Part shown: positions 1 to 64,000 of the stretch, piece after piece
Layout of the letters: every line of letters begins with the position of its first letter
Numbering within the stretch: the stretch's first letter is position 1
Assembly (NCBI GenBank): GCA_002173095.1
Contig: NHBK01000005.1
Location: 124,001-188,000, forward strand
Direction: 5' to 3'
DNA length: 64,000 bases
Source: Hyphomonadaceae bacterium TMED5
Lineage (GTDB): Bacteria; Pseudomonadota; Alphaproteobacteria; Caulobacterales; Hyphomonadaceae
Notes under the pieces: generated by a model
What the model saw: only the letters and a program-made list of their open reading frames with translations
What the model was told of the DNA's origin: nothing
Databases searched by the model: none
Translations under genes and position numbers: made by a program

Positions 1-201
1 CCGTTCAGTCAGAATGACGGATGGATCACCATTATGGCGATCTACAATGCCAATCAGCACGCTCGCATCGCGAAGCCTGGCGCGCTCATCTTCAGGCATA
101 TTGTGAATATCACCGCCCTCGCGCTGATCGCCTTTTTCATAAAGCGGCACGAGGCGCGATGTCACACGCTCCAGAAAGTCATCACAGCCCTGCCAGCTCA
201 T
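1..201 (-). CDS. CoA pyrophosphatase, Nudix family (partial, N-terminal end only)
   Basis: Only the first 67 codons lie in the window; the gene runs off the left edge. The translated N-terminus ends in a stretch reading RDASVLIGIVDR followed by an ILTER strand, the usual start of the Nudix fold in YeaB/NUDT7-like CoA pyrophosphatases. These cleave CoA to phosphopantetheine and 3',5'-ADP. The Nudix box itself would lie outside the window. The ATG (199-201) overlaps the TGA of the upstream DUF1285 gene as ATGA, so the two are translationally coupled. The family assignment is inferred from this short region plus the known DUF1285-Nudix gene pairing in alphaproteobacteria. Confidence 0.6.
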   Translation of the reverse strand, partial: MSWQGCDDFLERVTSRLVPLYEKGDQREGGDIHNMPEDERARLRDASVLIGIVDRHNGDPSVILTER

Positions 202-776
202 TCAAATTGCCCGAGTGAAAAATCATCGCCATTGGACCGCACAAAAAGCGCGCCGTCTTTTTCTTCGGCATATTCGACAAGTTCGTAAAAGGCTGGTCGT
301 GAAAGTTTTGCCTCGAGGCGGCCACGGATCAGCACATAAGGCGAGGGTTCGCCCGTCTCTTCATCGGTTTCGACACGCAATGGGTTTTCAGCGCTCACTT
401 CCACACTGTCGCCCAGATTGGTCGTCACAAGGATGACAGGCATTTCGTCTTTCTGAGCGGCATCAACACGCATGCCAATGAAGGGCGCGTCTTCGACATG
501 AACTATGACCTTTTCGTAAGGTGTGACCAAATAGGTGGACCCATCGTCATCCTTGCGCAAAATCGTAGAAAACAGTCGTACAAGTTTCTGTCGGGAGAAT
601 TTTGTGCCTTCATGCCACCAGGAACCGTCTTTGCGGATTTCCATACCAATGTCAGCGCAGAATTCGGGATTCCACTTCTCAACGGGCGGCAATTGTCGGT
701 TGCCATTTGCAATCGGGCTAATCGCCTGCAATGTTTTGTTTAACTGGTCGAGATCTGTTGTCGGTTGGCTTGCCAC
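198..776 (-). CDS. DUF1285 domain-containing protein
   Basis: A 192-residue protein matching the DUF1285 family. It has the PPVEKWNPEFC entry motif, then IRKDGSWWHEGTKFSRQKLVRLFS and a YLVTPYEKV strand, which are family hallmarks (motif near residues 32-90). The family has a conserved beta-rich fold and no established reaction. No signal peptide or membrane segment is visible, so it should be cytosolic. It is the first gene of a minus-strand pair with the Nudix gene (ATGA overlap) and is divergent from the MoxR operon, with a 48-bp gap. The family call is firm; the function is unknown. Confidence 0.85.
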   Translation of the reverse strand: MASQPTTDLDQLNKTLQAISPIANGNRQLPPVEKWNPEFCADIGMEIRKDGSWWHEGTKFSRQKLVRLFSTILRKDDDGSTYLVTPYEKVIVHVEDAPFIGMRVDAAQKDEMPVILVTTNLGDSVEVSAENPLRVETDEETGEPSPYVLIRGRLEAKLSRPAFYELVEYAEEKDGALFVRSNGDDFSLGQFE

Positions 777-824
777 TAACGGCTCCTTATCTCATCACAT
801 GAGTGATTTAGGTGTAAAATCAGT

Positions 825-1853
825 ATGAGTGAAGAACTTAGCGTCCCGGAAGCCGAAACTGTTGCTGCGCCGGAGCCTGAAATTGCGACGGATGAAGTCG
901 ATGCGGTGATGGCTGATCTCGCCAAAGTGCGAGAAGAAATCGGCAAAGTTGTCTTTGGACAGGACCGCACGGTTGAACTCGTCCTCTGCGCAATTCTATC
1001 TGGCGGACACGCCCTGCTCATCGGCGCACCGGGCCTTGCAAAGACACGTCTGATCGATTCGCTGGGCACTGTGCTCGGCCTCGGCGCAGGTCGCGTACAG
1101 TTCACGCCAGACCTGATGCCATCTGATATTCTGGGCTCCGAAATTCTTGATCAGAGCGAAGATGGCCGTCGGTCTTTCCGCTTTCTTCCGGGCCCAATTT
1201 TCACCAGCCTCCTTCTGGCCGACGAGATCAACCGCGCCAGCCCGCGTACGCAATCTGCGCTTCTGCAAGCCATGGCCGAGCATCACGTCACCATTGCTGG
1301 CCACCGCCATGACCTGCCCGAACCTTTCCATGTTCTGGCGACCCAGAACCCGATTGAGCAACAAGGCACCTACCCGCTACCAGAAGCCCAGCTCGACCGT
1401 TTCCTTCTGAAAGTTGATGTCGACTATCCGGATGCTGAAACAGAGCGCCGCATTCTCATTGAAACAACTTCCGGCAGCCCAACCGACCTGGAAACCGTTT
1501 TCACGCCTGAAAAACTGATGAACCTTCAGGCTCTGGTGCGCCGGCTCCCAGTTGGCGCGCAGATCGTAGATCGCATTCTGAACCTCATCCGCGATGCACG
1601 CCCGGAGCAAAGTTCAGTTGATACGGTGCGCAGTCAGGTCCTTTGGGGGCCGTCTCCGCGTGCCGGACAGGCGCTTATGCTGGCCTGCCGTGCGCGCGCC
1701 CTGCTGCGTGGACGACTGACTCCAAGCGTTGAAGACATTGAAGCCTTGGCCGAACCTGCGCTCGGTCACCGTATGGCCCTTCGCTTCGACCCGACGGGCG
1801 AAGCTCCAACACTCTCAAAACTGATTGAGACGCTGGCGACGCGGAACACCTGA
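825..1853 (+). CDS. MoxR family AAA+ ATPase
   Basis: A 342-residue AAA+ protein. The Walker A motif GAPGLAKT lies at residues 67-74 and the Walker B acidic pair in LLLADEIN at 133-134. A sensor-like ATQNPIEQQGTYPLPEAQLDR stretch follows at about 174-194. MoxR ATPases act as chaperones that mature or insert cofactors into partner complexes, usually with VWA and DUF58 partners. That is the context here: the DUF58 gene starts 3 nt after this stop, followed by BatA-like and VWA-like membrane proteins. The acidic, Ala/Glu-rich N-terminus (1-28) is probably disordered. It is the first gene of a four-gene plus-strand operon. The specific client is unknown. Confidence 0.93.
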   Translation: MSEELSVPEAETVAAPEPEIATDEVDAVMADLAKVREEIGKVVFGQDRTVELVLCAILSGGHALLIGAPGLAKTRLIDSLGTVLGLGAGRVQFTPDLMPSDILGSEILDQSEDGRRSFRFLPGPIFTSLLLADEINRASPRTQSALLQAMAEHHVTIAGHRHDLPEPFHVLATQNPIEQQGTYPLPEAQLDRFLLKVDVDYPDAETERRILIETTSGSPTDLETVFTPEKLMNLQALVRRLPVGAQIVDRILNLIRDARPEQSSVDTVRSQVLWGPSPRAGQALMLACRARALLRGRLTPSVEDIEALAEPALGHRMALRFDPTGEAPTLSKLIETLATRNT

Positions 1854-1856
1854 TTT

Positions 1857-2723
1857 ATGCGTGATCTGAACCGTCTTCGCGCACTTGCCGAGACACTGGC
1901 CTCAGAACTGCCGGAATACAGCCTGCTGGCACAACAGCAGGCCACGGCAGCGCCCGGCGCCAGTCCGCGAAAGCGCTCGGGCCATGGCGAAGATTTCTGG
2001 CAATATAGAGGGCGAACGCCGGAGGATTCCTCCTCGGCGATTGACTGGCGTCGGTCGGCGACCGGTGACGAGCTTTATATCCGCGAACACGAATTACAGA
2101 CAGCGCGGCAAATGGAAATCTGGCTGGACCCGTCCGCCGGATTTGACTGGACAGGCAGCGATGACCGGCTGACAAAAGCTGATGAGGCGCGCGTCATGCT
2201 GTTGGGGCTTGCCAAACGCTTTGCCGATGAAGGTGACCGCGTGGGCGTGCTGGGCGGCGCGAAAGCGCCATCAGCCAATCGTGTCCTTGAGAATACGCTC
2301 GACGATTTTGAACTTCCAAATCGCGCCGCTCACCCGCCCGTTCCGCGCAGGGAGAGTTCTCTCCTGCTGATTGTCAGCGATTTCTACACGGGTCTCGATG
2401 AGATGAGCCGGTTTGCCCATTCCGCCGCTGCGAACGGCCAGATGGGTGTGCTGCTACAGATTTGTGATCCCGTGGAAGTGGAGTTCCCCTTTACAGGCCG
2501 CGTACGTTTCACCCGTCCGGGGAGCACTTTGTCGCGAATTTTCGGACGCACGGAAGGCCTGAAAGAGGCCTATGACAAACGGTTCAAAGCCCGTCAGGAC
2601 GCAGTGCGCGATCTTGCCGCCCGTATAGGCTGGGGGTTTGAGGCTCACATGACCGGCGCGGAACGCAGGCCATCGGCCTATCGCGTTATGCAATCGCTGA
2701 TCACATCGGGCGGGGCGGTCTGA
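1857..2723 (+). CDS. DUF58 domain-containing protein
   Basis: A 288-residue protein of the DUF58 family. The diagnostic block runs through the DFWQYR and SAIDWRRSA motifs (about residues 42-66), followed by a VWA-like region. DUF58 proteins accompany MoxR ATPases and are thought to act as adaptors or partners, with no defined catalysis. It starts 3 nt after the moxR stop and ends 1 nt before the next start, so the four genes form one tight operon. No transmembrane segment is seen, which suggests a soluble partner. The family call is solid; the partner relationships are inferred from gene order. Confidence 0.9.
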   Translation: MRDLNRLRALAETLASELPEYSLLAQQQATAAPGASPRKRSGHGEDFWQYRGRTPEDSSSAIDWRRSATGDELYIREHELQTARQMEIWLDPSAGFDWTGSDDRLTKADEARVMLLGLAKRFADEGDRVGVLGGAKAPSANRVLENTLDDFELPNRAAHPPVPRRESSLLLIVSDFYTGLDEMSRFAHSAAANGQMGVLLQICDPVEVEFPFTGRVRFTRPGSTLSRIFGRTEGLKEAYDKRFKARQDAVRDLAARIGWGFEAHMTGAERRPSAYRVMQSLITSGGAV

Positions 2724-2724
2724 C

Positions 2725-5535
2725 ATGGAGTTAGGTCCGCTTCTCTTCGCTACGCCTCTTGCACTGCTCGCCCTGATCGGTCTGCCGCTTTTATGGTTCG
2801 TCCTGCGCGCAACACCGCCACAGCCAAAAGAACAGTCTCTGCCCTCCTTTGCCCTGTTTGAAGACATGCCAACGCAGGAAGAAACGCCGGACAAGACACC
2901 CTGGTGGATCATTCTCCTGCGCATGCTGATTGCCCTTCTTGCCATTATCGGCCTTGCGACGCCCATCTGGTCGCCGGTTCAAAGCGCAGATGAGAGTGGC
3001 ACCAATGCTGACCTTCTTTTGCTGATAGATGACGGCTGGACGGCGGCATCTGACTGGTCGCAAATTGAAGATGCGGCCATTGGCACGCTGAATGCGACGG
3101 ACAGAGATCGCGGCGTGTATCTGCTTTCGACAACACAGGCCGATTACACGGATGCACTCGCAACCCGCCTCGCACCTCAGAATGCACGCGCGCAGGTTCA
3201 GGCCATGCAACCCCATGGCTGGCAGCCAGACTATACACGCCTCGCAGATGCCCTTGGTGAACTTGAAGATGCGAGCTTTGATATTGTCTGGATTTCTGAT
3301 GGCCAGAGGTCAGAAGGGTTTGACGCGCTCGCATCCACCCTTACCAGCCTTGGCCCTGTCGATGTTATCCCTGTTACATCAAATGCCGTGACCGCCATAA
3401 CCAGCGTCGCGACACGCGCTGCCGGGCCTGTTCTCACCCTCACCCGCTCCGACCCTGAAGGCGAACAAACTGTCAGCGCCGTCGCCTATGACGCGACAGG
3501 CCGCTCTGTCGCCTCGGCGCGCGGTGCGTTTGCCAGCGGCGAAGGCACGACTGAAATTGCATTTGAGGTTCCAGACTCACTTCAGACCAGCATGGCATGG
3601 TTCCGTCTCTCAAACCCTGTATCTGCGGGTGGTGTCTGGCAATGGGAGGGCGCAAGCCGTCTGCGCCGTGTCGGCCTTTTATCGGAAGGCCAATCCCTGC
3701 AACCGCTCCTGTCTGACACCTATTATGTGCGCAATGCGCTCTCGCCTTTCTCGTCTATCGTCGAAGGCACGCTGGATGAGCTGTTGGAAGAAGACCTCAA
3801 CGTGCTCATTCTGACCGATGTCGGTGAGCTTGCCGCCAGCGACGCCTCCCGTCTTCGCAGCTGGGTTGAAGGCGGCGGCGTGCTTGTTCGTTTTGCAGGA
3901 CCGCGCCTTGCTGCACAGGCCGATAATTTGCTGCCAGTACGTCTGCGCCGCGCGTCCCGTGCGCTGGACAGCGCCTTGTCCTGGGATACGCCGCAAGCAC
4001 TGGCTGGTTTTTCTGAAACAGGCCCGTTTGCCGCGCTGAACGTAGACAGCGACGATGTACTCGTCCGTCGTCAGGTTCTCGCCCAGCCAGACCCGCAGCT
4101 TGCCTCGCGCACATGGGCTCGACTGGCCGACGGTACACCGCTTGTGACGTCTGCAGGGCTCGGCGAAGGCCGCATCACGCTGTTTCACGTCACAGCAGGG
4201 CCCGAATGGTCCGATCTTCCGCTGTCAGGCGTGTTCGTGGACATGCTGCGCTATGCGACCCTACCCGCAAGAGATCTTGCCAATTCTGGTCTTCAGCCAA
4301 ATACCAGCCTCGCACCGCAGCGCTGGCTGAATGGCTATGGTGATTTCATGACGCCCGCGCCGAACGCCATGCCGATCCAGATTGATGCCACTGAACTGCC
4401 AACCCCATCGGCGGAGCACCCTGCTGGCCTGTATGAAGGCAGCGCAGTCACTCTGCCGCTGAATGCGGGCGCGAGCTGGACACCCGCACCTGTCGGAAAC
4501 TGGCCGAACGGCATGAACGTTCGATCCATCGATGATCGGGCAGCCTTCCCTCTTGGCGGATTATTCCTTGGTGCAGCACTCGCACTCCTGCTGTTTGATC
4601 TGCTCTTATCGCTTTTCCTTGCAGGGCGCTTACGCTTTGGACGCGCAGCGACGAGCGCTGTTTTCCTGTCCATCGGCCTGCTCGCCTTTACCCCTCAAAT
4701 GGCTGACGCACAGGATGCTGGTGGCACTGAGCCAACGCGCGAAGACCGCATCATGCAGGCGGCCCTTGAACTGAGCTTTGCCTATCTTCAGACAGATGAC
4801 AGCGCAGCAAACACCAAGGCGGAATCTGGCCTGCGCGGACTGTCTATGGTGCTCTACCAACGCACAACCGTTGAACCTGCTGCGCCCGTTGGACTGAACC
4901 TCGCAACGGACCCGCTAAACCTGTTTCCCTTCATTCTGGTGGTCATGCCTGAAGGCGGCATCATTCTTGATGATGCAGAACGTGTGGCGCTCTCCCAATA
5001 TCTGAGAAATGGCGGCGCACTGGTGATCGACACAGGTACAGGCGGCTCGAGCGGCGCTCAGGATGGCAATTTAGCCGCCTTTCTTGAAGGCCTGGACGTG
5101 CCTCCACTGGTTCAGGTCAATGACGACCATGTTCTGACCCGCAGCTTTTATCTCGTGGATGGATTTTACGGCCGATATACCGACCGCCCGCTCTGGATTG
5201 AAAGCAATGCCGTACGCGCACGCGATGAACTACGCGGTGATGGCATATCCAGCATTTTCATCACCGATGCAGATATGGTTGCCGCATGGGCCGTGGACGA
5301 ACGCGGCCGCCCGCTCTTTTCCGTTGATGGCGGCAATCGCAACCGTGAACTCGCCTTCCGCTCGGGCGTAAACATTGTGATGTACATCCTGACCGGCAAT
5401 TACAAAGAAGATCAGGTCCACCTGCCCTCTCTTCTGGAACGCCTTGGCGAAACACCGGATAGCTCCGACATTTTGCGCTCCCTTGATGACGCTGCCCCTC
5501 GCGATCTGACCCCAGACGGAGGAGATAAAAACTGA
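2725..5535 (+). CDS. BatA-like N-terminal / DUF4159 C-terminal membrane protein
   Basis: A 936-residue protein. Two N-terminal hydrophobic helices (about residues 8-27 and 60-80) match the aerotolerance-regulator N-terminal domain (BatA type). A VWA-like region follows (LLLLIDDGW, VWISDGQRS), then a glutamine-amidotransferase-like fold. Around residue 620 there is another hydrophobic stretch, and the C-terminal ~230 residues match DUF4159 (MQAALELSFAYLQ, YLRNGGALVIDTGTGG, FYLVDGFYGRY). Large BatA-DUF4159 fusions usually follow MoxR and DUF58, as here. It is probably an inner-membrane protein with a large periplasmic part. The stop overlaps the next start by one base (TGATG). The function within the MoxR system is unproven. 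Confidence 0.85.
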   Translation: MELGPLLFATPLALLALIGLPLLWFVLRATPPQPKEQSLPSFALFEDMPTQEETPDKTPWWIILLRMLIALLAIIGLATPIWSPVQSADESGTNADLLLLIDDGWTAASDWSQIEDAAIGTLNATDRDRGVYLLSTTQADYTDALATRLAPQNARAQVQAMQPHGWQPDYTRLADALGELEDASFDIVWISDGQRSEGFDALASTLTSLGPVDVIPVTSNAVTAITSVATRAAGPVLTLTRSDPEGEQTVSAVAYDATGRSVASARGAFASGEGTTEIAFEVPDSLQTSMAWFRLSNPVSAGGVWQWEGASRLRRVGLLSEGQSLQPLLSDTYYVRNALSPFSSIVEGTLDELLEEDLNVLILTDVGELAASDASRLRSWVEGGGVLVRFAGPRLAAQADNLLPVRLRRASRALDSALSWDTPQALAGFSETGPFAALNVDSDDVLVRRQVLAQPDPQLASRTWARLADGTPLVTSAGLGEGRITLFHVTAGPEWSDLPLSGVFVDMLRYATLPARDLANSGLQPNTSLAPQRWLNGYGDFMTPAPNAMPIQIDATELPTPSAEHPAGLYEGSAVTLPLNAGASWTPAPVGNWPNGMNVRSIDDRAAFPLGGLFLGAALALLLFDLLLSLFLAGRLRFGRAATSAVFLSIGLLAFTPQMADAQDAGGTEPTREDRIMQAALELSFAYLQTDDSAANTKAESGLRGLSMVLYQRTTVEPAAPVGLNLATDPLNLFPFILVVMPEGGIILDDAERVALSQYLRNGGALVIDTGTGGSSGAQDGNLAAFLEGLDVPPLVQVNDDHVLTRSFYLVDGFYGRYTDRPLWIESNAVRARDELRGDGISSIFITDADMVAAWAVDERGRPLFSVDGGNRNRELAFRSGVNIVMYILTGNYKEDQVHLPSLLERLGETPDSSDILRSLDDAAPRDLTPDGGDKN

Positions 5536-7562
5536 TGACCAGCGCTTATCTCAGTTTCGATCCGCTTCTGGGCTGGACCACGCTCATTGTTCTGGGCGTT
5601 GCGGCCACCATCATCTGGGGGGTTTATCTTATCCGTCGTGGCCGGGCATGGCTGACGCGCGCACTCGCGCTCTCACTCATCGCCGCTGCGCTTTCAAACC
5701 CGCTATGGGTGCGCGAAGACCGCGAGCCTCTGCCAAGCACAGTGGCCATCGTCGTCGACCAATCCTCCAGTATGGGCGTTGCAGGGCGCCGCGCGCTTGC
5801 CGATGAAGTGTCGGCTCAGCTTCAAACGCAGATCGCTGATACCGAAGCGCTGGATGTGCGCATCATCGAAACCCGTCCCGGCGCACCGTCTACGCAGATG
5901 ATCGCCGGCATGACGAGCGCCCTGTCTGATACACCGCGCGACCAGATCGCAGGTGCCATCCTTATTACCGATGGTCAGGCGCATGATGTGCCTTCAGATT
6001 TCACAGATCTTGAAGGCTTCGGTCCCGTCCACAGCCTGATTACCGGTTCGGAACAGGACTCAGACCGACGCATCGAAATTGTCTCTGCGCCCTCCTATGG
6101 CATTGTCGGCGACGAAGCCATGCTGCGCATTCGCGTGGAAGCCGATGATGTTGTTACAACCACAGTGGATGTTTCGGTTAATGGCGAACCCTCTAACCTT
6201 ATCAGGGTCGAAGTTGGCGCCGTGACCGAGGTACCGATCACGATTGACCGTCGTGGACCGAACACAATTGTGGCGGCTATTCCGGTTGGTCCTGGCGAAC
6301 TGACGCCTGCCAACAATGTGACCGCCATGACGTTGACCGGCATTCGCGACACGCTGCGCGTACTGCTGATCACGGGTGAACCGCATCGCGGCGGCCGGGC
6401 ATGGCGCGACCTATTAAAGTCTGACCCGATGGTCGACCTTGTTCACTTCACCATTCTGCGCCCACCGCACAAGCAAGACGCGACGCCAACCGAAGAACTG
6501 GCACTCATTCCATTCCCAACCATGGAACTATTCGAAGAGAAGCTGAATGAGTTCGACCTCATCATCTTTGACCGCTATCGCCGTCGCGGCGTTCTGCATC
6601 TTCGCTACCTGGACAATATCGCCCGTTATGTGGATCAGGGCGGCGCGCTGCTGATTTCTGCCGGTGAGCCATTTGCTGGCCCAGCCAGCCTCCACCGCAC
6701 ACCGCTTGCCTCTGTTCTGCCTCTCAGCCCGACGGGCGAGATTGAGACCGAAGAATTCCGTCCGCAAATCTCAGAACTGGGCGCGCGCCACAGCGTGACG
6801 CGTACGCTCAATCAGGCTGATATGGGCCCCTGGTATCGCTATATCGGCGCACGTGAAGTGACAGGCGACGTGCTTCTGACCACGGAAGATGACCAGCCAT
6901 TGCTCGCGGTCGACCGGGTTGGCGAAGGCCGTGTGGCAGAACTCATGTCTGACCAGCTTTGGCTCTGGGCACGTGGCCATGACGGTGGCGGCCCATTCGC
7001 TGAACTCATTCGTCGCCTTGTCCATTGGATGATGCGCGAACCTGAACTGGAAGAAGAGCGCCTGACCATGCGCAGCGAAGGTGATGAGATCATCGCGAAT
7101 CTCACTTCACTTTCCCCTACCCCTTCGGCGCTCAGCCTGACCTTCCCGGATGGCAGCGCAGAAGGCTATGACTGGTCGGTCAATGAATATGGGATGCAAG
7201 AGGTCCGCATACCGGGCGACCAGCTGGGCCTTTATCAGGCCAGCGTGGATGAGCTCGACACCATTTTCCTGAACGGCCCTGCACAGCCTCTGGAGTTTGC
7301 AAATCTGCGCTCGACCACAGAAGTGTTACAGCCGCTAGCTGACGGCACAAATGGCTCGGTTACACGCATTGAAGACCTGTCAGATGTACCGGATATCCGA
7401 ATGACCTCACGCGGTGGCAGCGGCGCAGGCTGGATGGGACTTCGCAATCGCGAGGCTTATGCCGTACGCGATTCGGCGAGCACGCCTATTCTTCCCACAT
7501 GGCTCGTTGCAGGTATGCTTTTTGGGTTGCTTCTGCTCGCCTGGCGTCGCGAGGGAAGGTAA
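5535..7562 (+). CDS. VWA / glutamine amidotransferase-like membrane protein
   Basis: A 675-residue membrane protein with two N-terminal helices (about 14-58) and a C-terminal helix (about 655-671). A von Willebrand A-like domain carries a MIDAS-type DQSSS motif (about residue 75) and an ILITDGQ strand. The middle resembles the class I glutamine amidotransferase fold (VLLITGEPHRGGRAWRDLL, YVDQGGALLISAGEPF) without an evident catalytic Cys-His-Glu triad. It is last in the moxR operon, coupled to the previous gene by TGATG. Its last 77 bases overlap the 3' end of the convergent GNAT gene. Likely a structural partner of the MoxR system. Confidence 0.8.
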   Translation: MTSAYLSFDPLLGWTTLIVLGVAATIIWGVYLIRRGRAWLTRALALSLIAAALSNPLWVREDREPLPSTVAIVVDQSSSMGVAGRRALADEVSAQLQTQIADTEALDVRIIETRPGAPSTQMIAGMTSALSDTPRDQIAGAILITDGQAHDVPSDFTDLEGFGPVHSLITGSEQDSDRRIEIVSAPSYGIVGDEAMLRIRVEADDVVTTTVDVSVNGEPSNLIRVEVGAVTEVPITIDRRGPNTIVAAIPVGPGELTPANNVTAMTLTGIRDTLRVLLITGEPHRGGRAWRDLLKSDPMVDLVHFTILRPPHKQDATPTEELALIPFPTMELFEEKLNEFDLIIFDRYRRRGVLHLRYLDNIARYVDQGGALLISAGEPFAGPASLHRTPLASVLPLSPTGEIETEEFRPQISELGARHSVTRTLNQADMGPWYRYIGAREVTGDVLLTTEDDQPLLAVDRVGEGRVAELMSDQLWLWARGHDGGGPFAELIRRLVHWMMREPELEEERLTMRSEGDEIIANLTSLSPTPSALSLTFPDGSAEGYDWSVNEYGMQEVRIPGDQLGLYQASVDELDTIFLNGPAQPLEFANLRSTTEVLQPLADGTNGSVTRIEDLSDVPDIRMTSRGGSGAGWMGLRNREAYAVRDSASTPILPTWLVAGMLFGLLLLAWRREGR

Positions 7563-8040
7563 CTTTCCCTGTCGGGTAAGGCTCATCAGAAGAGGCATTC
7601 AACCGGCGCAGCATGACTCGTGACGGGTCCTGCGGCCCGGGAAACTCAATGCTTCCAAAGGGCTGAACTTCAAATCCCATACGTCCGAAATAGGCAGGCG
7701 CACCAATCAGGCATGCAAATTTGTGCCCGGAGGCAGCACCAGCTTCCAAAGACGCTTCGGTGACAGACCGGCCAACCTTGCCGCCCTGATAGTCGGGGGC
7801 AACCGCGATCGGGCCATAGAACAGCGTCGGTACACCGCCAATAAAGATCGGCCAGACGCGGCAAACAGCAATCAGCTTTCCATTCAACAGACCCACGCGC
7901 GTGATCTCTGGCATGGAATAGGAATATTCCCGCACACGCTCAGCGGTTTTCGCAAAGTGTCCCGGACCAAATGTGGAATCAAACAGCCGTTCAATGGCGT
8001 ATCCGTCCCGGTCGGGTATCTCTCGGTCGTAAATGATCAT
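7486..8040 (-). CDS. GNAT family N-acetyltransferase
   Basis: A 184-residue protein with the GNAT acetyl-CoA site: FYGPIAVAPDYQGGKVGRSV (about residues 73-92) contains the beta4 strand and the Q/R-x-x-G-x-G/A P-loop. The following ASGHKFACLIGAPAYFGRMGFE block is typical of the YhbS-like GNAT group. The substrate cannot be told. The tail overlaps the convergent VWA gene by 77 nt. The start is odd: a perfect 11-bp hairpin (8043-8070) ends only 2 nt upstream of the ATG, leaving no room for a normal Shine-Dalgarno sequence. A downstream start is therefore possible. Confidence 0.82.
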   Translation of the reverse strand: MIIYDREIPDRDGYAIERLFDSTFGPGHFAKTAERVREYSYSMPEITRVGLLNGKLIAVCRVWPIFIGGVPTLFYGPIAVAPDYQGGKVGRSVTEASLEAGAASGHKFACLIGAPAYFGRMGFEVQPFGSIEFPGPQDPSRVMLRRLNASSDEPYPTGKVTFPRDARRAEATQKAYLQRAMWEE

Positions 8041-8042
8041 CG

Positions 8043-8070
8043 CGCGCGTCTAAAGCGGATTAGACGCGCG
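8043..8070. repeat. Perfect 11-bp inverted repeat (GC-rich hairpin) abutting the GNAT start codon
   Basis: CGCGCGTCTAA, a 6-nt loop, then TTAGACGCGCG. On the minus strand it lies directly before the GNAT ATG at 8040. It lacks a U-run on either strand, so it is not a canonical terminator. It may occlude initiation or mark a processing site. Confidence 0.6.
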
Positions 8071-8081
8071 GACAAGAGTCT

Positions 8082-8100
8082 AAAACGGTATATCCGTTTT
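8082..8100 (-). terminator. Weak hairpin downstream of the RegA-type regulator gene
   Basis: AAAACGG, a 5-nt AT loop, then CCGTTTT, 14 nt beyond the regA-like stop. On the minus strand the stem itself ends in four Us, with few beyond. It is a plausible but weak terminator that would act together with the strong hairpin at 8043-8070. Confidence 0.4.
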
Positions 8101-8114
8101 GCTTATCTGAGGGT

Positions 8115-8681
8115 TTAGCGCGGGGCGCGCTTGGCCAGAATGCGCTGAAGCGTGCGACGGTGCATATTCAGACGGCGCGCGGTTTCAGAGACATTGTGAT
8201 TACAAAGCTCATACACACGCTGAATGTGTTCCCAGCGTACACGGTCAGCTGACATTGGGTTTTCCGGTGGTTCCGGAGCTTCATCGCGTTGAGCAACCAG
8301 CGCTTTGATAATGTCTTCAACATCTGCCGGCTTGGACAGATAGTCGACAGCGCCCGCTTTCACAGCAGCAACAGCTGTCGCCAGCGCGCCATAGCCGGTC
8401 AGCATGATGGCGCGAACATCTTCACGATGCTGCTGAAGGACTTCGACGACTTCCAGACCGGAGCCATCTTCGAGGCGAAGGTCAAGCACAGCAAATGCCG
8501 GTGGGTTCATACGGGCAATGTCTTTTGCCTCAGCGACGGTACCGACAGCAGAAACCGTAAAGCCACGACGTGTGAGCGCCTGCGCCATACGGGTACGGAA
8601 GGGTGCATCATCATCCAGAACCATAAGTGTACGGTCTGTCAGTTCTTCCAGAGCTTTGTGGATGTCGATGTCTGCACTCAT
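8115..8681 (-). CDS. regA: RegA/ActR/PrrA-family redox response regulator
   Basis: A 188-residue two-domain regulator. The receiver domain has DDD at 23-25, phospho-acceptor D67 (AVLDLRLEDGSG) and K117 (YLSKP). A proline-rich linker follows (about 134-142). The Fis-type HTH at the C-terminus reads NVSETARRLNMHRRTLQRIL, the near-invariant RegA/ActR/PrrA recognition helix. The family controls respiration, fixation and redox balance genes under RegB control. It lies 35 nt downstream of the regB-like kinase, codirectional. Synonyms are actR, prrA and roxR. The identification is confident from the HTH alone. Confidence 0.93.
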   Translation of the reverse strand: MSADIDIHKALEELTDRTLMVLDDDAPFRTRMAQALTRRGFTVSAVGTVAEAKDIARMNPPAFAVLDLRLEDGSGLEVVEVLQQHREDVRAIMLTGYGALATAVAAVKAGAVDYLSKPADVEDIIKALVAQRDEAPEPPENPMSADRVRWEHIQRVYELCNHNVSETARRLNMHRRTLQRILAKRAPR

Positions 8682-8716
8682 AACTTCTGTCCCGTCTGCT
8701 TCCCTGAATACTTATA

Positions 8717-10108
8717 TTACGTACTCAAATCTTGTAGTCCCGTTTCATGTGCGGACCAAGTCGTTTCGGCCTCAAGGGCCGCCCTTTCCCAGCGCAACCT
8801 CACGACAGCCCCGGTATCCGGTTCTGCCTGATTAAAGGTCGCTATTTCTCCACCGCTCTGTTCAATAAGCGTTTTTGCGATGAAAAAGCCTAGCCCCATA
8901 TCGCCTCCGCCAGCATGTTTCTGGCTCCGTTCGGAGATATAAGGCTCTCCTAATTTAGGCAATACAGTTGAAGAAAAACCGGGACCATCGTCTGAGATGG
9001 TGATGGTGATAATGCGATTGCTCCACACCGATTCAATCGACACATAGCTATCGGCAAAAGACACGGCGTTTTCGATGAAGGCGCCAAGCGCGTGCAGAAT
9101 CTCAGGTGACCTGCGAAGCGTTGGCTCGCTCATATCTTCGGCGACCTCATGAGCGTGGGTCTGAATATCGACCAGCTTACCGCGCCCTTTATGCGGCCGC
9201 GCAGCCTCTTCAACGAGTGAGCTCAACTGAATACGCGCATGCAGAATGTCACCCGCTTCACGTTCCTGCGCGAGGCGGCGCAGGATAGACCGGCAACGGT
9301 CTGCCTGTTCGGCCAGAAGCCGTGCATCTTCCTTGTGTGGATCGTCATCTTCCAGATCGGCGGCCATTTCCTTCGCCACCAGATGAATGGTCGCCAGCGG
9401 CGTCCCAAGCTCATGCGCAGTTGCAGCTGCGAGCGCGCCCAGCGCTGAGAGCTTCTGTTCGCGCGCAATCACCACCTGAGCTGCATCCAGCGCCCGGACA
9501 AGGCGCGCCTCGTCATTCGTCACGCGAATGGAAGAGATAGCGAAAAAGACGAGACCAATCGCAACCGCGCAGAACTGCCCGACCTGAAGCAGAGGGGAAA
9601 CAGTGATGGTTTCACCCGGCAGCGAGGGCAGAGGCATGTGAAACATCCACATGGTGGCGGTACAAAAGAGCGCCAGCAAAGCCAGCCCGACGGCGATACG
9701 CGAATCCAGACTGATCGACGCAATCGTCACTGGCGCCATGATCATCAGGACGAAGGGATTTTCGAGGCCACCTGTAATGGCGATCAGAAACGCGACCTGA
9801 AGAATATCGAAGGTGAACTGCGCAACGGCCTCTGGTGTACTGGCCAGACGCTGGCTCGGAAAGGCGAGCATTAGAAAGACATTCAGCCAGGCAGAAAGGG
9901 CAATTGCGGCCAGACACAGGCCGAGCGGCAAAGTAAAACCAAGACCGAAATGCACAAACAGGACGGCAATCGCCTGACCGACAATCGCCAGCCAACGTGT
10001 CGCGACAAAGGTGCGCACCCGCAATCGACCAAATGCTGAGCCAACACCGCCAAGTCCCTCTTTTGGAAGGGAAAAAAAGGTTTTATGTCCATCGAGGCGA
10101 TGCGGCAT
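8717..10108 (-). CDS. regB: RegB/ActS/PrrB-family redox-sensing histidine kinase
   Basis: A 463-residue membrane kinase with about six N-terminal hydrophobic helices (about 35-195). The quinone-sensing signature GGLENPF sits at 113-119. The H-box ATAHELGTPLATIHL has H232. The redox-active cysteine of RegB is conserved as C272 in EQADRCRSIL. N, G1 and G2 ATP-binding boxes follow (FIENAV, ISDDGPGFS, GGDMGLGFFIAKTL). This kinase phosphorylates RegA according to quinone and thiol redox state. It is divergent from the Sco gene (70-bp shared promoter region) and upstream of regA. A GGGA-containing leader precedes the ATG. Confidence 0.94.
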   Translation of the reverse strand: MPHRLDGHKTFFSLPKEGLGGVGSAFGRLRVRTFVATRWLAIVGQAIAVLFVHFGLGFTLPLGLCLAAIALSAWLNVFLMLAFPSQRLASTPEAVAQFTFDILQVAFLIAITGGLENPFVLMIMAPVTIASISLDSRIAVGLALLALFCTATMWMFHMPLPSLPGETITVSPLLQVGQFCAVAIGLVFFAISSIRVTNDEARLVRALDAAQVVIAREQKLSALGALAAATAHELGTPLATIHLVAKEMAADLEDDDPHKEDARLLAEQADRCRSILRRLAQEREAGDILHARIQLSSLVEEAARPHKGRGKLVDIQTHAHEVAEDMSEPTLRRSPEILHALGAFIENAVSFADSYVSIESVWSNRIITITISDDGPGFSSTVLPKLGEPYISERSQKHAGGGDMGLGFFIAKTLIEQSGGEIATFNQAEPDTGAVVRLRWERAALEAETTWSAHETGLQDLST

Positions 10109-10178
10109 GCGAATTCCCGAGTATTTTCAATCGGCCTGTCTTGTCCTATCTGAACCCATAGTAAAGGACCAGATCAAT

Positions 10179-10817
10179 ATGGCGTCAGGTAAATTCTTCG
10201 CCCAGGCGGGCATTCTCTCTTCTCTCATCCTGCTTGCTGCATGCGGCAGTGAAGAGGGCACTCAGGTCGCGACCTCATCGGGTGCGCAGGAAACCTGTCA
10301 CTCCCGTGGAGAATATGGCTGGGGCGGTCCTATCGATCTGGTCAATCAGGATGGCGTGGCCGTCACTGAAGAAGACTTCAAAGGCGAATATACCCTTATG
10401 TATTTCGGCTACACCATGTGCCCGGACGCCTGCCCGGTGATCATGGAAAAGATCATGTATTCGCTCGACTCGCTTCCAGACAATCTGGAACACCCGCGCG
10501 CCATGCTGATCAGCTTTGATCCCGAGCGCGATACACCAGAGGTTCTGACGCAGTACATCTCCAACCCATATTATCCGGAAAATATGGTCGGCCTCACAGG
10601 CACACCAGAACAGATCCGCGCTGCCGCTGAAGAGTTTCAGGCCCAGTATCAGGTCAGCTCGCAGGAAGACAGCGCAATCGGCTATGTCTTCGACCACTCG
10701 GTTGCGATCTATCTTCTGGATGACAATTGGGAAGTCAAAACCTTCTTCACAGCCTATGAAAACCCGCGCGACATGGCCGAGTGCATGGCGAACTTTCTGC
10801 CGGAAGCCGAAGGCTGA
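10179..10817 (+). CDS. senC: SCO1/SenC/PrrC family copper chaperone lipoprotein
   Basis: A 212-residue protein from the ATG at 10179, chosen because AAAGGACC precedes it and it yields a clean lipoprotein signal (LILLAAC, lipid Cys22). A longer frame back to 10011 would overlap regB. The copper-binding CPDACP motif is at residues 81-86 and the conserved His is H173 in FDHSVAI, in a thioredoxin-like fold. Sco proteins deliver copper to the CuA site of cytochrome oxidase, or act as periplasmic thiol reductants. Pairing with regB and regA is the classic arrangement of Rhodobacter-type genomes. It is anchored in the membrane facing the periplasm. Confidence 0.92.
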   Translation: MASGKFFAQAGILSSLILLAACGSEEGTQVATSSGAQETCHSRGEYGWGGPIDLVNQDGVAVTEEDFKGEYTLMYFGYTMCPDACPVIMEKIMYSLDSLPDNLEHPRAMLISFDPERDTPEVLTQYISNPYYPENMVGLTGTPEQIRAAAEEFQAQYQVSSQEDSAIGYVFDHSVAIYLLDDNWEVKTFFTAYENPRDMAECMANFLPEAEG

Positions 10818-11543
10818 TCAAGCTTCGGAAACGCCCGCCTGGCGGGCTTTTTCGGCTTCCCGCTCCTGACGCCGTATCGCATTCCAACGCTTTCTCAGCT
10901 CGTGAATGCGCACGGGGAATTTCGCGTCTATCAATTCAGCCCTGATCACACGGTCTGTTCGAAAATGGCGGAAATCTTCGCGCATTTCACACCATGCGCA
11001 GATCATTCTCGCCTCTTCTGAATAGGCCAGTACAAACGGCCAGATGGTGCGGGACGATGCATTCCCTTTCTCATCTGAGTAGGTCAGATGAATTTTCTTC
11101 TGCGTCCTGATGGCAAGACGGATCAGTGAAACATCAAAACTATCGGCAAGCCGCGAGCGGAAACTCACCGGCGCGAGCCCCGCGTCAACGATCACGGGCT
11201 GAAGGTCAGGCGGTACGGCGGCTGTGAGCTTCGCTATGAGATCTCTGGCACCTCTCGCCAGATGCAGGTCACCGCGTGCCTCCACCCATTTTGCGCCGAG
11301 GACAGCAGCCTCCAACTCATCGGCGGTCAGCATGAGCGGGGGCATGTCATATCCATCTTCAAGTATATACCCCATGCCCGCCTCACCGCGAATGGGAACA
11401 CGCTGCGCAATCAGTTCAGCGGTATCGCGGTATATGGTGCGCAGAGATGTTTCCAATTCCTCTGCCAGTTCAGATGCTGTCACGGGCCGGTCATGGCGAC
11501 GCAATATCTGAATGATCTGGAATAAGCGCTCTGTTCGTCTCAT
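10818..11543 (-). CDS. YafY-type HTH/WYL transcriptional regulator
   Basis: A 241-residue regulator. The N-terminal winged HTH (RRTERLFQIIQILRR, ASELAEELETSLRTIYRDTAELI, residues 2-44) is of the DeoR/HTH_11 type. It is followed by a WYL-type ligand-sensing domain (about 145-215) with the conserved Arg-rich strand HFRTDRV. It is divergent from a FAX-type GST gene. A near-perfect 26-bp dyad in the shared 92-bp gap (11563-11588) is the likely operator, so local autoregulation and control of the GST is inferred. The ligand is unknown. The stop codon abuts the senC stop. Confidence 0.88.
   Translation of the reverse strand: MRRTERLFQIIQILRRHDRPVTASELAEELETSLRTIYRDTAELIAQRVPIRGEAGMGYILEDGYDMPPLMLTADELEAAVLGAKWVEARGDLHLARGARDLIAKLTAAVPPDLQPVIVDAGLAPVSFRSRLADSFDVSLIRLAIRTQKKIHLTYSDEKGNASSRTIWPFVLAYSEEARMICAWCEMREDFRHFRTDRVIRAELIDAKFPVRIHELRKRWNAIRRQEREAEKARQAGVSEA
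10833..10852 (+). terminator. Rho-independent terminator of senC, inside the yafY-type coding region
   Basis: GCCCGCC/GGCGGGC stem followed by TTTTT, 16 nt after the senC stop. It lies within the last codons of the convergent WYL regulator gene, so the terminator sequence is also coding sequence. Confidence 0.75.
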
Positions 11544-11562
11544 GAGATTACCTTACTGCCAC

Positions 11563-11588
11563 GCTACTGACATCATGGTGTCAGCAGC
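11563..11588. promoter_or_regulatory. Palindromic operator between WYL regulator and GST genes
   Basis: GCTaCTGACA, TCATGG, TGTCAGcAGC: two 10-nt arms with one mismatch around a 6-bp spacer, lying 20 bp from the regulator start and 48 bp from the GST start. The perfect core CTGACA-N6-TGTCAG suits a dimeric winged-HTH protein. Binding by the neighbouring regulator is inferred from position. Confidence 0.6.
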
Positions 11589-11635
11589 CCTCCCTTATCA
11601 AGGTTTTCGTCACCCAAGCGGAAGGAGGGACGAAG

Positions 11636-12361
11636 ATGATTACCTTATATGGATGGGGCCCTGGATTTGGTTGCCCATCACCCAGCCCATATGTGATGAA
11701 ATCCGACATGCAGCTTCAGATGCTGGGCGTGGAATTTGATCGCGCTATTGCCGATTTGGAATCCATTCCCAAGGGCAAGGCACCGTATATGAAGGATGAA
11801 GACCTGCTGATCGAGGACAGCAATTTCATCCGCGCGCATATGGAAAAGAAACTGGGCAAGAACCTTGATGACGGTCTCAGCGATGCTGAAATCGGAACAG
11901 GCTGGGCGCTGGAGCGCATGGTAGAGAGCAATCTCTATTCCTGCATTCTATACGAACGCTGGCTGATCCCGGAGAACTTCAAGAAAGGCCCCGCTACATT
12001 CTTCATGGGCATACCGGAAGACGCGCGGGCGCAGGTCATTGAAGAAGTTCTGACACAGATCAAAACCAGCTATTGGGGCACAGGATTCGGCCGTCACTCA
12101 CGCGAAGAACGGCTCAAATTTGCTGAATGGGATATTCTGGCTATCGCAGCCGCGCTCGGTGAAAAGGATTACCTGTTCGGCGACGCCCCGAAAGCAGGTG
12201 ATGCGAGCGTCGCGTCCATGTTGATTGCGGGGGCAACGCCTTATTTCGACACGCCGGTTGAAGAACTGATCACCCGTCACGAAAATCTGGTGGCGTATAT
12301 GGAGCGGGTCAAAAGTCGATATTTTTCTGAAGCAAAATGGCCCACGCCAGAAATGGCATAA
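11636..12361 (+). CDS. Glutathione S-transferase family protein (failed-axon-connections type)
   Basis: A 241-residue GST-fold protein. The N-terminus YGWGPGFGCPSPSPYVMK followed by LQMLGVEFDRA matches the GST_N subfamily of the failed-axon-connections/metaxin-like group. The C-terminal helical domain has YLFGDAPKAGDASVASML (about residues 178-196). It probably conjugates or reduces electrophiles with glutathione; the substrate is unknown. AAGGAGGG lies 8-10 nt before the ATG, a strong ribosome binding site. It is divergent from a YafY/WYL regulator gene with a shared operator, so induction by the regulator's ligand is likely. Confidence 0.85.
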   Translation: MITLYGWGPGFGCPSPSPYVMKSDMQLQMLGVEFDRAIADLESIPKGKAPYMKDEDLLIEDSNFIRAHMEKKLGKNLDDGLSDAEIGTGWALERMVESNLYSCILYERWLIPENFKKGPATFFMGIPEDARAQVIEEVLTQIKTSYWGTGFGRHSREERLKFAEWDILAIAAALGEKDYLFGDAPKAGDASVASMLIAGATPYFDTPVEELITRHENLVAYMERVKSRYFSEAKWPTPEMA

Positions 12362-12507
12362 ACGAAAACAACGGTGTCTCGCCTCCTGCGGGAAGGCGAG
12401 GCATCAATTCTGCTCAATCGGATAGAGTGGTTGTTAAGAGCAGACTGATAGCGTATGTTGCACCGCAACAAATACAGTTGCTGGCATATCCAATTGAGAG
12501 GTTCATC

Positions 12508-13800
12508 ATGCTTTATGCGATGATTGAGATGCATCGTGCTGCGGCCGCGCCTATGCGCGCCTTTGCCCGCGCGAACCGCCTGATGTTTGAATCAGACCTC
12601 AACGTGCTTAGCAGGACCGAATTCGGAAAATCCATCGCGGCGTCAGCGGCTCTGGTTGAATCCCTCACCCGCACCTATGGGAAGCCGGTCTGGGGCCTTG
12701 ATGAGACCGAAATCAACGGCGTTGACGTATCCGTCCACCCCGAGACCGTCTGGTCAGATGCATGGTGTGGCCTTGTCCACTTCAAACGCGACGAAGACGA
12801 ACTGCGCGAAGCGATTGGCGACCAGCCTCAGCCACGCCTTCTCATCGTTGCGCCGCTTTCCGGCCACTATGCCACTCTGCTGCGAGGCACGGTTGAGGCC
12901 TTTCTCCCGCATTTCGAGGTCTACATCACCGACTGGACCGATGCGCGCATGGTTCCACTGGTTCAGGGCCGCTTCAATCTCGACGACTATATCGATTATG
13001 TGCGCCGGATGATCACTGAGGTCGGACCGGGCGCCAATGTGCTGGCCGTCTGCCAGCCGGGGCCACCTGTTCTCGCCGCAGTCTCTCTTATGTCTGCGGA
13101 CAATGACCCGAATGCGCCATCCAGCATGACGTTTATGGGTTCACCGATTGATTGCCGTAAAAGCCCAACTGTTCCGAACCAGCTTGCTGAAGAGCAGGAT
13201 TTCAAATGGTTCGAAGACAATATGATTTACACTGTGCCCTTCCCTTATCCGGGGGCAATGCGGCGCGTTTATCCAGGCTTCGTCCAGCTTTCCAGCTTCA
13301 TGAACATGAATTGGGATCGCCATGTCGATGCGCACTGGTCCTTCTTCGAACACCTGGTGGGGGATGATGGCGACAGTGCACAAAAACACCGCGAATTCTA
13401 TGACGAGTATCTTTCCGTTCTCGACCTGTCTGCAGAGTTCTATCTCGACACGATTAAACGCGTCTTCCAGAACCATGAACTGGCGCGCGGTGAGTTTTAC
13501 CATCGCGGCCGACTGGTCGAGCCGTCCAAGGTGACAAAAACCGCCCTGATGACGGTTGAAGGCGAGAATGACGATATCTCTGGTATTGGCCAGACGCAGG
13601 CCGCTCACGACCTCTGCTCAAGCCTGCCAGCAAATATGCGCCTTGATTATGTCCAGCCGGGTGTTGGCCATTATGGCGTGTTCAACGGCTCTCGTTTCCG
13701 CAAGGAAATCGTGCCGCGCGTCGTGGATTTCATCGGGAAATTCCATGATGCCGATCAGGAGCGCGAATTGCAGGGCAGCTATATGATGGCCGCCGAATAA
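12508..13800 (+). CDS. phaZ: Intracellular polyhydroxyalkanoate depolymerase
   Basis: A 430-residue alpha/beta hydrolase from the ATG at 12508, preceded by GAGAGG; the frame stays open upstream to 12337 without typical family residues. The nucleophile motif VCQPG places Cys182 where Ralstonia PhaZ1 has its catalytic Cys183. The acid residue is in VEGENDDISG and the histidine in GVGHYGVFNG. These enzymes mobilise stored PHB granules in the cytoplasm, so the organism probably makes PHA. No signal peptide is seen. The leader contains a small hairpin (about 12375-12402) of unknown use. Confidence 0.92.
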   Translation: MLYAMIEMHRAAAAPMRAFARANRLMFESDLNVLSRTEFGKSIAASAALVESLTRTYGKPVWGLDETEINGVDVSVHPETVWSDAWCGLVHFKRDEDELREAIGDQPQPRLLIVAPLSGHYATLLRGTVEAFLPHFEVYITDWTDARMVPLVQGRFNLDDYIDYVRRMITEVGPGANVLAVCQPGPPVLAAVSLMSADNDPNAPSSMTFMGSPIDCRKSPTVPNQLAEEQDFKWFEDNMIYTVPFPYPGAMRRVYPGFVQLSSFMNMNWDRHVDAHWSFFEHLVGDDGDSAQKHREFYDEYLSVLDLSAEFYLDTIKRVFQNHELARGEFYHRGRLVEPSKVTKTALMTVEGENDDISGIGQTQAAHDLCSSLPANMRLDYVQPGVGHYGVFNGSRFRKEIVPRVVDFIGKFHDADQERELQGSYMMAAE

Positions 13801-13823
13801 CAGTTCGAAAATTTGGACAAGAA

Positions 13824-13858
13824 AAAACGCCCTCTTTCATGAAGAGGGCGTTTTGCTG
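13824..13858. terminator. Bidirectional terminator between phaZ and a convergent lipoprotein gene
   Basis: AAAACGCCCTCTT, a 5-nt loop, then AAGAGGGCGTTTT. The 13-bp stem with A-run and T-run flanks serves phaZ on the plus strand (24 nt past its stop) and the convergent gene that ends at 13876. Confidence 0.85.
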
Positions 13859-13875
13859 TTCAGTCCCCGGTCGGC

Positions 13876-15474
13876 CTATTCTGCCGTTGCAGAAAAGCCC
13901 AGACGTTCCTTGGTGAGCTGTGTGGGATCCTGCATCAGCTCTGTCAACGTGAACGGCGTTTCCGGATCAAACGAGATGGTCAGCTCGCCAGCATCACCAG
14001 AAATGAAGCCGGAAAGCGCGGCAGAAAGATCAGCGGCGATATTCGGATCCACACCGAAGCCCTGAGCCATCGCGGGCAAAGCACCCATCATGGTCAGAAT
14101 GTTGGTTCGAAGCGTTTCCGGGGTCGTGCCCTGCTGAACCGCGAAGAAACCAAGCGCCTTGTCCACAAGGCCTTCATCCGTCAGCGACAAGCTGAAATTA
14201 TAGAAATCCAGCTCTGAATAGATTTCCATCATCATGGCCTGCGGGTCCTGCTCGCCATTGGCGAAGGCTTCAGAGTCCATCTCTTCCATAGCGGCAGCCA
14301 TACGGCTGAGGCCGCCAATTTCACTCGTGGTGTTCAGAACGAATGCATCAGCCAGCGCGAAACGGCTGGATTCTGTGGTGCCAATATCTGTTTCCGGATC
14401 ATAAGAGGACTCACCAGAACCCGTCAGCACAAGCTCATCAAAGCCCAGCATCAAGAGCGCTGATGCGAGCTCAGCACCAACTGAACCACCTTCAGCATCT
14501 GCGTTCACGGTCAGAGTGAATTCCGGCATGTCATAGCGTGTCGGAATATCATCCGAATTGCGCGTGACGTCATAGACGAGACTTGGCAGGTTTACGCTGA
14601 GACCCGCAAAATCAAGGTTGAGCCCCTCCAGTTCGAAGCTGTCAAAGCCCGGATCCAACGGGTTGCCATACATCATACCGATCAGGTCTTCGCCCGGGCC
14701 ATCTTCTTCAACTTTAGCCAGGCCTTCGAGGATTTCTGTATTTGCGCCTGTGATCTCGATAGATCCCAGCGTGAATGTGCCCGCGTCATCGCCATCAGCG
14801 AAAGACAGGTCCAGACCACTCAATCCAAATTGGCCAAGATTGCTTTCACCCGCATCTTCAGCAGCGATGGAATCGATGGAGAGGCGCATCATGTCTTCGC
14901 CATCAGCACCTTCAATCAGCCAGTTGGACAATGAAAATGAGTCAAACTGCACATCTTCCGGCGCAGGAATATCTGTTGCCTCGCCCTGACCAAACACACC
15001 CGCAAGCCATGCCGCGAGCGATGGTGATGGATTAACCAGCGAGACTTCGCCGAGGGTCGCTGTCACGTCTTCCGATTCAGCTGGGTCTGTTGGAACCGCT
15101 TCAATCATGGAGAGCGTCATGTCAGAGAAATTGGCAATGCCTTCTTCGCTCACATAAAGTCCGCCAAAGCGCATTTCGCCGATTTTCATATCGGCTGAGT
15201 CCGTGCCCACTTCGACATCGATATCTAGATCTGTGTCAGCATCTGCGTCATCATCTGTCGTCGCAAAATCGCTGGTGCGGATCATCACATTGCGGAAGAC
15301 AGCATCATCACCGTCAACGGAGCTTTCTTCAAACTCAACGCGACCAGAACCCGAATCCCGCAAAGACAACTGCACAAGGGCCGCTTCCACTTCTGCCGGA
15401 TCCGCTGTAGGTCCACCATTACCGCAAGACGCCAATACCAGCGCTGCCGCGCCACTAAGCAAAAACTTTTTCAT
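13876..15474 (-). CDS. Large acidic lipoprotein of unknown function
   Basis: A 532-residue protein I do not recognise. The N-terminus MKKFLLSGAAALVLASCGNGG is a lipoprotein signal with lipid Cys17. The mature part is very acidic (many Asp, Glu and Ser; an Asp-rich DDDADADTDLDIDVEVG segment near 74-90). It contains repeated strand-like phrases such as FDSFSLSNWL, FDSFELEGLNLDF and MRFGGLYVSEEGIANFSDM, suggesting a long beta-repeat, AsmA-like or solenoid architecture. It has only the signal Cys. It probably faces the periplasm. It is divergent from the YgjP-type peptidase gene with a small dyad between them. No function is assigned. Confidence 0.7.
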   Translation of the reverse strand: MKKFLLSGAAALVLASCGNGGPTADPAEVEAALVQLSLRDSGSGRVEFEESSVDGDDAVFRNVMIRTSDFATTDDDADADTDLDIDVEVGTDSADMKIGEMRFGGLYVSEEGIANFSDMTLSMIEAVPTDPAESEDVTATLGEVSLVNPSPSLAAWLAGVFGQGEATDIPAPEDVQFDSFSLSNWLIEGADGEDMMRLSIDSIAAEDAGESNLGQFGLSGLDLSFADGDDAGTFTLGSIEITGANTEILEGLAKVEEDGPGEDLIGMMYGNPLDPGFDSFELEGLNLDFAGLSVNLPSLVYDVTRNSDDIPTRYDMPEFTLTVNADAEGGSVGAELASALLMLGFDELVLTGSGESSYDPETDIGTTESSRFALADAFVLNTTSEIGGLSRMAAAMEEMDSEAFANGEQDPQAMMMEIYSELDFYNFSLSLTDEGLVDKALGFFAVQQGTTPETLRTNILTMMGALPAMAQGFGVDPNIAADLSAALSGFISGDAGELTISFDPETPFTLTELMQDPTQLTKERLGFSATAE

Positions 15475-15491
15475 ACCTGCTTCCCTGTTTG

Positions 15492-15509
15492 CTGTCCCGA
15501 AAAGGACAG
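15492..15509. promoter_or_regulatory. Small perfect dyad between lipoprotein and YgjP-like genes
   Basis: CTGTCC, CGAAAA, GGACAG: 6-bp arms with a 6-bp spacer, 17 bp upstream of the lipoprotein start and about 36 bp from the peptidase start. Possibly an operator for one or both genes; there is no regulator gene nearby. Confidence 0.3.
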
Positions 15510-15545
15510 TTTTGTCCCCTGAAAACTGCTTGTAACATACTGCCC

Positions 15546-16274
15546 ATGAAGGACCACCGATTCAACATTACAGGACCTGACGGATTGGAATTTCCGGTCA
15601 GCTTCCGTGTAAATACAAGAGCCAAACGCCTCATACTGCGAATTGATCCCAAAACGGGTATGCCTGTCATCACCGCGCCCTCGACACGGCACCTGAAGTC
15701 TGCAGAAAAATTTGTCAAAGCCAAGGCAGGCTGGCTGGAGGCACAACTCGCGACACAACCGGTCCGTACCGATTTTCAGCCGGGTATAGAGCTGCCGGTT
15801 GAAGGCGTGCCGCATACGCTGGTTTGCTCTGGCCGGTCTGGCCGAACACGCCAGATTGAAGGCCCACCCGCGCAATTGGACAGTCCTGGCGCAGACGTCA
15901 CCTATGGAGATCGCGTTCAGCGCTATCTGCGTCTGAAAGCAAAAGCGGCACTAATGGAGCGCGTGGACGTGCATGCGGAGCGGTTAGCGGTGGACCCGCA
16001 ACGCATCACCATTCGTGACACGCGTTCGCGATGGGGATCATGCAGCTCCAAAGGGCATTTGAATTTCTCCTGGCGGCTCATCCTCGCCCCACCCGGCATT
16101 CTCGATTACGTCGCCGCGCATGAAGTGGCCCATTTGATTGAAATGAACCATTCAGCCGACTTCTGGGCTTTGGTGGAAAAAAGCTACGGGCCGCACAAGG
16201 CGGCCCGAAAATGGTTGAAAGAACATGGTGGTCGGCTTCACCTTTACGGCACAACCGGATCGGCTGGTGGCTGA
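15546..16274 (+). CDS. YgjP-type M48-like zinc metallopeptidase (DUF45)
   Basis: A 242-residue protein from the ATG at 15546 (MKDHRF); the frame is open back to 15489, so a start there is possible, and neither start has a clear ribosome binding site. The zinc site is HEVAHLIEMNHSADFW, matching the HExxH plus downstream His of the YgjP/SprT-like DUF45 family. A typical RDTRSRWGSCSSKG motif precedes it. The N-terminus RVNTRAKRLILRIDP is also family-typical. It is probably cytosolic, with unknown substrate. The last 31 bp overlap the 3' end of the convergent antiporter gene. Confidence 0.85.
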   Translation: MKDHRFNITGPDGLEFPVSFRVNTRAKRLILRIDPKTGMPVITAPSTRHLKSAEKFVKAKAGWLEAQLATQPVRTDFQPGIELPVEGVPHTLVCSGRSGRTRQIEGPPAQLDSPGADVTYGDRVQRYLRLKAKAALMERVDVHAERLAVDPQRITIRDTRSRWGSCSSKGHLNFSWRLILAPPGILDYVAAHEVAHLIEMNHSADFWALVEKSYGPHKAARKWLKEHGGRLHLYGTTGSAGG

Positions 16275-18154
16275 CCATTCGTTGGAGCCGGTGTCGTGAC
16301 AGGTTTCGATGTCACTTCAGGCCCATAACTGATAATCCGCGCACCGGTTTCACCCTTGGGCGTGCGGTCCGGACCGAGGAAGTAAATCGTGCCGTCCGTT
16401 CGGATTTCGGCGATCAGATCCGCATCCGGACGCTCCTTGCGGAAAGTTTCCAGATTGTACTTCTCTGTCAGTTCCGTCTTGTGGAAGACCCATTTCTTAT
16501 AATGGTCACGGATGAGGCCATCATAGTTTCGTCCCGAGCGCATGAGCGTGCGGCCACGTGACGTGCGCGGCACGCCCAGAAGGTCCTGATCATTGTCCGA
16601 ACTCGACAGCTGGAAGGTGTGCTCCCGGCCAAGTTCCGGGCCGAAATGGCGACAGACCAGCGCATTGTAATAGTCATTCGCGCTGACCGCTGCGAGCGTT
16701 GAAAACAGCGCATGGTCGAGACGATGCTCAGCGGCCTCAGACAAAACTTCACCTGTGAAGGCCGTAATGCCAGCCTCACGTGCCGGGCGCAGACGACGAA
16801 GATCGGTATCAGCCATCACAACGCCAATGCCAGCATCTTTAAGCACTTTTGCGAGGCCCACACTCCAGGCATTCGCGCCAACCAGAAGCACGCCGGTCGC
16901 ACCGGAATGGGCAAGCTTCAGATACCGCGCCAACGGTGCCATGGTGAAGCCGTGCAGCGTGACGGTGGTAAACACGATTGCGAAGGACAAAGGCACAATC
17001 TGTTCAGCGCCCGCGAGCAGTGTTGAATCCCCGCCGCCGAGCGTGGCCAGCCTGCCCGCAAAGAAGCCTGACACGGCGACCGCCACGATACCGCGCGGAG
17101 CAATCCAGCCGACCAGAAACATTTCTTTCAGTTTGAATTCGCCCATTGTCGACAGTGCGACCGTTGCCGGGCGCACTACGAACAGCATGCCGATGAGGAA
17201 TGCAAAGGTCTGCCAGTTCAGCGCGGACATGATTATGTCGACCGTCAGGCCTGCCGTGAGCAGAACGAACACGCCGGAGACCAGAATGACCGCAATATTC
17301 TCTTTAAAGCGGCGCATATCCTGAAGGCTGGCGAATTTGGAGTTGCCAAGCGTCATGCCGAATGCCGTCACCGCGACGAGGCCAATCTCATGTTCGATCG
17401 CTTCTGCCAGCGCATAACACGCCAGCACACTGATCAGAATGATCGGCGCTTTCAGGAATTCCGGCATCCATGCATTGCGGAAAGCATGGGTCAGGCCTTT
17501 GCCCAACCCAACGCCAATAATAACGCCCAAAATAGCGGCGAAAATAATCCAGCCGATAATGGTGAAAGCATTCTGTTCAGCCTCAAGAACGCGCAGAACC
17601 TCATAAGCGGCAACCGCAAAAAGGGCGCCTACAGGGTCATTCACAATGCCTTCCCATTTCAGCGCCTTACCGACCCGTCCGCCCAGCTTTGACTGACGCA
17701 GAAGCGGCATGATCACCGTCGGTCCGGTCACGATCAGAATGCCCGCAAAGAGAATGGCTGTGCCGAGCCCGAGCCCGGCAAAGAAGTAGCAGACCAAAGT
17801 TCCCAGAACCCAGGCAATCGGCGCGCCAAAGAATACGAGGCGCCGTACGGCAGAGCCTGCATCCCTCAAATCAGAGAATTTAAGCGCCAGGCCACCCTCG
17901 AACAGAATGATGGCAACAGCCAGCGATACAATCGGGCGAACCAGTTCGCCGAAGGTCGCGTCCGGCTGGAGGATTGGCATTGGAAGAATAAGCGATGAGA
18001 TTGGCCCCACCAGAAGACCAGCCACACTCATCATTACAATGGCAGGCCATTGCATACGCCAGGCAAGCCATTGAGCCCCAATGCCCAGAACACCGATAAG
18101 CGCGACAGCCTCAACTGGCGAAAGAAGCGCTGCGGTTTCCCCTGATACTGCCAT
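16244..18154 (-). CDS. CPA1-family Na+(K+)/H+ antiporter with TrkA-N domain
   Basis: A 636-residue membrane protein from the ATG at 18154 (TAAGGAA seven nt upstream; the 12-residue upstream extension looks non-coding). About twelve transmembrane helices cover residues 15-400 with the exchanger motifs ILFEGGLALKF and FAGILIVTGPTVIMPLL. A Rossmann-like TrkA-N region follows (GVLLVGANAWSVGLAKVL, VMADTDLRRLRPAREAGI), and then a tail of about 150 residues ending in a Pro/Thr-rich stretch. It probably exchanges monovalent cations for protons, gated by nucleotide binding. The glycine motif is atypical (VGANAW), so nucleotide binding is uncertain. Confidence 0.9.
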   Translation of the reverse strand: MAVSGETAALLSPVEAVALIGVLGIGAQWLAWRMQWPAIVMMSVAGLLVGPISSLILPMPILQPDATFGELVRPIVSLAVAIILFEGGLALKFSDLRDAGSAVRRLVFFGAPIAWVLGTLVCYFFAGLGLGTAILFAGILIVTGPTVIMPLLRQSKLGGRVGKALKWEGIVNDPVGALFAVAAYEVLRVLEAEQNAFTIIGWIIFAAILGVIIGVGLGKGLTHAFRNAWMPEFLKAPIILISVLACYALAEAIEHEIGLVAVTAFGMTLGNSKFASLQDMRRFKENIAVILVSGVFVLLTAGLTVDIIMSALNWQTFAFLIGMLFVVRPATVALSTMGEFKLKEMFLVGWIAPRGIVAVAVSGFFAGRLATLGGGDSTLLAGAEQIVPLSFAIVFTTVTLHGFTMAPLARYLKLAHSGATGVLLVGANAWSVGLAKVLKDAGIGVVMADTDLRRLRPAREAGITAFTGEVLSEAAEHRLDHALFSTLAAVSANDYYNALVCRHFGPELGREHTFQLSSSDNDQDLLGVPRTSRGRTLMRSGRNYDGLIRDHYKKWVFHKTELTEKYNLETFRKERPDADLIAEIRTDGTIYFLGPDRTPKGETGARIISYGPEVTSKPVTTPAPTNGQPPADPVVP

Positions 18155-18296
18155 GGGCAGGTTCCTTATTTTAACTGCGTCCCGCCCCATCCTAAGAAGC
18201 GCAGAGACGCGTGGCCGGAGCTGTTGGCTACCGGTGAGATTGCAGAATTATATACTGATGTGATCAGAATGGGACGGAAAAACCGACTAGGCGGCT

Positions 18297-18809
18297 TTAC
18301 CCGTCGTCAGCCTCGCTGAAATCAAAACCAATGGATCGTGCATCGGTTCCCCGGTCATATCGTTCAATCGCTTCAGAAAACTGGGCACGAATATACGCAT
18401 ACAAGATATCGTAAAACTCCTGCGGATCATTATCCGCTAGTGGGAGCTTGAAAGTATAGCTTGGACCGTCATCAACGTGAACTGTGAAATTTTCGCCCTG
18501 TTTATGGCAGTGAACAACAACGCGGATCCATTCTGTGCCCTCCGTTACGCGCACAGCGAGCCCAAACAGAACCGGTCCTAACGGCCGGAAGCCGCGCGGC
18601 GGGATGGAAAAAGCAGTATCCAGATCCGTCTGTGGTTTAAACGCCCCGGTCGGCGGGACAAGATGAACGCATACGCCCTTGCTGGAACCGAGATACGCGC
18701 AAAAGCCATCCTTCAGGTCGCTGGCAAGCTGGCGGATACGTTCGTAATTTTCAGCCGCACGCAGCTGATATTCCTTCACAGTTTCAAGAAGGTCTTCAAA
18801 TCGAGACAT
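18297..18809 (-). CDS. Conserved-looking hypothetical protein
   Basis: A 170-residue protein I do not recognise. It has a helical N-terminus (SRFEDLLETVKEYQLRAAEN, residues 2-21), then alternating strands (GVCVHLVPP, FGLAVRV, WIRVVVHCHKQG, NFTVHVDDG) and an acidic C-terminus. No signal peptide or membrane segment is seen. GGGGG lies 6 nt before the ATG, a good ribosome binding site, so it is probably expressed. It lies at the downstream end of the long minus-strand run that includes gyrB, VanZ and an EEP enzyme, with a 138-bp gap from the EEP gene. Confidence 0.65.
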   Translation of the reverse strand: MSRFEDLLETVKEYQLRAAENYERIRQLASDLKDGFCAYLGSSKGVCVHLVPPTGAFKPQTDLDTAFSIPPRGFRPLGPVLFGLAVRVTEGTEWIRVVVHCHKQGENFTVHVDDGPSYTFKLPLADNDPQEFYDILYAYIRAQFSEAIERYDRGTDARSIGFDFSEADDG

Positions 18810-18947
18810 ATATCCCCCGCCTGATGGTTCTGGCCGAATTGACTTTCGAATCTGACTTGCAGTGTCAGGACTTCAAGTCTGGCAGGGAAAATCTCTGATT
18901 AACACCCTGATTTTCCGACCTATTCGATTTTCGCAGGCAATGTCGCC

Positions 18948-19937
18948 CTACAATTCAACGGTCAGGCTTATAGGGCAGTGATCAGAGGCTTTTGGGTGGC
19001 TCCATCCAATGCCCGGCAAGCGGAAGCCCTGATAGCGGCTCGCCTGCCAGGGCATACCATGACGCGTGATCGACACGTCAGGCCGTGCATTTTTTGTTGC
19101 GAGCGCGGGTGACAGTAAAAAATGGTCCAGCGCCGAATAAGTATCATCACCGGTATAATGATGCGTCCAGCGCTCCAGATCCGGCAGGTCGCACATCATC
19201 AGCGCGTCGAACGAAAACCCATCACGAATGAGCGGCGAGAGACCGTGGCCGGTATCAACCCTGCCATCCTGTTCCAGAAAGTCATTCAGATCACCGCAGA
19301 CGATCCAGTTTGCTTCGGCAGGCGTTTCAAATTCCCGCTCAATCAGACGACGCACAGCGAGCGCTTCCTGCTGACGAATGGCTCGGGTTTCCCACCGCCC
19401 GCCATGCATGGACTTAAAATGACAAATGAAAAGCGTGAGCGGCGTTTCACCGAAGGTAAAATCAAGCTGGAGACAATCGCGCCGGAATACCGAGTCGCGC
19501 GGCGTTTGCCCCGGCAAGAGCGGAATGCCAACATCATTGAGCGTCAGCCCGACGTGAGACAAAATCCGATCTGGTCGTTTGCGGCTGAGGGCAGCGACAT
19601 CTATCCCTCTGGAATCATTGCCTTCTTTAAGTATTCGGCACTCATATCCGGTACGTGACCAACGGCGCAGATATCGATTGTGGAACGCAGTCAGCGTGAC
19701 CAGATTTTCCACTTCCTGCAACGCGCAAATGTCTGATTTGGAACTCGCCAGCGCCTGTGCTGTCAGGGTGCGATCGTCTTCGGAAAGCACATTAAACGCG
19801 CCATCTACCGCGTTCGCAGCATCCGCATCTGACACCATGGTGAGCTTCTCACGAAGGCGCGGAATAGAGGTTTCGCCAAAGGCAAAACGCATCATCAGAT
19901 TTTCGCAGTTAAAGCTCGTCAGCTGAATGACGGGCAT
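18948..19937 (-). CDS. Endonuclease/exonuclease/phosphatase family protein
   Basis: A 329-residue EEP-fold hydrolase. The metal and catalytic motifs are in the right order: SFNCENLM (residue 8 onward), CALQEVENL, VCGDLNDF and the C-terminal SDHCPI. The fold needs Mg2+ and hydrolyses phosphodiesters or phosphomonoesters; the substrate could be DNA, inositol phosphates or lipids. There is no signal peptide, so it is cytosolic. A GGAGGGG ribosome binding site precedes the ATG. It follows the VanZ gene by 26 nt on the same strand. Confidence 0.88.
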   Translation of the reverse strand: MPVIQLTSFNCENLMMRFAFGETSIPRLREKLTMVSDADAANAVDGAFNVLSEDDRTLTAQALASSKSDICALQEVENLVTLTAFHNRYLRRWSRTGYECRILKEGNDSRGIDVAALSRKRPDRILSHVGLTLNDVGIPLLPGQTPRDSVFRRDCLQLDFTFGETPLTLFICHFKSMHGGRWETRAIRQQEALAVRRLIEREFETPAEANWIVCGDLNDFLEQDGRVDTGHGLSPLIRDGFSFDALMMCDLPDLERWTHHYTGDDTYSALDHFLLSPALATKNARPDVSITRHGMPWQASRYQGFRLPGIGWSHPKASDHCPISLTVEL

Positions 19938-19963
19938 GTCCCCTCCTGCCCAGATCTAAAAGA

Positions 19964-20350
19964 TCAGGCCGATGCAGACACCCGCCGTGATCGAATCAAA
20001 CTCCGACAGATCATGACAAACGCGGCGCAGGCGACAACCCCTGCAATGCTTGCCAGCAAGTCCATGAGCGAACCTGAACGTGTCGGGATCAGAAATGCCT
20101 GAACCAGTTCCAGGCCGATGCCGGCAAGGACAGCCAGCGCAGAAGAAAGTCCGATATGGCGCGGGCCAAAAAACGCGGTTATCCAAAGGGTCAATGCGCC
20201 GAAGGCAAGGAAATGCTCCAGCTTATCCTGTTGCGCAAAAAGCTTCGGAATTGGCGGCGCAGCCTGCGTCGCCCCCCAAACAATGAGAAGCGCAATCGCC
20301 AGCGATACTGCCGCATAAATCAGCCGAGATGTTGTTATATGCTTGAGCAT
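19964..20350 (-). CDS. VanZ family membrane protein
   Basis: A 128-residue protein with four hydrophobic helices. The VanZ signature is QQDKLEHFLAFGALTLWIT (residues 40-58), with a later SGSLMDLLASIAGVVA. VanZ-like proteins are small inner-membrane proteins of mostly unknown function; the name comes from teicoplanin resistance. It lies between gyrB and the EEP gene. The gap to gyrB is 108 bp and holds no clear terminator. Confidence 0.85.
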   Translation of the reverse strand: MLKHITTSRLIYAAVSLAIALLIVWGATQAAPPIPKLFAQQDKLEHFLAFGALTLWITAFFGPRHIGLSSALAVLAGIGLELVQAFLIPTRSGSLMDLLASIAGVVACAAFVMICRSLIRSRRVSASA

Positions 20351-20458
20351 GGCAGCCTACCGGGAATCTGTGTCGCAAATCGTGCAAACAGAATGCGCCG
20401 ACAGGCTTGCCAACATCTTAACGCAAAGCCGTCATAGGTTAAAAAACCCGGGAAAATC

Positions 20459-22972
<2,514 letters not shown>

Positions 22973-23146
22973 TCAGCCCAGAAAATTACTCCGGAAACTG
23001 AGCTTTATTTCACTGTTTTCATTAGAGTTTCGTGACAGTCGCAAGAATGCTGAACTTTCTTCGGAGCCCGGGCTGGAATTCACCGTGGATAATGCTGCGG
23101 AAATCAGAATTTTAACGCCGCATCACTCGCGCAGCAGGTGAATTTT

Positions 23147-24298
23147 TTAGTCCTGCGCAATCACTTCGCCGCCACTGACCTCAAAATATTGAGCCCGATC
23201 CCCGAACCCCTCAAACAAGCTTCTCTCCGTGCCGGTCAGCCAGGCCTGACCATTCAGGGCTGAGAGCTCATCAAACAGCGCCGCACGGCGATCCGGGTCC
23301 AGATGCGCCACCGCCTCATCGAGCAGCACCAGCGGATTGCGCAAATGCTCTTCAGCTTCCAACGCACGAGCGTTCGACAGGATCAGGCCGATGAGCAATG
23401 CCTTTTGCTGGCCGGTGGAACAAAGCGCAGCAGGCACACCCGTCGGCCGGTGAATGACGACGAGATCAGAGCGATGCGGGCCACTGAGCGTACGCCCGGC
23501 GCGCGCATCGCGTCGCCGCCCCTCGCTCAAAGCGTCCTTTAAGAGCGCCTCGACCTCGGACACGGACTTACCCTCGCTAAACGCTTCCTCAGCGAGCCCT
23601 TCAAGCCCTAAATCGGCTTTCGGAAAGGCGCCATCCGGGCGCGTCTCAACTGCGGCCTGAAGACGGGAAACGGTCTGCACGCGGTTAAACGCGATCTGAG
23701 CGCCATGCTCAGCAAGCCTAGCCTCGAGACCATCCAGCCAGACAGGATCCGGGAAATCACGCTCAAGCAGCAGGTTTCGCTCTCTCATGGCCTTCTCATA
23801 GGCTGTTGAGTGGCGCGCATGATTTGGAAAATGGGCCAGCGTCTGCCGATCCAGGAATTTGCGCCGCTCCGTCGCGCCGCCCGCAAACACACGATCCATA
23901 GCCGGCGTCAGCCAGATAATCCGGACAAGCTCGCTCAGCGCCCCAGCAGTTGAGCCCGCACCGTCAATCTGCATGCTGCGTTTGCCGCGTCCGGAGCCTT
24001 CCATGCTCGCATCAATGCGGATGGAACGGTCCATATCCCCGTCAAACAGTGTCGCGCCCATCGCCCAATTGCTACCAGCCTGACCGGCCTCAACCTTCGC
24101 CATATCCGGCAAGCCAGCCGACCGCAGACCGCGCCCGGGCGATAACTGGGAAATCGCTTCAATGAGATTGGTTTTGCCAGCGCCATTTGCCCCATAAAGG
24201 CAGACATGGCGCCCATCGAGCGCCATCGACAGCGCGCTATAATTCCGGAATGTGGAGAGCGCGAGGCGTTTCAGATAGATCCGGCCCGCGCCGTCCAT
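23147..24298 (-). CDS. recF: DNA replication/repair protein RecF
   Basis: A 383-residue SMC-like ATPase. The Walker A motif GANGAGKTNLIEAI is at about residues 34-47. The ABC-type signature LSGPHRSDL is near 270 and the Walker B region PLVLLDEAVAHLDPDRR near 325. RecF with RecO and RecR loads RecA at gaps. The start lies 5 nt after the dnaN stop, so it is almost certainly co-transcribed with dnaN. The gap to gyrB is 243 bp. Confidence 0.97.
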   Translation of the reverse strand: MDGAGRIYLKRLALSTFRNYSALSMALDGRHVCLYGANGAGKTNLIEAISQLSPGRGLRSAGLPDMAKVEAGQAGSNWAMGATLFDGDMDRSIRIDASMEGSGRGKRSMQIDGAGSTAGALSELVRIIWLTPAMDRVFAGGATERRKFLDRQTLAHFPNHARHSTAYEKAMRERNLLLERDFPDPVWLDGLEARLAEHGAQIAFNRVQTVSRLQAAVETRPDGAFPKADLGLEGLAEEAFSEGKSVSEVEALLKDALSEGRRRDARAGRTLSGPHRSDLVVIHRPTGVPAALCSTGQQKALLIGLILSNARALEAEEHLRNPLVLLDEAVAHLDPDRRAALFDELSALNGQAWLTGTERSLFEGFGDRAQYFEVSGGEVIAQD

Positions 24299-24303
24299 CA
24301 GGA

Positions 24304-25422
24304 TCAGACGCGCAGTGGCATCAACACATAGCGGGATGCCGGGTCAGCCGGGTCGCGAACCAGTGCAGGAGATGCCGGATCGTTGAAATCAAAAAGGATT
24401 TCGTCACCATCCACCTGCTGGAAAACGTCCAGAAGATAGCGCGCATTGAAACCGATCTCCATCGGCTCGCCGCCATACTCGCCTTCGACTTCCTCAACAC
24501 CATGGCCTGTTTCTGCATGGTTCACGGTGAGAACGACTTTGTCGGCTTCCAGAGACATTTTCACAGAGCGGGAACGTTCTGCTGAAACGGTAGCGACGCG
24601 ATCGACCGCTTTCTCAAGCGCAACATTTCCCGCTTTCAGCGTCTGTTCGTTATTTTGAGGGATAACGCGCGCATAGTCAGGGAATGACCCGTCAATCAGC
24701 TTGGTTGTGAGAACCGCACGGCCTGCCGTGAAGACGATCTTCGCTTCTGAAGCAGAAACCTCAATCACACCATCATAGCCATCAATCAGGCGACGGATTT
24801 CAGACACGGCTTTACGTGGAATGATAACGCCTGCCAGGCTGTCAGAGCCTTGCGGTGCATCGATTTCAGAAAGCGCCAGACGGTGACCATCAGTTGCGAC
24901 AGCGCGCAGCTTGCTGCCGTCCTCGCCCTTATGAATGTGGAGATAAACACCGTTCAGGTAATAACGGGTTTCCTCGGTAGAAATCGCAAAGCGTGTCTTA
25001 TCGATCAGGCGCTTCAGATCATTCACATCGAGAGAGAAGCTTACCGCGCCCTCATCACGCACCATGGTCTGGAAGTCCGCCGCTGGCAGCGTTGGAAGCG
25101 CAAACCGTGAGCGACCTGCCTGAATAGAGAGGCGTTGATTGTCTGGCATGTATTCCAGTTGAACTTCTGCGGTTTCCGGAAGTTTACGCACGACATCAAA
25201 CAGGGTCTGAGCCGGAGCGGTCAGCGCGCCTTCCTGATCCACATGAGCATCAGCGGCATCTACAGCCTCAATATCAAGGTCTGTCGCCGTCAGCGTGAGC
25301 GAGCCGGAACCGGCCGCCAGAAGAACGTTTGAAAGGATGGGAATCGTATTCCGTCGCTCGACAACGCTTTGCACGTGGCTGAGTGCGCGTAGGAGATCCG
25401 AACGGTCAATCGTCAGCTTCAT
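24304..25422 (-). CDS. dnaN: DNA polymerase III beta sliding clamp
   Basis: A 372-residue clamp from the ATG at 25422, preceded by GAGAGGCAGAAG. An open frame back to 25467 is unlikely to be translated. The N-terminal MKLTIDRSDLLRALSHVQ, the IPILSNVLL strand and the C-terminal RYVLMPLRV are canonical DnaN features. It forms the dimeric ring that tethers the polymerase. It lies 214 bp downstream of dnaA but is separated from it by two strong hairpins, so it probably has its own promoter or an attenuated readthrough. Confidence 0.98.
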   Translation of the reverse strand: MKLTIDRSDLLRALSHVQSVVERRNTIPILSNVLLAAGSGSLTLTATDLDIEAVDAADAHVDQEGALTAPAQTLFDVVRKLPETAEVQLEYMPDNQRLSIQAGRSRFALPTLPAADFQTMVRDEGAVSFSLDVNDLKRLIDKTRFAISTEETRYYLNGVYLHIHKGEDGSKLRAVATDGHRLALSEIDAPQGSDSLAGVIIPRKAVSEIRRLIDGYDGVIEVSASEAKIVFTAGRAVLTTKLIDGSFPDYARVIPQNNEQTLKAGNVALEKAVDRVATVSAERSRSVKMSLEADKVVLTVNHAETGHGVEEVEGEYGGEPMEIGFNARYLLDVFQQVDGDEILFDFNDPASPALVRDPADPASRYVLMPLRV

Positions 25423-25471
25423 CTTCTGCCTCTCAGGAGCGTCTGTCTGCTCCCGCTTCCCAAACAAAAAT

Positions 25472-25498
25472 CAGCCCGCTTCGATTCGAAACGGGCTG
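25472..25498 (-). terminator. Terminator-like hairpin just upstream of dnaN
   Basis: CAGCCCG-c-TTCG, ATT, CGAA-a-CGGGCTG: an 11-bp stem with one mismatch, followed on the minus strand by ATTTTTGTTT. It lies 50 bp before the dnaN start codon, so it may be an attenuator rather than a simple end. Confidence 0.6.
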
Positions 25499-25583
25499 AG
25501 ATTTATCCATAAAACTGAGTTTCGCAAAACCCATTTGCCGCTAGTTTTGCCGGAAACTACAGATTTCTGTGGTTTCTTGCCAA

Positions 25584-25618
25584 AAATCTCCCGTTTTCAG
25601 TCAAAACCCGGGAGATTT
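25584..25618 (-). terminator. Rho-independent terminator of dnaA
   Basis: AAATCTCCCG / CGGGAGATTT, a perfect 10-bp stem followed by a U-run on the minus strand, 18 nt beyond the dnaA stop codon. Confidence 0.85.
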
Positions 25619-25636
25619 TCTAAAAACAACGGGCGA

Positions 25637-27082
25637 CTACTTGCCCGCGCTGGACAGGATATCCTCGATAGCACGCTCAACCTTTTCGATGTCACGACGC
25701 AGCGTTTCATCAGATTTCACAGCATCTTCCAGCTTACGAACCGCATAGAGCACAGTCGTGTGGTCACGATTGCCAAAGAAGCGGCCAATCTGCGGAAGCG
25801 ACCGTGTGGTCATCTTACGGCAGAGATACATGGCGATCTGACGCGGGTAAGCGATGGACCGGCTGCGGCGAGCAGATTCCAGATCCGTCTTGGTCACGTC
25901 AAAAGCGGTCATGGTTGCTCGCTTCACCTGATCAATCGTCGGCGGCTTCAGATCACCCAGCTGACGACGCACAGCAGCGCTGACATCATCCAGCGTAACC
26001 GGATTGCCGATGAAGGTCGTTGCAGTGAAAACGTTGCAGACCGCACCGTAAAGCTGGCGACCCGGGCCTTTCACACGGCTGACAATCAGGTCCACCGCCT
26101 CAGAGGACAGCTCAAAACCTGGATTCTCAGCTGCGATCTCAGCAGCCTTCATCTCAACAATACGACGGCGCATAGCCTCGTCTGGCTCAGCGACTTCGAT
26201 CAGAACACCGCCCTGAAGCTCTTCACGCACGCGGGCGCTCAGAGAGTCCAGTTGGGACGGGCTTTCGTCAGCCGTGATGACCACCTGACCACCACGCGCA
26301 ACAACCGCACGGATATTGCTGAAGAATTCTTTCTGTGTACCGCCCATGCCGGCAATCGCCTGCAGGTCGTCAATCAGAAGAACGTCAGCTGACCGCAGAC
26401 GGGTCTTCAGGTCACTCGTGTCGCGGCGCTTAACGCCCTCAACGAATGCGACCATGAACTCTTCCGCGCTCATATAAACGGCTGTACGCGGGTCGTCATT
26501 GCGTACCATCTCAGTTTCGATGGCGTGCAGAAGATGCGTTTTACCCACGCCGTGACGTCCATAGAAATAGATCGTCTGAGACGGCGTCGCCTGACCGTCA
26601 GCAATCTTACGGCCGATGGTGCAAGCCAGCCGGTTAGATTCTGAGGTAACAAGGTTTTCAAAGCTAAGGGTCTTCCCGGAGGTACGAAGCGCTGGCTCCG
26701 TCACATCCGTCGCGTCAGAGGAAATTCTGGCCTCACGCTCTGCGCGTGCTTCCTCTGCGAGCTCACGTACGTCTTCTGGAAGATCTGCCCAGCTTGCGAC
26801 AGACACACGTCGGCCGGATGGGTCCCGCTCTGACCAGAGCAGATTGATCTTACGGATGAAGTCCGTGTTCACGCGATCAGCCTGGGTTCCTGTAGCCGTC
26901 GCGACCTGAATAACACCTTCAAGGTCCGCTACGAATTCAAGATCCTTGAGCCATTTGTTGTAGACAGATTCAGAAACATCCCCGCGAATCTGTTCAACTA
27001 CAGACTGCCAAATCACAATAGCCGTTTGTTCTGAGCTTTCTGCCACCGCTTCAATTACGTTGGGCATTTTATTATTTGTCAT
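25637..27082 (-). CDS. dnaA: Chromosomal replication initiator DnaA
   Basis: A 481-residue DnaA from the ATG at 27082. A TTG at 27121 or the Met five codons in are alternatives, and no start has an ideal ribosome binding site. Domain I is at about 20-90, with an acidic linker at about 105-135. The AAA+ Walker A is GRHGVGKT (175-182) and Walker B is LLIDD (D238-D239). The domain IV signature SLPQIGRFFGNRDHTTVLYA binds DnaA boxes. It opens the origin and represses its own promoter in many bacteria. A DnaA-box-like TTATCCAAA overlaps the 5' end region at 27114-27122. Confidence 0.98.
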   Translation of the reverse strand: MTNNKMPNVIEAVAESSEQTAIVIWQSVVEQIRGDVSESVYNKWLKDLEFVADLEGVIQVATATGTQADRVNTDFIRKINLLWSERDPSGRRVSVASWADLPEDVRELAEEARAEREARISSDATDVTEPALRTSGKTLSFENLVTSESNRLACTIGRKIADGQATPSQTIYFYGRHGVGKTHLLHAIETEMVRNDDPRTAVYMSAEEFMVAFVEGVKRRDTSDLKTRLRSADVLLIDDLQAIAGMGGTQKEFFSNIRAVVARGGQVVITADESPSQLDSLSARVREELQGGVLIEVAEPDEAMRRRIVEMKAAEIAAENPGFELSSEAVDLIVSRVKGPGRQLYGAVCNVFTATTFIGNPVTLDDVSAAVRRQLGDLKPPTIDQVKRATMTAFDVTKTDLESARRSRSIAYPRQIAMYLCRKMTTRSLPQIGRFFGNRDHTTVLYAVRKLEDAVKSDETLRRDIEKVERAIEDILSSAGK

Positions 27083-27113
27083 AGCCCCGTATGCACCCCT
27101 ATTTTTGTAAAGT

Positions 27114-27122
27114 TTATCCAAA
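27114..27122 (+). promoter_or_regulatory. dnaA: DnaA box, one mismatch
   Basis: TTATCCAAA against TTATCCACA, at the 5' end of the dnaA transcript region; consistent with autoregulation. Confidence 0.45.
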
Positions 27123-27366
27123 GTGATAATCTACGCTCAAACACAATTCTCCACACATCGGTTCTCGCGAACCGTCGTCTAAACACTTCCTTGTGCGGAC
27201 ATTAACCGTGATCGAAACCTAGGATAATTCCAGTGCGATTTTGGTCAATCTGACTTTCTTCACTGAATGATATTTTTAGGTGGGTTTCCCCGCTTGACGT
27301 CATTCAAGCCATTAAAAAACAATGAAATTTTCTTTGGAAAAGATAAACAGCTATTTTGCGAGCAAC

Positions 27367-27413
27367 CGTTGACTTTTGCCCGCGGCTTCAACTTTCCAAA
27401 TCAAAAGTCAACG
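27367..27413. repeat. Perfect 12-bp inverted repeat in the dnaA upstream region
   Basis: CGTTGACTTTTG (27367-27378) and CAAAAGTCAACG (27402-27413), 23 bp between the arms. The right arm ends 18 bp before the perfect DnaA box and near the single GANTC site. Each arm includes TTGACT, a possible -35 hexamer. The arms are too far apart for a terminator-like hairpin without a large loop; they suit a dimeric or looping protein. Confidence 0.75.
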
Positions 27414-27431
27414 ATGTGATTCGCGCGATAT

Positions 27432-27440
27432 TGTGGATAA
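27432..27440 (-). promoter_or_regulatory. Perfect DnaA box
   Basis: TGTGGATAA on the plus strand, i.e. TTATCCACA on the minus strand, in the dnaA-rpsT gap. Confidence 0.75.
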
Positions 27441-27599
27441 GATTGCATTAATGTCATAAAACAATGACTTCCTGCACACCTCCCGTTTTTTACGCCGCAC
27501 AGGAACGGAAATTCCAACTTAACCGGATGTCGTGACTGTTCCTTGACGATCAGGCCAAAACGTCGCTGCACAAACAATATCCACTGCGGTGCGCAAAAA

Positions 27600-27624
27600 A
27601 AAAGCGCCCCATTCGGGCGCTTTT
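27600..27624 (-). terminator. rpsT: Rho-independent terminator of rpsT
   Basis: AAAAGCGCCC / GGGCGCTTTT, 10-bp stem and 5-nt loop, followed on the minus strand by a run of nine Us, 50 nt after the rpsT stop. Confidence 0.9.
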
Positions 27625-27673
27625 CTTACAACTCCTACGGCAGCTCAGATCGCATGCCAGAAGAGAGCATTTC

Positions 27674-27937
27674 TTAGCTCATAGCTCCAACGCGCTTAGA
27701 CAGGCGGGAAACTTTACGAGAGGTCGTGTTCTTGTGCATCACGCCTTTGCCAGCAGCACGCATCAGTTCAGGCTGAGCATTTTTAAGTGCTTCCTGAGCT
27801 GCAGCTTTGTCGCCGCTTGCGATCGCTTCTTCAACCTTACGCACATATGTCCGCACGCGCGAACGGCGCGCTTTGTTGACTTCAGTGCGGCGCGCAATCT
27901 TGCGAACCATTTTTTTGGCTGACCGGGTGTTGGCCAT
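27674..27937 (-). CDS. rpsT: 30S ribosomal protein S20
   Basis: An 87-residue, highly basic protein. [20 protein letters not shown] followed by [19 protein letters not shown] and the C-terminal [19 protein letters not shown] are standard bacterial S20. It binds 16S rRNA in the small subunit. It lies between dnaA and an enoyl-CoA hydratase gene, a common alphaproteobacterial order, and has its own terminator. Its upstream gap is 107 bp, with no clear promoter recognised. Confidence 0.98.
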
Positions 27938-28044
27938 GCAATGTCTCCAGTCGGAAAATTCGGAAAGGCGGCTTCATATGCTTTAAAGGCGCCAAGGTCA
28001 ATGAGGAATCCGGGAATTCTTCGGCGAGGGCTGAAGATTCCGGA

Positions 28045-28821
28045 TTATTTATTCCGGAAGTGCGGATCCCTCTTCTCAATAAAGGCCTCCATGCCCTCAT
28101 CCTTGTCCTCTGTGGCGAAGACAGAATGGAACAGGCGGCGCTCCGTCATGATGCCCTGGCTGAGAGTCGTCTCATAAGCGGCATTCACGCTCTCCTTCAC
28201 CATCATAGCGACAGGAAGAGATTTGGATGTAATGATAGATGCGACTTTTTTCGCTTCTTCCAGAAGCACGTCAGGCGCGACTACGCGAGCCACCAGACCA
28301 CAACGCTCCGCTTCCTCAGCGTCGATCATGCGACCCGTCAGGCACATATCCATCGCTTTGGATTTACCAACGAAACGTGTGAGGCGTTGCGTACCGCCCG
28401 CGCCCGGCAAAACACCAAGATTGATTTCAGGCTGACCGAACTTTGCGTTCTCAGCAGCGATGATGAAATCGCACATCATGGCGAGTTCACATCCACCGCC
28501 CAGTGCATATCCGGCGACAGCCGCGATCACAGGCTTCCGGCAACGGGAAACCCGTTCCCAGTTACGGGTGATCAGATCCTGCTTATAGGCAGAGACGAAG
28601 TCATAGGCTTTAAGCTCTTTAATATCGGCGCCCGCTGCGAATGCTTTCTTAGAGCCCGTTATAATGATGCAGCCAATGTCGTCATTGTCTTCAAATTCAT
28701 CCACCGCAGCCGTCAGCTCATCCATGAGCGTGTTATTCAGCGCGTTGAGGTCATCAGGTCGATTAAGACGAATAATGCCGGTCTGATCGTGAATTTCGAT
28801 CAGCAATGTTTCATAGGCCAT
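28045..28821 (-). CDS. Enoyl-CoA hydratase (crotonase)
   Basis: A 258-residue crotonase-fold enzyme from the ATG at 28821 (AAGGACC upstream). The oxyanion-hole motif [11 protein letters not shown] is near residue 60. The second catalytic region [20 protein letters not shown] is at about 99-118, followed by [20 protein letters not shown] with the catalytic Glu. It hydrates trans-2-enoyl-CoA in fatty-acid beta-oxidation. It is codirectional with mutM (138-bp gap) and rpsT. This gene at this place is conserved in many alphaproteobacteria. Confidence 0.93.
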
Positions 28822-28959
28822 AAAGGGTCCTTTTTCGGCGAACATTTATCAGAACTGCAAAACACCTTTGAGGTTCCTGCTATTCTCTGGGTCTGAACGC
28901 ACCCGGAACGAGGGCGTGAGAGACCATGAAGGCCCTGCATCGTCAACCGGATAGAGCGC

Positions 28960-29814
28960 TCATCTCTGGCAGTTTGAACAGAAGAAGGTCGATCTACCGC
29001 TCTGAACTGTCCGTTGAACAGGCATTTGGCACTGCGTGCAGGCTTCGCCTTCACGACCATAAACACCGAAACTGTGCTGAAAATAGCCGAGTCCCCCATC
29101 GGCATGCGCATAGTCTTTCAGCGTAGAGCCCCCTGCCCGAATCGCATCTTCCAAGACATTGCGCACTTCATTCGCCAGGCGATCACATCGTGCTTTGCCC
29201 AGATTGAGAGCGAGCCTGCGCGGGGAAACACCAGACCGGAACAAGGCTTCGCAGACATATATATTCCCAAGCCCCGCCACCACATGCTGATCCAGCAATG
29301 CGGTCTTGATAGGGCTCCTGCGCCCTTTCAGCGCCTCATAGAGGCTCTCCCCGGAGAACGCATTGGAGAGTGGCTCGGGACCAATTTCATAAAACGGGTC
29401 TTCGCCAGCTGTAAACATCTGCATATAGCCAAACCGGCGCGGATCATTGAACACGATACGCACGCCATGCTCGGTCTCAAATTCCACATGGTCATGCTGC
29501 GGCAGCGTGGGCTGGGCGTGTACGAACTGGCCCGGCGCATCTGGCAGGTCCGCGGCCGCCGGATCGATAATGGTGAAACGGCCCGACATGCCCAAATGCA
29601 TGACAAGCCGCTCATCGCGGTCGGTATCCGCGACAAGGAACTTCGCCCGCCGCGCAAGACTGACAACCCGGGCGCCGGTCAGGCGTTCTTCCATGCGCTC
29701 AGGAAACGGGAAACGCAGATCAGGCCGATTAAGACGTACAGAGGTCAGGCGCGCGCCTTCCAGATGAGGCTGCAGGCCGCGTCGTACGGTTTCGACTTCA
29801 GGTAATTCAGGCAT
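28960..29814 (-). CDS. mutM: Formamidopyrimidine-DNA glycosylase
   Basis: A 284-residue bifunctional glycosylase/AP lyase. The catalytic N-terminus PELPEVETVRRGL (Pro1 nucleophile, Glu2) is present. QHVVAGLGNIYVCEALF is the H2TH motif region. The C-terminal zinc finger has CTQC and CSNC pairs with an intact Arg in QSGRSTFFC. It removes 8-oxoguanine and formamidopyrimidines. It sits downstream of the MBOAT gene and upstream of enoyl-CoA hydratase, all on the minus strand. Confidence 0.97.
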   Translation of the reverse strand: MPELPEVETVRRGLQPHLEGARLTSVRLNRPDLRFPFPERMEERLTGARVVSLARRAKFLVADTDRDERLVMHLGMSGRFTIIDPAAADLPDAPGQFVHAQPTLPQHDHVEFETEHGVRIVFNDPRRFGYMQMFTAGEDPFYEIGPEPLSNAFSGESLYEALKGRRSPIKTALLDQHVVAGLGNIYVCEALFRSGVSPRRLALNLGKARCDRLANEVRNVLEDAIRAGGSTLKDYAHADGGLGYFQHSFGVYGREGEACTQCQMPVQRTVQSGRSTFFCSNCQR

Positions 29815-29866
29815 GTCCGCCAGTTAGCCAGAAAAGCGACGCTTGAACAGCACCGCTTTGCAGACC

Positions 29867-31285
29867 TTAAAACTGGAAATACACGAAAGGCGCTGATTTC
29901 AGCGGATAGAGCGCCAGCATAAGTGCGGCGAGGCACCCCATGCCCGCCCAGTAAAGCGAAGGCGAACGGAAGATCGGTGTACGCGAAATACGTTTCAGAA
30001 CATCTGTCTGGCTGAACACGCTATCGATGATAATGAGCAGCGGCACCCAGAAGGCGACCCATGGCAGGCTTGCCTCACCGCCTGCGCGCAGGCCGACAAA
30101 CCCGGCCCATACAGACAGCGTGTCCGCCATGCTTTCAGCGCGGAACGGCACCCATGCGGCAAACACCATGAATACGGTCAGAACCAGTCCGAACATGCCT
30201 CCCAGTGCCGGGATCAACTCCTTACCGGCGACATGCCCCATGATGAAGCGGTGCACACTCAGCGCTGCGCCATGAAGCGCGCCCCAGAGCACAAAGCTCC
30301 AGGCTGCACCGTGCCAAAGGCCACCCAGCACCATGGTGATCATCAGATTGCGATAGGTCTTCACCGGGCCAAGGCGATTACCCCCCAACGGAATATAGAG
30401 ATAATCGCGCAGCCAGAATGACAGCGACATATGCCAGCGACGCCAGAAAACCGCGATCGAGGTCGAGCTATACGGGTCGTCAAAGTTCTTCGGAATGTAG
30501 AATCCGAACCATCGCGCTACGCCAATCGCCATCAGGGAATAGCCCGCAAAGTCGAAATAGATCTGCGTGCCGAAAGCGAAGGTCGCGCCGATAACCGACG
30601 GGGTATTGTAAGCGGAAATATCGGCAAAGACCGGGTCCACAAAGGGCGCGATATTATCTGCCAGCCCCGCCTTATAGACAAAGCCCAGAATAAAGGCCCG
30701 CGCTCCGGCCGCCACCAACCCGCCGCTAAAGGTCTTCTTGCGATCAATCTGCGGAAAGAAGCTTGCCGCCCGCACAATCGGGCCCGCCACGAGCTGCGGG
30801 AAGAAGGCGATGTAAAAGGCGACGCGCGCAAACTGCGTCTCGACCGGCAATTGCCTGCGATAAATGTCCACCAGATAGGAAATGGCCTGAAAGATATAAA
30901 AGCTGATACCGACCGGCAGGATGATGTTCAGCGTGGGCCATGACGCATCCATGCCGATGGTCGAAAGCGCCACGCGCGCGCTTTCAGAGAAGAAGCCGAA
31001 ATATTTGAATGTCGCCAGCATGACGAGCTGAAATGCGATAGCGGGCCAGAGCACCCAGAGCTGTGCGCGCTGGGACTCCTCGCGCTTCTTCATCATCAGA
31101 CCTGCAAACCAGGCCACGAAAACGACAGCGCCGATAAGCGCAAGAAAGCGCACATCCCACCAGCCATAAAAGACGATGCTGGCAAGCAGCAGCCAGTCAT
31201 TGCGCCAGCTGCCGCGCATAATGCCCCAATAGACACCCAGCACGATCATCAGGAAGAGCGGGAAAATCGCTTCAGTGAAAATCAT
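29867..31285 (-). CDS. MBOAT family O-acyltransferase (AlgI-like)
   Basis: A 472-residue polytopic membrane protein with about ten hydrophobic helices. AlgI/DltB-type motifs are present: LLLASIVFYGWWD near the N-terminus, FFPQLVAGPIVRA, WRRWHMSLSFWLRDYLYIPLG, and the active-site His in VLGGLWHGAAW. Such enzymes pass an acyl (usually acetyl) group across the membrane to a polysaccharide or teichoic-acid-like acceptor. The ATG overlaps the stop of the SGNH-type gene (ATGA), so the two are a coupled pair for polymer O-acylation. The acceptor polymer is unknown; no glycan biosynthesis genes are nearby. Confidence 0.92.
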   Translation of the reverse strand: MIFTEAIFPLFLMIVLGVYWGIMRGSWRNDWLLLASIVFYGWWDVRFLALIGAVVFVAWFAGLMMKKREESQRAQLWVLWPAIAFQLVMLATFKYFGFFSESARVALSTIGMDASWPTLNIILPVGISFYIFQAISYLVDIYRRQLPVETQFARVAFYIAFFPQLVAGPIVRAASFFPQIDRKKTFSGGLVAAGARAFILGFVYKAGLADNIAPFVDPVFADISAYNTPSVIGATFAFGTQIYFDFAGYSLMAIGVARWFGFYIPKNFDDPYSSTSIAVFWRRWHMSLSFWLRDYLYIPLGGNRLGPVKTYRNLMITMVLGGLWHGAAWSFVLWGALHGAALSVHRFIMGHVAGKELIPALGGMFGLVLTVFMVFAAWVPFRAESMADTLSVWAGFVGLRAGGEASLPWVAFWVPLLIIIDSVFSQTDVLKRISRTPIFRSPSLYWAGMGCLAALMLALYPLKSAPFVYFQF

Positions 31286-32361
31286 TGCAGCGCCCCCCGC
31301 GACTGAATTTCGGCGGCGAGCCAGGCTGTGTAGAGCTCTGCGCCCTCACGCAGCAAATGTTCATGGTCGAACCAGACATCGCCTTCCAGCTGGCTGAGAA
31401 GCATTTCATCCACGGGCGCAATGCACGGAAATTCAGAGAGTTCACCCGCACAAAGATCAGCGACATAGGCGCGATCGAGCGGTTCAAGCACGGGCGGGTA
31501 ATAATATGCGATCTGGCGCACGCCCGCTTCCTGAAGACGGCGGCGTTGATCATGCCGGAAAAGACGCGCCCAGGCCGGCCCCTCTTCAGCCTGGATCACC
31601 AAAGGCTCGGTGAGCGCAGCACTGATCTCTTCAGACTGCCAGGTAAAGGTATCCCGAGGCTGGTCCTGTGGGTCAAAAGCTGGAGACGGCGCAATCTCGT
31701 CAACGGTTTCACCGGTCGAAAGAATGCCAATATTGACGAAGTTCAACAGAATATGGGCCTTCATCAGAACCCAGTCTTTCACACAGTCAGCCGTGCCATG
31801 GCACTGGCCCTGTGCGAGGCCCTTCAGCGTCCAATAGGTTGAGTTCGGGTCGAACTGCTCAATGGCGCGATCTGAGAACTTTCCAACTTCAAACACATAG
31901 GCCGGATTGTGATCGTAAAGATCAGATACTTCCAGGAATACGGCATCCGGCGCCATGCCGGTCATATGCATAAACTGCCAAAGATGGGCATCACGCTCCT
32001 GAAGGCTCGCGCCTTCCAGCGAAAGGTTGATCACGCGATGCGGATAGCCTTCCGCTCGCAGGCGCCGCGTCAGCGCCTCGTCATCAATGCCGTTGCGCGT
32101 ATAGCTCGCGCCGACAAAGACAGCGAAAGGCGTGTCTGGCTCCTCGCGCACTTGCTGGGCGGCATAGGCAACGAAGCGATCATAATCTGTGGGGCGGGTA
32201 ATGTCGGCGCTCTGCGTCGCAATGCGTATCGCGAAGGTGCACACCAGAAGGGACGCGGTGAACCATAAGAGACCGGGAAAAAAGCGCGATTTCGCCGGAG
32301 CACGGAACAGGCGCGCCAGCACAAGTGCCAGAATGGCTGCGAGCAACGCAATCCAGTGCAT
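31282..32361 (-). CDS. Membrane-anchored SGNH-type acyltransferase partner of MBOAT protein
   Basis: A 359-residue protein with two N-terminal hydrophobic helices (about 2-20 and 28-48), then a periplasmic domain. A block I-like VGASYTRNGID puts the nucleophile serine at S86. A C-terminal WFDHEHLLREGA supplies Asp332 and His335 of a Ser-Asp-His triad, in the AlgX/DltD manner. It probably transfers the acyl group delivered by MBOAT. Overall identity to AlgJ/AlgX cannot be judged by eye. It is coupled to the MBOAT gene by ATGA. Confidence 0.75.
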   Translation of the reverse strand: MHWIALLAAILALVLARLFRAPAKSRFFPGLLWFTASLLVCTFAIRIATQSADITRPTDYDRFVAYAAQQVREEPDTPFAVFVGASYTRNGIDDEALTRRLRAEGYPHRVINLSLEGASLQERDAHLWQFMHMTGMAPDAVFLEVSDLYDHNPAYVFEVGKFSDRAIEQFDPNSTYWTLKGLAQGQCHGTADCVKDWVLMKAHILLNFVNIGILSTGETVDEIAPSPAFDPQDQPRDTFTWQSEEISAALTEPLVIQAEEGPAWARLFRHDQRRRLQEAGVRQIAYYYPPVLEPLDRAYVADLCAGELSEFPCIAPVDEMLLSQLEGDVWFDHEHLLREGAELYTAWLAAEIQSRGALQ

Positions 32362-32566
32362 AGTTCCGAAAACACCCCACTACCGAAATCTTCAGCGCGC
32401 AAACTGTCGGAAAAAAACTGAATTCACGTGTCCCTTGAGGTTCAAACTCATTCGAGCCTGTTAACTTTCGGGTAGCAAAGGCCTTGCCACACCTGAAAAC
32501 GGGCAGAATTCACGCCTTCAGCCCGCTGCATTCAAAATTTGATAGGAATCTGGTGGTATTTGGTAT

Positions 32567-32594
32567 TTGAAATCTGCTCGGGATTGGGTATATG
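32567..32594 (+). promoter_or_regulatory. Predicted promoter of tRNA-Thr
   Basis: TTGAAA (32567-32572), a 16-bp spacer and TATATG (32589-32594), ending 17 bp before the tRNA 5' end. A GC-rich discriminator is not evident. Confidence 0.5.
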
Positions 32595-32611
32595 CCCGTT
32601 TCCTCTGGTGT

Positions 32612-32687
32612 GCCGCTTTAGCTCAGCTGGTAGAGCATCGCATTCGTAATGCGGGGGTCAGGTGTTCAAGTCACCTAAGCGGCACCA
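32612..32687 (+). tRNA. tRNA-Thr (anticodon CGT)
   Basis: A full 76-nt cloverleaf. The acceptor stem GCCGCTT pairs with AAGCGGC. The D arm is GCTCAGCTGGTAGAGC. The anticodon stem-loop TCGCA-TTCGTAA-TGCGG has anticodon CGT at 32645-32647. The T arm is AGGTG-TTCAAGT-CACCT, and the 3' end is ACCA, encoded in DNA. It reads ACG threonine codons. A structured palindromic element follows immediately. Confidence 0.95.
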
Positions 32688-32746
32688 TTCATCTCCATTT
32701 TGCTTCGCAAAAATTTTTGATCCAGTGGATCAAAAATAGAGATGAA
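32688..32746. repeat. Three-way-junction palindromic element directly after the tRNA CCA
   Basis: Outer arms TTCATCTC (32688-32695) and GAGATGAA (32739-32746) enclose two hairpins: TTTTGC-TTC-GCAAAA (32698-32712) and TTTTTGATCC-AGT-GGATCAAAAA (32714-32736). All stems are perfect. It starts on the base after the encoded CCA. It may act as a tRNA trailer or terminator (A/T-rich stems, T-run inside) or be a dispersed repeat unit. Confidence 0.65.
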
Positions 32747-32895
32747 TTATGTTTGCTTTGCCTCACGCCGCACAGCGGCTCCGACAGGCGGGCGAAGCCC
32801 GACGGCAGGTCTCCCGCTGTATGGATTTGAGCACAATTAAATGATCGCCCGCACTGGCTGCGCCAGCGCGATGGATCGCGCTCAAGGCTGGGGTC

Positions 32896-33384
32896 TCATG
32901 CCTCAGGCAGGGTATATTTTCTGGAGCGGTTTTCTATATACCATTTGGGCGATCTGGCCTCGGCGAAGGCATTGAGCGCTTCAAGGTGAGTTTGTAGATT
33001 TACGTGCCGGTTGCCGGCCGGAAAATGAATGCAGAAACACCCTTCGGCGACATGGTCTATAGGATATCGCGCGCCATCAAGCTCTACATATCCACCGCGC
33101 CCTTCATGAACGACAGTAATGACCTGCGCGGCTTTCTGCCGCTCGAGCGACCACCAATAGATAACATCACGAAAGTCAGTTCTGGCCGCCTCAACAAGGC
33201 GGATCAGCTCTTCAGCATCGCCCTGACTTAAGTTCAGTATCGCGTCGATTGCATTGTCGAGATTGGATTGTGAGTCCATGGCGTGCGCGGGGGTGAGGTT
33301 ATCCAATGCTGCGATCACGTTCGGCAGATCAGCCTCGGCGAAATCCGCGCGAAGCCTGTTCAAATGCGTAAGGGCAAGGCTCAT
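32896..33384 (-). CDS. Hypothetical protein
   Basis: A 162-residue protein I do not recognise. The N-terminal half is helical and Leu/Ala/Asp-rich (SLALTHLNRLRADFAEADL). A strand-rich middle follows (AQVITVVHEGRGGYVELDG, GCFCIHFPAGNRHVNL) and a basic C-terminus (PKWYIENRSRKYTLP). No signal peptide or membrane segment is seen. GAGG stands about 8 nt before the ATG, so it is probably a true gene. It is the first of three unknown genes between tRNA-Thr and the truncated hemoglobin. Confidence 0.6.
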   Translation of the reverse strand: MSLALTHLNRLRADFAEADLPNVIAALDNLTPAHAMDSQSNLDNAIDAILNLSQGDAEELIRLVEAARTDFRDVIYWWSLERQKAAQVITVVHEGRGGYVELDGARYPIDHVAEGCFCIHFPAGNRHVNLQTHLEALNAFAEARSPKWYIENRSRKYTLPEA

Positions 33385-33490
33385 AGGAAAACCTCAGAGA
33401 TAATCATAACCTATACCCCTTGTCGGGTGAGCAAGCTGACAGCCCAAGACTTTTGACCCGACAACGCGCGTTCTGTTCACGGCTTCGGCC

Positions 33491-33805
33491 TCAAGCGCTC
33501 GCAAAAACGCTACTGAACGCAATAAAGAGCGCAGTCACCATGTTGGTCGTCATGCCTTTCGGGCGGCTGACTTTCCAGTGCCCGACACTTGCCGACAGCG
33601 TATCGCGAAAAGCCATGACACGATAAGCTATCGCCTTTTCGACATGCGTTTTGCCTTCGTAATAGTCCGACATCACCTCCAGCGCAGACAGGAAGCGCTG
33701 CAGGCGTTCTGTCTCCACATCGTCACTCATGCGAAAACGAAATAACAGGCCATCATCGGCATCATATTCATGATTGAACAGCGCAAGGGCATCTTCAGCG
33801 GTCAT
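33491..33805 (-). CDS. Small hypothetical protein
   Basis: A 104-residue protein from the ATG at 33805; a TTG at 33814 is the alternative start. The N-terminal two thirds is soluble (TAEDALALFNHEYDADDGLL, RLQRFLSALEVMSDYYEGKT). The C-terminus has one hydrophobic segment (NMVTALFIAFSSVFASA) that could be a tail anchor. I recognise no family and the ribosome binding site is poor. Coding is moderately likely, because no competing frame fits better. Confidence 0.45.
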   Translation of the reverse strand: MTAEDALALFNHEYDADDGLLFRFRMSDDVETERLQRFLSALEVMSDYYEGKTHVEKAIAYRVMAFRDTLSASVGHWKVSRPKGMTTNMVTALFIAFSSVFASA

Positions 33806-34010
33806 GGTCTGCAACTTATTAAAGAAATCATTGGTCCGCTCGCGATATCATGTGCATTACTCAGCCGCATGAAACCCAGAATTGTCAAATGCTTACGTAG
33901 GTCTCTGCGGTTATGACGACGATTTACGATCTTGCTACGGCACTGAAGTCGGACCCGCAGCAGATAGCCGATACACAGGCGCTCACGCTAGATACGTTAC
34001 CAGCGATCAA

Positions 34011-34334
34011 ATGAGTAAGACACTGACCATTCAGATCACACGTGACAGTGTCAGCGCAGGCGATGATATTCATGCGCCGCACACCATGACTTTACGCGCA
34101 AGGCCTGACGATACGCTTGCCGTAGTCGTATCGCGTCTTTACGACCGCTATATTCCGAGGGTCGCTGGATCAGGACACTTCTGGGTCGCTAAAACCGCAG
34201 GGCAGACAATTGCCCACTCTGAAGGTAACGCCAACACGCCGCACTTCACAGGGTTTGCGGAGCGTCGGCTTGAGGACCTGAAAAAGGAAGCCACTCTGGC
34301 TATCCACCTGACCTACCACCCAGCATCCTGGTGA
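34011..34334 (+). CDS. Small hypothetical protein
   Basis: A 107-residue protein from the ATG at 34011 (MSKTLTIQITRDSVSAGDDI). The frame is open to a TTG at 33882, but that extension has atypical composition. Predicted strand-helix character: TLTIQITRDSVSAGDD, TLAVVVSRLYDRYIP, HFWVAKTAGQTIAHSEG, EATLAIHLTYHP. It is soluble, with no Cys in the shorter form. No family is recognised. It is upstream of and codirectional with the truncated hemoglobin gene (98-bp gap). Confidence 0.5.
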   Translation: MSKTLTIQITRDSVSAGDDIHAPHTMTLRARPDDTLAVVVSRLYDRYIPRVAGSGHFWVAKTAGQTIAHSEGNANTPHFTGFAERRLEDLKKEATLAIHLTYHPASW

Positions 34335-34432
34335 AATGGAGATTGAGGCTCGATATCCGAGCAACGTCATCCTGTCACATTGAAACCAGGCGATGCCGGG
34401 CACAGATAGAGGGCTGATCAGGAGACCTCATC

Positions 34433-34891
34433 GTGACGGAAAAACGCCAGCGCTCAGCCGAAGAGCGTATCGCTGACAAGCAAGCCGAAGCCGCAGCTAT
34501 GGGCGTCGATGAGGCATATGTCTCACATTTGGTGGATGAGTTTTACAACCGCGTCCGCGCGAACGAACAGCTTGGCCCCATCTTCGAAGGCGCAATTGGC
34601 GACCATTGGGCGCCGCATCTTTCTACCATGAAGGACTTCTGGTCCAGCATGGTGCTGAGCACCGGGCGTTATGATGGCCGCCCTCTGCCCAAACATATGA
34701 AACTGGAAGGCCTGACGCCCCAGCATTTCGAAACTTGGCTGGAGCTGTTCTATCAGACTTTAAAAGACACCGCCCCCAGCCAGGAGGCTGAGGACTGGTT
34801 TATTGATCGCGCCGTGCGCATCGCCAAAAGCTTTCAGCTATCGCTATTCTACCGTCCGGAACTGCGCGGCGGCGTGGTAGATGTCGGCTAG
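34433..34891 (+). CDS. Group III truncated hemoglobin
   Basis: A 152-residue globin of the 2-on-2 type. A basic N-terminal extension (1-22) precedes the globin core. B10-region residues are in VDEFYNRVRANEQLGPIF. Trp is in KDFWSSMVLSTGRYDG and the proximal His is H88 in PLPKHMKLEGLTPQHFETW, the group III pattern. It binds heme and probably handles oxygen, NO or peroxide. GTG precedes the true ATG nearby; an AGGAG ribosome binding site lies about 9 nt upstream. It converges with the glutaredoxin-MauE gene with a 4-bp overlap. Linkage to the copper operon is only positional. Confidence 0.88.
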   Translation: MTEKRQRSAEERIADKQAEAAAMGVDEAYVSHLVDEFYNRVRANEQLGPIFEGAIGDHWAPHLSTMKDFWSSMVLSTGRYDGRPLPKHMKLEGLTPQHFETWLELFYQTLKDTAPSQEAEDWFIDRAVRIAKSFQLSLFYRPELRGGVVDVG

Positions 34892-35634
34892 AGGAACAGC
34901 TTCACCAGCATCCAGATGGCCATCGCCATCATCATGATATTCTCAGTCAGCGAAACAAAGCCGAGCGGCACATTGCTATTGCCGCCAACGCACGCGCATT
35001 TGAGCTCGCGCTTATCGACATAGACCGCCTTATAGACAGAGACAGCACCAATCGTGCCGATCACCAGCGCAACCGGCGCAGCAATGATGGTCGCAAAACC
35101 GGCGAGCATTAAAACGCCGGCCCAACCTTCTGCGAATGGATAAATATAGGCATAGGGCACCCATTTTCGCGCCAGCAGATCATAGCCCAGAAACTGGCCA
35201 GAAAAGCTCGCCAGATCCTGCAGTTTCTGGATCGCCAGCACACACATGGAAATGGCGATGAAATGCTCAATCAGACGCACACCGATCACAGGCCCCGGCA
35301 ATAACCAACCGAGCGCAACCGCCATCAGAAAGGTCATTGAGAAGATCGCGATAATCGGCCGATATGTTGTTTCACCGGGTTTCTGACGATGCAGGCCGAA
35401 CTGGTCACGCAGATCATCATACCCACCAATGCGCACATCATTGATGAAGGTCTGCGGCGTTGTCTTCACGCCGTGCTTTTCCTTAAACGCGTCCGTTTCT
35501 TCCCGCGTCGTCAGATGATGGTCCTCGACCTCATACCCCTGACGCTCGAGCAGGTCTTTTGACTTCAGGCCAAAAGGGCAAATGTGCCCTGGCATCACCA
35601 TACGATACAGAACAGCTTTCTTCTTAGCTGACAT
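34888..35634 (-). CDS. Glutaredoxin-MauE membrane fusion protein
   Basis: A 248-residue fusion. Residues 8-80 form a glutaredoxin-like domain with a single active-site Cys (CPFGLKSKDLLERQGYEVED; the second Cys is missing) and the TTPQTFINDVRIGGYDDL cis-Pro/GSH region. Residues about 92-248 form a MauE/DoxX-like four-helix membrane domain with a conserved KCACVGGNSNVPLGFVSLTE loop bearing a Cys pair. Such fusions occur with copper resistance genes and may move electrons across the membrane. It is last in the copper operon, 25 nt after DUF305. The electron route is inferred. Confidence 0.8.
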   Translation of the reverse strand: MSAKKKAVLYRMVMPGHICPFGLKSKDLLERQGYEVEDHHLTTREETDAFKEKHGVKTTPQTFINDVRIGGYDDLRDQFGLHRQKPGETTYRPIIAIFSMTFLMAVALGWLLPGPVIGVRLIEHFIAISMCVLAIQKLQDLASFSGQFLGYDLLARKWVPYAYIYPFAEGWAGVLMLAGFATIIAAPVALVIGTIGAVSVYKAVYVDKRELKCACVGGNSNVPLGFVSLTENIMMMAMAIWMLVKLFL

Positions 35635-35659
35635 TTTACTCTATGCTCCCCCAATCAGT

Positions 35660-36211
35660 TTAATTGGATTCAAGTGAAAAATCAGGAACGGCTCGCGCCT
35701 CTGCTTCTGCCTGGTCTGTCGCGACACCGTTTTCTTCAATGTCGTTGATCAGCCATTCCATCTCTGCAATTTCCCGGACCTGCGCATCAATGATCCCGTC
35801 TGCCAGCTCGCGAACCCGCACGTCTTCAATGCCCGCGCGCTCACTCGTGAGAATGGCAATGGAGTGATGTGGAATCATGCCCCTCATATAGGCCTCGTCA
35901 TCGACAAGGGCCTGAGACCGGACCAACCAGACAGCCAACAGGAAAACAATCGTCGCACCTGCCAGAATTCCAATATTCAGAGTCTTGTTGCGATACATGC
36001 CCAACATGAAAAGCAACATGACGACCGTCATCGTGCACCCCATAATCAGGGTCATATAGAAGCGCGTCTCACTCCAGTGAATGTGTTCGACAGCATAGGT
36101 ATTGAGGTACATTGAGATGTACATCACCACCATGCTGACCGCGATCATGATAGCAAATCGGAGATAAGTCTTCAGATTGCCATCGGATGAATGTTCGTGG
36201 CTCATGGACAT
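35660..36211 (-). CDS. DUF305 domain-containing membrane protein
   Basis: A 183-residue protein from the ATG at 36211; a start at 36205 or 36229 is also possible. Three N-terminal hydrophobic helices (about 16-100) are followed by a DUF305 domain with the MIPHHSIAILTSE motif (two adjacent His) and AQVREIAEMEWLINDI. DUF305 proteins are ferritin-like, often found with copper or silver resistance genes, and probably bind metal. It sits between copB and the glutaredoxin-MauE gene in one operon. Confidence 0.88.
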   Translation of the reverse strand: MSMSHEHSSDGNLKTYLRFAIMIAVSMVVMYISMYLNTYAVEHIHWSETRFYMTLIMGCTMTVVMLLFMLGMYRNKTLNIGILAGATIVFLLAVWLVRSQALVDDEAYMRGMIPHHSIAILTSERAGIEDVRVRELADGIIDAQVREIAEMEWLINDIEENGVATDQAEAEARAVPDFSLESN

Positions 36212-36244
36212 GATATTCCAACGAGCCACGAAACCTTCAGTTCC

Positions 36245-37063
36245 CTAGAACCAGGCTGAGAAACCGACCAGCACGACCACATCATCGGTCGTCTCGCCAG
36301 CCGCGCTCAGAATGTCTTCGGTTTCGCCGAAACTTCCGTGCCATTCGACACCGATATAAGGCGCAAACTCCCGGCCATAGGCGAGACGCAGACCAGCTTC
36401 AGCACTGGTGAAGCCCTCGCCCATCATCAGTTCTGGAATTTCCTGTGCCGACCAGCCCAGTTCAACGCGCGGGATCAGCTCCAGCTTTTGGGTGAGCATG
36501 AATTCATACTCCACCTCAACATCCGCAGTCAGATCACCATCTTCGCTGAAAAAGGCTGCACCATCGACTTCAAACCGGTAAGGCGCCATGCCCTGAAACC
36601 CGGCGACCGCATGGGCCAGGCCGTTTGGCTCAAAGTCATAGCGAATGCCGGTCTGGAAATCCCAGTAGGGTGAAATCGCACGGGACCAGAGCGCCTGCAC
36701 TTCGAACTCTTCCAATTCGGAATGGTCTAAATTGTACTCACCTTCCGTTTTGAACCAGAGCTTATTGATGTCACCGCCATACCAGAGGTCTGCATCAAAT
36801 ACGCCGACGGCCTCATCTTCGCCCAGCTGATATTCAAACCGGTCGATATTGACGCCAATCATGCTGGCTGACCCGTGGTGATGCAAAAGCATATTCCGGG
36901 ATTCTGCCATCTCTTCAGCGCCCCAGACCTCATCAGCCTGAGACCATGGCGGCGGGGCATCAGATGCACCATTGTGCCCGTCATGCTGTGCGTAAGCCGG
37001 AGCAGTGATCAGGCCGCCCGCCAGCGTAGTTCCTGCTATGAGTTTGATCAGTTCCTGTCTCAT
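36245..37063 (-). CDS. copB: Copper resistance outer-membrane protein CopB
   Basis: A 272-residue protein with a signal peptide (cut about AYA/QHDGH). The mature part begins with a His-rich region and continues with the CopB/PcoB family strands RFEYQLGEDEAVGVFDADLW, GDINKLWFKTEGEY and EFAPYIGVEWHGSFGET. It ends in an aromatic residue (SAWF) as expected of an outer-membrane beta-barrel. It is shorter than many CopB because it lacks the long Met-rich N-terminal repeats. It works with CopA in periplasmic copper detoxification. Its ATG overlaps the copA stop (ATGA). Confidence 0.93.
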   Translation of the reverse strand: MRQELIKLIAGTTLAGGLITAPAYAQHDGHNGASDAPPPWSQADEVWGAEEMAESRNMLLHHHGSASMIGVNIDRFEYQLGEDEAVGVFDADLWYGGDINKLWFKTEGEYNLDHSELEEFEVQALWSRAISPYWDFQTGIRYDFEPNGLAHAVAGFQGMAPYRFEVDGAAFFSEDGDLTADVEVEYEFMLTQKLELIPRVELGWSAQEIPELMMGEGFTSAEAGLRLAYGREFAPYIGVEWHGSFGETEDILSAAGETTDDVVVLVGFSAWF

Positions 37064-39087
37064 CGGCGGGACCCTCCATGCTGTGAGTGCTGCATATTGG
37101 AATGCCCTTCGTGAGACGGCTCAGCGGGCATGGCATGCCCCTGATGCTGATCATGGTTCATCGGCATTGAATGGCCTTCATGCTGGCTGTGATCCATAGG
37201 CATGTCATGGCCGGAATGGTTCATCATCTCCTGATGCATGCGGTGTCGCCCTTCAGCATCTGGCAGAATGGAAACCACCTGCATCATGCCGCCCAGCATG
37301 TGATAGAGAAGGTGACAGTGGAACGCCCAGTCACCCACATGTTCAGCCGACACATCGAAAGAGAGCTTTTCAGCCGGTTTCACAATGACCGTATGTTTGC
37401 GTGGGCTGTGATTGCCACCGCCATTTACAAGGTCAAAGAACATGCCGTGCAAATGGATTGGGTGAGACATCATGGTGTTATTCACCAGTGTCACACGCAC
37501 GCGCTCACCTTCGCGGAACTGAATAGCCTCCGTCACTTCAGAAAAACGCACGCCGTCAAACGACCACATATAACGCTCCATATTGGAGGTCAGGTGGATT
37601 TCGATTTCGCGCTCAGGCGGGCGGGTATCCGGGTTCGGCTCAAGACTGCGAAGCTGGGTATAGGTCAGCACACGGTGCGGGACGTTTTCCAGACCAAGGC
37701 CCGGGTCATCCAGGCGGTAGAGTGGCATGGCATTGATATTCGTCACACCGGGGCCGATTTCCAGATCAGGCCGTTCAACCAGCCAGTCCTCAGACGCCAT
37801 GTCCATGCCCGAATGCATGGAATGATCCATCTGCATATTGCCATGCCCCATAGCCGAATGGTCCATTGAGTCATGATCCATCGAACCGTGGTCCATGGTG
37901 CTGTGATCCATTTCAGCGTCATCACCGCTCATATCCATACCGGCCATATCACCATGGCCCATCGCGCCATGGTCCATGCCCATATCGCGCATGGTCAGGG
38001 TCGGCACAGCTCGCATTTCAGGCTCCGCCGCGCGCATACCCGGACGCGGACCAAAGCTCGCAACCACCTGCCCGGATCGATCAATGCTTTCCGCAACAAA
38101 GGCATAAGCCCGGTCTTCGGTTGGCTCGATGATAACGTCATAAGTTTCAGCAACACCCATCTGGAACTCATCGGTTTCCAGCGGCTGCACATGCAGACCA
38201 TCCGCCTGCACCACAGTCATAGGCAGGCCCGGCATACGAACATTGAAGATGGTCATCGCAGAAGCATTGATAATGCGCAGACGAATACGTTCGCCCGGCG
38301 TGAACACCCCATTCCAGTTGTCGGATGTTGCATGGCCATTGACCATGAAGTGATAGGTCGACCCCGTCACATCTGAAATATCGCGCGGCGACATACGCAT
38401 ATGTCCCCACATTGCGCGGTCCGACAGCGTCTCAGACAGCCCATGCTCATTCGCGTCTTCAAGGAAGTCCGGAACAGTCCGCTCCTGCAGATTATAAACA
38501 TCGCTCTGCATTTTGAGCTTTTCATAGATCCGTTCTGGCGTCTCAAAACTCCAGTCGGACAGCACCATCACATATTCGCGGTCATAGCTGACAGGGTCAT
38601 GATGGGCCGGGTCGATAATGATCGGTCCATAATGCCCAGCCTGTTCCTGAAGACCGGAATGCGAGTGATACCAATACGTGCCGTTCTGCGGAACGGAAAA
38701 GCGATAGGTGAACATCTCACCGGCGGGAATGCCCGGAAAGCTGACGCCCGGCACGCCATCCATATGGAAAGGCACCAGAAGCCCGTGCCAGTGAATGCTG
38801 GTGTCTACATCCAGCATATTATGCACGCGCATGGTGACCTCTTCGCCTTCACGAAAACGAAGGAGCGGTGCTGGCACGGTTCCGTTTACGCCTGTGGCAA
38901 TGCCAGTGCGTCCATCCACCGTGAAGGGAAACTCACTGACGTGGAGGTCAAACTCATTACGGGCAGAGCCATGATGGCCCATATTCCCGTGAGATGCGCT
39001 CTGCGCCCAGGCCGGCAACAGGCCTGCAGCGCTGAGAGAAAGCGCAGACCCTGCGCCGTATTTCAAAAAGTGTCGTCGGTTAAACAT
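37060..39087 (-). CDS. copA: Copper resistance multicopper oxidase CopA
   Basis: A 675-residue periplasmic multicopper oxidase from the ATG at 39087 (GAGG five nt upstream; the upstream in-frame extension is ignored). The Tat signal RRHFLKYGAGSALSLSAAG is present. Copper ligands are HWHG, YWYHSHSG, HPIHLHGMFF and HCHLLYHMLGGMM. A Met/His-rich insert runs at about 380-440 and a second Met/His-rich tail covers the last 50 residues, both likely copper-loading. It oxidises Cu(I) to Cu(II). It is the second gene of the copper operon, directly upstream of copB. Confidence 0.96.
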   Translation of the reverse strand: MFNRRHFLKYGAGSALSLSAAGLLPAWAQSASHGNMGHHGSARNEFDLHVSEFPFTVDGRTGIATGVNGTVPAPLLRFREGEEVTMRVHNMLDVDTSIHWHGLLVPFHMDGVPGVSFPGIPAGEMFTYRFSVPQNGTYWYHSHSGLQEQAGHYGPIIIDPAHHDPVSYDREYVMVLSDWSFETPERIYEKLKMQSDVYNLQERTVPDFLEDANEHGLSETLSDRAMWGHMRMSPRDISDVTGSTYHFMVNGHATSDNWNGVFTPGERIRLRIINASAMTIFNVRMPGLPMTVVQADGLHVQPLETDEFQMGVAETYDVIIEPTEDRAYAFVAESIDRSGQVVASFGPRPGMRAAEPEMRAVPTLTMRDMGMDHGAMGHGDMAGMDMSGDDAEMDHSTMDHGSMDHDSMDHSAMGHGNMQMDHSMHSGMDMASEDWLVERPDLEIGPGVTNINAMPLYRLDDPGLGLENVPHRVLTYTQLRSLEPNPDTRPPEREIEIHLTSNMERYMWSFDGVRFSEVTEAIQFREGERVRVTLVNNTMMSHPIHLHGMFFDLVNGGGNHSPRKHTVIVKPAEKLSFDVSAEHVGDWAFHCHLLYHMLGGMMQVVSILPDAEGRHRMHQEMMNHSGHDMPMDHSQHEGHSMPMNHDQHQGHAMPAEPSHEGHSNMQHSQHGGSRR

Positions 39088-39109
39088 CTGAACCTCTGAT
39101 GTAATATAC

Positions 39110-39121
39110 TCCGTACCCGGA
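39110..39121. promoter_or_regulatory. Short dyad in the leader of copA
   Basis: TCCG-TACC-CGGA, followed on the minus strand by a TATATT -10-like hexamer, in the 72-bp gap before copA. It could be a metal-responsive (MerR or two-component type) control site or an internal promoter; no regulator gene is in the window. Confidence 0.3.
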
Positions 39122-39159
39122 ACATTCGATTGCACCGGGCGCTAAGGCATCAGAAGATT

Positions 39160-39555
39160 TCAGTTCAGGAAGACGGTTTTCCGCGCAAATGGCGGGTCAG
39201 GCGGCGGCTCGGGCGGCGAAAGCGCGGCATATCTCTCGCCATGTTCCTCTGCGAGCTCTGGCAGCTGCACATAGTTAACTGGCAGAAGTTCAAGGTCAGG
39301 CAGGAGCCCCAGATCAATTGTCCGCAGAGCCGCATAGCTTACCTGAGGGGCGTGATCGCAATCATCATCAGCCACAGATGACTGATGCATCGGCATTTCG
39401 TCCGACATATCCATCGCCATTTCGTGGCAATGGTCAGACTCGGACATCTCAACGACGGAGACGTGGTTGTTTTCATGGAAACACGCACATGCCGTCTGAG
39501 CGCCAGCAAAGCCGAGCGCCAGACAAAGCAAAATGAATGTGCGTATTGCGCGCAT
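39160..39555 (-). CDS. Small His/Met/Cys-rich secreted protein, first gene before copA
   Basis: A 131-residue protein with a clear signal peptide (MRAIRTFILLCLALGFAGAQ). The mature N-terminal half is crowded with potential copper ligands: ACACFHENNH, SDHCHEMAMDM, DEMPMHQ and DDDCDHA. The second half is Pro/Glu-rich (PEPPPDPPFAR). No family is recognised. The ATG lies 3 nt after the hemY stop and the stop lies 72 nt before copA, so it is between heme genes and copper genes on one strand. A periplasmic copper-binding or chaperone role is inferred from ligands and position only. Confidence 0.65.
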   Translation of the reverse strand: MRAIRTFILLCLALGFAGAQTACACFHENNHVSVVEMSESDHCHEMAMDMSDEMPMHQSSVADDDCDHAPQVSYAALRTIDLGLLPDLELLPVNYVQLPELAEEHGERYAALSPPEPPPDPPFARKTVFLN

Positions 39556-39558
39556 AAA

Positions 39559-41025
39559 TCAGGTCTTCTTCACATAATCCACCGGCGGCGGCGTTGGTGT
39601 CGGCGCTGCCGCGTCTGGCAGAACAGGCGTTTCTGATGTTTTCGCCATACCTGCCGGTTTACTTGTATACCCGATCGCCCGGCTACGCGCGACATCCAGC
39701 TCTGCGCGATAGCTTTCGTGACGGGGGTGAATAAGCTGCCCTGAATCGCCAAAGACATAGACCAGACGCGCCCATTCGTCTTTTGAATACATAAACGCAG
39801 AACCGTCAGTTTCAATATCGCTCCATTCCGGCTCACGAACAGCGCTCGCCGCACGCTCAGACCAGGTTCGGGCAGCGCCGTCATCATCCTTTGCCGTGGA
39901 GATCATCTCCATGAGGCGACAGACACGACTTGTCGGCTGTCCGCCCTGAAGCAATGGCGCGAGCGCTTTCTCGGCACCATCCCAGTCACCCGCCGCAATC
40001 GCGGTATCGGCTTTCAGCAGCGCCGTTTCGCGATGGCTTTTATTCGCAGCGATCAGCGCCTGTGTTGCACGACGTCCGCCAGACCGGCCCTCTGAATCAT
40101 CAAGCCGTTCAGCCACCAGAGCAAGTGCCGGATGCGGGTAAGCCTTCCAGCCCGTTTCGAGCGATGAGATCGCCGGTTTAATCGCGTCACGCGCCAGCTG
40201 AAGACGGGCCAGATGATAAGCCGCAGGCGGAAAGCCCGGTTCAATTTTCAGCGCCTCTGTCAGAATGCGCTCAGCCCCTTCCGGGTCGGTCGACATGATA
40301 TCACTGGCCTCGGCTGCCAGGATGACAGCGCGGCGGCGGCGTGCAGGTTCAGCCATGATATGGCGCTTCTGTTCACCCAATGTCAGTACACGGCGCGCTT
40401 CTTCCCACTCGCCACGGGCAATATAGATTTCAAAGAGCGACTTGAACGGCCAGTCACCGGTTTCGCCCTTCATCTCAAGTGCTTCTCGCGCCCGATCAAT
40501 CGCCATGGAATAATCGCCGCGTTTGACTGCCGCGCCTGTCAGTCCACGCAGACCCGCCAGATGCGCGCCCGGCTTGCGGGACAGTTCTGCATAAGCGCGC
40601 TCAGCACGCGTCCAGTCTGCTTCCTGTTCAGCCGTCAGCGCGTCCAGCAACAGCGCCAGACGCTCATCCTCGGCATCGGCCAGTGCTTTCCCGATAAGGC
40701 GTTTTGCACCCTTGGTGTCACCGCCTTCAATCGCAAGAAGACCATTGGCAAGCGCTTCATTGCCTTTGCGACGACGAGAGCGCTGGCGCATGGATTTAAT
40801 ACGGGTTGGAAGACGGAAAACACCGGTCAGAAACGCCCAGATAATCGCAATTGCAGCACCGAGGATCGACATCACAATGGCGGCACCCGTCAGTGTAAGG
40901 ACGATATCTGGCTGGTTTTCACGTTCCAGCACAATGCGCCACGGAATCTGATTGGCCCACATGGCCAGCACCACCAGACCCGCAATGACCGTTATCGTCA
41001 GAAGAAGCCAGAAAAGACGTGTCAT
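39559..41025 (-). CDS. hemY: HemY-like tetratricopeptide membrane protein
   Basis: A 488-residue protein with two N-terminal transmembrane helices (about 5-23 and 43-68) and then tetratricopeptide-like helical pairs (for example RKPGAHLAGLRGLTGAAVKR and AAYHLARLQLARDAIKPAIS). It ends in a Pro-rich tail (APTPTPPPVD). It matches the alphaproteobacterial heme biosynthesis HemY N-terminal family, whose biochemical role is unsettled (it is not protoporphyrinogen oxidase). Its ATG overlaps the stop of the Mic60-like gene (ATGA). Order hemC-hemD-Mic60-hemY is conserved in alphaproteobacteria. Confidence 0.88.
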   Translation of the reverse strand: MTRLFWLLLTITVIAGLVVLAMWANQIPWRIVLERENQPDIVLTLTGAAIVMSILGAAIAIIWAFLTGVFRLPTRIKSMRQRSRRRKGNEALANGLLAIEGGDTKGAKRLIGKALADAEDERLALLLDALTAEQEADWTRAERAYAELSRKPGAHLAGLRGLTGAAVKRGDYSMAIDRAREALEMKGETGDWPFKSLFEIYIARGEWEEARRVLTLGEQKRHIMAEPARRRRAVILAAEASDIMSTDPEGAERILTEALKIEPGFPPAAYHLARLQLARDAIKPAISSLETGWKAYPHPALALVAERLDDSEGRSGGRRATQALIAANKSHRETALLKADTAIAAGDWDGAEKALAPLLQGGQPTSRVCRLMEMISTAKDDDGAARTWSERAASAVREPEWSDIETDGSAFMYSKDEWARLVYVFGDSGQLIHPRHESYRAELDVARSRAIGYTSKPAGMAKTSETPVLPDAAAPTPTPPPVDYVKKT

Positions 41026-42443
41026 TCGGAAGCCTCCCCATCCAGTACATCACGGCGCAGACGCGTCATGAGTTGATCAATCTGATGACGGCGTTGTGCA
41101 GAGGCCAGCCAGTCGGCAAGCACTTCACCTTGCGGGCCTTCAATCACGCGAATTTCACGAATAGCCGCAGTCAGGTCGCGCTCTTCAAGGAGCTCCAGTG
41201 CAACGTCGATGCGACGGCTGGCAGTTTCACCGCTTGCCGTGCCCTCTTCGCGCATGGAGACCACTCCAGACAATAGATCACCGAGCCATGCCCACTCGCC
41301 AGACGGCTGAGCGGGAATACCGGCCTGTGCAACATCGTCTTTCAACTGGCTGAGGTTCAACTTCAAAGCATCCACCGTTGGCGCGCCATCATCGGCGATA
41401 CGGCGCAGCGCAGAGACGCTTGCATTTGCTTCGAGCTGAATAGCGAGCGCTTCAAGTTCGGTGCTGAAATTGTCACCGCGCTGAATGGCAGCCTCGAGCG
41501 CAGAAAGCGCCAGCACCCTGTCGGCGCGGCGCACAAGCTGTTGCTCATCCTGCGTCAGCTGGGCCGCTTCAAAGCTGTTGATTTGCTCATTCACCACTTC
41601 TCGCAGCGCATTCAGATCCTCAGTGAGATCCGTAACCGCCTGATGACGCGCCTCGACAGACGTTTCAATATCGGTCGAGCGTTCACCAGCGGCCTGCAAA
41701 CCCGCCTCGACGGCATCAATTTCAGCTGACAGCGCAGCGATGGCCTGCTCGCGGGCCTCCATGGCTTCCGTGAAGCGCATATCGGTTTCTTCAAGCTGAG
41801 TGGTGCGCTCCTGCAGAGACGCGACCGTGCGCGCCAGCTCCTGCGGGGTCGCCTCACCTGACGGGTCGAGCGCCTCGATAGCGTTGAGGCGATCCATCAG
41901 CGCAGCGAGCGATATTTCCGGACGCGGCAATGGCGCATCAGCGCCCTCACCTTCGGCGATTACGACCTCTTCACCGGCTTCGACCTCTGGTTCTGTCTCA
42001 TCATTCGGGACAGCCTCAACCTCACCACCGATCAACGCGATATAACGCGCGCTCAGTGTGGAAAGGTCAGCACGAATGGATTCGATTTCTTCCAGATTGG
42101 AGGTCTCGCCCTGCTCGATCCGCTCCATCGCCTGATCAAGGCGAAGCGTTGTCGTACGCAGTGTCTCACGAATATCTGCAAGCTGGGTCGCGACCGTGCG
42201 GTCATAATCGGCAAGTTCAGCGATATCCACGGCAACTTCCGCCGCCTGAGCGTAACGCCCATCTGTGCCACTCGCGACAACGCCAATCGCGCCGCCCGCC
42301 AATGCAGACAAAACACCTGCCGAAATCAAACCAATCCAACCCGGTTGAGAGGCTGAGGATTTCGACGCCGTTTCCTGCGGTTCCGCCGGCGTGAACTCGA
42401 CATCAATCGGTTCGGATTCGCTTGAATTTTCAGTGCTCGCCAT
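41022..42443 (-). CDS. Mic60/mitofilin-like inner membrane protein
   Basis: A 473-residue protein. An acidic cytoplasmic N-terminus (1-33), one transmembrane helix (about 36-58) and a long coiled-coil periplasmic part (about 75-330, with ETLRTTTLRLDQAMERIEQGE and repeated ALREVVNEQI-type heptads) are followed by a C-terminal mitofilin signature (about 420-470, DWLASAQRRHQIDQLMTR). Alphaproteobacterial Mic60 homologues shape internal membranes. It is flanked by hemD and hemY, the usual place for this gene. Only 26 bp separate it from hemD. Confidence 0.85.
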   Translation of the reverse strand: MASTENSSESEPIDVEFTPAEPQETASKSSASQPGWIGLISAGVLSALAGGAIGVVASGTDGRYAQAAEVAVDIAELADYDRTVATQLADIRETLRTTTLRLDQAMERIEQGETSNLEEIESIRADLSTLSARYIALIGGEVEAVPNDETEPEVEAGEEVVIAEGEGADAPLPRPEISLAALMDRLNAIEALDPSGEATPQELARTVASLQERTTQLEETDMRFTEAMEAREQAIAALSAEIDAVEAGLQAAGERSTDIETSVEARHQAVTDLTEDLNALREVVNEQINSFEAAQLTQDEQQLVRRADRVLALSALEAAIQRGDNFSTELEALAIQLEANASVSALRRIADDGAPTVDALKLNLSQLKDDVAQAGIPAQPSGEWAWLGDLLSGVVSMREEGTASGETASRRIDVALELLEERDLTAAIREIRVIEGPQGEVLADWLASAQRRHQIDQLMTRLRRDVLDGEASE

Positions 42444-42469
42444 TGAAGTGGACCTTACCGATCAGAGAC

Positions 42470-43195
42470 TCAATCCGATGATACACCGGCTTCGAGTACG
42501 AATTGAAGTGCTTCTAAAAGCTTCTCTTCATTTGGACGTGTCGCAACGGAAACGCAATCCCAGCCAAAGCCACGAAGCGGTTCTGCCGCACGTTCAGACA
42601 CTGCGACAAGCTTCATGGATTTTATGTCTGGATTCGACATATCCAACCAGTTGGCCACAGCTTCCGCCGCTTTAGTTGAATGCACGAGGACGGCTCCGGT
42701 TTCGAAGTTTCTGAGTTCGTCTTCACGCTCCGTCGCGCTCACCTGTCGCGCGCCGTAGAGCGGCACAAATCGGACCGAAAACCCCTGCGCGTTCAGCCGA
42801 CGATAAATCTCACCTGCAGCCGCATCATTCGCATAATGCACCCATTTCGGCCCGCCTGCCTCAAACTGGGTCGATATCAGCTGAATGATCGCATCGGAAT
42901 CGCCATCCGCATTCCAGATGTGCACAAAGCCGGCCGCGGCAGCAGCGCCAGCCGTAGACGCCCCGACACAGACACAGACCGGACGCATATCCCAGCCCGC
43001 TTCAACAAAGGCACGAACGCCGTTCGCACTGGTGAAGATCACATGCTCATCTTCTGAGGGCGGCCAGTCCGGCTGCAATTCGTGAAGTGAGATATCAAGA
43101 GCGGGTGCAAGCACAGGCTCATAGCCCAGCGCTTTTAATCGCACCGCCGTTTCACTGGCGCCCGGTTCTGCCCGTGTGACCAGAACCTGCGCCAT
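42470..43195 (-). CDS. hemD: Uroporphyrinogen-III synthase
   Basis: A 241-residue HemD. The N-terminal AQVLVTRAEPGASETAVRLKALG and the strands HVIFTSANGVRAFVEA, PVCVCVGASTAGAAAAAGF and GAVLVHSTKAAEAVANWL are typical of the two-domain fold; sequences in this family are poorly conserved. It cyclises hydroxymethylbilane with D-ring inversion. It begins 2 nt after hemC ends, confirming a hem operon. Confidence 0.9.
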   Translation of the reverse strand: MAQVLVTRAEPGASETAVRLKALGYEPVLAPALDISLHELQPDWPPSEDEHVIFTSANGVRAFVEAGWDMRPVCVCVGASTAGAAAAAGFVHIWNADGDSDAIIQLISTQFEAGGPKWVHYANDAAAGEIYRRLNAQGFSVRFVPLYGARQVSATEREDELRNFETGAVLVHSTKAAEAVANWLDMSNPDIKSMKLVAVSERAAEPLRGFGWDCVSVATRPNEEKLLEALQFVLEAGVSSD

Positions 43196-43197
43196 GA

Positions 43198-44148
43198 TCA
43201 GATGACCTCCAGATGTGGCAGCTCACCACCAGCGTCTTCAATCAGCTTTTTCGCAACCTTATGGCCGAGTGCGCGGAAGTCCTGCAGGAATAGCTCCAGG
43301 CCTTCCAATGTGTCTTCGGCCTCGTAGAATGGTGCGCCCGATGGATGTGCCACGCGAACATTCAGTCGATAAACACCTGTGCCCTCGTGAAAGAGGTGAG
43401 CTGCAATCGGCGTCCGGCAGGAGCCATCAAGTTCTGTCAGGGCGGCACGTTCAGCAAGCGCCGCGCGCTCTGCAGTCACGTCATTCAGTCCGGTCACCCA
43501 CCCCAGAACATCCTCGTCGAGCTTATCCGGATACGCCGCCAGCCCCAGAATGCCCTGCCCAACAGCAGGCAGGAAGCTGTTCGGGTCGAGCGGGCGGCCA
43601 ACCTTTTCTTCCAGCGCCAGACGGTTCAGACCGGCCGACGCCAGGAAGGTCGCATCCGCAACGCCTTCTTCAAGCTTACGCAGACGTGTCTGAACATTGC
43701 CGCGAAACTCAACGACTTTGAGGTCCGGGCGTTTCGCCAGCGCAAAGGCACGGCGACGTAGGCTGGACGTTCCTAGCGTTGCGCCTTCTGGCAGGTCATC
43801 AAAGCTTTCATATTTGAGACTGACAAAGGCATCGCGCGGGTCTTCGCGCTTTGGATAGGCAATAATGCGCTGACCAATCGGCAGCTCAACAGGCACATCT
43901 TTCAAAGAGTGCACAAGCAGATCGACCTCACCGGCCTCCAGCGCAATGTCCAGCTCTTTGGTGAACAGCCCTTTGCCGCCAGCGGCCAGAAGGCTGCGAT
44001 CCTGCAACTGGTCGCCACTCGTCGTCATGCTGACCAGTTCACACGTCACGCCGCCGTCAGACTGAGCCTCAATCTCCCGCGCGACCCAGTTGGCCTGAGC
44101 GAGTGCGAGGGGGGAGTTACGTGTACCAATGCGGAGGGTTTTCATCAT
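43198..44148 (-). CDS. hemC: Hydroxymethylbilane synthase (porphobilinogen deaminase)
   Basis: A 316-residue HemC. The start is at 44148, with 44145 equally possible; the frame is open to 44175 but the extra residues are not family-like. Motifs: [52 protein letters not shown], and the dipyrromethane-cofactor Cys in [12 protein letters not shown]. It polymerises four porphobilinogen units. It is the first gene of the hem cluster, divergent from tsaD with a 44-bp gap. Confidence 0.97.
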
Positions 44149-44192
44149 ATTGCCGAATTCTTGTGTCTTTATCATTTGCGAACAGGACCAGA

Positions 44193-45320
44193 ATGGCTAC
44201 AACCCCGCCCATCATGGAGCAAGCCCCGGACCGCCCTATTCTTATACTCGGCATTGAAACGAGCTGTGATGAAACCGCAGCGGCGGTCGTGCGCCTTGAT
44301 GGCGGCTCCCCCGAAGTGCTGGGTGAGGTGATCTCCAGCCAGTTCGATGAACACAAAGCCTTTGGCGGCGTCGTACCCGAAATCGCTGCACGCGCGCATG
44401 CCGATATGTGTGACAATGTCGTGCGCGAAACGCTCGACCGTGCTGGCGTCACGCTGGATCAGATTGACGGCTTTGCTGCAACATCAGGCCCGGGCCTGAT
44501 TGGCGGGGTAATGGTTGGCATGATGACAGCCAAAGCGCTGGCCATGGCGACGGACAAACCCTTTATCGGCGTGAACCATCTGGAAGGCCACGCCCTCTCC
44601 CCGCGCCTTGGTGAGCCGGTAGAGTTTCCATACCTTCTATTGCTCGTCTCTGGCGGGCATTGCCAGTTTCTGAGCGTTGAGGGCCTTGGCCAGTATAAAC
44701 GGCTCGGCTCCACCATTGATGACGCGGTTGGCGAAGCGTTCGACAAAACCGCAAAAGTGCTGGGCCTTGGCTTTCCTGGCGGGCCTGCGGTTGAGCGTTA
44801 TGCGAAGACTGGCAATGAGAACGCCATCAAGCTTCCAAAGCCATTGCTGGATCGTCCGGGTCTGGACATGTCCTTTGCAGGCCTCAAAACGGCTGTTCTG
44901 CGTGAAGCACAGAATATGGAGCTGACGGAGCAGGCGCTTTCGGATATTTCCGCGAGCTTCCAGAAAACAATCTGCGAAATTCTGACGGAGAAATCTCGCC
45001 GCGCCATGCGCCTTGCGCGTGAAGAGCTGGGCTTTGAGGGCGAACCGGGTTTCGTCATTGCGGGCGGCGTGGGCGCGAACACCGCGCTTCGCAACGCCCT
45101 TAAAACGCTCTGCGAAGAAGAAGCCTTCAGCTTCCACGCTCCGCCGCTGAAATGGTGTACGGACAATGGCGCCATGATCGCCTATGCGGGCGCTATGCGT
45201 TTCAAAGCGGGACAAGCCTCATCGTTAGATCTGGCCGCTCGTCCCAGATGGCCACTGGATGAAGCAGCCGCAGAGGCAAATCCTGTGTTTGGAGGAGGAA
45301 AACGGGGCGCAAAAGCCTGA
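44193..45320 (+). CDS. tsaD: tRNA N6-adenosine threonylcarbamoyltransferase TsaD
   Basis: A 375-residue ASKHA-fold enzyme from the ATG at 44193 (AGGACCA upstream). Motifs: [29 protein letters not shown], the Fe-binding [22 protein letters not shown] and [14 protein letters not shown]. With TsaB, TsaC and TsaE it makes t6A37 in ANN-decoding tRNAs. It is divergent from hemC, a common alphaproteobacterial arrangement, and is followed by a terminator. Confidence 0.97.
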
Positions 45321-45395
45321 TTCCGGTTGGCACGATCCTCGCAACATACACTTCGAGTATGATGCTTCAGTCATTCTCACACAAAGGCTGACTTC

Positions 45396-45426
45396 AAAGG
45401 CTTCGGATCATGTCCGAGGCCTTTTT
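45396..45426 (+). terminator. Rho-independent terminator of tsaD
   Basis: AAAGGCTTCGGA / TCCGAGGCCTTT, 12-bp stem with one wobble, then TTTTT; 75 nt after the tsaD stop. Confidence 0.85.
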
Positions 45427-45537
45427 CTTTGGAAAACTCACAAAATCGCGCCAACTATACGCCGTATTCATAACAAATCCTATTCAGCTGTTAACCAGTG
45501 AACGATAGCCTGACGCGGGATCAGAAGGTGTATTGCT

Positions 45538-46086
45538 GTGCTCGGGACAATGCCGGAACTTACGGGAATGAAAAAACTGTCCGTCCTCATTGTGGAAGAC
45601 AACATCCACATGTTGAGGATTCTGGCGACCATGATCCGCGGGTTCGGCTTCGAAGAAGTCCATATGGTGCAAGACCCGGCCGAAGCGCTGGAAGTCATCA
45701 AAAACACGCCCATTGACCTGATGTTTGTCGATTACCGCATGCCCGTTCTCGATGGCATTGAGTTTACCCAGCTGGTACGCAATTCCGGCGACTCGCCTAA
45801 CCCTTATGTGCCGATCATCATGGTCACCGCGCACTCAGAACCCTCTAAGGTTCGTGCCGCGCGAGATGCAGGCGTTTCTGAGTTCTGCTGTAAGCCGATC
45901 AATGCACATACGCTCTATACGCGGATTGTTTCTGTGGTGAACAAACCCCGCGACTTCATCCGTGCGCCAAACTATTTCGGCCCGGATCGCCGTCGCCGTG
46001 ATGATCCGCACTATCGCGGCCCTGAACGCCGCCGCGATCGCATGGAAGATATTGAAGATCCGAAATCGGCTGATATCGGATTCTGA
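45538..46086 (+). CDS. CheY-like response regulator with arginine-rich C-terminal tail
   Basis: A 182-residue protein. A GTG start at 45538 has AGAAGG 9 nt upstream; ATG 45550 or 45568 are alternatives. The receiver domain has VLIVEDN, the phospho-acceptor Asp in LMFVDYRMPVLDG, and the conserved Lys in FCCKPIN. There is no HTH. After it comes a tail with two similar arginine-rich units, FGPDRRRRDDPHY and RGPERRRDRMED. Such RRs appear in alphaproteobacteria as single-domain signalling proteins; the tail may bind nucleic acid or a partner. No cognate kinase is adjacent. Confidence 0.85.
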   Translation: MLGTMPELTGMKKLSVLIVEDNIHMLRILATMIRGFGFEEVHMVQDPAEALEVIKNTPIDLMFVDYRMPVLDGIEFTQLVRNSGDSPNPYVPIIMVTAHSEPSKVRAARDAGVSEFCCKPINAHTLYTRIVSVVNKPRDFIRAPNYFGPDRRRRDDPHYRGPERRRDRMEDIEDPKSADIGF

Positions 46087-46094
46087 TAACGGCT

Positions 46095-46991
46095 CTAAGT
46101 TGGCCGCATAGCTGCGCGACGCATCTGCCGCTCATGACCTAAAGCATCCAGTGTGAAGATCACCAATGCCGTCCAGATGAAGGCGAAGGTGATGAGCCGT
46201 GTCGGCGTCAGCGTCTCACCGAAGCCAAGCCCTGTCAGGAATTGAAGGCTGGGCGCCAGATATTGCATAATGCCAATCGTTGAGAACCGCAGGCGCTTTG
46301 CACCCAGCGCAAACAGGATCAGCGGAATAGCCGATACTGGCCCGGCAAGGGCAAGCACCAGAAAGTCGCGGAGCCCTTCCCCCATAAAGGCACGGTCCTG
46401 CCCTGAGGTTGCAGCAAACCAGATCAGCACAGCTGGCAACAGGATCAGGACTTCGGCCGTTAGCCCCACGCGGCTATCGACCTGCACGCGTCGGCGGATC
46501 AATCCGTAAAAGGCAAACGAAAAACATAGAACCAGCGATACCCATGGCAGCTCGCCAAGAACGAATGTCTCGATGGCTACACCGGTCGCAGCAATAGCGA
46601 CTGCCCCCCATTGCAGAGGCCGCAAGCGTTCTGACAGAAAGATTGCGCCAATGCCCACATTCACGAGCGGGTTCATGAAATAGCCAAGGCTGGCCTGCAT
46701 GATGTGCGCATTGTTCACGGCCCAGATGTAAATCAGCCAGTTCAGCCCAATGACGAAAGACGACGCCATCAGCCAGAGCGCATTCCTGCTCCTGAACACG
46801 ACAGGCAGATCTCTCAATCGCCCGGCGATCGCCAGAAGCAACATACCCGTCGGTATGGACCACAGTATACGATATCCAAGGATGTCAGTTGGCGCGATGT
46901 GCTGGATGAATTTGAAATAGATCGGCATCACCCCCCACATGAAATAGGCGCTGATACCGGCGAAAAATCCCATGCGAACGTCTGGTGTCAT
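46095..46991 (-). CDS. rarD: RarD family EamA/DMT transporter
   Basis: A 298-residue protein with ten hydrophobic helices. RarD-specific motifs are FFAGISAYFMWGVMPIYFK, LNWLIYIWAVNNAHIMQASL, GYFMNPLVNVGIGAIFLSERL and IGIMQYLAPSLQFL. It belongs to the drug/metabolite transporter superfamily; the substrate is unknown. It meets the response regulator gene tail to tail, with 8 bp between. Confidence 0.92.
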   Translation of the reverse strand: MTPDVRMGFFAGISAYFMWGVMPIYFKFIQHIAPTDILGYRILWSIPTGMLLLAIAGRLRDLPVVFRSRNALWLMASSFVIGLNWLIYIWAVNNAHIMQASLGYFMNPLVNVGIGAIFLSERLRPLQWGAVAIAATGVAIETFVLGELPWVSLVLCFSFAFYGLIRRRVQVDSRVGLTAEVLILLPAVLIWFAATSGQDRAFMGEGLRDFLVLALAGPVSAIPLILFALGAKRLRFSTIGIMQYLAPSLQFLTGLGFGETLTPTRLITFAFIWTALVIFTLDALGHERQMRRAAMRPT

Positions 46992-47096
46992 CGCATTTCT
47001 CCTGTCGACGTTCGGATGTAAGGCATGTCGTCTGCGGAGAATACCTGTTTCTTGCTATTTCGTGCCGCAGAATTTCTAAAAACGATCCAACGAAAA

Positions 47097-47124
47097 ACCC
47101 CGCCCTTTTCGCAAAGGACGGGGT
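47097..47124 (-). terminator. Rho-independent terminator of yghU
   Basis: ACCCCG-c-CCTTT / AAAGG-a-CGGGGT stem with one internal mismatch and a 4-nt loop, followed by UUUUU on the minus strand; 24 nt past the stop. Confidence 0.8.
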
Positions 47125-47148
47125 CTTTAAAACAGTTTGGCGTGTGGC

Positions 47149-48012
47149 TTACTCGCCAATCTTATCCTGTGTCCTGGTGTCGAAATCGCTGGCATCGTGA
47201 CGCTCATGCAGCTGAGAAGACGGCTCACCGAACACACGGTTGACCATACGGCCACGTTTTACAGGCTCGCGCGCGCCGATTTCATCAGCCCAGCGAATGA
47301 CATTCGTATATTCATGCACAGACAGGAATTTTGCCGCGTCATACATGACGCCTTTTGCCATACCGCCATACCACGGCCAGATCGCCATATCAGCGATGGA
47401 GTATTCATCGCCTGCCATGAACTGGTTTTCTTTCAGGTGACGGTCCAGAACATCCATCTGGCGTTTCACTTCCATAGAGAAACGATTGATCGGATATTCC
47501 ATTTTGTATGGCGCATAGGCGTAGAAATGGCCAAAGCCGCCGCCCAGATATGGCGCAGAGCCCATTTGCCAGAACAGCCAGCTCAGCATTTCGGTGCGTT
47601 TGGCAGGATCTTTCGGAATGAATGCGCCGAACTTCTCTGCCAGATACATCAGGATAGAACCGGACTCAAAAACACGCTGATTGTTCGTCGTGTCCAGCAT
47701 AACAGGAATTTTGGAGTTCGGATTCAGCTCCACATAGCCGGAACTGAATTGATCGCCTTCGCCGATATTGATCAGCCAGGCGTCATATTCCGCGCCATCA
47801 AAACCCGCAGCCAGCAACTCTTCCAGAAGGATCGTCACTTTCACACCGTTCGGCGTGCCCAGCGAGTACAGCTGAATAGGATGTTTGCCCTTAGGCAGCT
47901 CTTTGTCGTGCGTGGCGCCCGCAATCGGTCGGTTGATGTTTGCAAAGCGACCGCCGCTTTCTGAATCCCAAGTCCAGACTTCCGGTGGCACATATTCGGT
48001 TTGGTCAGTCAT
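47149..48012 (-). CDS. yghU: Glutathione-dependent disulfide-bond oxidoreductase, YghU type
   Basis: A 287-residue GST-superfamily protein from the ATG at 48012 (GGGAG six nt upstream). YghU-type motifs: NINRPIAGATHDKELP, HPIQLYSLGTPNGVKVTILLEEL, NPNSKIPVMLDTT, FESGSILMYLAEKFG and GDEYSIADMAIWPWYGG. YghU/YfcG proteins reduce disulfides with GSH rather than conjugating electrophiles. It stands alone, with its own terminator. Confidence 0.93.
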   Translation of the reverse strand: MTDQTEYVPPEVWTWDSESGGRFANINRPIAGATHDKELPKGKHPIQLYSLGTPNGVKVTILLEELLAAGFDGAEYDAWLINIGEGDQFSSGYVELNPNSKIPVMLDTTNNQRVFESGSILMYLAEKFGAFIPKDPAKRTEMLSWLFWQMGSAPYLGGGFGHFYAYAPYKMEYPINRFSMEVKRQMDVLDRHLKENQFMAGDEYSIADMAIWPWYGGMAKGVMYDAAKFLSVHEYTNVIRWADEIGAREPVKRGRMVNRVFGEPSSQLHERHDASDFDTRTQDKIGE

Positions 48013-48135
48013 TCCCAGCTCCCGTGATTTTTCGGCCATCCTATGACCGTTTCGTACCGGGAGGAAATGGGGAGCGCCGATTGTCCATCAAGCGAAGAGA
48101 GCTTCAACTACGCGTGAAGCGGCGTGAGAATAAAA

Positions 48136-48164
48136 AAAACACCGGACCATCGGCCCGGTGTTTT
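48136..48164 (-). terminator. Terminator of the small membrane protein gene
   Basis: AAAACACCGG / CCGGTGTTTT, perfect 10-bp stem with a 9-nt loop; on the minus strand a U-run of eight follows. It lies 6 nt from the stop of the gene at 48171. Confidence 0.85.
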
Positions 48165-48170
48165 CTGAGA

Positions 48171-48563
48171 TCAGCTACGCTGAATTCTATGAAGGCTAAG
48201 CTCTTCAATCCCGTATCCGGGATCCTGAGCCAGCTTATGAAGGGCAAAGCCATTCAGGAAGCCAAACACCGTGATGAAGAAGGCTTCAAAAAGAGCGAGA
48301 TGCCCAATGTCAGCTTTGCCCATGACGATCATCGCAATGAACAGCGCATAGACTGGCAGCATAAGGTAGAAACTTATGCCTCCAATATAGCCGCCACGTT
48401 CAGTTACGAGCTCCCAGCCTGCTTCTGTCTTGTGCAGGACTGTCTCATAGAACAAAGTTTTACCGAGGTGGACCTGATCGGTCTCAACCTCAGAAGGGGG
48501 ATCGTTGCGCCACTGGCTGGTAAACCGGCCAAAATGGATCGCATCCCAAACAGATTTTATCAT
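48171..48563 (-). CDS. Small membrane protein of unknown function downstream of an FNR-type box
   Basis: A 130-residue protein I do not recognise. A soluble N-terminus (HFGRFTSQWRNDPPSEVETD, then LFYETVLHKTEAGWELVTE) precedes two hydrophobic helices (about 62-82 and 88-108) and a short cytoplasmic tail. It has no Cys. It carries a strong terminator and a TTGAT-N4-ATCAT box about 68 bp upstream, so it is probably induced under low oxygen. A role in anaerobic or microaerobic membrane function is inference. Confidence 0.6.
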   Translation of the reverse strand: MIKSVWDAIHFGRFTSQWRNDPPSEVETDQVHLGKTLFYETVLHKTEAGWELVTERGGYIGGISFYLMLPVYALFIAMIVMGKADIGHLALFEAFFITVFGFLNGFALHKLAQDPGYGIEELSLHRIQRS

Positions 48564-49127
48564 TGACGCGAACCTTTAAAGTTTATTGTCCCGATCCGGA
48601 TCGAATTTACCTCCCCGGACCGATTTGATATAGATCATAACTCAGCTATTTAAATATCGCAAAATGATTTTTTTATTCAATAAAAACAGTGCAAAACTGT
48701 CTTTTCCGCGATATTCAATATAGTCCGTATACAGACTTTAACGTTTGACGAGCGTTTTGTGACACTATGGTGACAAAACAAAAAAGTCAGGTATTTCAGT
48801 CGCATCGCGCTGAAAATTGCGTAAAACGGCCCGTTTTCACGGGTCGAAGCCTGAAAGTGTCGGGATAGCGGTTAATTTCCGCCACATATTGCGCCTGTCA
48901 GCCCGCTGAAAAAATGAATTTACCTCGGCAGATCAGGTCCGCCCCTATACACGCACAATAAGATCTAACAAGCTATAACACGCAGCACCGGCAATCGGTT
49001 CCAAGCAGAAAAATAAAGACCGATGCTCTTGCTAACTCGAATTTAACGAGGCGTAGATAAAAAGCATTTTTCTCTTTTAAGTGGTTTTTTTTGCGTTACC
49101 GTAACTTTACCATGCGGGAGCACAGAC
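48564..49127. other. AT-rich intergenic region with several dyads
   Basis: About 560 bp without a gene. Besides the FNR-type box it holds a 12-bp palindrome CGATCCGGATCG (48592-48603), a near-palindrome around GTATAC (48723-48736), and GTTTTGT...ACAAAAC arms around GTGACA direct repeats (48754-48779). Composition is more AT-rich than the flanks. Nothing else is recognised. Confidence 0.5.
48625..48638 (-). promoter_or_regulatory. FNR/FixK-type binding site
   Basis: TTGAT-ATAG-ATCAT, nine of ten matches to TTGAT-N4-ATCAA. Its centre is 68 bp upstream of the small membrane protein start, and a TAAATT -10-like hexamer lies about 25 bp further downstream, near class II spacing. Confidence 0.55.
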
Positions 49128-49538
49128 ATGACTATTAAATCGCTTACACTTCCAGTGACACTGATCTTGACCCCAGTTTGCGCCGCACAAACCACTTGTT
49201 TAGGTGCAAACTGCTCGCCCGTTGACACAATTGATCAGATGTACACGACCAATCTAACGCTTGGACACCTTTTGGCCGACATGGAGTACCAAAGCGAGCT
49301 TGAACGCGGCATTCTTACGAGTGAACGCGAGCAATGCTACGGCGCGTGCAGAATGGAATTTGAGGAAAACATGAACTCATGTCGAGTTGTATATGGCGGC
49401 GCCGGCAGCCCCTTGCCGGGATGGGTTCCAAACGATTATGGAACCGTGGACCATCAAAGTATGCAACAGTGTTTTGATGAAGCGAGAGCACGACAAGGGC
49501 GCTGCCTGTCGCCGGTTTATTCATGCAATGAGCAATAA
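49128..49538 (+). CDS. Cys-rich secreted protein of unknown function
   Basis: A 136-residue protein with a short signal peptide (cut about CAA/QTT). The mature part has eight Cys arranged as C-x5-C, then C-x3-C-x10-C, then C-x10-C-x6-C, suggesting four disulfides. It is periplasmic or extracellular. No family is recognised. GCGGGAG precedes the ATG. Upstream DNA is AT-rich and codon choice looks less GC-rich than the neighbours, hinting at late acquisition. A perfect 12-bp hairpin closes the transcript. Confidence 0.6.
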   Translation: MTIKSLTLPVTLILTPVCAAQTTCLGANCSPVDTIDQMYTTNLTLGHLLADMEYQSELERGILTSEREQCYGACRMEFEENMNSCRVVYGGAGSPLPGWVPNDYGTVDHQSMQQCFDEARARQGRCLSPVYSCNEQ

Positions 49539-49546
49539 TCCAGACG

Positions 49547-49576
49547 ACCTGACTGGCCTAACCCGGCCAGTCAGGT
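49547..49576. terminator. Perfect 12-bp hairpin between converging genes
   Basis: ACCTGACTGGCC / GGCCAGTCAGGT with a 6-nt loop, lying between the Cys-rich gene (ends 49538) and asd (ends 49583). There is no strong T-run on either strand, so termination may be Rho-assisted. Confidence 0.7.
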
Positions 49577-49582
49577 TGCTTA

Positions 49583-50641
49583 TCAGTCATTTGCCGCTGG
49601 CGGGATAAGCGTCTTCTCTGGCTTCACCACACCACGATTGAGCAGCTCTTCGGCGATCTGAACCGCATTCAACGCAGCGCCCTTACGCAGATTGTCTGAG
49701 ACACACCAGAACGCCATGCCGTGATCGACTGTCTTGTCCACGCGAATACGTGAGATGAATGTTGCCCATTCACCGACGCACTCAATCGGCGTCACATAAT
49801 TTTCTTCTTCAGCTTCACGCTTGTCGATCACCATAATACCCGGGCTTTCGCGCAGCAGGTTACGGCACTCTTCCTCGGTCATCGCACCCGCAAGCTCCAG
49901 ATGAACGGCCTCGGCATGGCCCACAAAAGTCGGCACCCGCACACAGGTCGCAACGAGCTCAATATCCGGATCGAGGATTTTCTTCGTCTCGACCGTCATC
50001 TTCCACTCTTCCTTGGTGAAGCCGTCATCCATGAAGTCATCAATCTGAGGGATAACATTGAATGCGATCTGCTTAGGGAATTCATGCGGCTCAGCTTCCT
50101 GGTTCACATAAATGCCTTTGGTCTGGTTCCACAGCTCATCCATGGCAGCGCGGCCCGCGCCTGATGTGGACTGATATGTCGCGACGACGACACGCTCGAC
50201 GCCCACTTTGTCATGGATCGGCTTAAGAGCCACAACGAGCTGAGCGGTCGAACAGTTTGGATTGGCGATGATGTTCTTCTCATCATACCCCATCACCGCA
50301 TCGGCGTTCACTTCCGGCACAACCAGCGGAACGAGCGGGTCCATGCGGAAGGCCGAAGAGTTATCAATGACGATACAATCCTGCAGCGCGATTTTCGGCG
50401 CCCATTCCAGCGCCATCGCGCTGTCCGTCGCCATAAAGCAGAGATCAATCGTGGAGAAATCGAACTGTTCGATGTCGTAGCATTTCAGCTCACGCTCACC
50501 GAAAGACACAGATCGACCAATGGAACGTCTGGACGCAACCGCAAAAACCTCATCCGCAGGAAACAGGCGCTCATCCAGAATATTGAGCATTTCCTGACCG
50601 ACATTTCCGGTGGCTCCGACAACAGCAACACGTAAGGCCAT
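49583..50641 (-). CDS. asd: Aspartate-semialdehyde dehydrogenase
   Basis: A 352-residue Asd from the ATG at 50641 (AGGAG seven nt upstream; the longer frame to 50782 is ignored). The NADP fold is VAVVGATGNVGQEM and the catalytic Cys130 is in NPNCSTAQ. Other motifs are YQSTSGAGRAAMDEL and the substrate-binding RVPTFVGHAE His. It makes the precursor of lysine, threonine, methionine and diaminopimelate. It is divergent from the NTF2-like gene, with 118 bp between. Confidence 0.96.
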   Translation of the reverse strand: MALRVAVVGATGNVGQEMLNILDERLFPADEVFAVASRRSIGRSVSFGERELKCYDIEQFDFSTIDLCFMATDSAMALEWAPKIALQDCIVIDNSSAFRMDPLVPLVVPEVNADAVMGYDEKNIIANPNCSTAQLVVALKPIHDKVGVERVVVATYQSTSGAGRAAMDELWNQTKGIYVNQEAEPHEFPKQIAFNVIPQIDDFMDDGFTKEEWKMTVETKKILDPDIELVATCVRVPTFVGHAEAVHLELAGAMTEEECRNLLRESPGIMVIDKREAEEENYVTPIECVGEWATFISRIRVDKTVDHGMAFWCVSDNLRKGAALNAVQIAEELLNRGVVKPEKTLIPPAAND

Positions 50642-50759
50642 GGCTCGCTCCTTTTTTAGACACTGGGAGGGCTGCAATACCGGAAAACTGATGCATTGCA
50701 AAATACTCTTGCAAAGGTCACCCGGATAGATGTTATCCGTATCGGACTGGGAGATCCGT

Positions 50760-51137
50760 ATGGAAAGTATTGAAGAGCTCATCGAACGCTATGTCGACTG
50801 CTATAATCGCGTCGATGTGGACGGCATGCTGGAATGCGTGACCGACGATGTGCGGTTCGAAAACATTTCCAATGCAGGCCAGTCCATGCAGCTGGAAGGC
50901 AAGGACGCGCTGGCTCAAGTCGCAGCCGCCAGCTCACAGGCCTTCACCTTCAGGCGTCAGCGCCTGATGAATGTCGTTTCTTCAGGTGAAAACGCGGCGG
51001 CTGAAGTCGAGTTTCAGGGCATTGCGGCGCTTGATCTGCCAAACGGGACCATGCAGGGCCAATCCGTTGAGCTCAAAGGCGCGAGCTTTTTCGAAGCGCG
51101 CGACGGCCTGCTCTCCCGGATCGTCGATTATTCCTGA
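50760..51137 (+). CDS. NTF2/SnoaL-like protein
   Basis: A 125-residue protein from the ATG at 50760 (GGGAG upstream). The fold pattern IEELIERYVDCYNRVDVDGM, then CVTDDVRFENIS, then SFFEARDGLLSRIVDYS is that of SnoaL-like ketosteroid-isomerase-type NTF2 proteins. These may bind small hydrophobic ligands or act as enzymes, but no specific reaction can be given. The gap to the next gene, usg, is 110 bp. Confidence 0.8.
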   Translation: MESIEELIERYVDCYNRVDVDGMLECVTDDVRFENISNAGQSMQLEGKDALAQVAAASSQAFTFRRQRLMNVVSSGENAAAEVEFQGIAALDLPNGTMQGQSVELKGASFFEARDGLLSRIVDYS

Positions 51138-51247
51138 TGCGGATGTTAGCAGCCACGTCAGAATGCTGCTAATGTTCTGTAATTGCTGATTTTATTCTTT
51201 TCAGAGCGCATATAATGCAAAACACTTCCCTTTGAAAGGGGAAATGC

Positions 51248-51523
51248 ATGAGTGCACACAAATCTGACTTTGAACGTCGCTTTTATGGCGAAGGCCTTCT
51301 GACCACAGAAATCCTCTATTACATGCCGGATTATCCGAAACTGCTTCAGAGTTTCACCTGGCAAACGCTGGACCGCGCACCAGAATTTGCGCGCCTCGCA
51401 CAGTTCCTGGACCATTGGCGCCGGGAGATCGAAGCGGTAATTCATTCCATCCGTATCGCGCATGCCGACTATATTGGCCCCTCCGGATGGAGAAATGCGG
51501 AGGAATTTTTCACGAAGAACTGA
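51248..51523 (+). CDS. usg: Usg family protein
   Basis: A 91-residue protein with family features [24 protein letters not shown], then [30 protein letters not shown]. Usg proteins are small, conserved in alphaproteobacteria and of unknown function, first noted near tryptophan-pathway genes. GGGGAAATGC gives a reasonable ribosome binding site. It is followed after 121 bp by the metallopeptidase-like lipoprotein gene. Confidence 0.85.
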
Positions 51524-51644
51524 AATAAATTCAGCTGCAAAAACCTCATTTCTAAGATTGCAGCAATGTAATTCGCCTTTATTCTGCCTCGACTCGCCCG
51601 GGCTCGCCCGGACAATTAATTCCAGAGCACGGGGTGCTGAGAAT

Positions 51645-53354
51645 ATGAAAACCAAGCTCCTGAAGGTAAGCCAGAGCGCATTGGCCGCTGCCTTTCTCCT
51701 TGGCGCATGTAGTGGTGGCGGCGGTGGCGGCAGCAGCAACTTCACGCCGACACCAACGCCGACGCCTACAACCACGCCCTCTCCGGCTCCAACGCCAACA
51801 CCCACCCCGACGCCAACACCAACACCAACACCTACTCAGGCGTCAGTGACCATCTCAGGCACGATCACCTATGATTATGTGCCGAGCGATCCGGCAACGC
51901 GCGGCCTCGACTATGATAACACCGAAGTTCGCCCGGCGCGTGGCGTGACGGTTCAGCTGGTTGGCGGCTCTGGCGTCGGCGTTCTTGAGCGCACAAAGAC
52001 AAATGCGCTTGGCGAATATTCTTTCGATGTGTCTTCAAACACAGATGTTCGCATCCGCGCCCGCGCAGAAATTCTGAGCAGCGGCGGCCCGACATGGGAT
52101 GTCAGCGTCACAGACAATACCAACAGCAATGCCATCTACACGCTGTCAGGCTCCCTGACGACATCTGGCGGTTCAGATTCCACGCGCGACCTGCACGCTG
52201 ATTCCGGTTGGGGCGGCTCGTCCTACACCGGCACGCGTGCGTCTGCGCCATTTGCTATTCTTGATGCCGTCTATGATGCCGTAAACGCGGTTGGCACGGT
52301 CGACCCGAACGTCAACATGCCGGCGCTTGAACTGCGCTGGAGCGTCGACAATGTCCCGACCAGTGGTGATGTCACGCTCGGCCAGATTGGTACCTCGCAC
52401 TATAGCGGCGGCATCATCCACATTCTGGGCGCCGAAGATTCCGATACGGATGAATTCGACAGCCACGTTATCGTCCATGAATGGGGCCATTATTTCGAAG
52501 ACATTCTCAGCCGGTCTGATTCAATGGGCGGCAGCCACAGCCTCAGCCAGTCTCTGGACCCACGCCTTGCATGGGGCGAGGGCTTCGCGAACGCGCTGTC
52601 GGGCATTCTGCTGGATGATCCAATCTATACAGACAGCCTTGGCAACCGTCAGTCTCAGGGGTTTGATCTGGATGTTGAAAACGACAGCCCAGGCACGCCA
52701 GGCTGGTTCAATGAGGCATCGGTTCAATCCATCGTCTACGACGTTGCTGACTCTGCAGATGATGATGCCGACACACTCTCTCTTGGCTTCGGCCCGGTCT
52801 ATGATGTGCTGGTAGCAACCGATTACACCACCACGCCATACTTCATGACCATCTTCACTTTCCTGAATGAGCTGAAGAGCCAGAATCCGACCGATTCAAC
52901 GGCCATTGACGCGATCGCCAACTTCCAGGGCGTGAACGGAACAGGCCCGAACGGTGCAGGTGAAACCAATAGCGGCGGCTATGCAGACGGCCTGCCGGTT
53001 TACGCATCAGTGACGCCGGGCGGCCCTGCCGTGGAAGTGTGCTCGACCGATCAATTCGGCGACTACAACAAATATGGCGTTCGCACGCGTGTCGAAGTCA
53101 CCTTCCCGGATGCGGGTACCCGCACTGTCACCATGACGCAAAGCTCAGGCGATACGGGCACAGACCCTGACTTTATCGTCTGGCTAGAAGGCACGCCGAC
53201 GTTTGGCGGCCAGTCTGAAACTGTCGATTCCGAAACGGGAAGCTTCGCGTTCCAGGCAGGCACCTATGTCATCGACACCTATGACTGGCAGAACATCAAT
53301 GATGATGACACAGACAATACGACTGTCTGCTACGACTTCACGATTTCAAATTAA
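51645..53354 (+). CDS. Predicted zinc metallopeptidase lipoprotein with Thr-Pro linker
   Basis: A 569-residue protein from the ATG at 51645. It has a lipoprotein signal (LLGAC, lipid Cys22), a Gly-rich then (TP)n linker (34-64), and a carboxypeptidase-regulatory-like beta domain (about 66-170, [11 protein letters not shown]). A catalytic-like region has HEWGH at 278-282 and Glu312 in [11 protein letters not shown], i.e. HExxH plus a downstream Glu, as in gluzincins. The C-terminal ~110 residues resemble a pre-peptidase (PPC) domain. It is probably exposed on the cell surface or in the periplasm. The peptidase call rests on the zinc motif only. It is coupled to the next lipoprotein, 15 nt away. 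Confidence 0.65.
51744..51836 (+). repeat. Thr-Pro codon repeat (linker of the metallopeptidase-like lipoprotein)
   Basis: Alternating Thr and Pro codons over residues 34-64 with a few Ser and Ala; low-complexity DNA prone to slippage. It likely spaces the enzyme from the membrane. Confidence 0.85.
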
Positions 53355-53369
53355 AGGCGGAGACACTTC

Positions 53370-53921
53370 ATGACTTTTCGTACGACTTCTCTTCTTTCCG
53401 CCCTGTCCGTTCTCGCGCTGACAGCTTGCTCTTCCGGGCATGTTGCCACCGAAACAGCAGAAGCACCGCACACGCATGACCATAGCGATTATGCAAAACC
53501 GGGTGCTGCGGTCGAAATCTCAACCGATTATGATGGGTCAACCAACCCGTCGGACGTTGAGGGCTTCACCCTTACAGTTACTGAAGACTACGCTGCTGGC
53601 ACGCTGAATGTTTTGCTGGCGGCGGATGAAGCCCTCACAATGTATTCGGCAACCGAAGCCAGCTTCGATATGTCCAGCCCCGCGCCACATACAATGAATG
53701 TGGACCTGTCTTCGGCGGATCCTGGCATATATTATCTCAACGTCTTCATGACGGTTGAGCTTCCGGGCGGCGAAAGCATTCCGGCCGTTCGCGCCATCAC
53801 TATTCCAGTGGGCGATATGGACGAGCTGTCCTTCGAACCGGAAAGCGAGATGACGACGACACCCCTCGGCGAAAACATCATTGAGATGGAAGCCGAAGAG
53901 ACGATCACCACGAACGACTAA
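53370..53921 (+). CDS. Small lipoprotein co-transcribed with the metallopeptidase-like gene
   Basis: A 183-residue lipoprotein (signal ALTAC, lipid Cys20). A His-rich stretch follows (PHTHDHSDYA, about 33-42). The rest is strand-rich and acidic (AVEISTDYDGSTNPSDVEG, TLNVLLAADEALTMYSATEA, YYLNVFMTVELPGGESI), resembling an immunoglobulin-like fold. No family is recognised. The start is 15 nt after the preceding stop and a shared terminator follows, so the two form a unit, possibly enzyme plus periplasmic partner or inhibitor. Confidence 0.6.
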   Translation: MTFRTTSLLSALSVLALTACSSGHVATETAEAPHTHDHSDYAKPGAAVEISTDYDGSTNPSDVEGFTLTVTEDYAAGTLNVLLAADEALTMYSATEASFDMSSPAPHTMNVDLSSADPGIYYLNVFMTVELPGGESIPAVRAITIPVGDMDELSFEPESEMTTTPLGENIIEMEAEETITTND

Positions 53922-53926
53922 ACACC

Positions 53927-53961
53927 AAAGCTGCGCGAGTTATGGCTCGCGCAGCTTTTTT
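53927..53961. terminator. Terminator of the lipoprotein pair, overlapping the DUF817 stop
   Basis: AAAGCTGCGCGAG / CTCGCGCAGCTTT, 13-bp perfect stem with T-run; bidirectional, including the stop codon of the convergent DUF817 gene. Confidence 0.85.
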
Positions 53962-54821
53962 GTTTCCATATCATTTTTGCGGTGAACGAAGGCGACGAGC
54001 ACAAAACTGATAATCATCAGAAGATACCAGGCACCGAGCTTTTGCAGCGAAACCATGTGCCAGCCTTGTTCCTGCGCAGGATAGGTCCAGGCCCGCGCGA
54101 GCGTCCCGATATTCTCTGCAAACCAGATAAACAATGCGACCAGCAACAAGCCCACAACCATGGGCATAGGACGGTGTTTTTCGTCCGGCCGGAACCAGAT
54201 CACGCATGGCCCATACAAAAGTACGCTGAAAGCATAAAGCCCGAGCCGGATATCGACCGTGAAATGGTGCGTGAAGAAATTCACATACACCGCAATCGCC
54301 AGCACAGCCTGCACCCAGAGCGGCGGAAACCGGTCAAACCGAAAATCAAAAATCCGCCAGCACCGGGCAATGTATGACCCGACGCAGGCATACATAAATC
54401 CTGAAAACAGTGGCACACCCTCAATCCGGAAAAAGGCCGGGTCCGGATAAATCCAGCTACCCATATGCGTCTTGAAGATTTCCATCACCGTGCCGACGAC
54501 ATGGAAGGCAAAGATGACTTTCGCCTCCTCCCAGCTCTCAAGGCCGGTAATCAGCATGCCGATCTGGATGGCGAGCGCGCACAGAAACAGAAAATCAGCG
54601 CGATAGAGCGGCGCACTCTCCGGATAAAACAGATAAGTTGCCAGCAGGAGGAACACCATCGCCCCGCCAAACAGACACGACCAGGCTTGTTTGATGCCGA
54701 ATGAGAGAAACTCATAGGCTCCAAGGGACCACGGCCCTCTCACCCATCGGGTGCGCAGGGCATCATGCCTGCGATGTAATTCGTCCCTCAGACCTTTTGC
54801 GTCCCACATATGTCCCCACAT
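53940..54821 (-). CDS. DUF817 family membrane protein
   Basis: A 293-residue protein with about eight hydrophobic helices. Family features are RGPWSLGAYEFLSFGIKQAW near the N-terminus, VVGTVMEIFKTHMGSWIYPD, GVPLFSGFMYACVGSYIARC and a C-terminal ENIGTLARAWTYPAQEQGWH. DUF817 is a bacterial integral membrane family of unknown function. It stands alone. The first Met may be four residues further in. Confidence 0.88.
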   Translation of the reverse strand: MWGHMWDAKGLRDELHRRHDALRTRWVRGPWSLGAYEFLSFGIKQAWSCLFGGAMVFLLLATYLFYPESAPLYRADFLFLCALAIQIGMLITGLESWEEAKVIFAFHVVGTVMEIFKTHMGSWIYPDPAFFRIEGVPLFSGFMYACVGSYIARCWRIFDFRFDRFPPLWVQAVLAIAVYVNFFTHHFTVDIRLGLYAFSVLLYGPCVIWFRPDEKHRPMPMVVGLLLVALFIWFAENIGTLARAWTYPAQEQGWHMVSLQKLGAWYLLMIISFVLVAFVHRKNDMETKKLREP

Positions 54822-54864
54822 CTAAACATGCAGAAGACAGTGTACTGATTTCCCGACACAAAAA

Positions 54865-54884
54865 AGGCGACCTCATGGCCGCCT
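54865..54884 (-). terminator. Rho-independent terminator of leuB
   Basis: AGGCG-CC / GG-CGCCT stem with a T-run on the minus strand, about 75 nt past the leuB stop. Confidence 0.7.
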
Positions 54885-54958
54885 CGGGTCACTTAAAACC
54901 TGAAAACTTTCCTGATTGATAGGAGGAACTGAAGCCCTCCGTATCAACCGTTCGGTTT

Positions 54959-56038
54959 TTACAACTCCGCCAGAATAGCGTCGCCCATGCCAGACGTGCT
55001 GAGTTCACCGCCAAGGTCACCCGTGCGAGCGCCCTTTTCCAAAGCAGCGCCGACAGCACGCGTAATGGCATCAGCCGCATCTGGACGATCAAGGCTCCAA
55101 CGGAGCGCCATTTCGAGAGAGAGAATAGCCGCGCATGGGTTCGCCTTGCCCTGACCCGCAATATCCGGCGCAGAACCATGAACCGGCTCAAAGAAGCCCG
55201 GCTTACCGGGGTCAGAAAGCGATGCAGATGGCAGCATACCGATAGAACCCGTCAGCATGCTCGCCTCATCAGACAGAATGTCGCCGAAGAGATTGTCCGC
55301 CAGAATAACGTCAAAGCCTTTTGGCTCACGTACCAGCTGCATGGCGCAGGCATCGGCCAGCATATGGTGCAGTGGCACACCCATATCCTTCAGCTCAGCA
55401 TCATAGAGCGCCTGAACTTCCTGCTTCCAGAGAAGGCCGGAATCCATGACGTTGGACTTCTCAACAGAGCAAACACCGCCCCATTTACGGTCGTAATTTC
55501 CACGGCCCTTGGCAATGTCGAAAGCAACACGGGTGATGCGGTGAATTTCCGGCGTGGTGTATTCGGCATTATCAAAGCCACGGCGTGTACCGTCTTCCAG
55601 CGTCTCAATGCCTTTTGGCTGACCGAAATAGACACCGCCCACAAGCTCGCGAACGATCATTATGTCGAGGCCTTCGACCAGATGACGCTTCAGCGCAGAC
55701 GCATCTGCCAGTGCATCAAAGCAGAGCGCAGGGCGAAGATTGGCATAGGTATCAAGCGCAACGCGCATGCCCAGAAGACCCGCTTCAGGGCGGTTATGAC
55801 GCTCAACGCCATCCCATTTAGAGCCGCCAACCGCGCCCATAAGAACAGCGTCCGACGCTTTAGCTTTTGCGATTGTGTCTTCAGACAGCGGCGTGCCCAG
55901 CTCGTCATAGCTCGCACCACCAATCAGGCCATAATCAAGGCCCAGATCAGGCGCGACTTTTTCTGCAACGCGAACGGTTTGTTCGATGACTTCCGGACCA
56001 ATGCCATCACCCGGGAGAAGAAGAAGTGTCTGTGCCAT
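54959..56038 (-). CDS. leuB: 3-isopropylmalate dehydrogenase
   Basis: A 359-residue LeuB. Motifs: LLLPGDGIGPEVIEQTV, MGAVGGSKWDGVERHNRPE, YANLRPALCF, VRELVGGVYFGQPKG, then FDVILADNLFGDILSDEAS and GFFEPVHGSAPDIAGQGKAN. It oxidatively decarboxylates 3-isopropylmalate in leucine synthesis. It is downstream of leuD, with the chagasin-like gene between. leuC is not in the window. Confidence 0.97.
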   Translation of the reverse strand: MAQTLLLLPGDGIGPEVIEQTVRVAEKVAPDLGLDYGLIGGASYDELGTPLSEDTIAKAKASDAVLMGAVGGSKWDGVERHNRPEAGLLGMRVALDTYANLRPALCFDALADASALKRHLVEGLDIMIVRELVGGVYFGQPKGIETLEDGTRRGFDNAEYTTPEIHRITRVAFDIAKGRGNYDRKWGGVCSVEKSNVMDSGLLWKQEVQALYDAELKDMGVPLHHMLADACAMQLVREPKGFDVILADNLFGDILSDEASMLTGSIGMLPSASLSDPGKPGFFEPVHGSAPDIAGQGKANPCAAILSLEMALRWSLDRPDAADAITRAVGAALEKGARTGDLGGELSTSGMGDAILAEL

Positions 56039-56230
56039 GCTGTGAGTGCCTGATTAGAGAATTACCAGCCGCTTGTGAGCCTCAGCTGGCAGCAAAAATC
56101 AAGGCCTCACACCGCATCAGAGTGCCGCAGAACCGCAATTCTTTTCCAGAAAACCGCCAATCGGGCAAAACACTTATCAGCCGCACTCGTCAAAGGCGCG
56201 GCTAACGCAACACTCTTGCGAGAGTTTGTC

Positions 56231-56662
56231 CTAACGCGGAATAACAGAGACGGCGATTTCGCGCTCAACGTCAGGCGGCGCACCCGGACGCGCATATCCA
56301 AGACGGATCAGGGTTTCACCCTCTTCAACACCGCGGAAAACCAAAATGGCTGTCCCGCCCACGCCTGTCATTCCCAAAGGATGAAGATCGGATTGATAGT
56401 CCTGGCTCATCAGTTCCAGAATACGGTCATTCATACCCGGAAGGAGGCGCCATTGATAACCAGTGGTCGCGTTGGCACTCAGCTCAATGCGAAGCGTATT
56501 TCCGGCAGAAAGAACAATCTCTTCCCCGCCTCTAGGCTCAGTCAGTCGTTGCTCAGATACAGATCCAGACAAGCCACGCACCTCAGGATCGGTATTCAAT
56601 CCATCAACCGCGCATCCGCCCAGCGAAAGACCAAGTAGGACCGAGAGAGCAGCCGCGCGCAT
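56231..56662 (-). CDS. Chagasin/I42-family protease inhibitor lipoprotein
   Basis: A 143-residue protein when started at the ATG 56660-56662, which overlaps the leuD TGA as TGATG; a start at 56680 would add six residues. The lipoprotein signal is LLGLSLGGC. The three I42 inhibitor loops are visible: NATTGYQW, TGVGGTAIL and RPGAPP. Chagasin-type inhibitors block papain-like cysteine proteases. Its coupling to leuD suggests co-expression by location, not metabolism. The gap to leuB is 192 bp. Confidence 0.85.
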   Translation of the reverse strand: MRAAALSVLLGLSLGGCAVDGLNTDPEVRGLSGSVSEQRLTEPRGGEEIVLSAGNTLRIELSANATTGYQWRLLPGMNDRILELMSQDYQSDLHPLGMTGVGGTAILVFRGVEEGETLIRLGYARPGAPPDVEREIAVSVIPR

Positions 56663-57273
56663 CAGGCTTTTTCCAGCCATGGCTGCGCAAGTCGGCGACG
56701 CGCCTCAAACTCTGCAATGCGGGCTTCGCTTTGAAGGCTCATGCCAATATCATCCAGACCTTCAAGAAGGTTGTTTCGACGCGCATTGTCGAGTTCGAAT
56801 TCGATTTTTTCACCATCAGGCAGGGTGATGACCATGTTTTCCAGATCGATTGTGAAAATGTGATTGCCGCCTTTGGCGTCGTCCATCAGGCGGGCCACAG
56901 TCTCTTGCGGCAGAGCGATTGGCAGAATGCCGTTCTTGAAACAGTTATTATAGAAAATGTCGGCAAAGCTTGGCGCAATCACGCATTTAATGCCCTGATC
57001 CAGCAGCGCCCATGGCGCATGCTCACGAGATGAGCCACAGCCGAAATTGGCGCCCGCAATCAGAATGTTGGCGTCTTTATACGCTTGCTGGTTCAGCACA
57101 AAGTCCGGATCAGGAGACCCGTCTTCCAGCGTTTTCAGTTCAAAGAAAAGACCGCTGGAAAGCCCCGTGCGCTCCGTCGTTTTAAGAAACTGCTTCGGAA
57201 TGATCATGTCGGTATCGACATTGCTCATACGCAATGGCGCAGCGCGGCCAGTAAGTGTTGTAAAAGCGTCCAT
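56662..57273 (-). CDS. leuD: 3-isopropylmalate dehydratase small subunit
   Basis: A 203-residue LeuD; the start at 57273 (MDAFTTLTG) was chosen over 57294. Motifs: [60 protein letters not shown]. It forms isopropylmalate isomerase with LeuC, which is not in this window, so leuC and leuD are separated. It couples by TGATG to the chagasin-like gene. Confidence 0.96.
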
Positions 57274-57334
57274 AGCCGCTCTTTTAGGCCTCAAACCCGG
57301 AGAAGATCAATTCCCCTTTTGCGGGGAATAGCAC

Positions 57335-58180
57335 TCAACCTCGCTTGTCGAGCAAAAGCGTCGGCACACCCAGATCATGGCTTTTGACAGACATGACACG
57401 GGTTCCGGGCTTCCGCCCTGCACGAACCTCTGAAACCTGCACGCCACCTACGCCCAGACGCAGATGCGCATCGTCCAGATTATCCACCTCATAGGTCATA
57501 CCCCAGAGCTGATCTTTATCGTCAGCTCCCACACTGCCATCAAGGCGCTGAATAATTTCGAGCGTCACATCCCCGGTTCGGAAGAAAAGGAAACGCGCGC
57601 CCCATTTCTCATTCGTGCGATCAAGGGCGAGCCTCACACCCAGTTTAGCCCCATAGAGCGCCATAGCCCGGTCAGGATTGCCCGTATTAATGACGAGATG
57701 GTCCAGACGCACCGCACTTCCCACACGCGGCGGGCGCACAGAGATTGCGCCATCTTTCTGCTCGACCAGAAACCCTTTCACCTCGCCAAAGGCAGCATCA
57801 CCCAGGCGCACACGAGACCAGCTGCGATGCAGCCCGCCATAGGTTGCGGCCTGTGAGATGATTTCTTCAGGCTTTAGCCCACGGCGGCTCGCCTGAAAAT
57901 GAGCGTCACGAATATCGGATGTTCTGAATGCGAGACTGGTCAGCGCGCCTTTACGCTCGCCCAATATCTCTTTGATCCGCGCACCAACCGGCCCGTCGCC
58001 TTTCGGCCCCATCAGCTCAATATTAGTATTCTCAAGATAGAAGAGTGCTGTGGCGGTACCGTCGTCCGGGTTTACGTGCTGCCAGTCGACATCGCGCCCC
58101 AGAAGCAGACCGTAGGTCTGAATGGCGGCCTCGACATCCGGCACCAGTATTACAAAATGATCCAGCGCCTCGCACACCAT
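57335..58180 (-). CDS. VOC family (glyoxalase-like) protein
   Basis: A 281-residue protein with two tandem VOC modules. The first starts EALDHFVILVPDVEAAIQTYG and contains FYLENTNIELMGP. The second starts RLDHLVINTGNPDRAMALYG and contains DVTLEIIQRLDGS. The N-terminal half fits the glyoxalase-like domain group. Metal-dependent lyase, isomerase or dioxygenase activity is possible; the substrate is unknown. It is codirectional with leuD (61-bp gap). Confidence 0.85.
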   Translation of the reverse strand: MVCEALDHFVILVPDVEAAIQTYGLLLGRDVDWQHVNPDDGTATALFYLENTNIELMGPKGDGPVGARIKEILGERKGALTSLAFRTSDIRDAHFQASRRGLKPEEIISQAATYGGLHRSWSRVRLGDAAFGEVKGFLVEQKDGAISVRPPRVGSAVRLDHLVINTGNPDRAMALYGAKLGVRLALDRTNEKWGARFLFFRTGDVTLEIIQRLDGSVGADDKDQLWGMTYEVDNLDDAHLRLGVGGVQVSEVRAGRKPGTRVMSVKSHDLGVPTLLLDKRG

Positions 58181-58276
58181 ATACTCTCTCCCGGATGAAC
58201 TCTTTTATCGTCGCGCAACACTTATCTGGCTGCGGACCAGGGCTCAACCAGAGAAAACAAGCCGTGCAGCTCGGCG

Positions 58277-58645
58277 TTAGCCGTTTGCGGCGCGTTTCAT
58301 CTCGAGAACCAGCTCGCGTTTCAGCTTTGTGCTTTCATTGTCTTCAGGGAAGACCTGATGGATCAGCGTATCGGAACTTTCAGAAGGCAGCTCCGGTTCG
58401 ATTTCTTCTATTTCAAGCTCACCCAGCTCAACCAGGATCAGTTCAAGCATACGCTCCAGCACACGGTAGGCCGCATCGCGCTTACGGCGAAGACCGCGCA
58501 GAATGACAGCATCAGACGCCGGCGCATCATCACCGAAGCGTTCATTCAGCTCCTGTTCGTGCAGTATGGTCTGGTCAATTACTTTTGTGAGGAAGCCAAT
58601 AATCTGGCGATAGTCTTTCGACTTCAATACGGATTGCGAAGGCAT
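58277..58645 (-). CDS. Hypothetical protein, helical and acidic
   Basis: A 122-residue protein I do not recognise. Helical segments are SKDYRQIIGFLTKVIDQTIL, LRRKRDAAYRVLERMLELIL and a charged C-terminus KLKRELVLEMKRAANG, with an acidic middle (ELGELEIEEIEPELP). No signal peptide is seen. The methionine at 58645 is preferred over 58648. A coiled-coil or regulatory protein is possible; no function is assigned. Confidence 0.55.
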   Translation of the reverse strand: MPSQSVLKSKDYRQIIGFLTKVIDQTILHEQELNERFGDDAPASDAVILRGLRRKRDAAYRVLERMLELILVELGELEIEEIEPELPSESSDTLIHQVFPEDNESTKLKRELVLEMKRAANG

Positions 58646-59038
58646 CAAGATACCAATTTCATATTATGTTTTTTCGAGAGTAGTCCCGCCGGACACACAC
58701 ACGACCCGGCAGCAAGGCGCGCCTTTAAACACAACCGAAGTTAAAAGTCTCCATTATTTCGCGTCTTTTTGCAGCGTTAACCAAGTTTGCAAAAACAATC
58801 CGGAATAGTTGTTATCCAATACTGAAAAGGAAATTTTTTTGTTTGCCGATTGGAAGCATAAGAAATTTCATTTCAGGCTCCCCAATGCCTTTGAATTGAA
58901 ATTCCACCGCGCACTGCAATCTTGGATATCATTTTGATATCTCCCGCCGGTCACACTTTCGTGATCAGCGGGAAAATTGGCAGTTTTACGCCTTTAGAGA
59001 CACGCCGTATAACAAGAATGCTGCAATCGCACATTTTT

Positions 59039-59053
59039 GTGAACACCGTTCAC
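59039..59053. promoter_or_regulatory. TetR-type palindromic operator candidate
   Basis: GTGAAC-ACC-GTTCAC, a perfect 15-bp palindrome with a 3-bp spacer, just upstream of the predicted -35 of the gene at 59137. Confidence 0.5.
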
Positions 59054-59059
59054 TAAATA

Positions 59060-59088
59060 TTGGACAATTCGTTCAGCGTGTATATATG
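59060..59088 (+). promoter_or_regulatory. Predicted promoter of the small secreted protein gene
   Basis: TTGGAC (59060-59065), 17-bp spacer, TATATG (59083-59088), about 49 bp before the ATG. Confidence 0.45.
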
Positions 59089-59136
59089 TGCCTTATGAAC
59101 GGCCGGCATCAGTCCGGGTTTTGACGGGATTTTGAC

Positions 59137-59436
59137 ATGCAACGCTTCCTCACGCTTTCTGCTCTTGCCCTGTTTGGCGCCCTGCCAGCCATGGCTTCCA
59201 CGACTTTCACCGCGACACTCGAAGCGCCTAAGAGCGAGACCGAGCGCATTGCCGCTGCCGATGCCATATGGATTTGCGAAGGCGAAACCTGCGAAGCTGT
59301 CCTCAATCGGCGCAGCGCGACCGTTCGCGTCTGCCGACACGTCGTTTCGGAAATCGGCCCGGTCACAGCTTTTGGTACAGCGGAAGATCCGCTAACGCCG
59401 GAAGAGGTTTCAGAGTGCAACGCCTCCCTGAACTGA
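59137..59436 (+). CDS. Small secreted protein, CC_3452-like family
   Basis: A 99-residue protein with a signal peptide (cut about AMA/STT). The mature part has DAIWICEGETCEAVLN, RVCRHVVSEIGPVTAFG and SECNASLN, with four Cys. This pattern (two nearby Cys, then VC..., then a C-terminal Cys) matches a small alphaproteobacterial family named after Caulobacter CC_3452. It is probably periplasmic; the role is unknown. A promoter and TetR-like operator lie upstream and a terminator downstream. Confidence 0.65.
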   Translation: MQRFLTLSALALFGALPAMASTTFTATLEAPKSETERIAAADAIWICEGETCEAVLNRRSATVRVCRHVVSEIGPVTAFGTAEDPLTPEEVSECNASLN

Positions 59437-59464
59437 TCTGAATTTATTCACTTTACCTCCCTTG

Positions 59465-59489
59465 GCCGCCTTCGGGCGGCTATTTTTTT
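59465..59489 (+). terminator. Rho-independent terminator
   Basis: GCCGCC-TTCG-GGCGGC with a stable tetraloop, then TTTTTTT; 29 nt past the stop of the CC_3452-like gene. Confidence 0.9.
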
Positions 59490-59621
59490 GCCCTTAGTTT
59501 TGCTGCACGCGCTAAAACAGCAAATGACGCCAGCCGGAGTTGGAGTAATTCCAGACTCTATCGCTGCACTTTATTTGCTTTTTCCCCCTAACCTCTCAGC
59601 CAGAGGGAGAGGACCCAAAGC

Positions 59622-60653
59622 ATGATGCGTATATTCTGGATCATTATCTGCGTCGCATTGCTCGGCAGCGCCGCGGTGATCACCATGACTTCGCTATCGC
59701 CATCATCCTCAGCTCCCGTCACGCCTCAGCGCGAAATTGCAGCCTCTCCTGTCGGGCAATGCGTAAATTTAGGCGGCGCGCTGGAAGCTCCTGTAGAAGG
59801 CAGCTGGGGATATATCATCCGCGAGCGTGACCTTCATGCCATCCGGGCACTCGGCTTTGACACGATACGCGTGCCGATCAAATGGTCTGCACATGCCGGG
59901 ACTCATTCCCCGTACACGATTGATGAAGCCTTTTTTGCGCGCGTAGACACGGTCGCCGCGCAGGCGCTGGCGGCGGGCCTGCAGGTAATTATCGATGTTC
60001 ACCATTATGATGAACTGAACGAGACACCAGCCGCCCATCTGCCCCGACTTTATGCCATGTGGGAACAGATCAGCGCGCATTACGAGGGCTGGCCATCAGG
60101 GCTGATGTTCGAGTTCCTGAACGAGCCGCACACCAATATGAGCTTTGCCCGTGTGAACCAGCTCAATCGCGATCTTCTCTCTATGGTGCGTGAAACCCAT
60201 CCGGACCGATGGGTTATTCTGGGCGGCGGGCAATGGGGCACGCTGGAAGGCATGCTTCGCACAGACCCGCCCTACGACCCTCACGCAATGGTGACCTTCC
60301 ATTATTATGAGCCTTTCGAGTTCACGCATCAGGGCGCCCCATGGGCCTATGAACCTATCCCCCTGGGGCAGACCTGGGGCACACCGCAGGACCGCCAGAC
60401 CGTCAGTGAACATTTCGCGCATGCGATACGCTTCAGCCAGACCGTCGGCATGCCCGTTCTGCTCGGAGAATTCGGCGTTTACGAAGAAGTTCCGGATGCT
60501 GACCGCGCCCGCTGGACACACCATATCCGCCGTACAGCAGAAGTTTCCGGCTTTGGTTGGTGTTACTGGGACTGGGCCACGTCACTCGGCATGTATGACC
60601 TCGAAACCGAGCGTTTACGCCCCGGCATGGGCACCGCACTTCTGGGCAATTAG
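59622..60653 (+). CDS. Glycoside hydrolase family 5 (cellulase-like)
   Basis: A 343-residue enzyme with an N-terminal membrane anchor or signal (IFWIIICVALLGSAAVITM). GH5 motifs: GFDTIRVPIKW (strand 2), VIIDVHHYDELN, the acid/base Glu168 in EFLNEPH, HYY, and the nucleophile Glu283 in LLGEFGVYE. A tail WCYWDWATSLGMYDLETERL is usual for the family. It cleaves beta-glucans; the exact substrate is unknown. It is periplasmic or surface-bound. It is codirectional with the thiolase, 98 bp apart. Confidence 0.9.
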   Translation: MMRIFWIIICVALLGSAAVITMTSLSPSSSAPVTPQREIAASPVGQCVNLGGALEAPVEGSWGYIIRERDLHAIRALGFDTIRVPIKWSAHAGTHSPYTIDEAFFARVDTVAAQALAAGLQVIIDVHHYDELNETPAAHLPRLYAMWEQISAHYEGWPSGLMFEFLNEPHTNMSFARVNQLNRDLLSMVRETHPDRWVILGGGQWGTLEGMLRTDPPYDPHAMVTFHYYEPFEFTHQGAPWAYEPIPLGQTWGTPQDRQTVSEHFAHAIRFSQTVGMPVLLGEFGVYEEVPDADRARWTHHIRRTAEVSGFGWCYWDWATSLGMYDLETERLRPGMGTALLGN

Positions 60654-60751
60654 CCCCTTCGCACATGCAATAAAACCGCTTGACGTCGCCGGACTAACCT
60701 TCCACAACTCCCGCACAATAGATTACGTCATGTAGCGAGGAGGACACGACC

Positions 60752-61933
60752 ATGAGCACATCTGATCCGGTCGTAATTGTAGGTATGGCGCGCACGCCAA
60801 TGGGTGGTTTGCTGGGCGAGCTTTCGAGCTTCTCTGCGAACGAGCTGGGCGCCATGGCTATTAAAGCAGCGGTTGCCGAAGCGGGTATCGAAGGCGCCGA
60901 CATTAACGAAGTCATTATGGGCAACTGCCTGCCAGCTGGTCAGGGCCAGGCGCCTGCGCGTCAGGCTGGCATCAAAGCTGAACTCGGCCTTGCCGCTGAA
61001 TCCACCACCATCAACAAGATGTGTGGCTCTGGCATGCAAGCGGCCGTCATGGGCTCTGCATCCATTCTTTCCGGTCAGGCTGACATTGTTGTCGCCGGCG
61101 GCATGGAAAGCATGACCAACGCGCCTCACATGATCGACCTCCGCAAAGGTCACAAATACGGCCACACCACGACCAAGGACCATATGGCTATGGACGGTCT
61201 GGAAGACGCTTACGCAAACCAGCCAATGGGCAAGTTTGCTGACATGATTGCTGAAAAGTATCAGTTCACGCGCGAAGCTCAGGATGAGTACGCGCTGGAA
61301 ACCCTGCGCCGCGCGCAGGAAGCAACTGAACAAGGCAAGTTCAAGCGTGAAATCGCACCGGTTACTGTGAAAACCCGTAAGGGCGAGTCTACGGTCGAGA
61401 TCGACGAGCTGCCTAAGTCTGCGCGTCCGGACAAAATTCCAACGCTCCGTCCGGCTTTCAACAAAGACGGTACGGTCACAGCAGCAAACGCATCTGCGAT
61501 TTCTGACGGCGCAGCCGCGCTCGTTCTGATGAAACAGTCTGAAGCTGAAAAGCGCGGCCTGAAGCCAATCGCGAAAATCGTTTCTTCTGCGTCTCACTCA
61601 CATGAGCCAGAATTCTTCACCACAGCACCTGTGCCTGCCATGCAGAAAGCACTCGAGCGCGCTGGCTGGACCAAAGACGATGTTGATCTGTGGGAAGTCA
61701 ACGAAGCATTCGCTGTCGTTCCTATGATCGCGATGAAAGAACTCGGCATCAGCCATGACAGCCTGAACGTCCATGGCGGCGCATGTGCGCTTGGTCACCC
61801 AATTGGCGCCTCTGGCGCGCGCGTTCTCGTCACGCTGATTTCCGCTCTGGAACAGAACGGCAAGACCAAAGGCGTTGCTTCGCTTTGCATTGGCGGCGGA
61901 GAAGGCATCGCAATGTGTGTTGAGCTGGCTTAA
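60752..61933 (+). CDS. Acetyl-CoA acetyltransferase (thiolase)
   Basis: A 393-residue thiolase. Nucleophile Cys91 is in NKMCGSGMQA. The His of GGACALGHPIGASGAR and the second Cys of CIGGGEGIAMC complete the active site. A strong GAGGAGG ribosome binding site precedes the ATG. It condenses two acetyl-CoA (PHA or mevalonate-like route) or cleaves acetoacetyl-CoA. Codon use is regular and a strong terminator follows, consistent with a highly expressed gene. It may serve PHB turnover with the phaZ gene elsewhere in the window; that link is inferred. Confidence 0.95.
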   Translation: MSTSDPVVIVGMARTPMGGLLGELSSFSANELGAMAIKAAVAEAGIEGADINEVIMGNCLPAGQGQAPARQAGIKAELGLAAESTTINKMCGSGMQAAVMGSASILSGQADIVVAGGMESMTNAPHMIDLRKGHKYGHTTTKDHMAMDGLEDAYANQPMGKFADMIAEKYQFTREAQDEYALETLRRAQEATEQGKFKREIAPVTVKTRKGESTVEIDELPKSARPDKIPTLRPAFNKDGTVTAANASAISDGAAALVLMKQSEAEKRGLKPIAKIVSSASHSHEPEFFTTAPVPAMQKALERAGWTKDDVDLWEVNEAFAVVPMIAMKELGISHDSLNVHGGACALGHPIGASGARVLVTLISALEQNGKTKGVASLCIGGGEGIAMCVELA

Positions 61934-61959
61934 GCCACTCCAACATTCTGAAAACACTG

Positions 61960-61990
61960 AAAGCTCCGTCAGAGATGACGGAGCTTTTTT
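61960..61990 (+). terminator. Rho-independent terminator of the thiolase gene
   Basis: AAAGCTCCGTC / GACGGAGCTTT, 11-bp stem, 6-nt loop, then further Ts; 27 nt past the stop. Confidence 0.9.
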
Positions 61991-62069
61991 GTTTCCAGAG
62001 CCTTCGCGCCCCTCTCGTCCGAGCATCCTGTTTGTGTGATACTGCCTCCCAATAATAAGGAGCCAAATC

Positions 62070-63137
62070 ATGCCCGCACCCACTCTGCCCGAACATTTTG
62101 AAGAACAGGCTCAATGGTGCGATCGGCTGGGCTCTCCCTTCACGGCCGCCCTTCTGCGCGCCATGAAACTCGACCTTGAAAATCACGGTGTCATCAAAAA
62201 ATTGGTCGGCGATTGGCCCGGTAATCCACGCGCAGATGCACTGGGTCTTCGTCTGGCTGGCGCACTGCATTTCGGTGTGTTGTCCGGCATGTCTGCGCCC
62301 CTTGCCAGCGTTTACCCGGAAGGCCAGATCTTCAGGCCAATGGAAGAGGTGTGGGCTGTGGCCTCAGCCTTCCTGAAAACCAATGCAGGCTGGGTGCGCA
62401 CTTTCCTTCAAATGCCGCCCCAGACGAATGAGACCCGTCGTGCCTTCATGTTGTTGATCGGGCTGAAGGCCATTGCCAAACGGTTTGAACGCCCGATCCA
62501 TTTTCTGGAACTGGGTGCCAGCGCCGGGCTCAACCAGAATTTCGATGCCTTTTTCTATGAGGCTGGCGACTGGCAATGGGGTGAGCCTAGCTCCGACATG
62601 AAGGTCAGCACCACGTGGACAGGACCCGCGCCAGACCTTTCGGCGCCTCTGGTTCTGCATGAGCGCAAAGCCTGCGACCAGAACCCGCTCGATCTGTCAG
62701 ATGAGGAAACGCGCCTTCATCTGAAAAGCGATATCTGGGCCGACCAGCCAGAGCGTCTTTCAAGATTTGACGCCGCCGCGGACCTCGCCATAGCCCGAAA
62801 CACTCATGTCGACCGGGCAGACGCTGCGCTATGGTTGGCACGCGAGCTCAAATCCCGCCCGAGCGGCGTGACGACGGTGATCTTTCACTCCGTCTTCTTC
62901 CAATATCCACCGCTCGAAACGCGCCAGCGCATCACACGCCTTATCGAGGATGAAGCACGGTTTGCAACCGAAGCCTCACCTATTGTCTGGCTACGCTATG
63001 AGCCGGAAATTCTCTGGAATCGTAATGCACCACCGCTAGCGCTGGGCATGACCTGCGATATGCGGGTCTGGCCCGGCGATGAGCATGTCACCTTCGCCCG
63101 TTCTGATGGTCATGTGCGTGAGGTTCAGGCGCTTTAG
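62070..63137 (+). CDS. DUF2332 family protein
   Basis: A 355-residue protein matching DUF2332. It has FEEQAQWCDRLGSPFTAALL at the start, LELGASAGLNQNFDAFFY (a Rossmann-like Gly-rich turn, residues about 149-166) in the middle, and VTTVIFHSVFFQYPPLETRQ near 267. The fold looks like a SAM-binding methyltransferase but no activity is established. AAGGAGCC precedes the ATG. It ends 4 bp inside the convergent MscS gene. Confidence 0.85.
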   Translation: MPAPTLPEHFEEQAQWCDRLGSPFTAALLRAMKLDLENHGVIKKLVGDWPGNPRADALGLRLAGALHFGVLSGMSAPLASVYPEGQIFRPMEEVWAVASAFLKTNAGWVRTFLQMPPQTNETRRAFMLLIGLKAIAKRFERPIHFLELGASAGLNQNFDAFFYEAGDWQWGEPSSDMKVSTTWTGPAPDLSAPLVLHERKACDQNPLDLSDEETRLHLKSDIWADQPERLSRFDAAADLAIARNTHVDRADAALWLARELKSRPSGVTTVIFHSVFFQYPPLETRQRITRLIEDEARFATEASPIVWLRYEPEILWNRNAPPLALGMTCDMRVWPGDEHVTFARSDGHVREVQAL

Positions 63138-64000
63138 GCTTCGTCGCTCTTATGGCCTCGATCGCGAACCAGTTTCACCTTCAGCTCGCTGTCAGCAACA
63201 ATGCGAACTTCGTCCTGACCAAGTGGCAGATCGATGCCATGCTCTTTGAATTTGTCCCACAGCGTAAACATAACCTCTGAACCGATATTGTTGATGCCGT
63301 TCTGCGGGTCACGGATCCAGAAGCGCGCTTCCATCTCGACCGCATCCTCGCCGAATTCCATCAGCAGGCATTTCGGCGCCGGGTCCTTCAGGACGCGAAC
63401 CTGCTCGCCACAAGCATCAACGCACAGGCGCGCAGCCAGCCGCAGATCGCTTTCATACTCGACCAGAAAGCGCCGCTTAATGCGGACCAGATTGTTCGAA
63501 TAGCTCCAATTGACCACTTTATTCGTGACCAATTGCTCGTTTGGAATGAGGTGTTCCTTGCCGTCACGGGTAATCACAGACGCATAGCGCAGCCCCAAAG
63601 ACTTCACTTCGCCATAGGTTTCATCGACCTCAATCACGTCATGCGGCTTGATCGACCTGTCGGTGAGCAGAATGACGCCAGAGATAAAGTTTGCCACGAT
63701 CTGCTGCATGCCAAAGCCAAGGCCCACACCCAGTGCACCACCGAAAACGGCAAGACCGCCCAGCGGAATCCCAATGCTCGTCATGGTCAGGAAGGCCGCA
63801 GCGATAAACAGGCCAATCTGAATGGCGTTCGACATCAGAATGCGGAGCGATGGCTCGACTTTTGGAAGGGTTTCAACCCGCGCCTTCAGGCGCTTCGACA
63901 GCCATTGCGCGCCGAAAAGAAAGACGGCCGCCATAATAATGGCGCGCAGAACAAATTCCGCATTGATGAAGCCGCCCTGACCGAACTCAATGCCCATGCC
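63134..64000 (-). CDS. Mechanosensitive ion channel MscS-type (partial, N-terminus outside window)
   Basis: At least 288 residues are seen; the frame runs off the right edge, so the N-terminal membrane part may be longer. The last transmembrane (TM3) helix region GGLAVFGGALGVGLGFGMQQ is Gly/Ala-rich as in MscS. The beta domain follows: PHDVIEVDETYGEVKSLGLR, then HLIPNEQLVTNKVVNWSYSN. The C-terminal alpha/beta domain is VRIKRRFLVEYESDLRLAAR onward. It relieves osmotic down-shock. It converges with the DUF2332 gene with a 4-bp overlap. Confidence 0.92.
   Translation of the reverse strand, partial: GMGIEFGQGGFINAEFVLRAIIMAAVFLFGAQWLSKRLKARVETLPKVEPSLRILMSNAIQIGLFIAAAFLTMTSIGIPLGGLAVFGGALGVGLGFGMQQIVANFISGVILLTDRSIKPHDVIEVDETYGEVKSLGLRYASVITRDGKEHLIPNEQLVTNKVVNWSYSNNLVRIKRRFLVEYESDLRLAARLCVDACGEQVRVLKDPAPKCLLMEFGEDAVEMEARFWIRDPQNGINNIGSEVMFTLWDKFKEHGIDLPLGQDEVRIVADSELKVKLVRDRGHKSDEA

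Follow-up and report, generated by a model that had tools for sequence, protein, structure and literature searches.

What kind of enzyme is encoded by a lipoprotein gene whose product carries a HExxH motif, and why does a second lipoprotein gene follow it so closely? These questions are raised by a two-gene unit in the 64,000-nt stretch of Hyphomonadaceae DNA analysed here (the window). A preliminary description of the unit had listed two lipoprotein genes spaced by 15 nt and, in the first of them, a lipobox, a TP stalk, HEWGH at residues 278-282 and Glu312, all of which can be read directly from the sequence (Table 1). The gene pair is genuine and conserved, and neither the libraries nor the literature that we searched has a name for it.

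Table 1. Features of the two-gene unit, with their positions in the window.
Feature	Position	Strand	Basis or remark
Gene 1, putative M36-like metallopeptidase lipoprotein of predicted thermolysin fold	51645..53354	+	569 aa; ATG 51645, stop 53352-53354
Lipobox LGAC, Cys22	51699..51710	+	Read directly
(TP)n-rich stalk	51711..51845	+	Read directly; ~45 residues between Cys22 and the modelled domain
Carboxypeptidase-regulatory-like beta domain, residues 96-158	51930..52118	+	Pfam PF13620, sub-threshold here
HEWGH, putative zinc-binding/catalytic motif, residues 278-282	52476..52490	+	Invariance of H278, E279, H282
E312-GFA-N316, E312 being the putative third zinc ligand	52578..52592	+	Alignment; ExxxN instead of M36 ExxxD
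C-terminal PPC/collagen-binding-like beta domain, residues 448-569	52986..53351	+	Predicted structure, alignment, Pfam
Gene 2, partner lipoprotein, 183 aa, lipobox LTAC with Cys20	53370..53921	+	ORF reading
Lys43 of the KPGA motif	53496..53498	+	Invariant, 67/67 partners
Predicted macroglobulin-type Ig-like domain of gene 2, residues 46-150	53505..53819	+	Predicted fold and profile match
Terminator-like hairpin with T tail, 3' of gene 2	53927..53958	+	Hairpin found in the sequence

The unit, its relatives and the pairing of the two genes

The two genes are presumably cotranscribed. The terminator placed behind gene 2 in the preliminary description corresponds to a terminator-like hairpin with a T tail, and promoter-like sites number three against 1.5 in shuffled sequences (s.d. 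1.4), an excess of about one s.d. The lipobox Cys22 of gene 1 is followed at +2 by a Ser, which by the usual sorting rule predicts sorting to the outer membrane. Seven further sites of this genome (contig C16 at 614786, 536703, 531247 and 627547; C17 at 44322; C11 at 16986; and C4 at 14973) match the signal-peptide and TP-stalk leader of gene 1, which is possibly a recurrent surface-anchor leader there.

Relatives of gene 1 were sought in genome contigs, which gave 257 pattern matches; 237 were confirmed by tblastn and 80 were kept. Together with the loci of the window's own taxonomic family this made 102 loci with a family match, from which one short ORF and two duplicates were dropped to leave an alignment of 99 distinct ORFs (locus L094, a duplicate of L009, re-enters the counts in the taxonomic-family set alone). 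The search patterns for the 80 loci included HEWGHYFE, which gives this collection an ascertainment bias towards the motif and Trp280. The string is nevertheless missing from 19 of the 99 ORFs; HExxH and the Glu are present in every one of these, and 15 of them have Phe or Tyr at position 280. Seven residues (H278, E279, H282, D305, R307, E312 and G313) are invariant in all 99 ORFs. Of 20,000 shuffled versions of the gene 1 protein, 43 contain a HExxH, so that the probability of a chance motif is small but not nil, and it is the conservation in relatives that settles its reality. Cys22 is kept in 93 of the 99 (the other six have a gap), and Cys466 and Cys562 of the C-terminal domain are each conserved in 97.

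The linker from lipobox to core spans 12 to 477 aa in the 82 rows (of 99) with a recognised simple lipobox pattern; stalk length is thus strongly variable across the family while the enzyme part is conserved. Of five relatives searched against Pfam with their N-terminus, two (L055:3474-6476 and L038:4554-6485) have PKD/Ig repeats in place of the stalk. Tandem copies also occur: two family matches with a single partner behind the second at L086; two family matches and two partner copies at L072; and two whole peptidase-partner modules in genome G024 (contig C7, 380059-385479). The family was found here mainly in Alpha- and Gammaproteobacteria. Two distant plasmid-borne copies lie outside the 99, both annotated as 'hypothetical protein' in their records; in a betaproteobacterial plasmid copy the motif and the Glu are kept, and a partner gene overlaps the end of the peptidase gene. 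On plasmid pBMC401 of Burkholderia ambifaria (L147, 2587-4341) the third-ligand Glu is lost and no partner gene adjoins, possibly a natural loss of both together (n = 1).

Synteny in other genomes, which the preliminary description had proposed to examine, bears out the pairing. Within the taxonomic family, 20 of 105 genomes hold the peptidase, namely that of the window and 19 others (in G023 it is partial, at a contig edge), and 21 hold a partner match, the additional one being partial (E 8.4e-4). The 19 other genomes gave 20 loci, and in all 20 the partner lies directly downstream of the peptidase, whether it is searched by phmmer with the window partner alone or by a profile, A2, built from 67 partners (its alignment omits the next ORF of L035 and, for L053, a wrong downstream ORF). 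In a sample of 398 genomes of the phylum, with up to three peptidase-profile or eight partner-profile candidates scored per genome, a near full-length peptidase was found in five, the window's own included, and a near full-length partner in those same five, nearby and on the same strand; the other matches are partial and lie in other or larger proteins.

The 80 loci had been chosen by the peptidase alone, and 76 of them have at least 400 nt downstream. The partner is adjacent at 67 of these 76, stands behind a tandem copy at one (L086), and is not recognised at eight. These numbers include two corrections by hand to the scripted count: L030, whose adjoining partner exceeded the distance limit applied to stop-to-stop frames, and L086, in which another ORF, presumed to be the second family match, intervenes before the partner. 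The window partner alone, as a phmmer query, is found at 47 of the 76 loci. Gaps to the next ORF fall between -4 and +21 nt in 76 of 95 cases. Other flanking genes are little shared (the commonest cluster occurs in 12 of 80 loci), and no natural fusion of the two genes was seen among the 99 family ORFs.

The eight partnerless loci (L033, L034, L035, L037, L044, L046, L059 and L061; L044 is counted with only 406 nt downstream) all keep the catalytic residues. At L035 the next ORF matched a first partner profile (8.8e-7) but sat in its training set, and it has no A2 match. All eight fall in one clade of ten rows (support 100), together with two partner-bearing rows, in a tree from which L045 was left out; since they are confined to this one clade, the absence of the partner appears to be secondary. 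For six of the eight, the same bin also contains a copy with a partner.

Predicted fold, putative zinc site and family of the peptidase

An AlphaFold2 model built on 81 aligned sequences (pLDDT 95.4, pTM 0.94) points to a two-lobed, thermolysin-type fold for the core of gene 1. By VIA-align, model residues 5-365 match aureolysin with Z 20.1 (261 residues, rmsd 3.1), the model matches thermolysin (4ow3) with Z 19.7 (263 residues, rmsd 3.2), and residues 7-387 match four M36 structures with Z 14.3-14.8 (281-286 residues aligned). In Foldseek, too, thermolysin comes first (E 2.0e-6), though superposed more loosely (TM 0.37/0.56, rmsd 8.1). The HExxH lies in a model helix at 207-221 and the Glu in the helix at 240-257; these two successive helices give the arrangement expected of gluzincins, and the match to thermolysin-fold enzymes suggests that H278, H282 and E312 would meet at a zinc ion. 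The product of gene 1 is thus probably a zinc metallopeptidase of the gluzincin type, as had been suspected from the motif, and the predicted fold agrees with this.

Catalytic activity may be expected from motif and predicted fold, with two reservations. Position 316, four residues after E312, is Asn in 94 of the 99 ORFs, and no His is seen at what we take to be the place of thermolysin His231 (in an alignment made by eye). With Asn in place of Asp and no His231-like residue, catalysis may differ or be weak.

Two flanking domains named in the preliminary description are recovered, one of them mostly through relatives. The carboxypeptidase-regulatory-like domain scores 15 bits in the gene 1 protein (E 0.033; the PF13620 cut-off is 32.3 bits), while 76 of the 81 aligned members match this model at E ≤ 1 (best 5.7e-12). 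The PPC-like C-terminus agrees with the predicted structure, in which model residues 382-503 match ColG collagen-binding domains with Z up to 12.7, and with Pfam PPC matches at E ≤ 1 in six of the 81 members (best 0.00024).

The claim that the protein fits no named family also stands, and can be refined. The HMM search proposed in the preliminary description gave no Pfam or NCBIfam model above cut-off in the gene 1 protein. Pfam M36 (PF02128) has no match in that protein or in its genome; it matches one of the 81 members (E 0.0054), and the rhombosortase-dependent (NF038111) and myxosortase-dependent (NF038112) M36 models of NCBIfam match 13 (best 7.6e-6) and eight (best 0.0012) of them at E ≤ 0.1. 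With hhalign, the peptidase profile aligns to four M36 sequences with a probability of 93.7 over 51 columns; a placement in M4 by sequence was rejected, with a probability of 1.1 against seven M4 sequences. Both references are shallow (four and seven rows), and M36 aligned to M4 reaches only 7.0. Neither Pfam M4 model (PF01447/PF02868) matches the gene 1 protein, PF02868 has no match in its genome, and M4 is absent among the matches listed for the 81 members (25 of 47 families). A wider M36 set was sought, and the same three M36 loci were returned. In the PDB, a phmmer query with the peptidase core found nothing up to E 10, and profile searches gave a best E of 0.33 for the peptidase and 0.077 for the partner. 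The nearest named family by sequence therefore appears, weakly, to be M36 (fungalysin).

Several other matches were rejected. Those of gene 1 to SslE, S-layer and other NCBIfam models fall largely within the signal peptide and TP stalk, and once the stalk is removed the NikL model alone is left. The latter, discounted as evidence of function, matches 68 of the 81 members at E ≤ 0.1; in the gene 1 protein it covers only part of the carboxypeptidase-regulatory-like region. PADLOC gave no match, and a literature search over titles and the beginnings of abstracts gave nothing on this peptidase family or on the gene pair.

Thermolysin-type enzymes normally carry an FTP/PepSY propeptide. No such domain was found by Pfam in the gene 1 protein at E ≤ 10, or in five relatives scanned from stop to stop at E ≤ 0.01. 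In the control scan both FTP and PepSY came above cut-off in the two M4 controls; in the single M36 control FTP was weak and below cut-off (E 0.0087). Pfam finds nothing at E ≤ 0.01 in the N-terminal ~430 residues of L027, and longer relatives such as this one might hold a propeptide of an undescribed kind. We thus regard gene 1 as a member of an M36-like, propeptide-less family.

The partner and its macroglobulin-like domain

The preliminary description had called gene 2 His-rich and Ig-like. The second term agrees with the predicted fold, of macroglobulin type; the first is weak, with five His in 183 aa (2.7%), a median of 1.9% over the 67 partners, and no His at any position shared by 70% or more of them. 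A His-rich, metal-binding partner was rejected on these grounds. The partners (mean column identity 23%) are more divergent than the peptidases (43%), and the invariance of Lys43 stands out against this background. Cys20 is present in 51 of the 67, and a simple lipobox pattern in 44.

No Pfam match was found in the 183-aa partner protein. Its model forms one ordered domain, with block-mean pLDDT of 94-98 over residues 51-150. The best VIA-align match is to residues 1012-1117 of Salmonella A2M (Z 12.3, 103 residues, 18% identity); the Salmonella and E. coli A2M structures range from Z 12.3 to 10.7 at 17-19% identity, and among the matches listed all 50 belong to the A2M/complement superfamily (Z 10.0-12.3). 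Foldseek gave a mixed result, in which complement and A2M chains stand beside cohesin, PapD-like and other Ig-like folds.

The A2 profile, run on the 398 phylum genomes, matched five ORFs between 1,820 and 2,004 aa long (per-genome E from 1.9e-8 to 2.0e-4), all of them bacterial A2M by Pfam. The match falls near residues 501-603 of the fetched stretches (as seen in two full alignments and one partial one), overlaps the last part of the PF00207 match, and precedes the thioester domain (TED) in the four ORFs where a TED was found. In PMC4498604 the domain concerned is numbered MG9 in bacterial A2M and MG7 in eukaryotes. By position, then, the partner domain would correspond to MG9 of bacterial A2M, or MG7 of eukaryotic A2M and complement; the mapping of residues is one that we infer. 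From profile match and predicted fold the partner looks like a freestanding domain of macroglobulin type, of the kind that precedes the A2M thioester domain, and this apparent likeness is the main surprise of the locus. A further A2 match, at the M1 peptidase locus L132, was rejected: it covers profile positions 1-79 only, half of it on the signal-peptide side. The window's own genome holds an A2M candidate (L145, a PF00207 match in a 1,667-aa open frame, C16:184842-185072), so that an A2M source for the partner domain is possible.

Possible roles of the partner, and known systems

Of the roles offered in the preliminary description (inhibitor, chaperone or substrate binder), the missing propeptide and the tight pairing favour the first two, as latency or folding, even though the three are inseparable on the present evidence. 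The explanation that we prefer, to which we give slightly less than an even chance, is that of a surface endopeptidase whose partner supplies folding and/or latency in trans. The product of gene 1 would be an outer-membrane or surface lipoprotein that acts as a zinc endopeptidase, has a thermolysin fold, is kept at a distance from the membrane by its flexible stalk and bears the PPC/collagen-binding-like domain at its C-terminus. The gene 2 lipoprotein would dock on it during or after export and take over the task of a propeptide, by assisting folding, by imposing latency, or both. Surface exposure, physical interaction and a folding or latency role are all inferred. The window's genome has GspD, the type II secretin, above cut-off, which makes a type II route or surface export possible. 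A bolder form of the proposal, which we consider doubtful, is that an A2M-type domain was turned into a dedicated trans-acting propeptide: the MG9-like lipoprotein would fold and restrain its own M36-like peptidase, with the KPGA lysine, beside the first strand, in the interface. If true, a protease-trap domain would here be used on a self peptidase.

The partner could instead be a substrate- or surface-docking adaptor that brings the peptidase to its target on the cell surface or in the matrix. Ig and MG domains are general binding modules, both window proteins are lipoproteins, and the variable stalks and PPC-like domain suggest that the enzyme is exposed and acts on proteins of the surface or matrix. 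Yet co-anchoring seems not to be essential, as many partners fail to match a simple lipobox pattern (44 of 67 match it, and 51 have Cys20); and an adaptor might be expected to occur without the enzyme, while none of the 398 phylum genomes has a near full-length partner alone (with at most eight candidates scored per genome). We hold this reading to be rather unlikely, though a serious one. A reading in which the two are envelope proteins that share no more than a transcript and function independently would agree with the absence of fusions among the 99 family ORFs and with the eight of 76 loci without an adjacent partner; it is made improbable by their tight co-occurrence in changing gene contexts, at 20/20 in the family set and in 5/5 genomes of the phylum sample, and by the pairing at the betaproteobacterial plasmid copy.

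The explanation that we find least credible takes the thermolysin-type domain for a binding module that is catalytically dead or very weak. ExxxN for ExxxD in 94 of 99 ORFs, the want of a conserved His231-like residue by eye, and the B. ambifaria pBMC401 copy without Glu and partner all speak for it; against these stands the fact that the general-base Glu and all three residues proposed as zinc ligands are invariant in the 99 ORFs, which a dead fold would not require. Should folding or latency in trans prove true, the locus would represent an uncharted family of thermolysin-fold surface enzymes, mainly from Alpha- and Gammaproteobacteria here, and a case, open to testing, in which the work of a propeptide has passed to a separate gene for a macroglobulin-type domain. 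It would bear on the folding and latency of M4- and M36-type enzymes, and on the origin of protease-binding MG domains.

Among known systems, the M4 enzymes (thermolysin, aureolysin, vibriolysin) offer the best fold match to the gene 1 model, with aureolysin at the top; they differ in their FTP/PepSY propeptide and their Pfam M4 match, neither of which was found in the gene 1 protein. The M36 family (fungalysin) shares HExxH...E in a similar HEWGH context. Its hallmarks, according to PMC6117016, are HExxH, ExxxD and a prodomain with FTP; the gene 1 family has ExxxN instead, although E312 is always kept, and no FTP prodomain was found for gene 1, which is why we do not file it in M36. Also unlike M36 are its lipoprotein anchor, its carboxypeptidase-regulatory-like N-terminal domain and its partner gene. 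A functional precedent, for which we claim no sequence kinship, is CpaA/CpaB of Acinetobacter, where, according to PMC6299215, a secreted metalloprotease reportedly needs its cognate putative chaperone, encoded by a gene of its own, for folding and/or secretion; the title of that paper calls CpaA adamalysin-like, unlike the predicted thermolysin fold of gene 1. Bacterial A2M (YfhM/ECAM and Salmonella A2M), lastly, shares with the partner the predicted fold of its MG9 domain and the profile match. There, however, that domain is part of a multi-MG ring with a bait region and a thioester domain, whereas the partner appears as a freestanding single domain without these, and differs from A2M in the invariant lysine of its KPGA motif and in its pairing with a peptidase gene.
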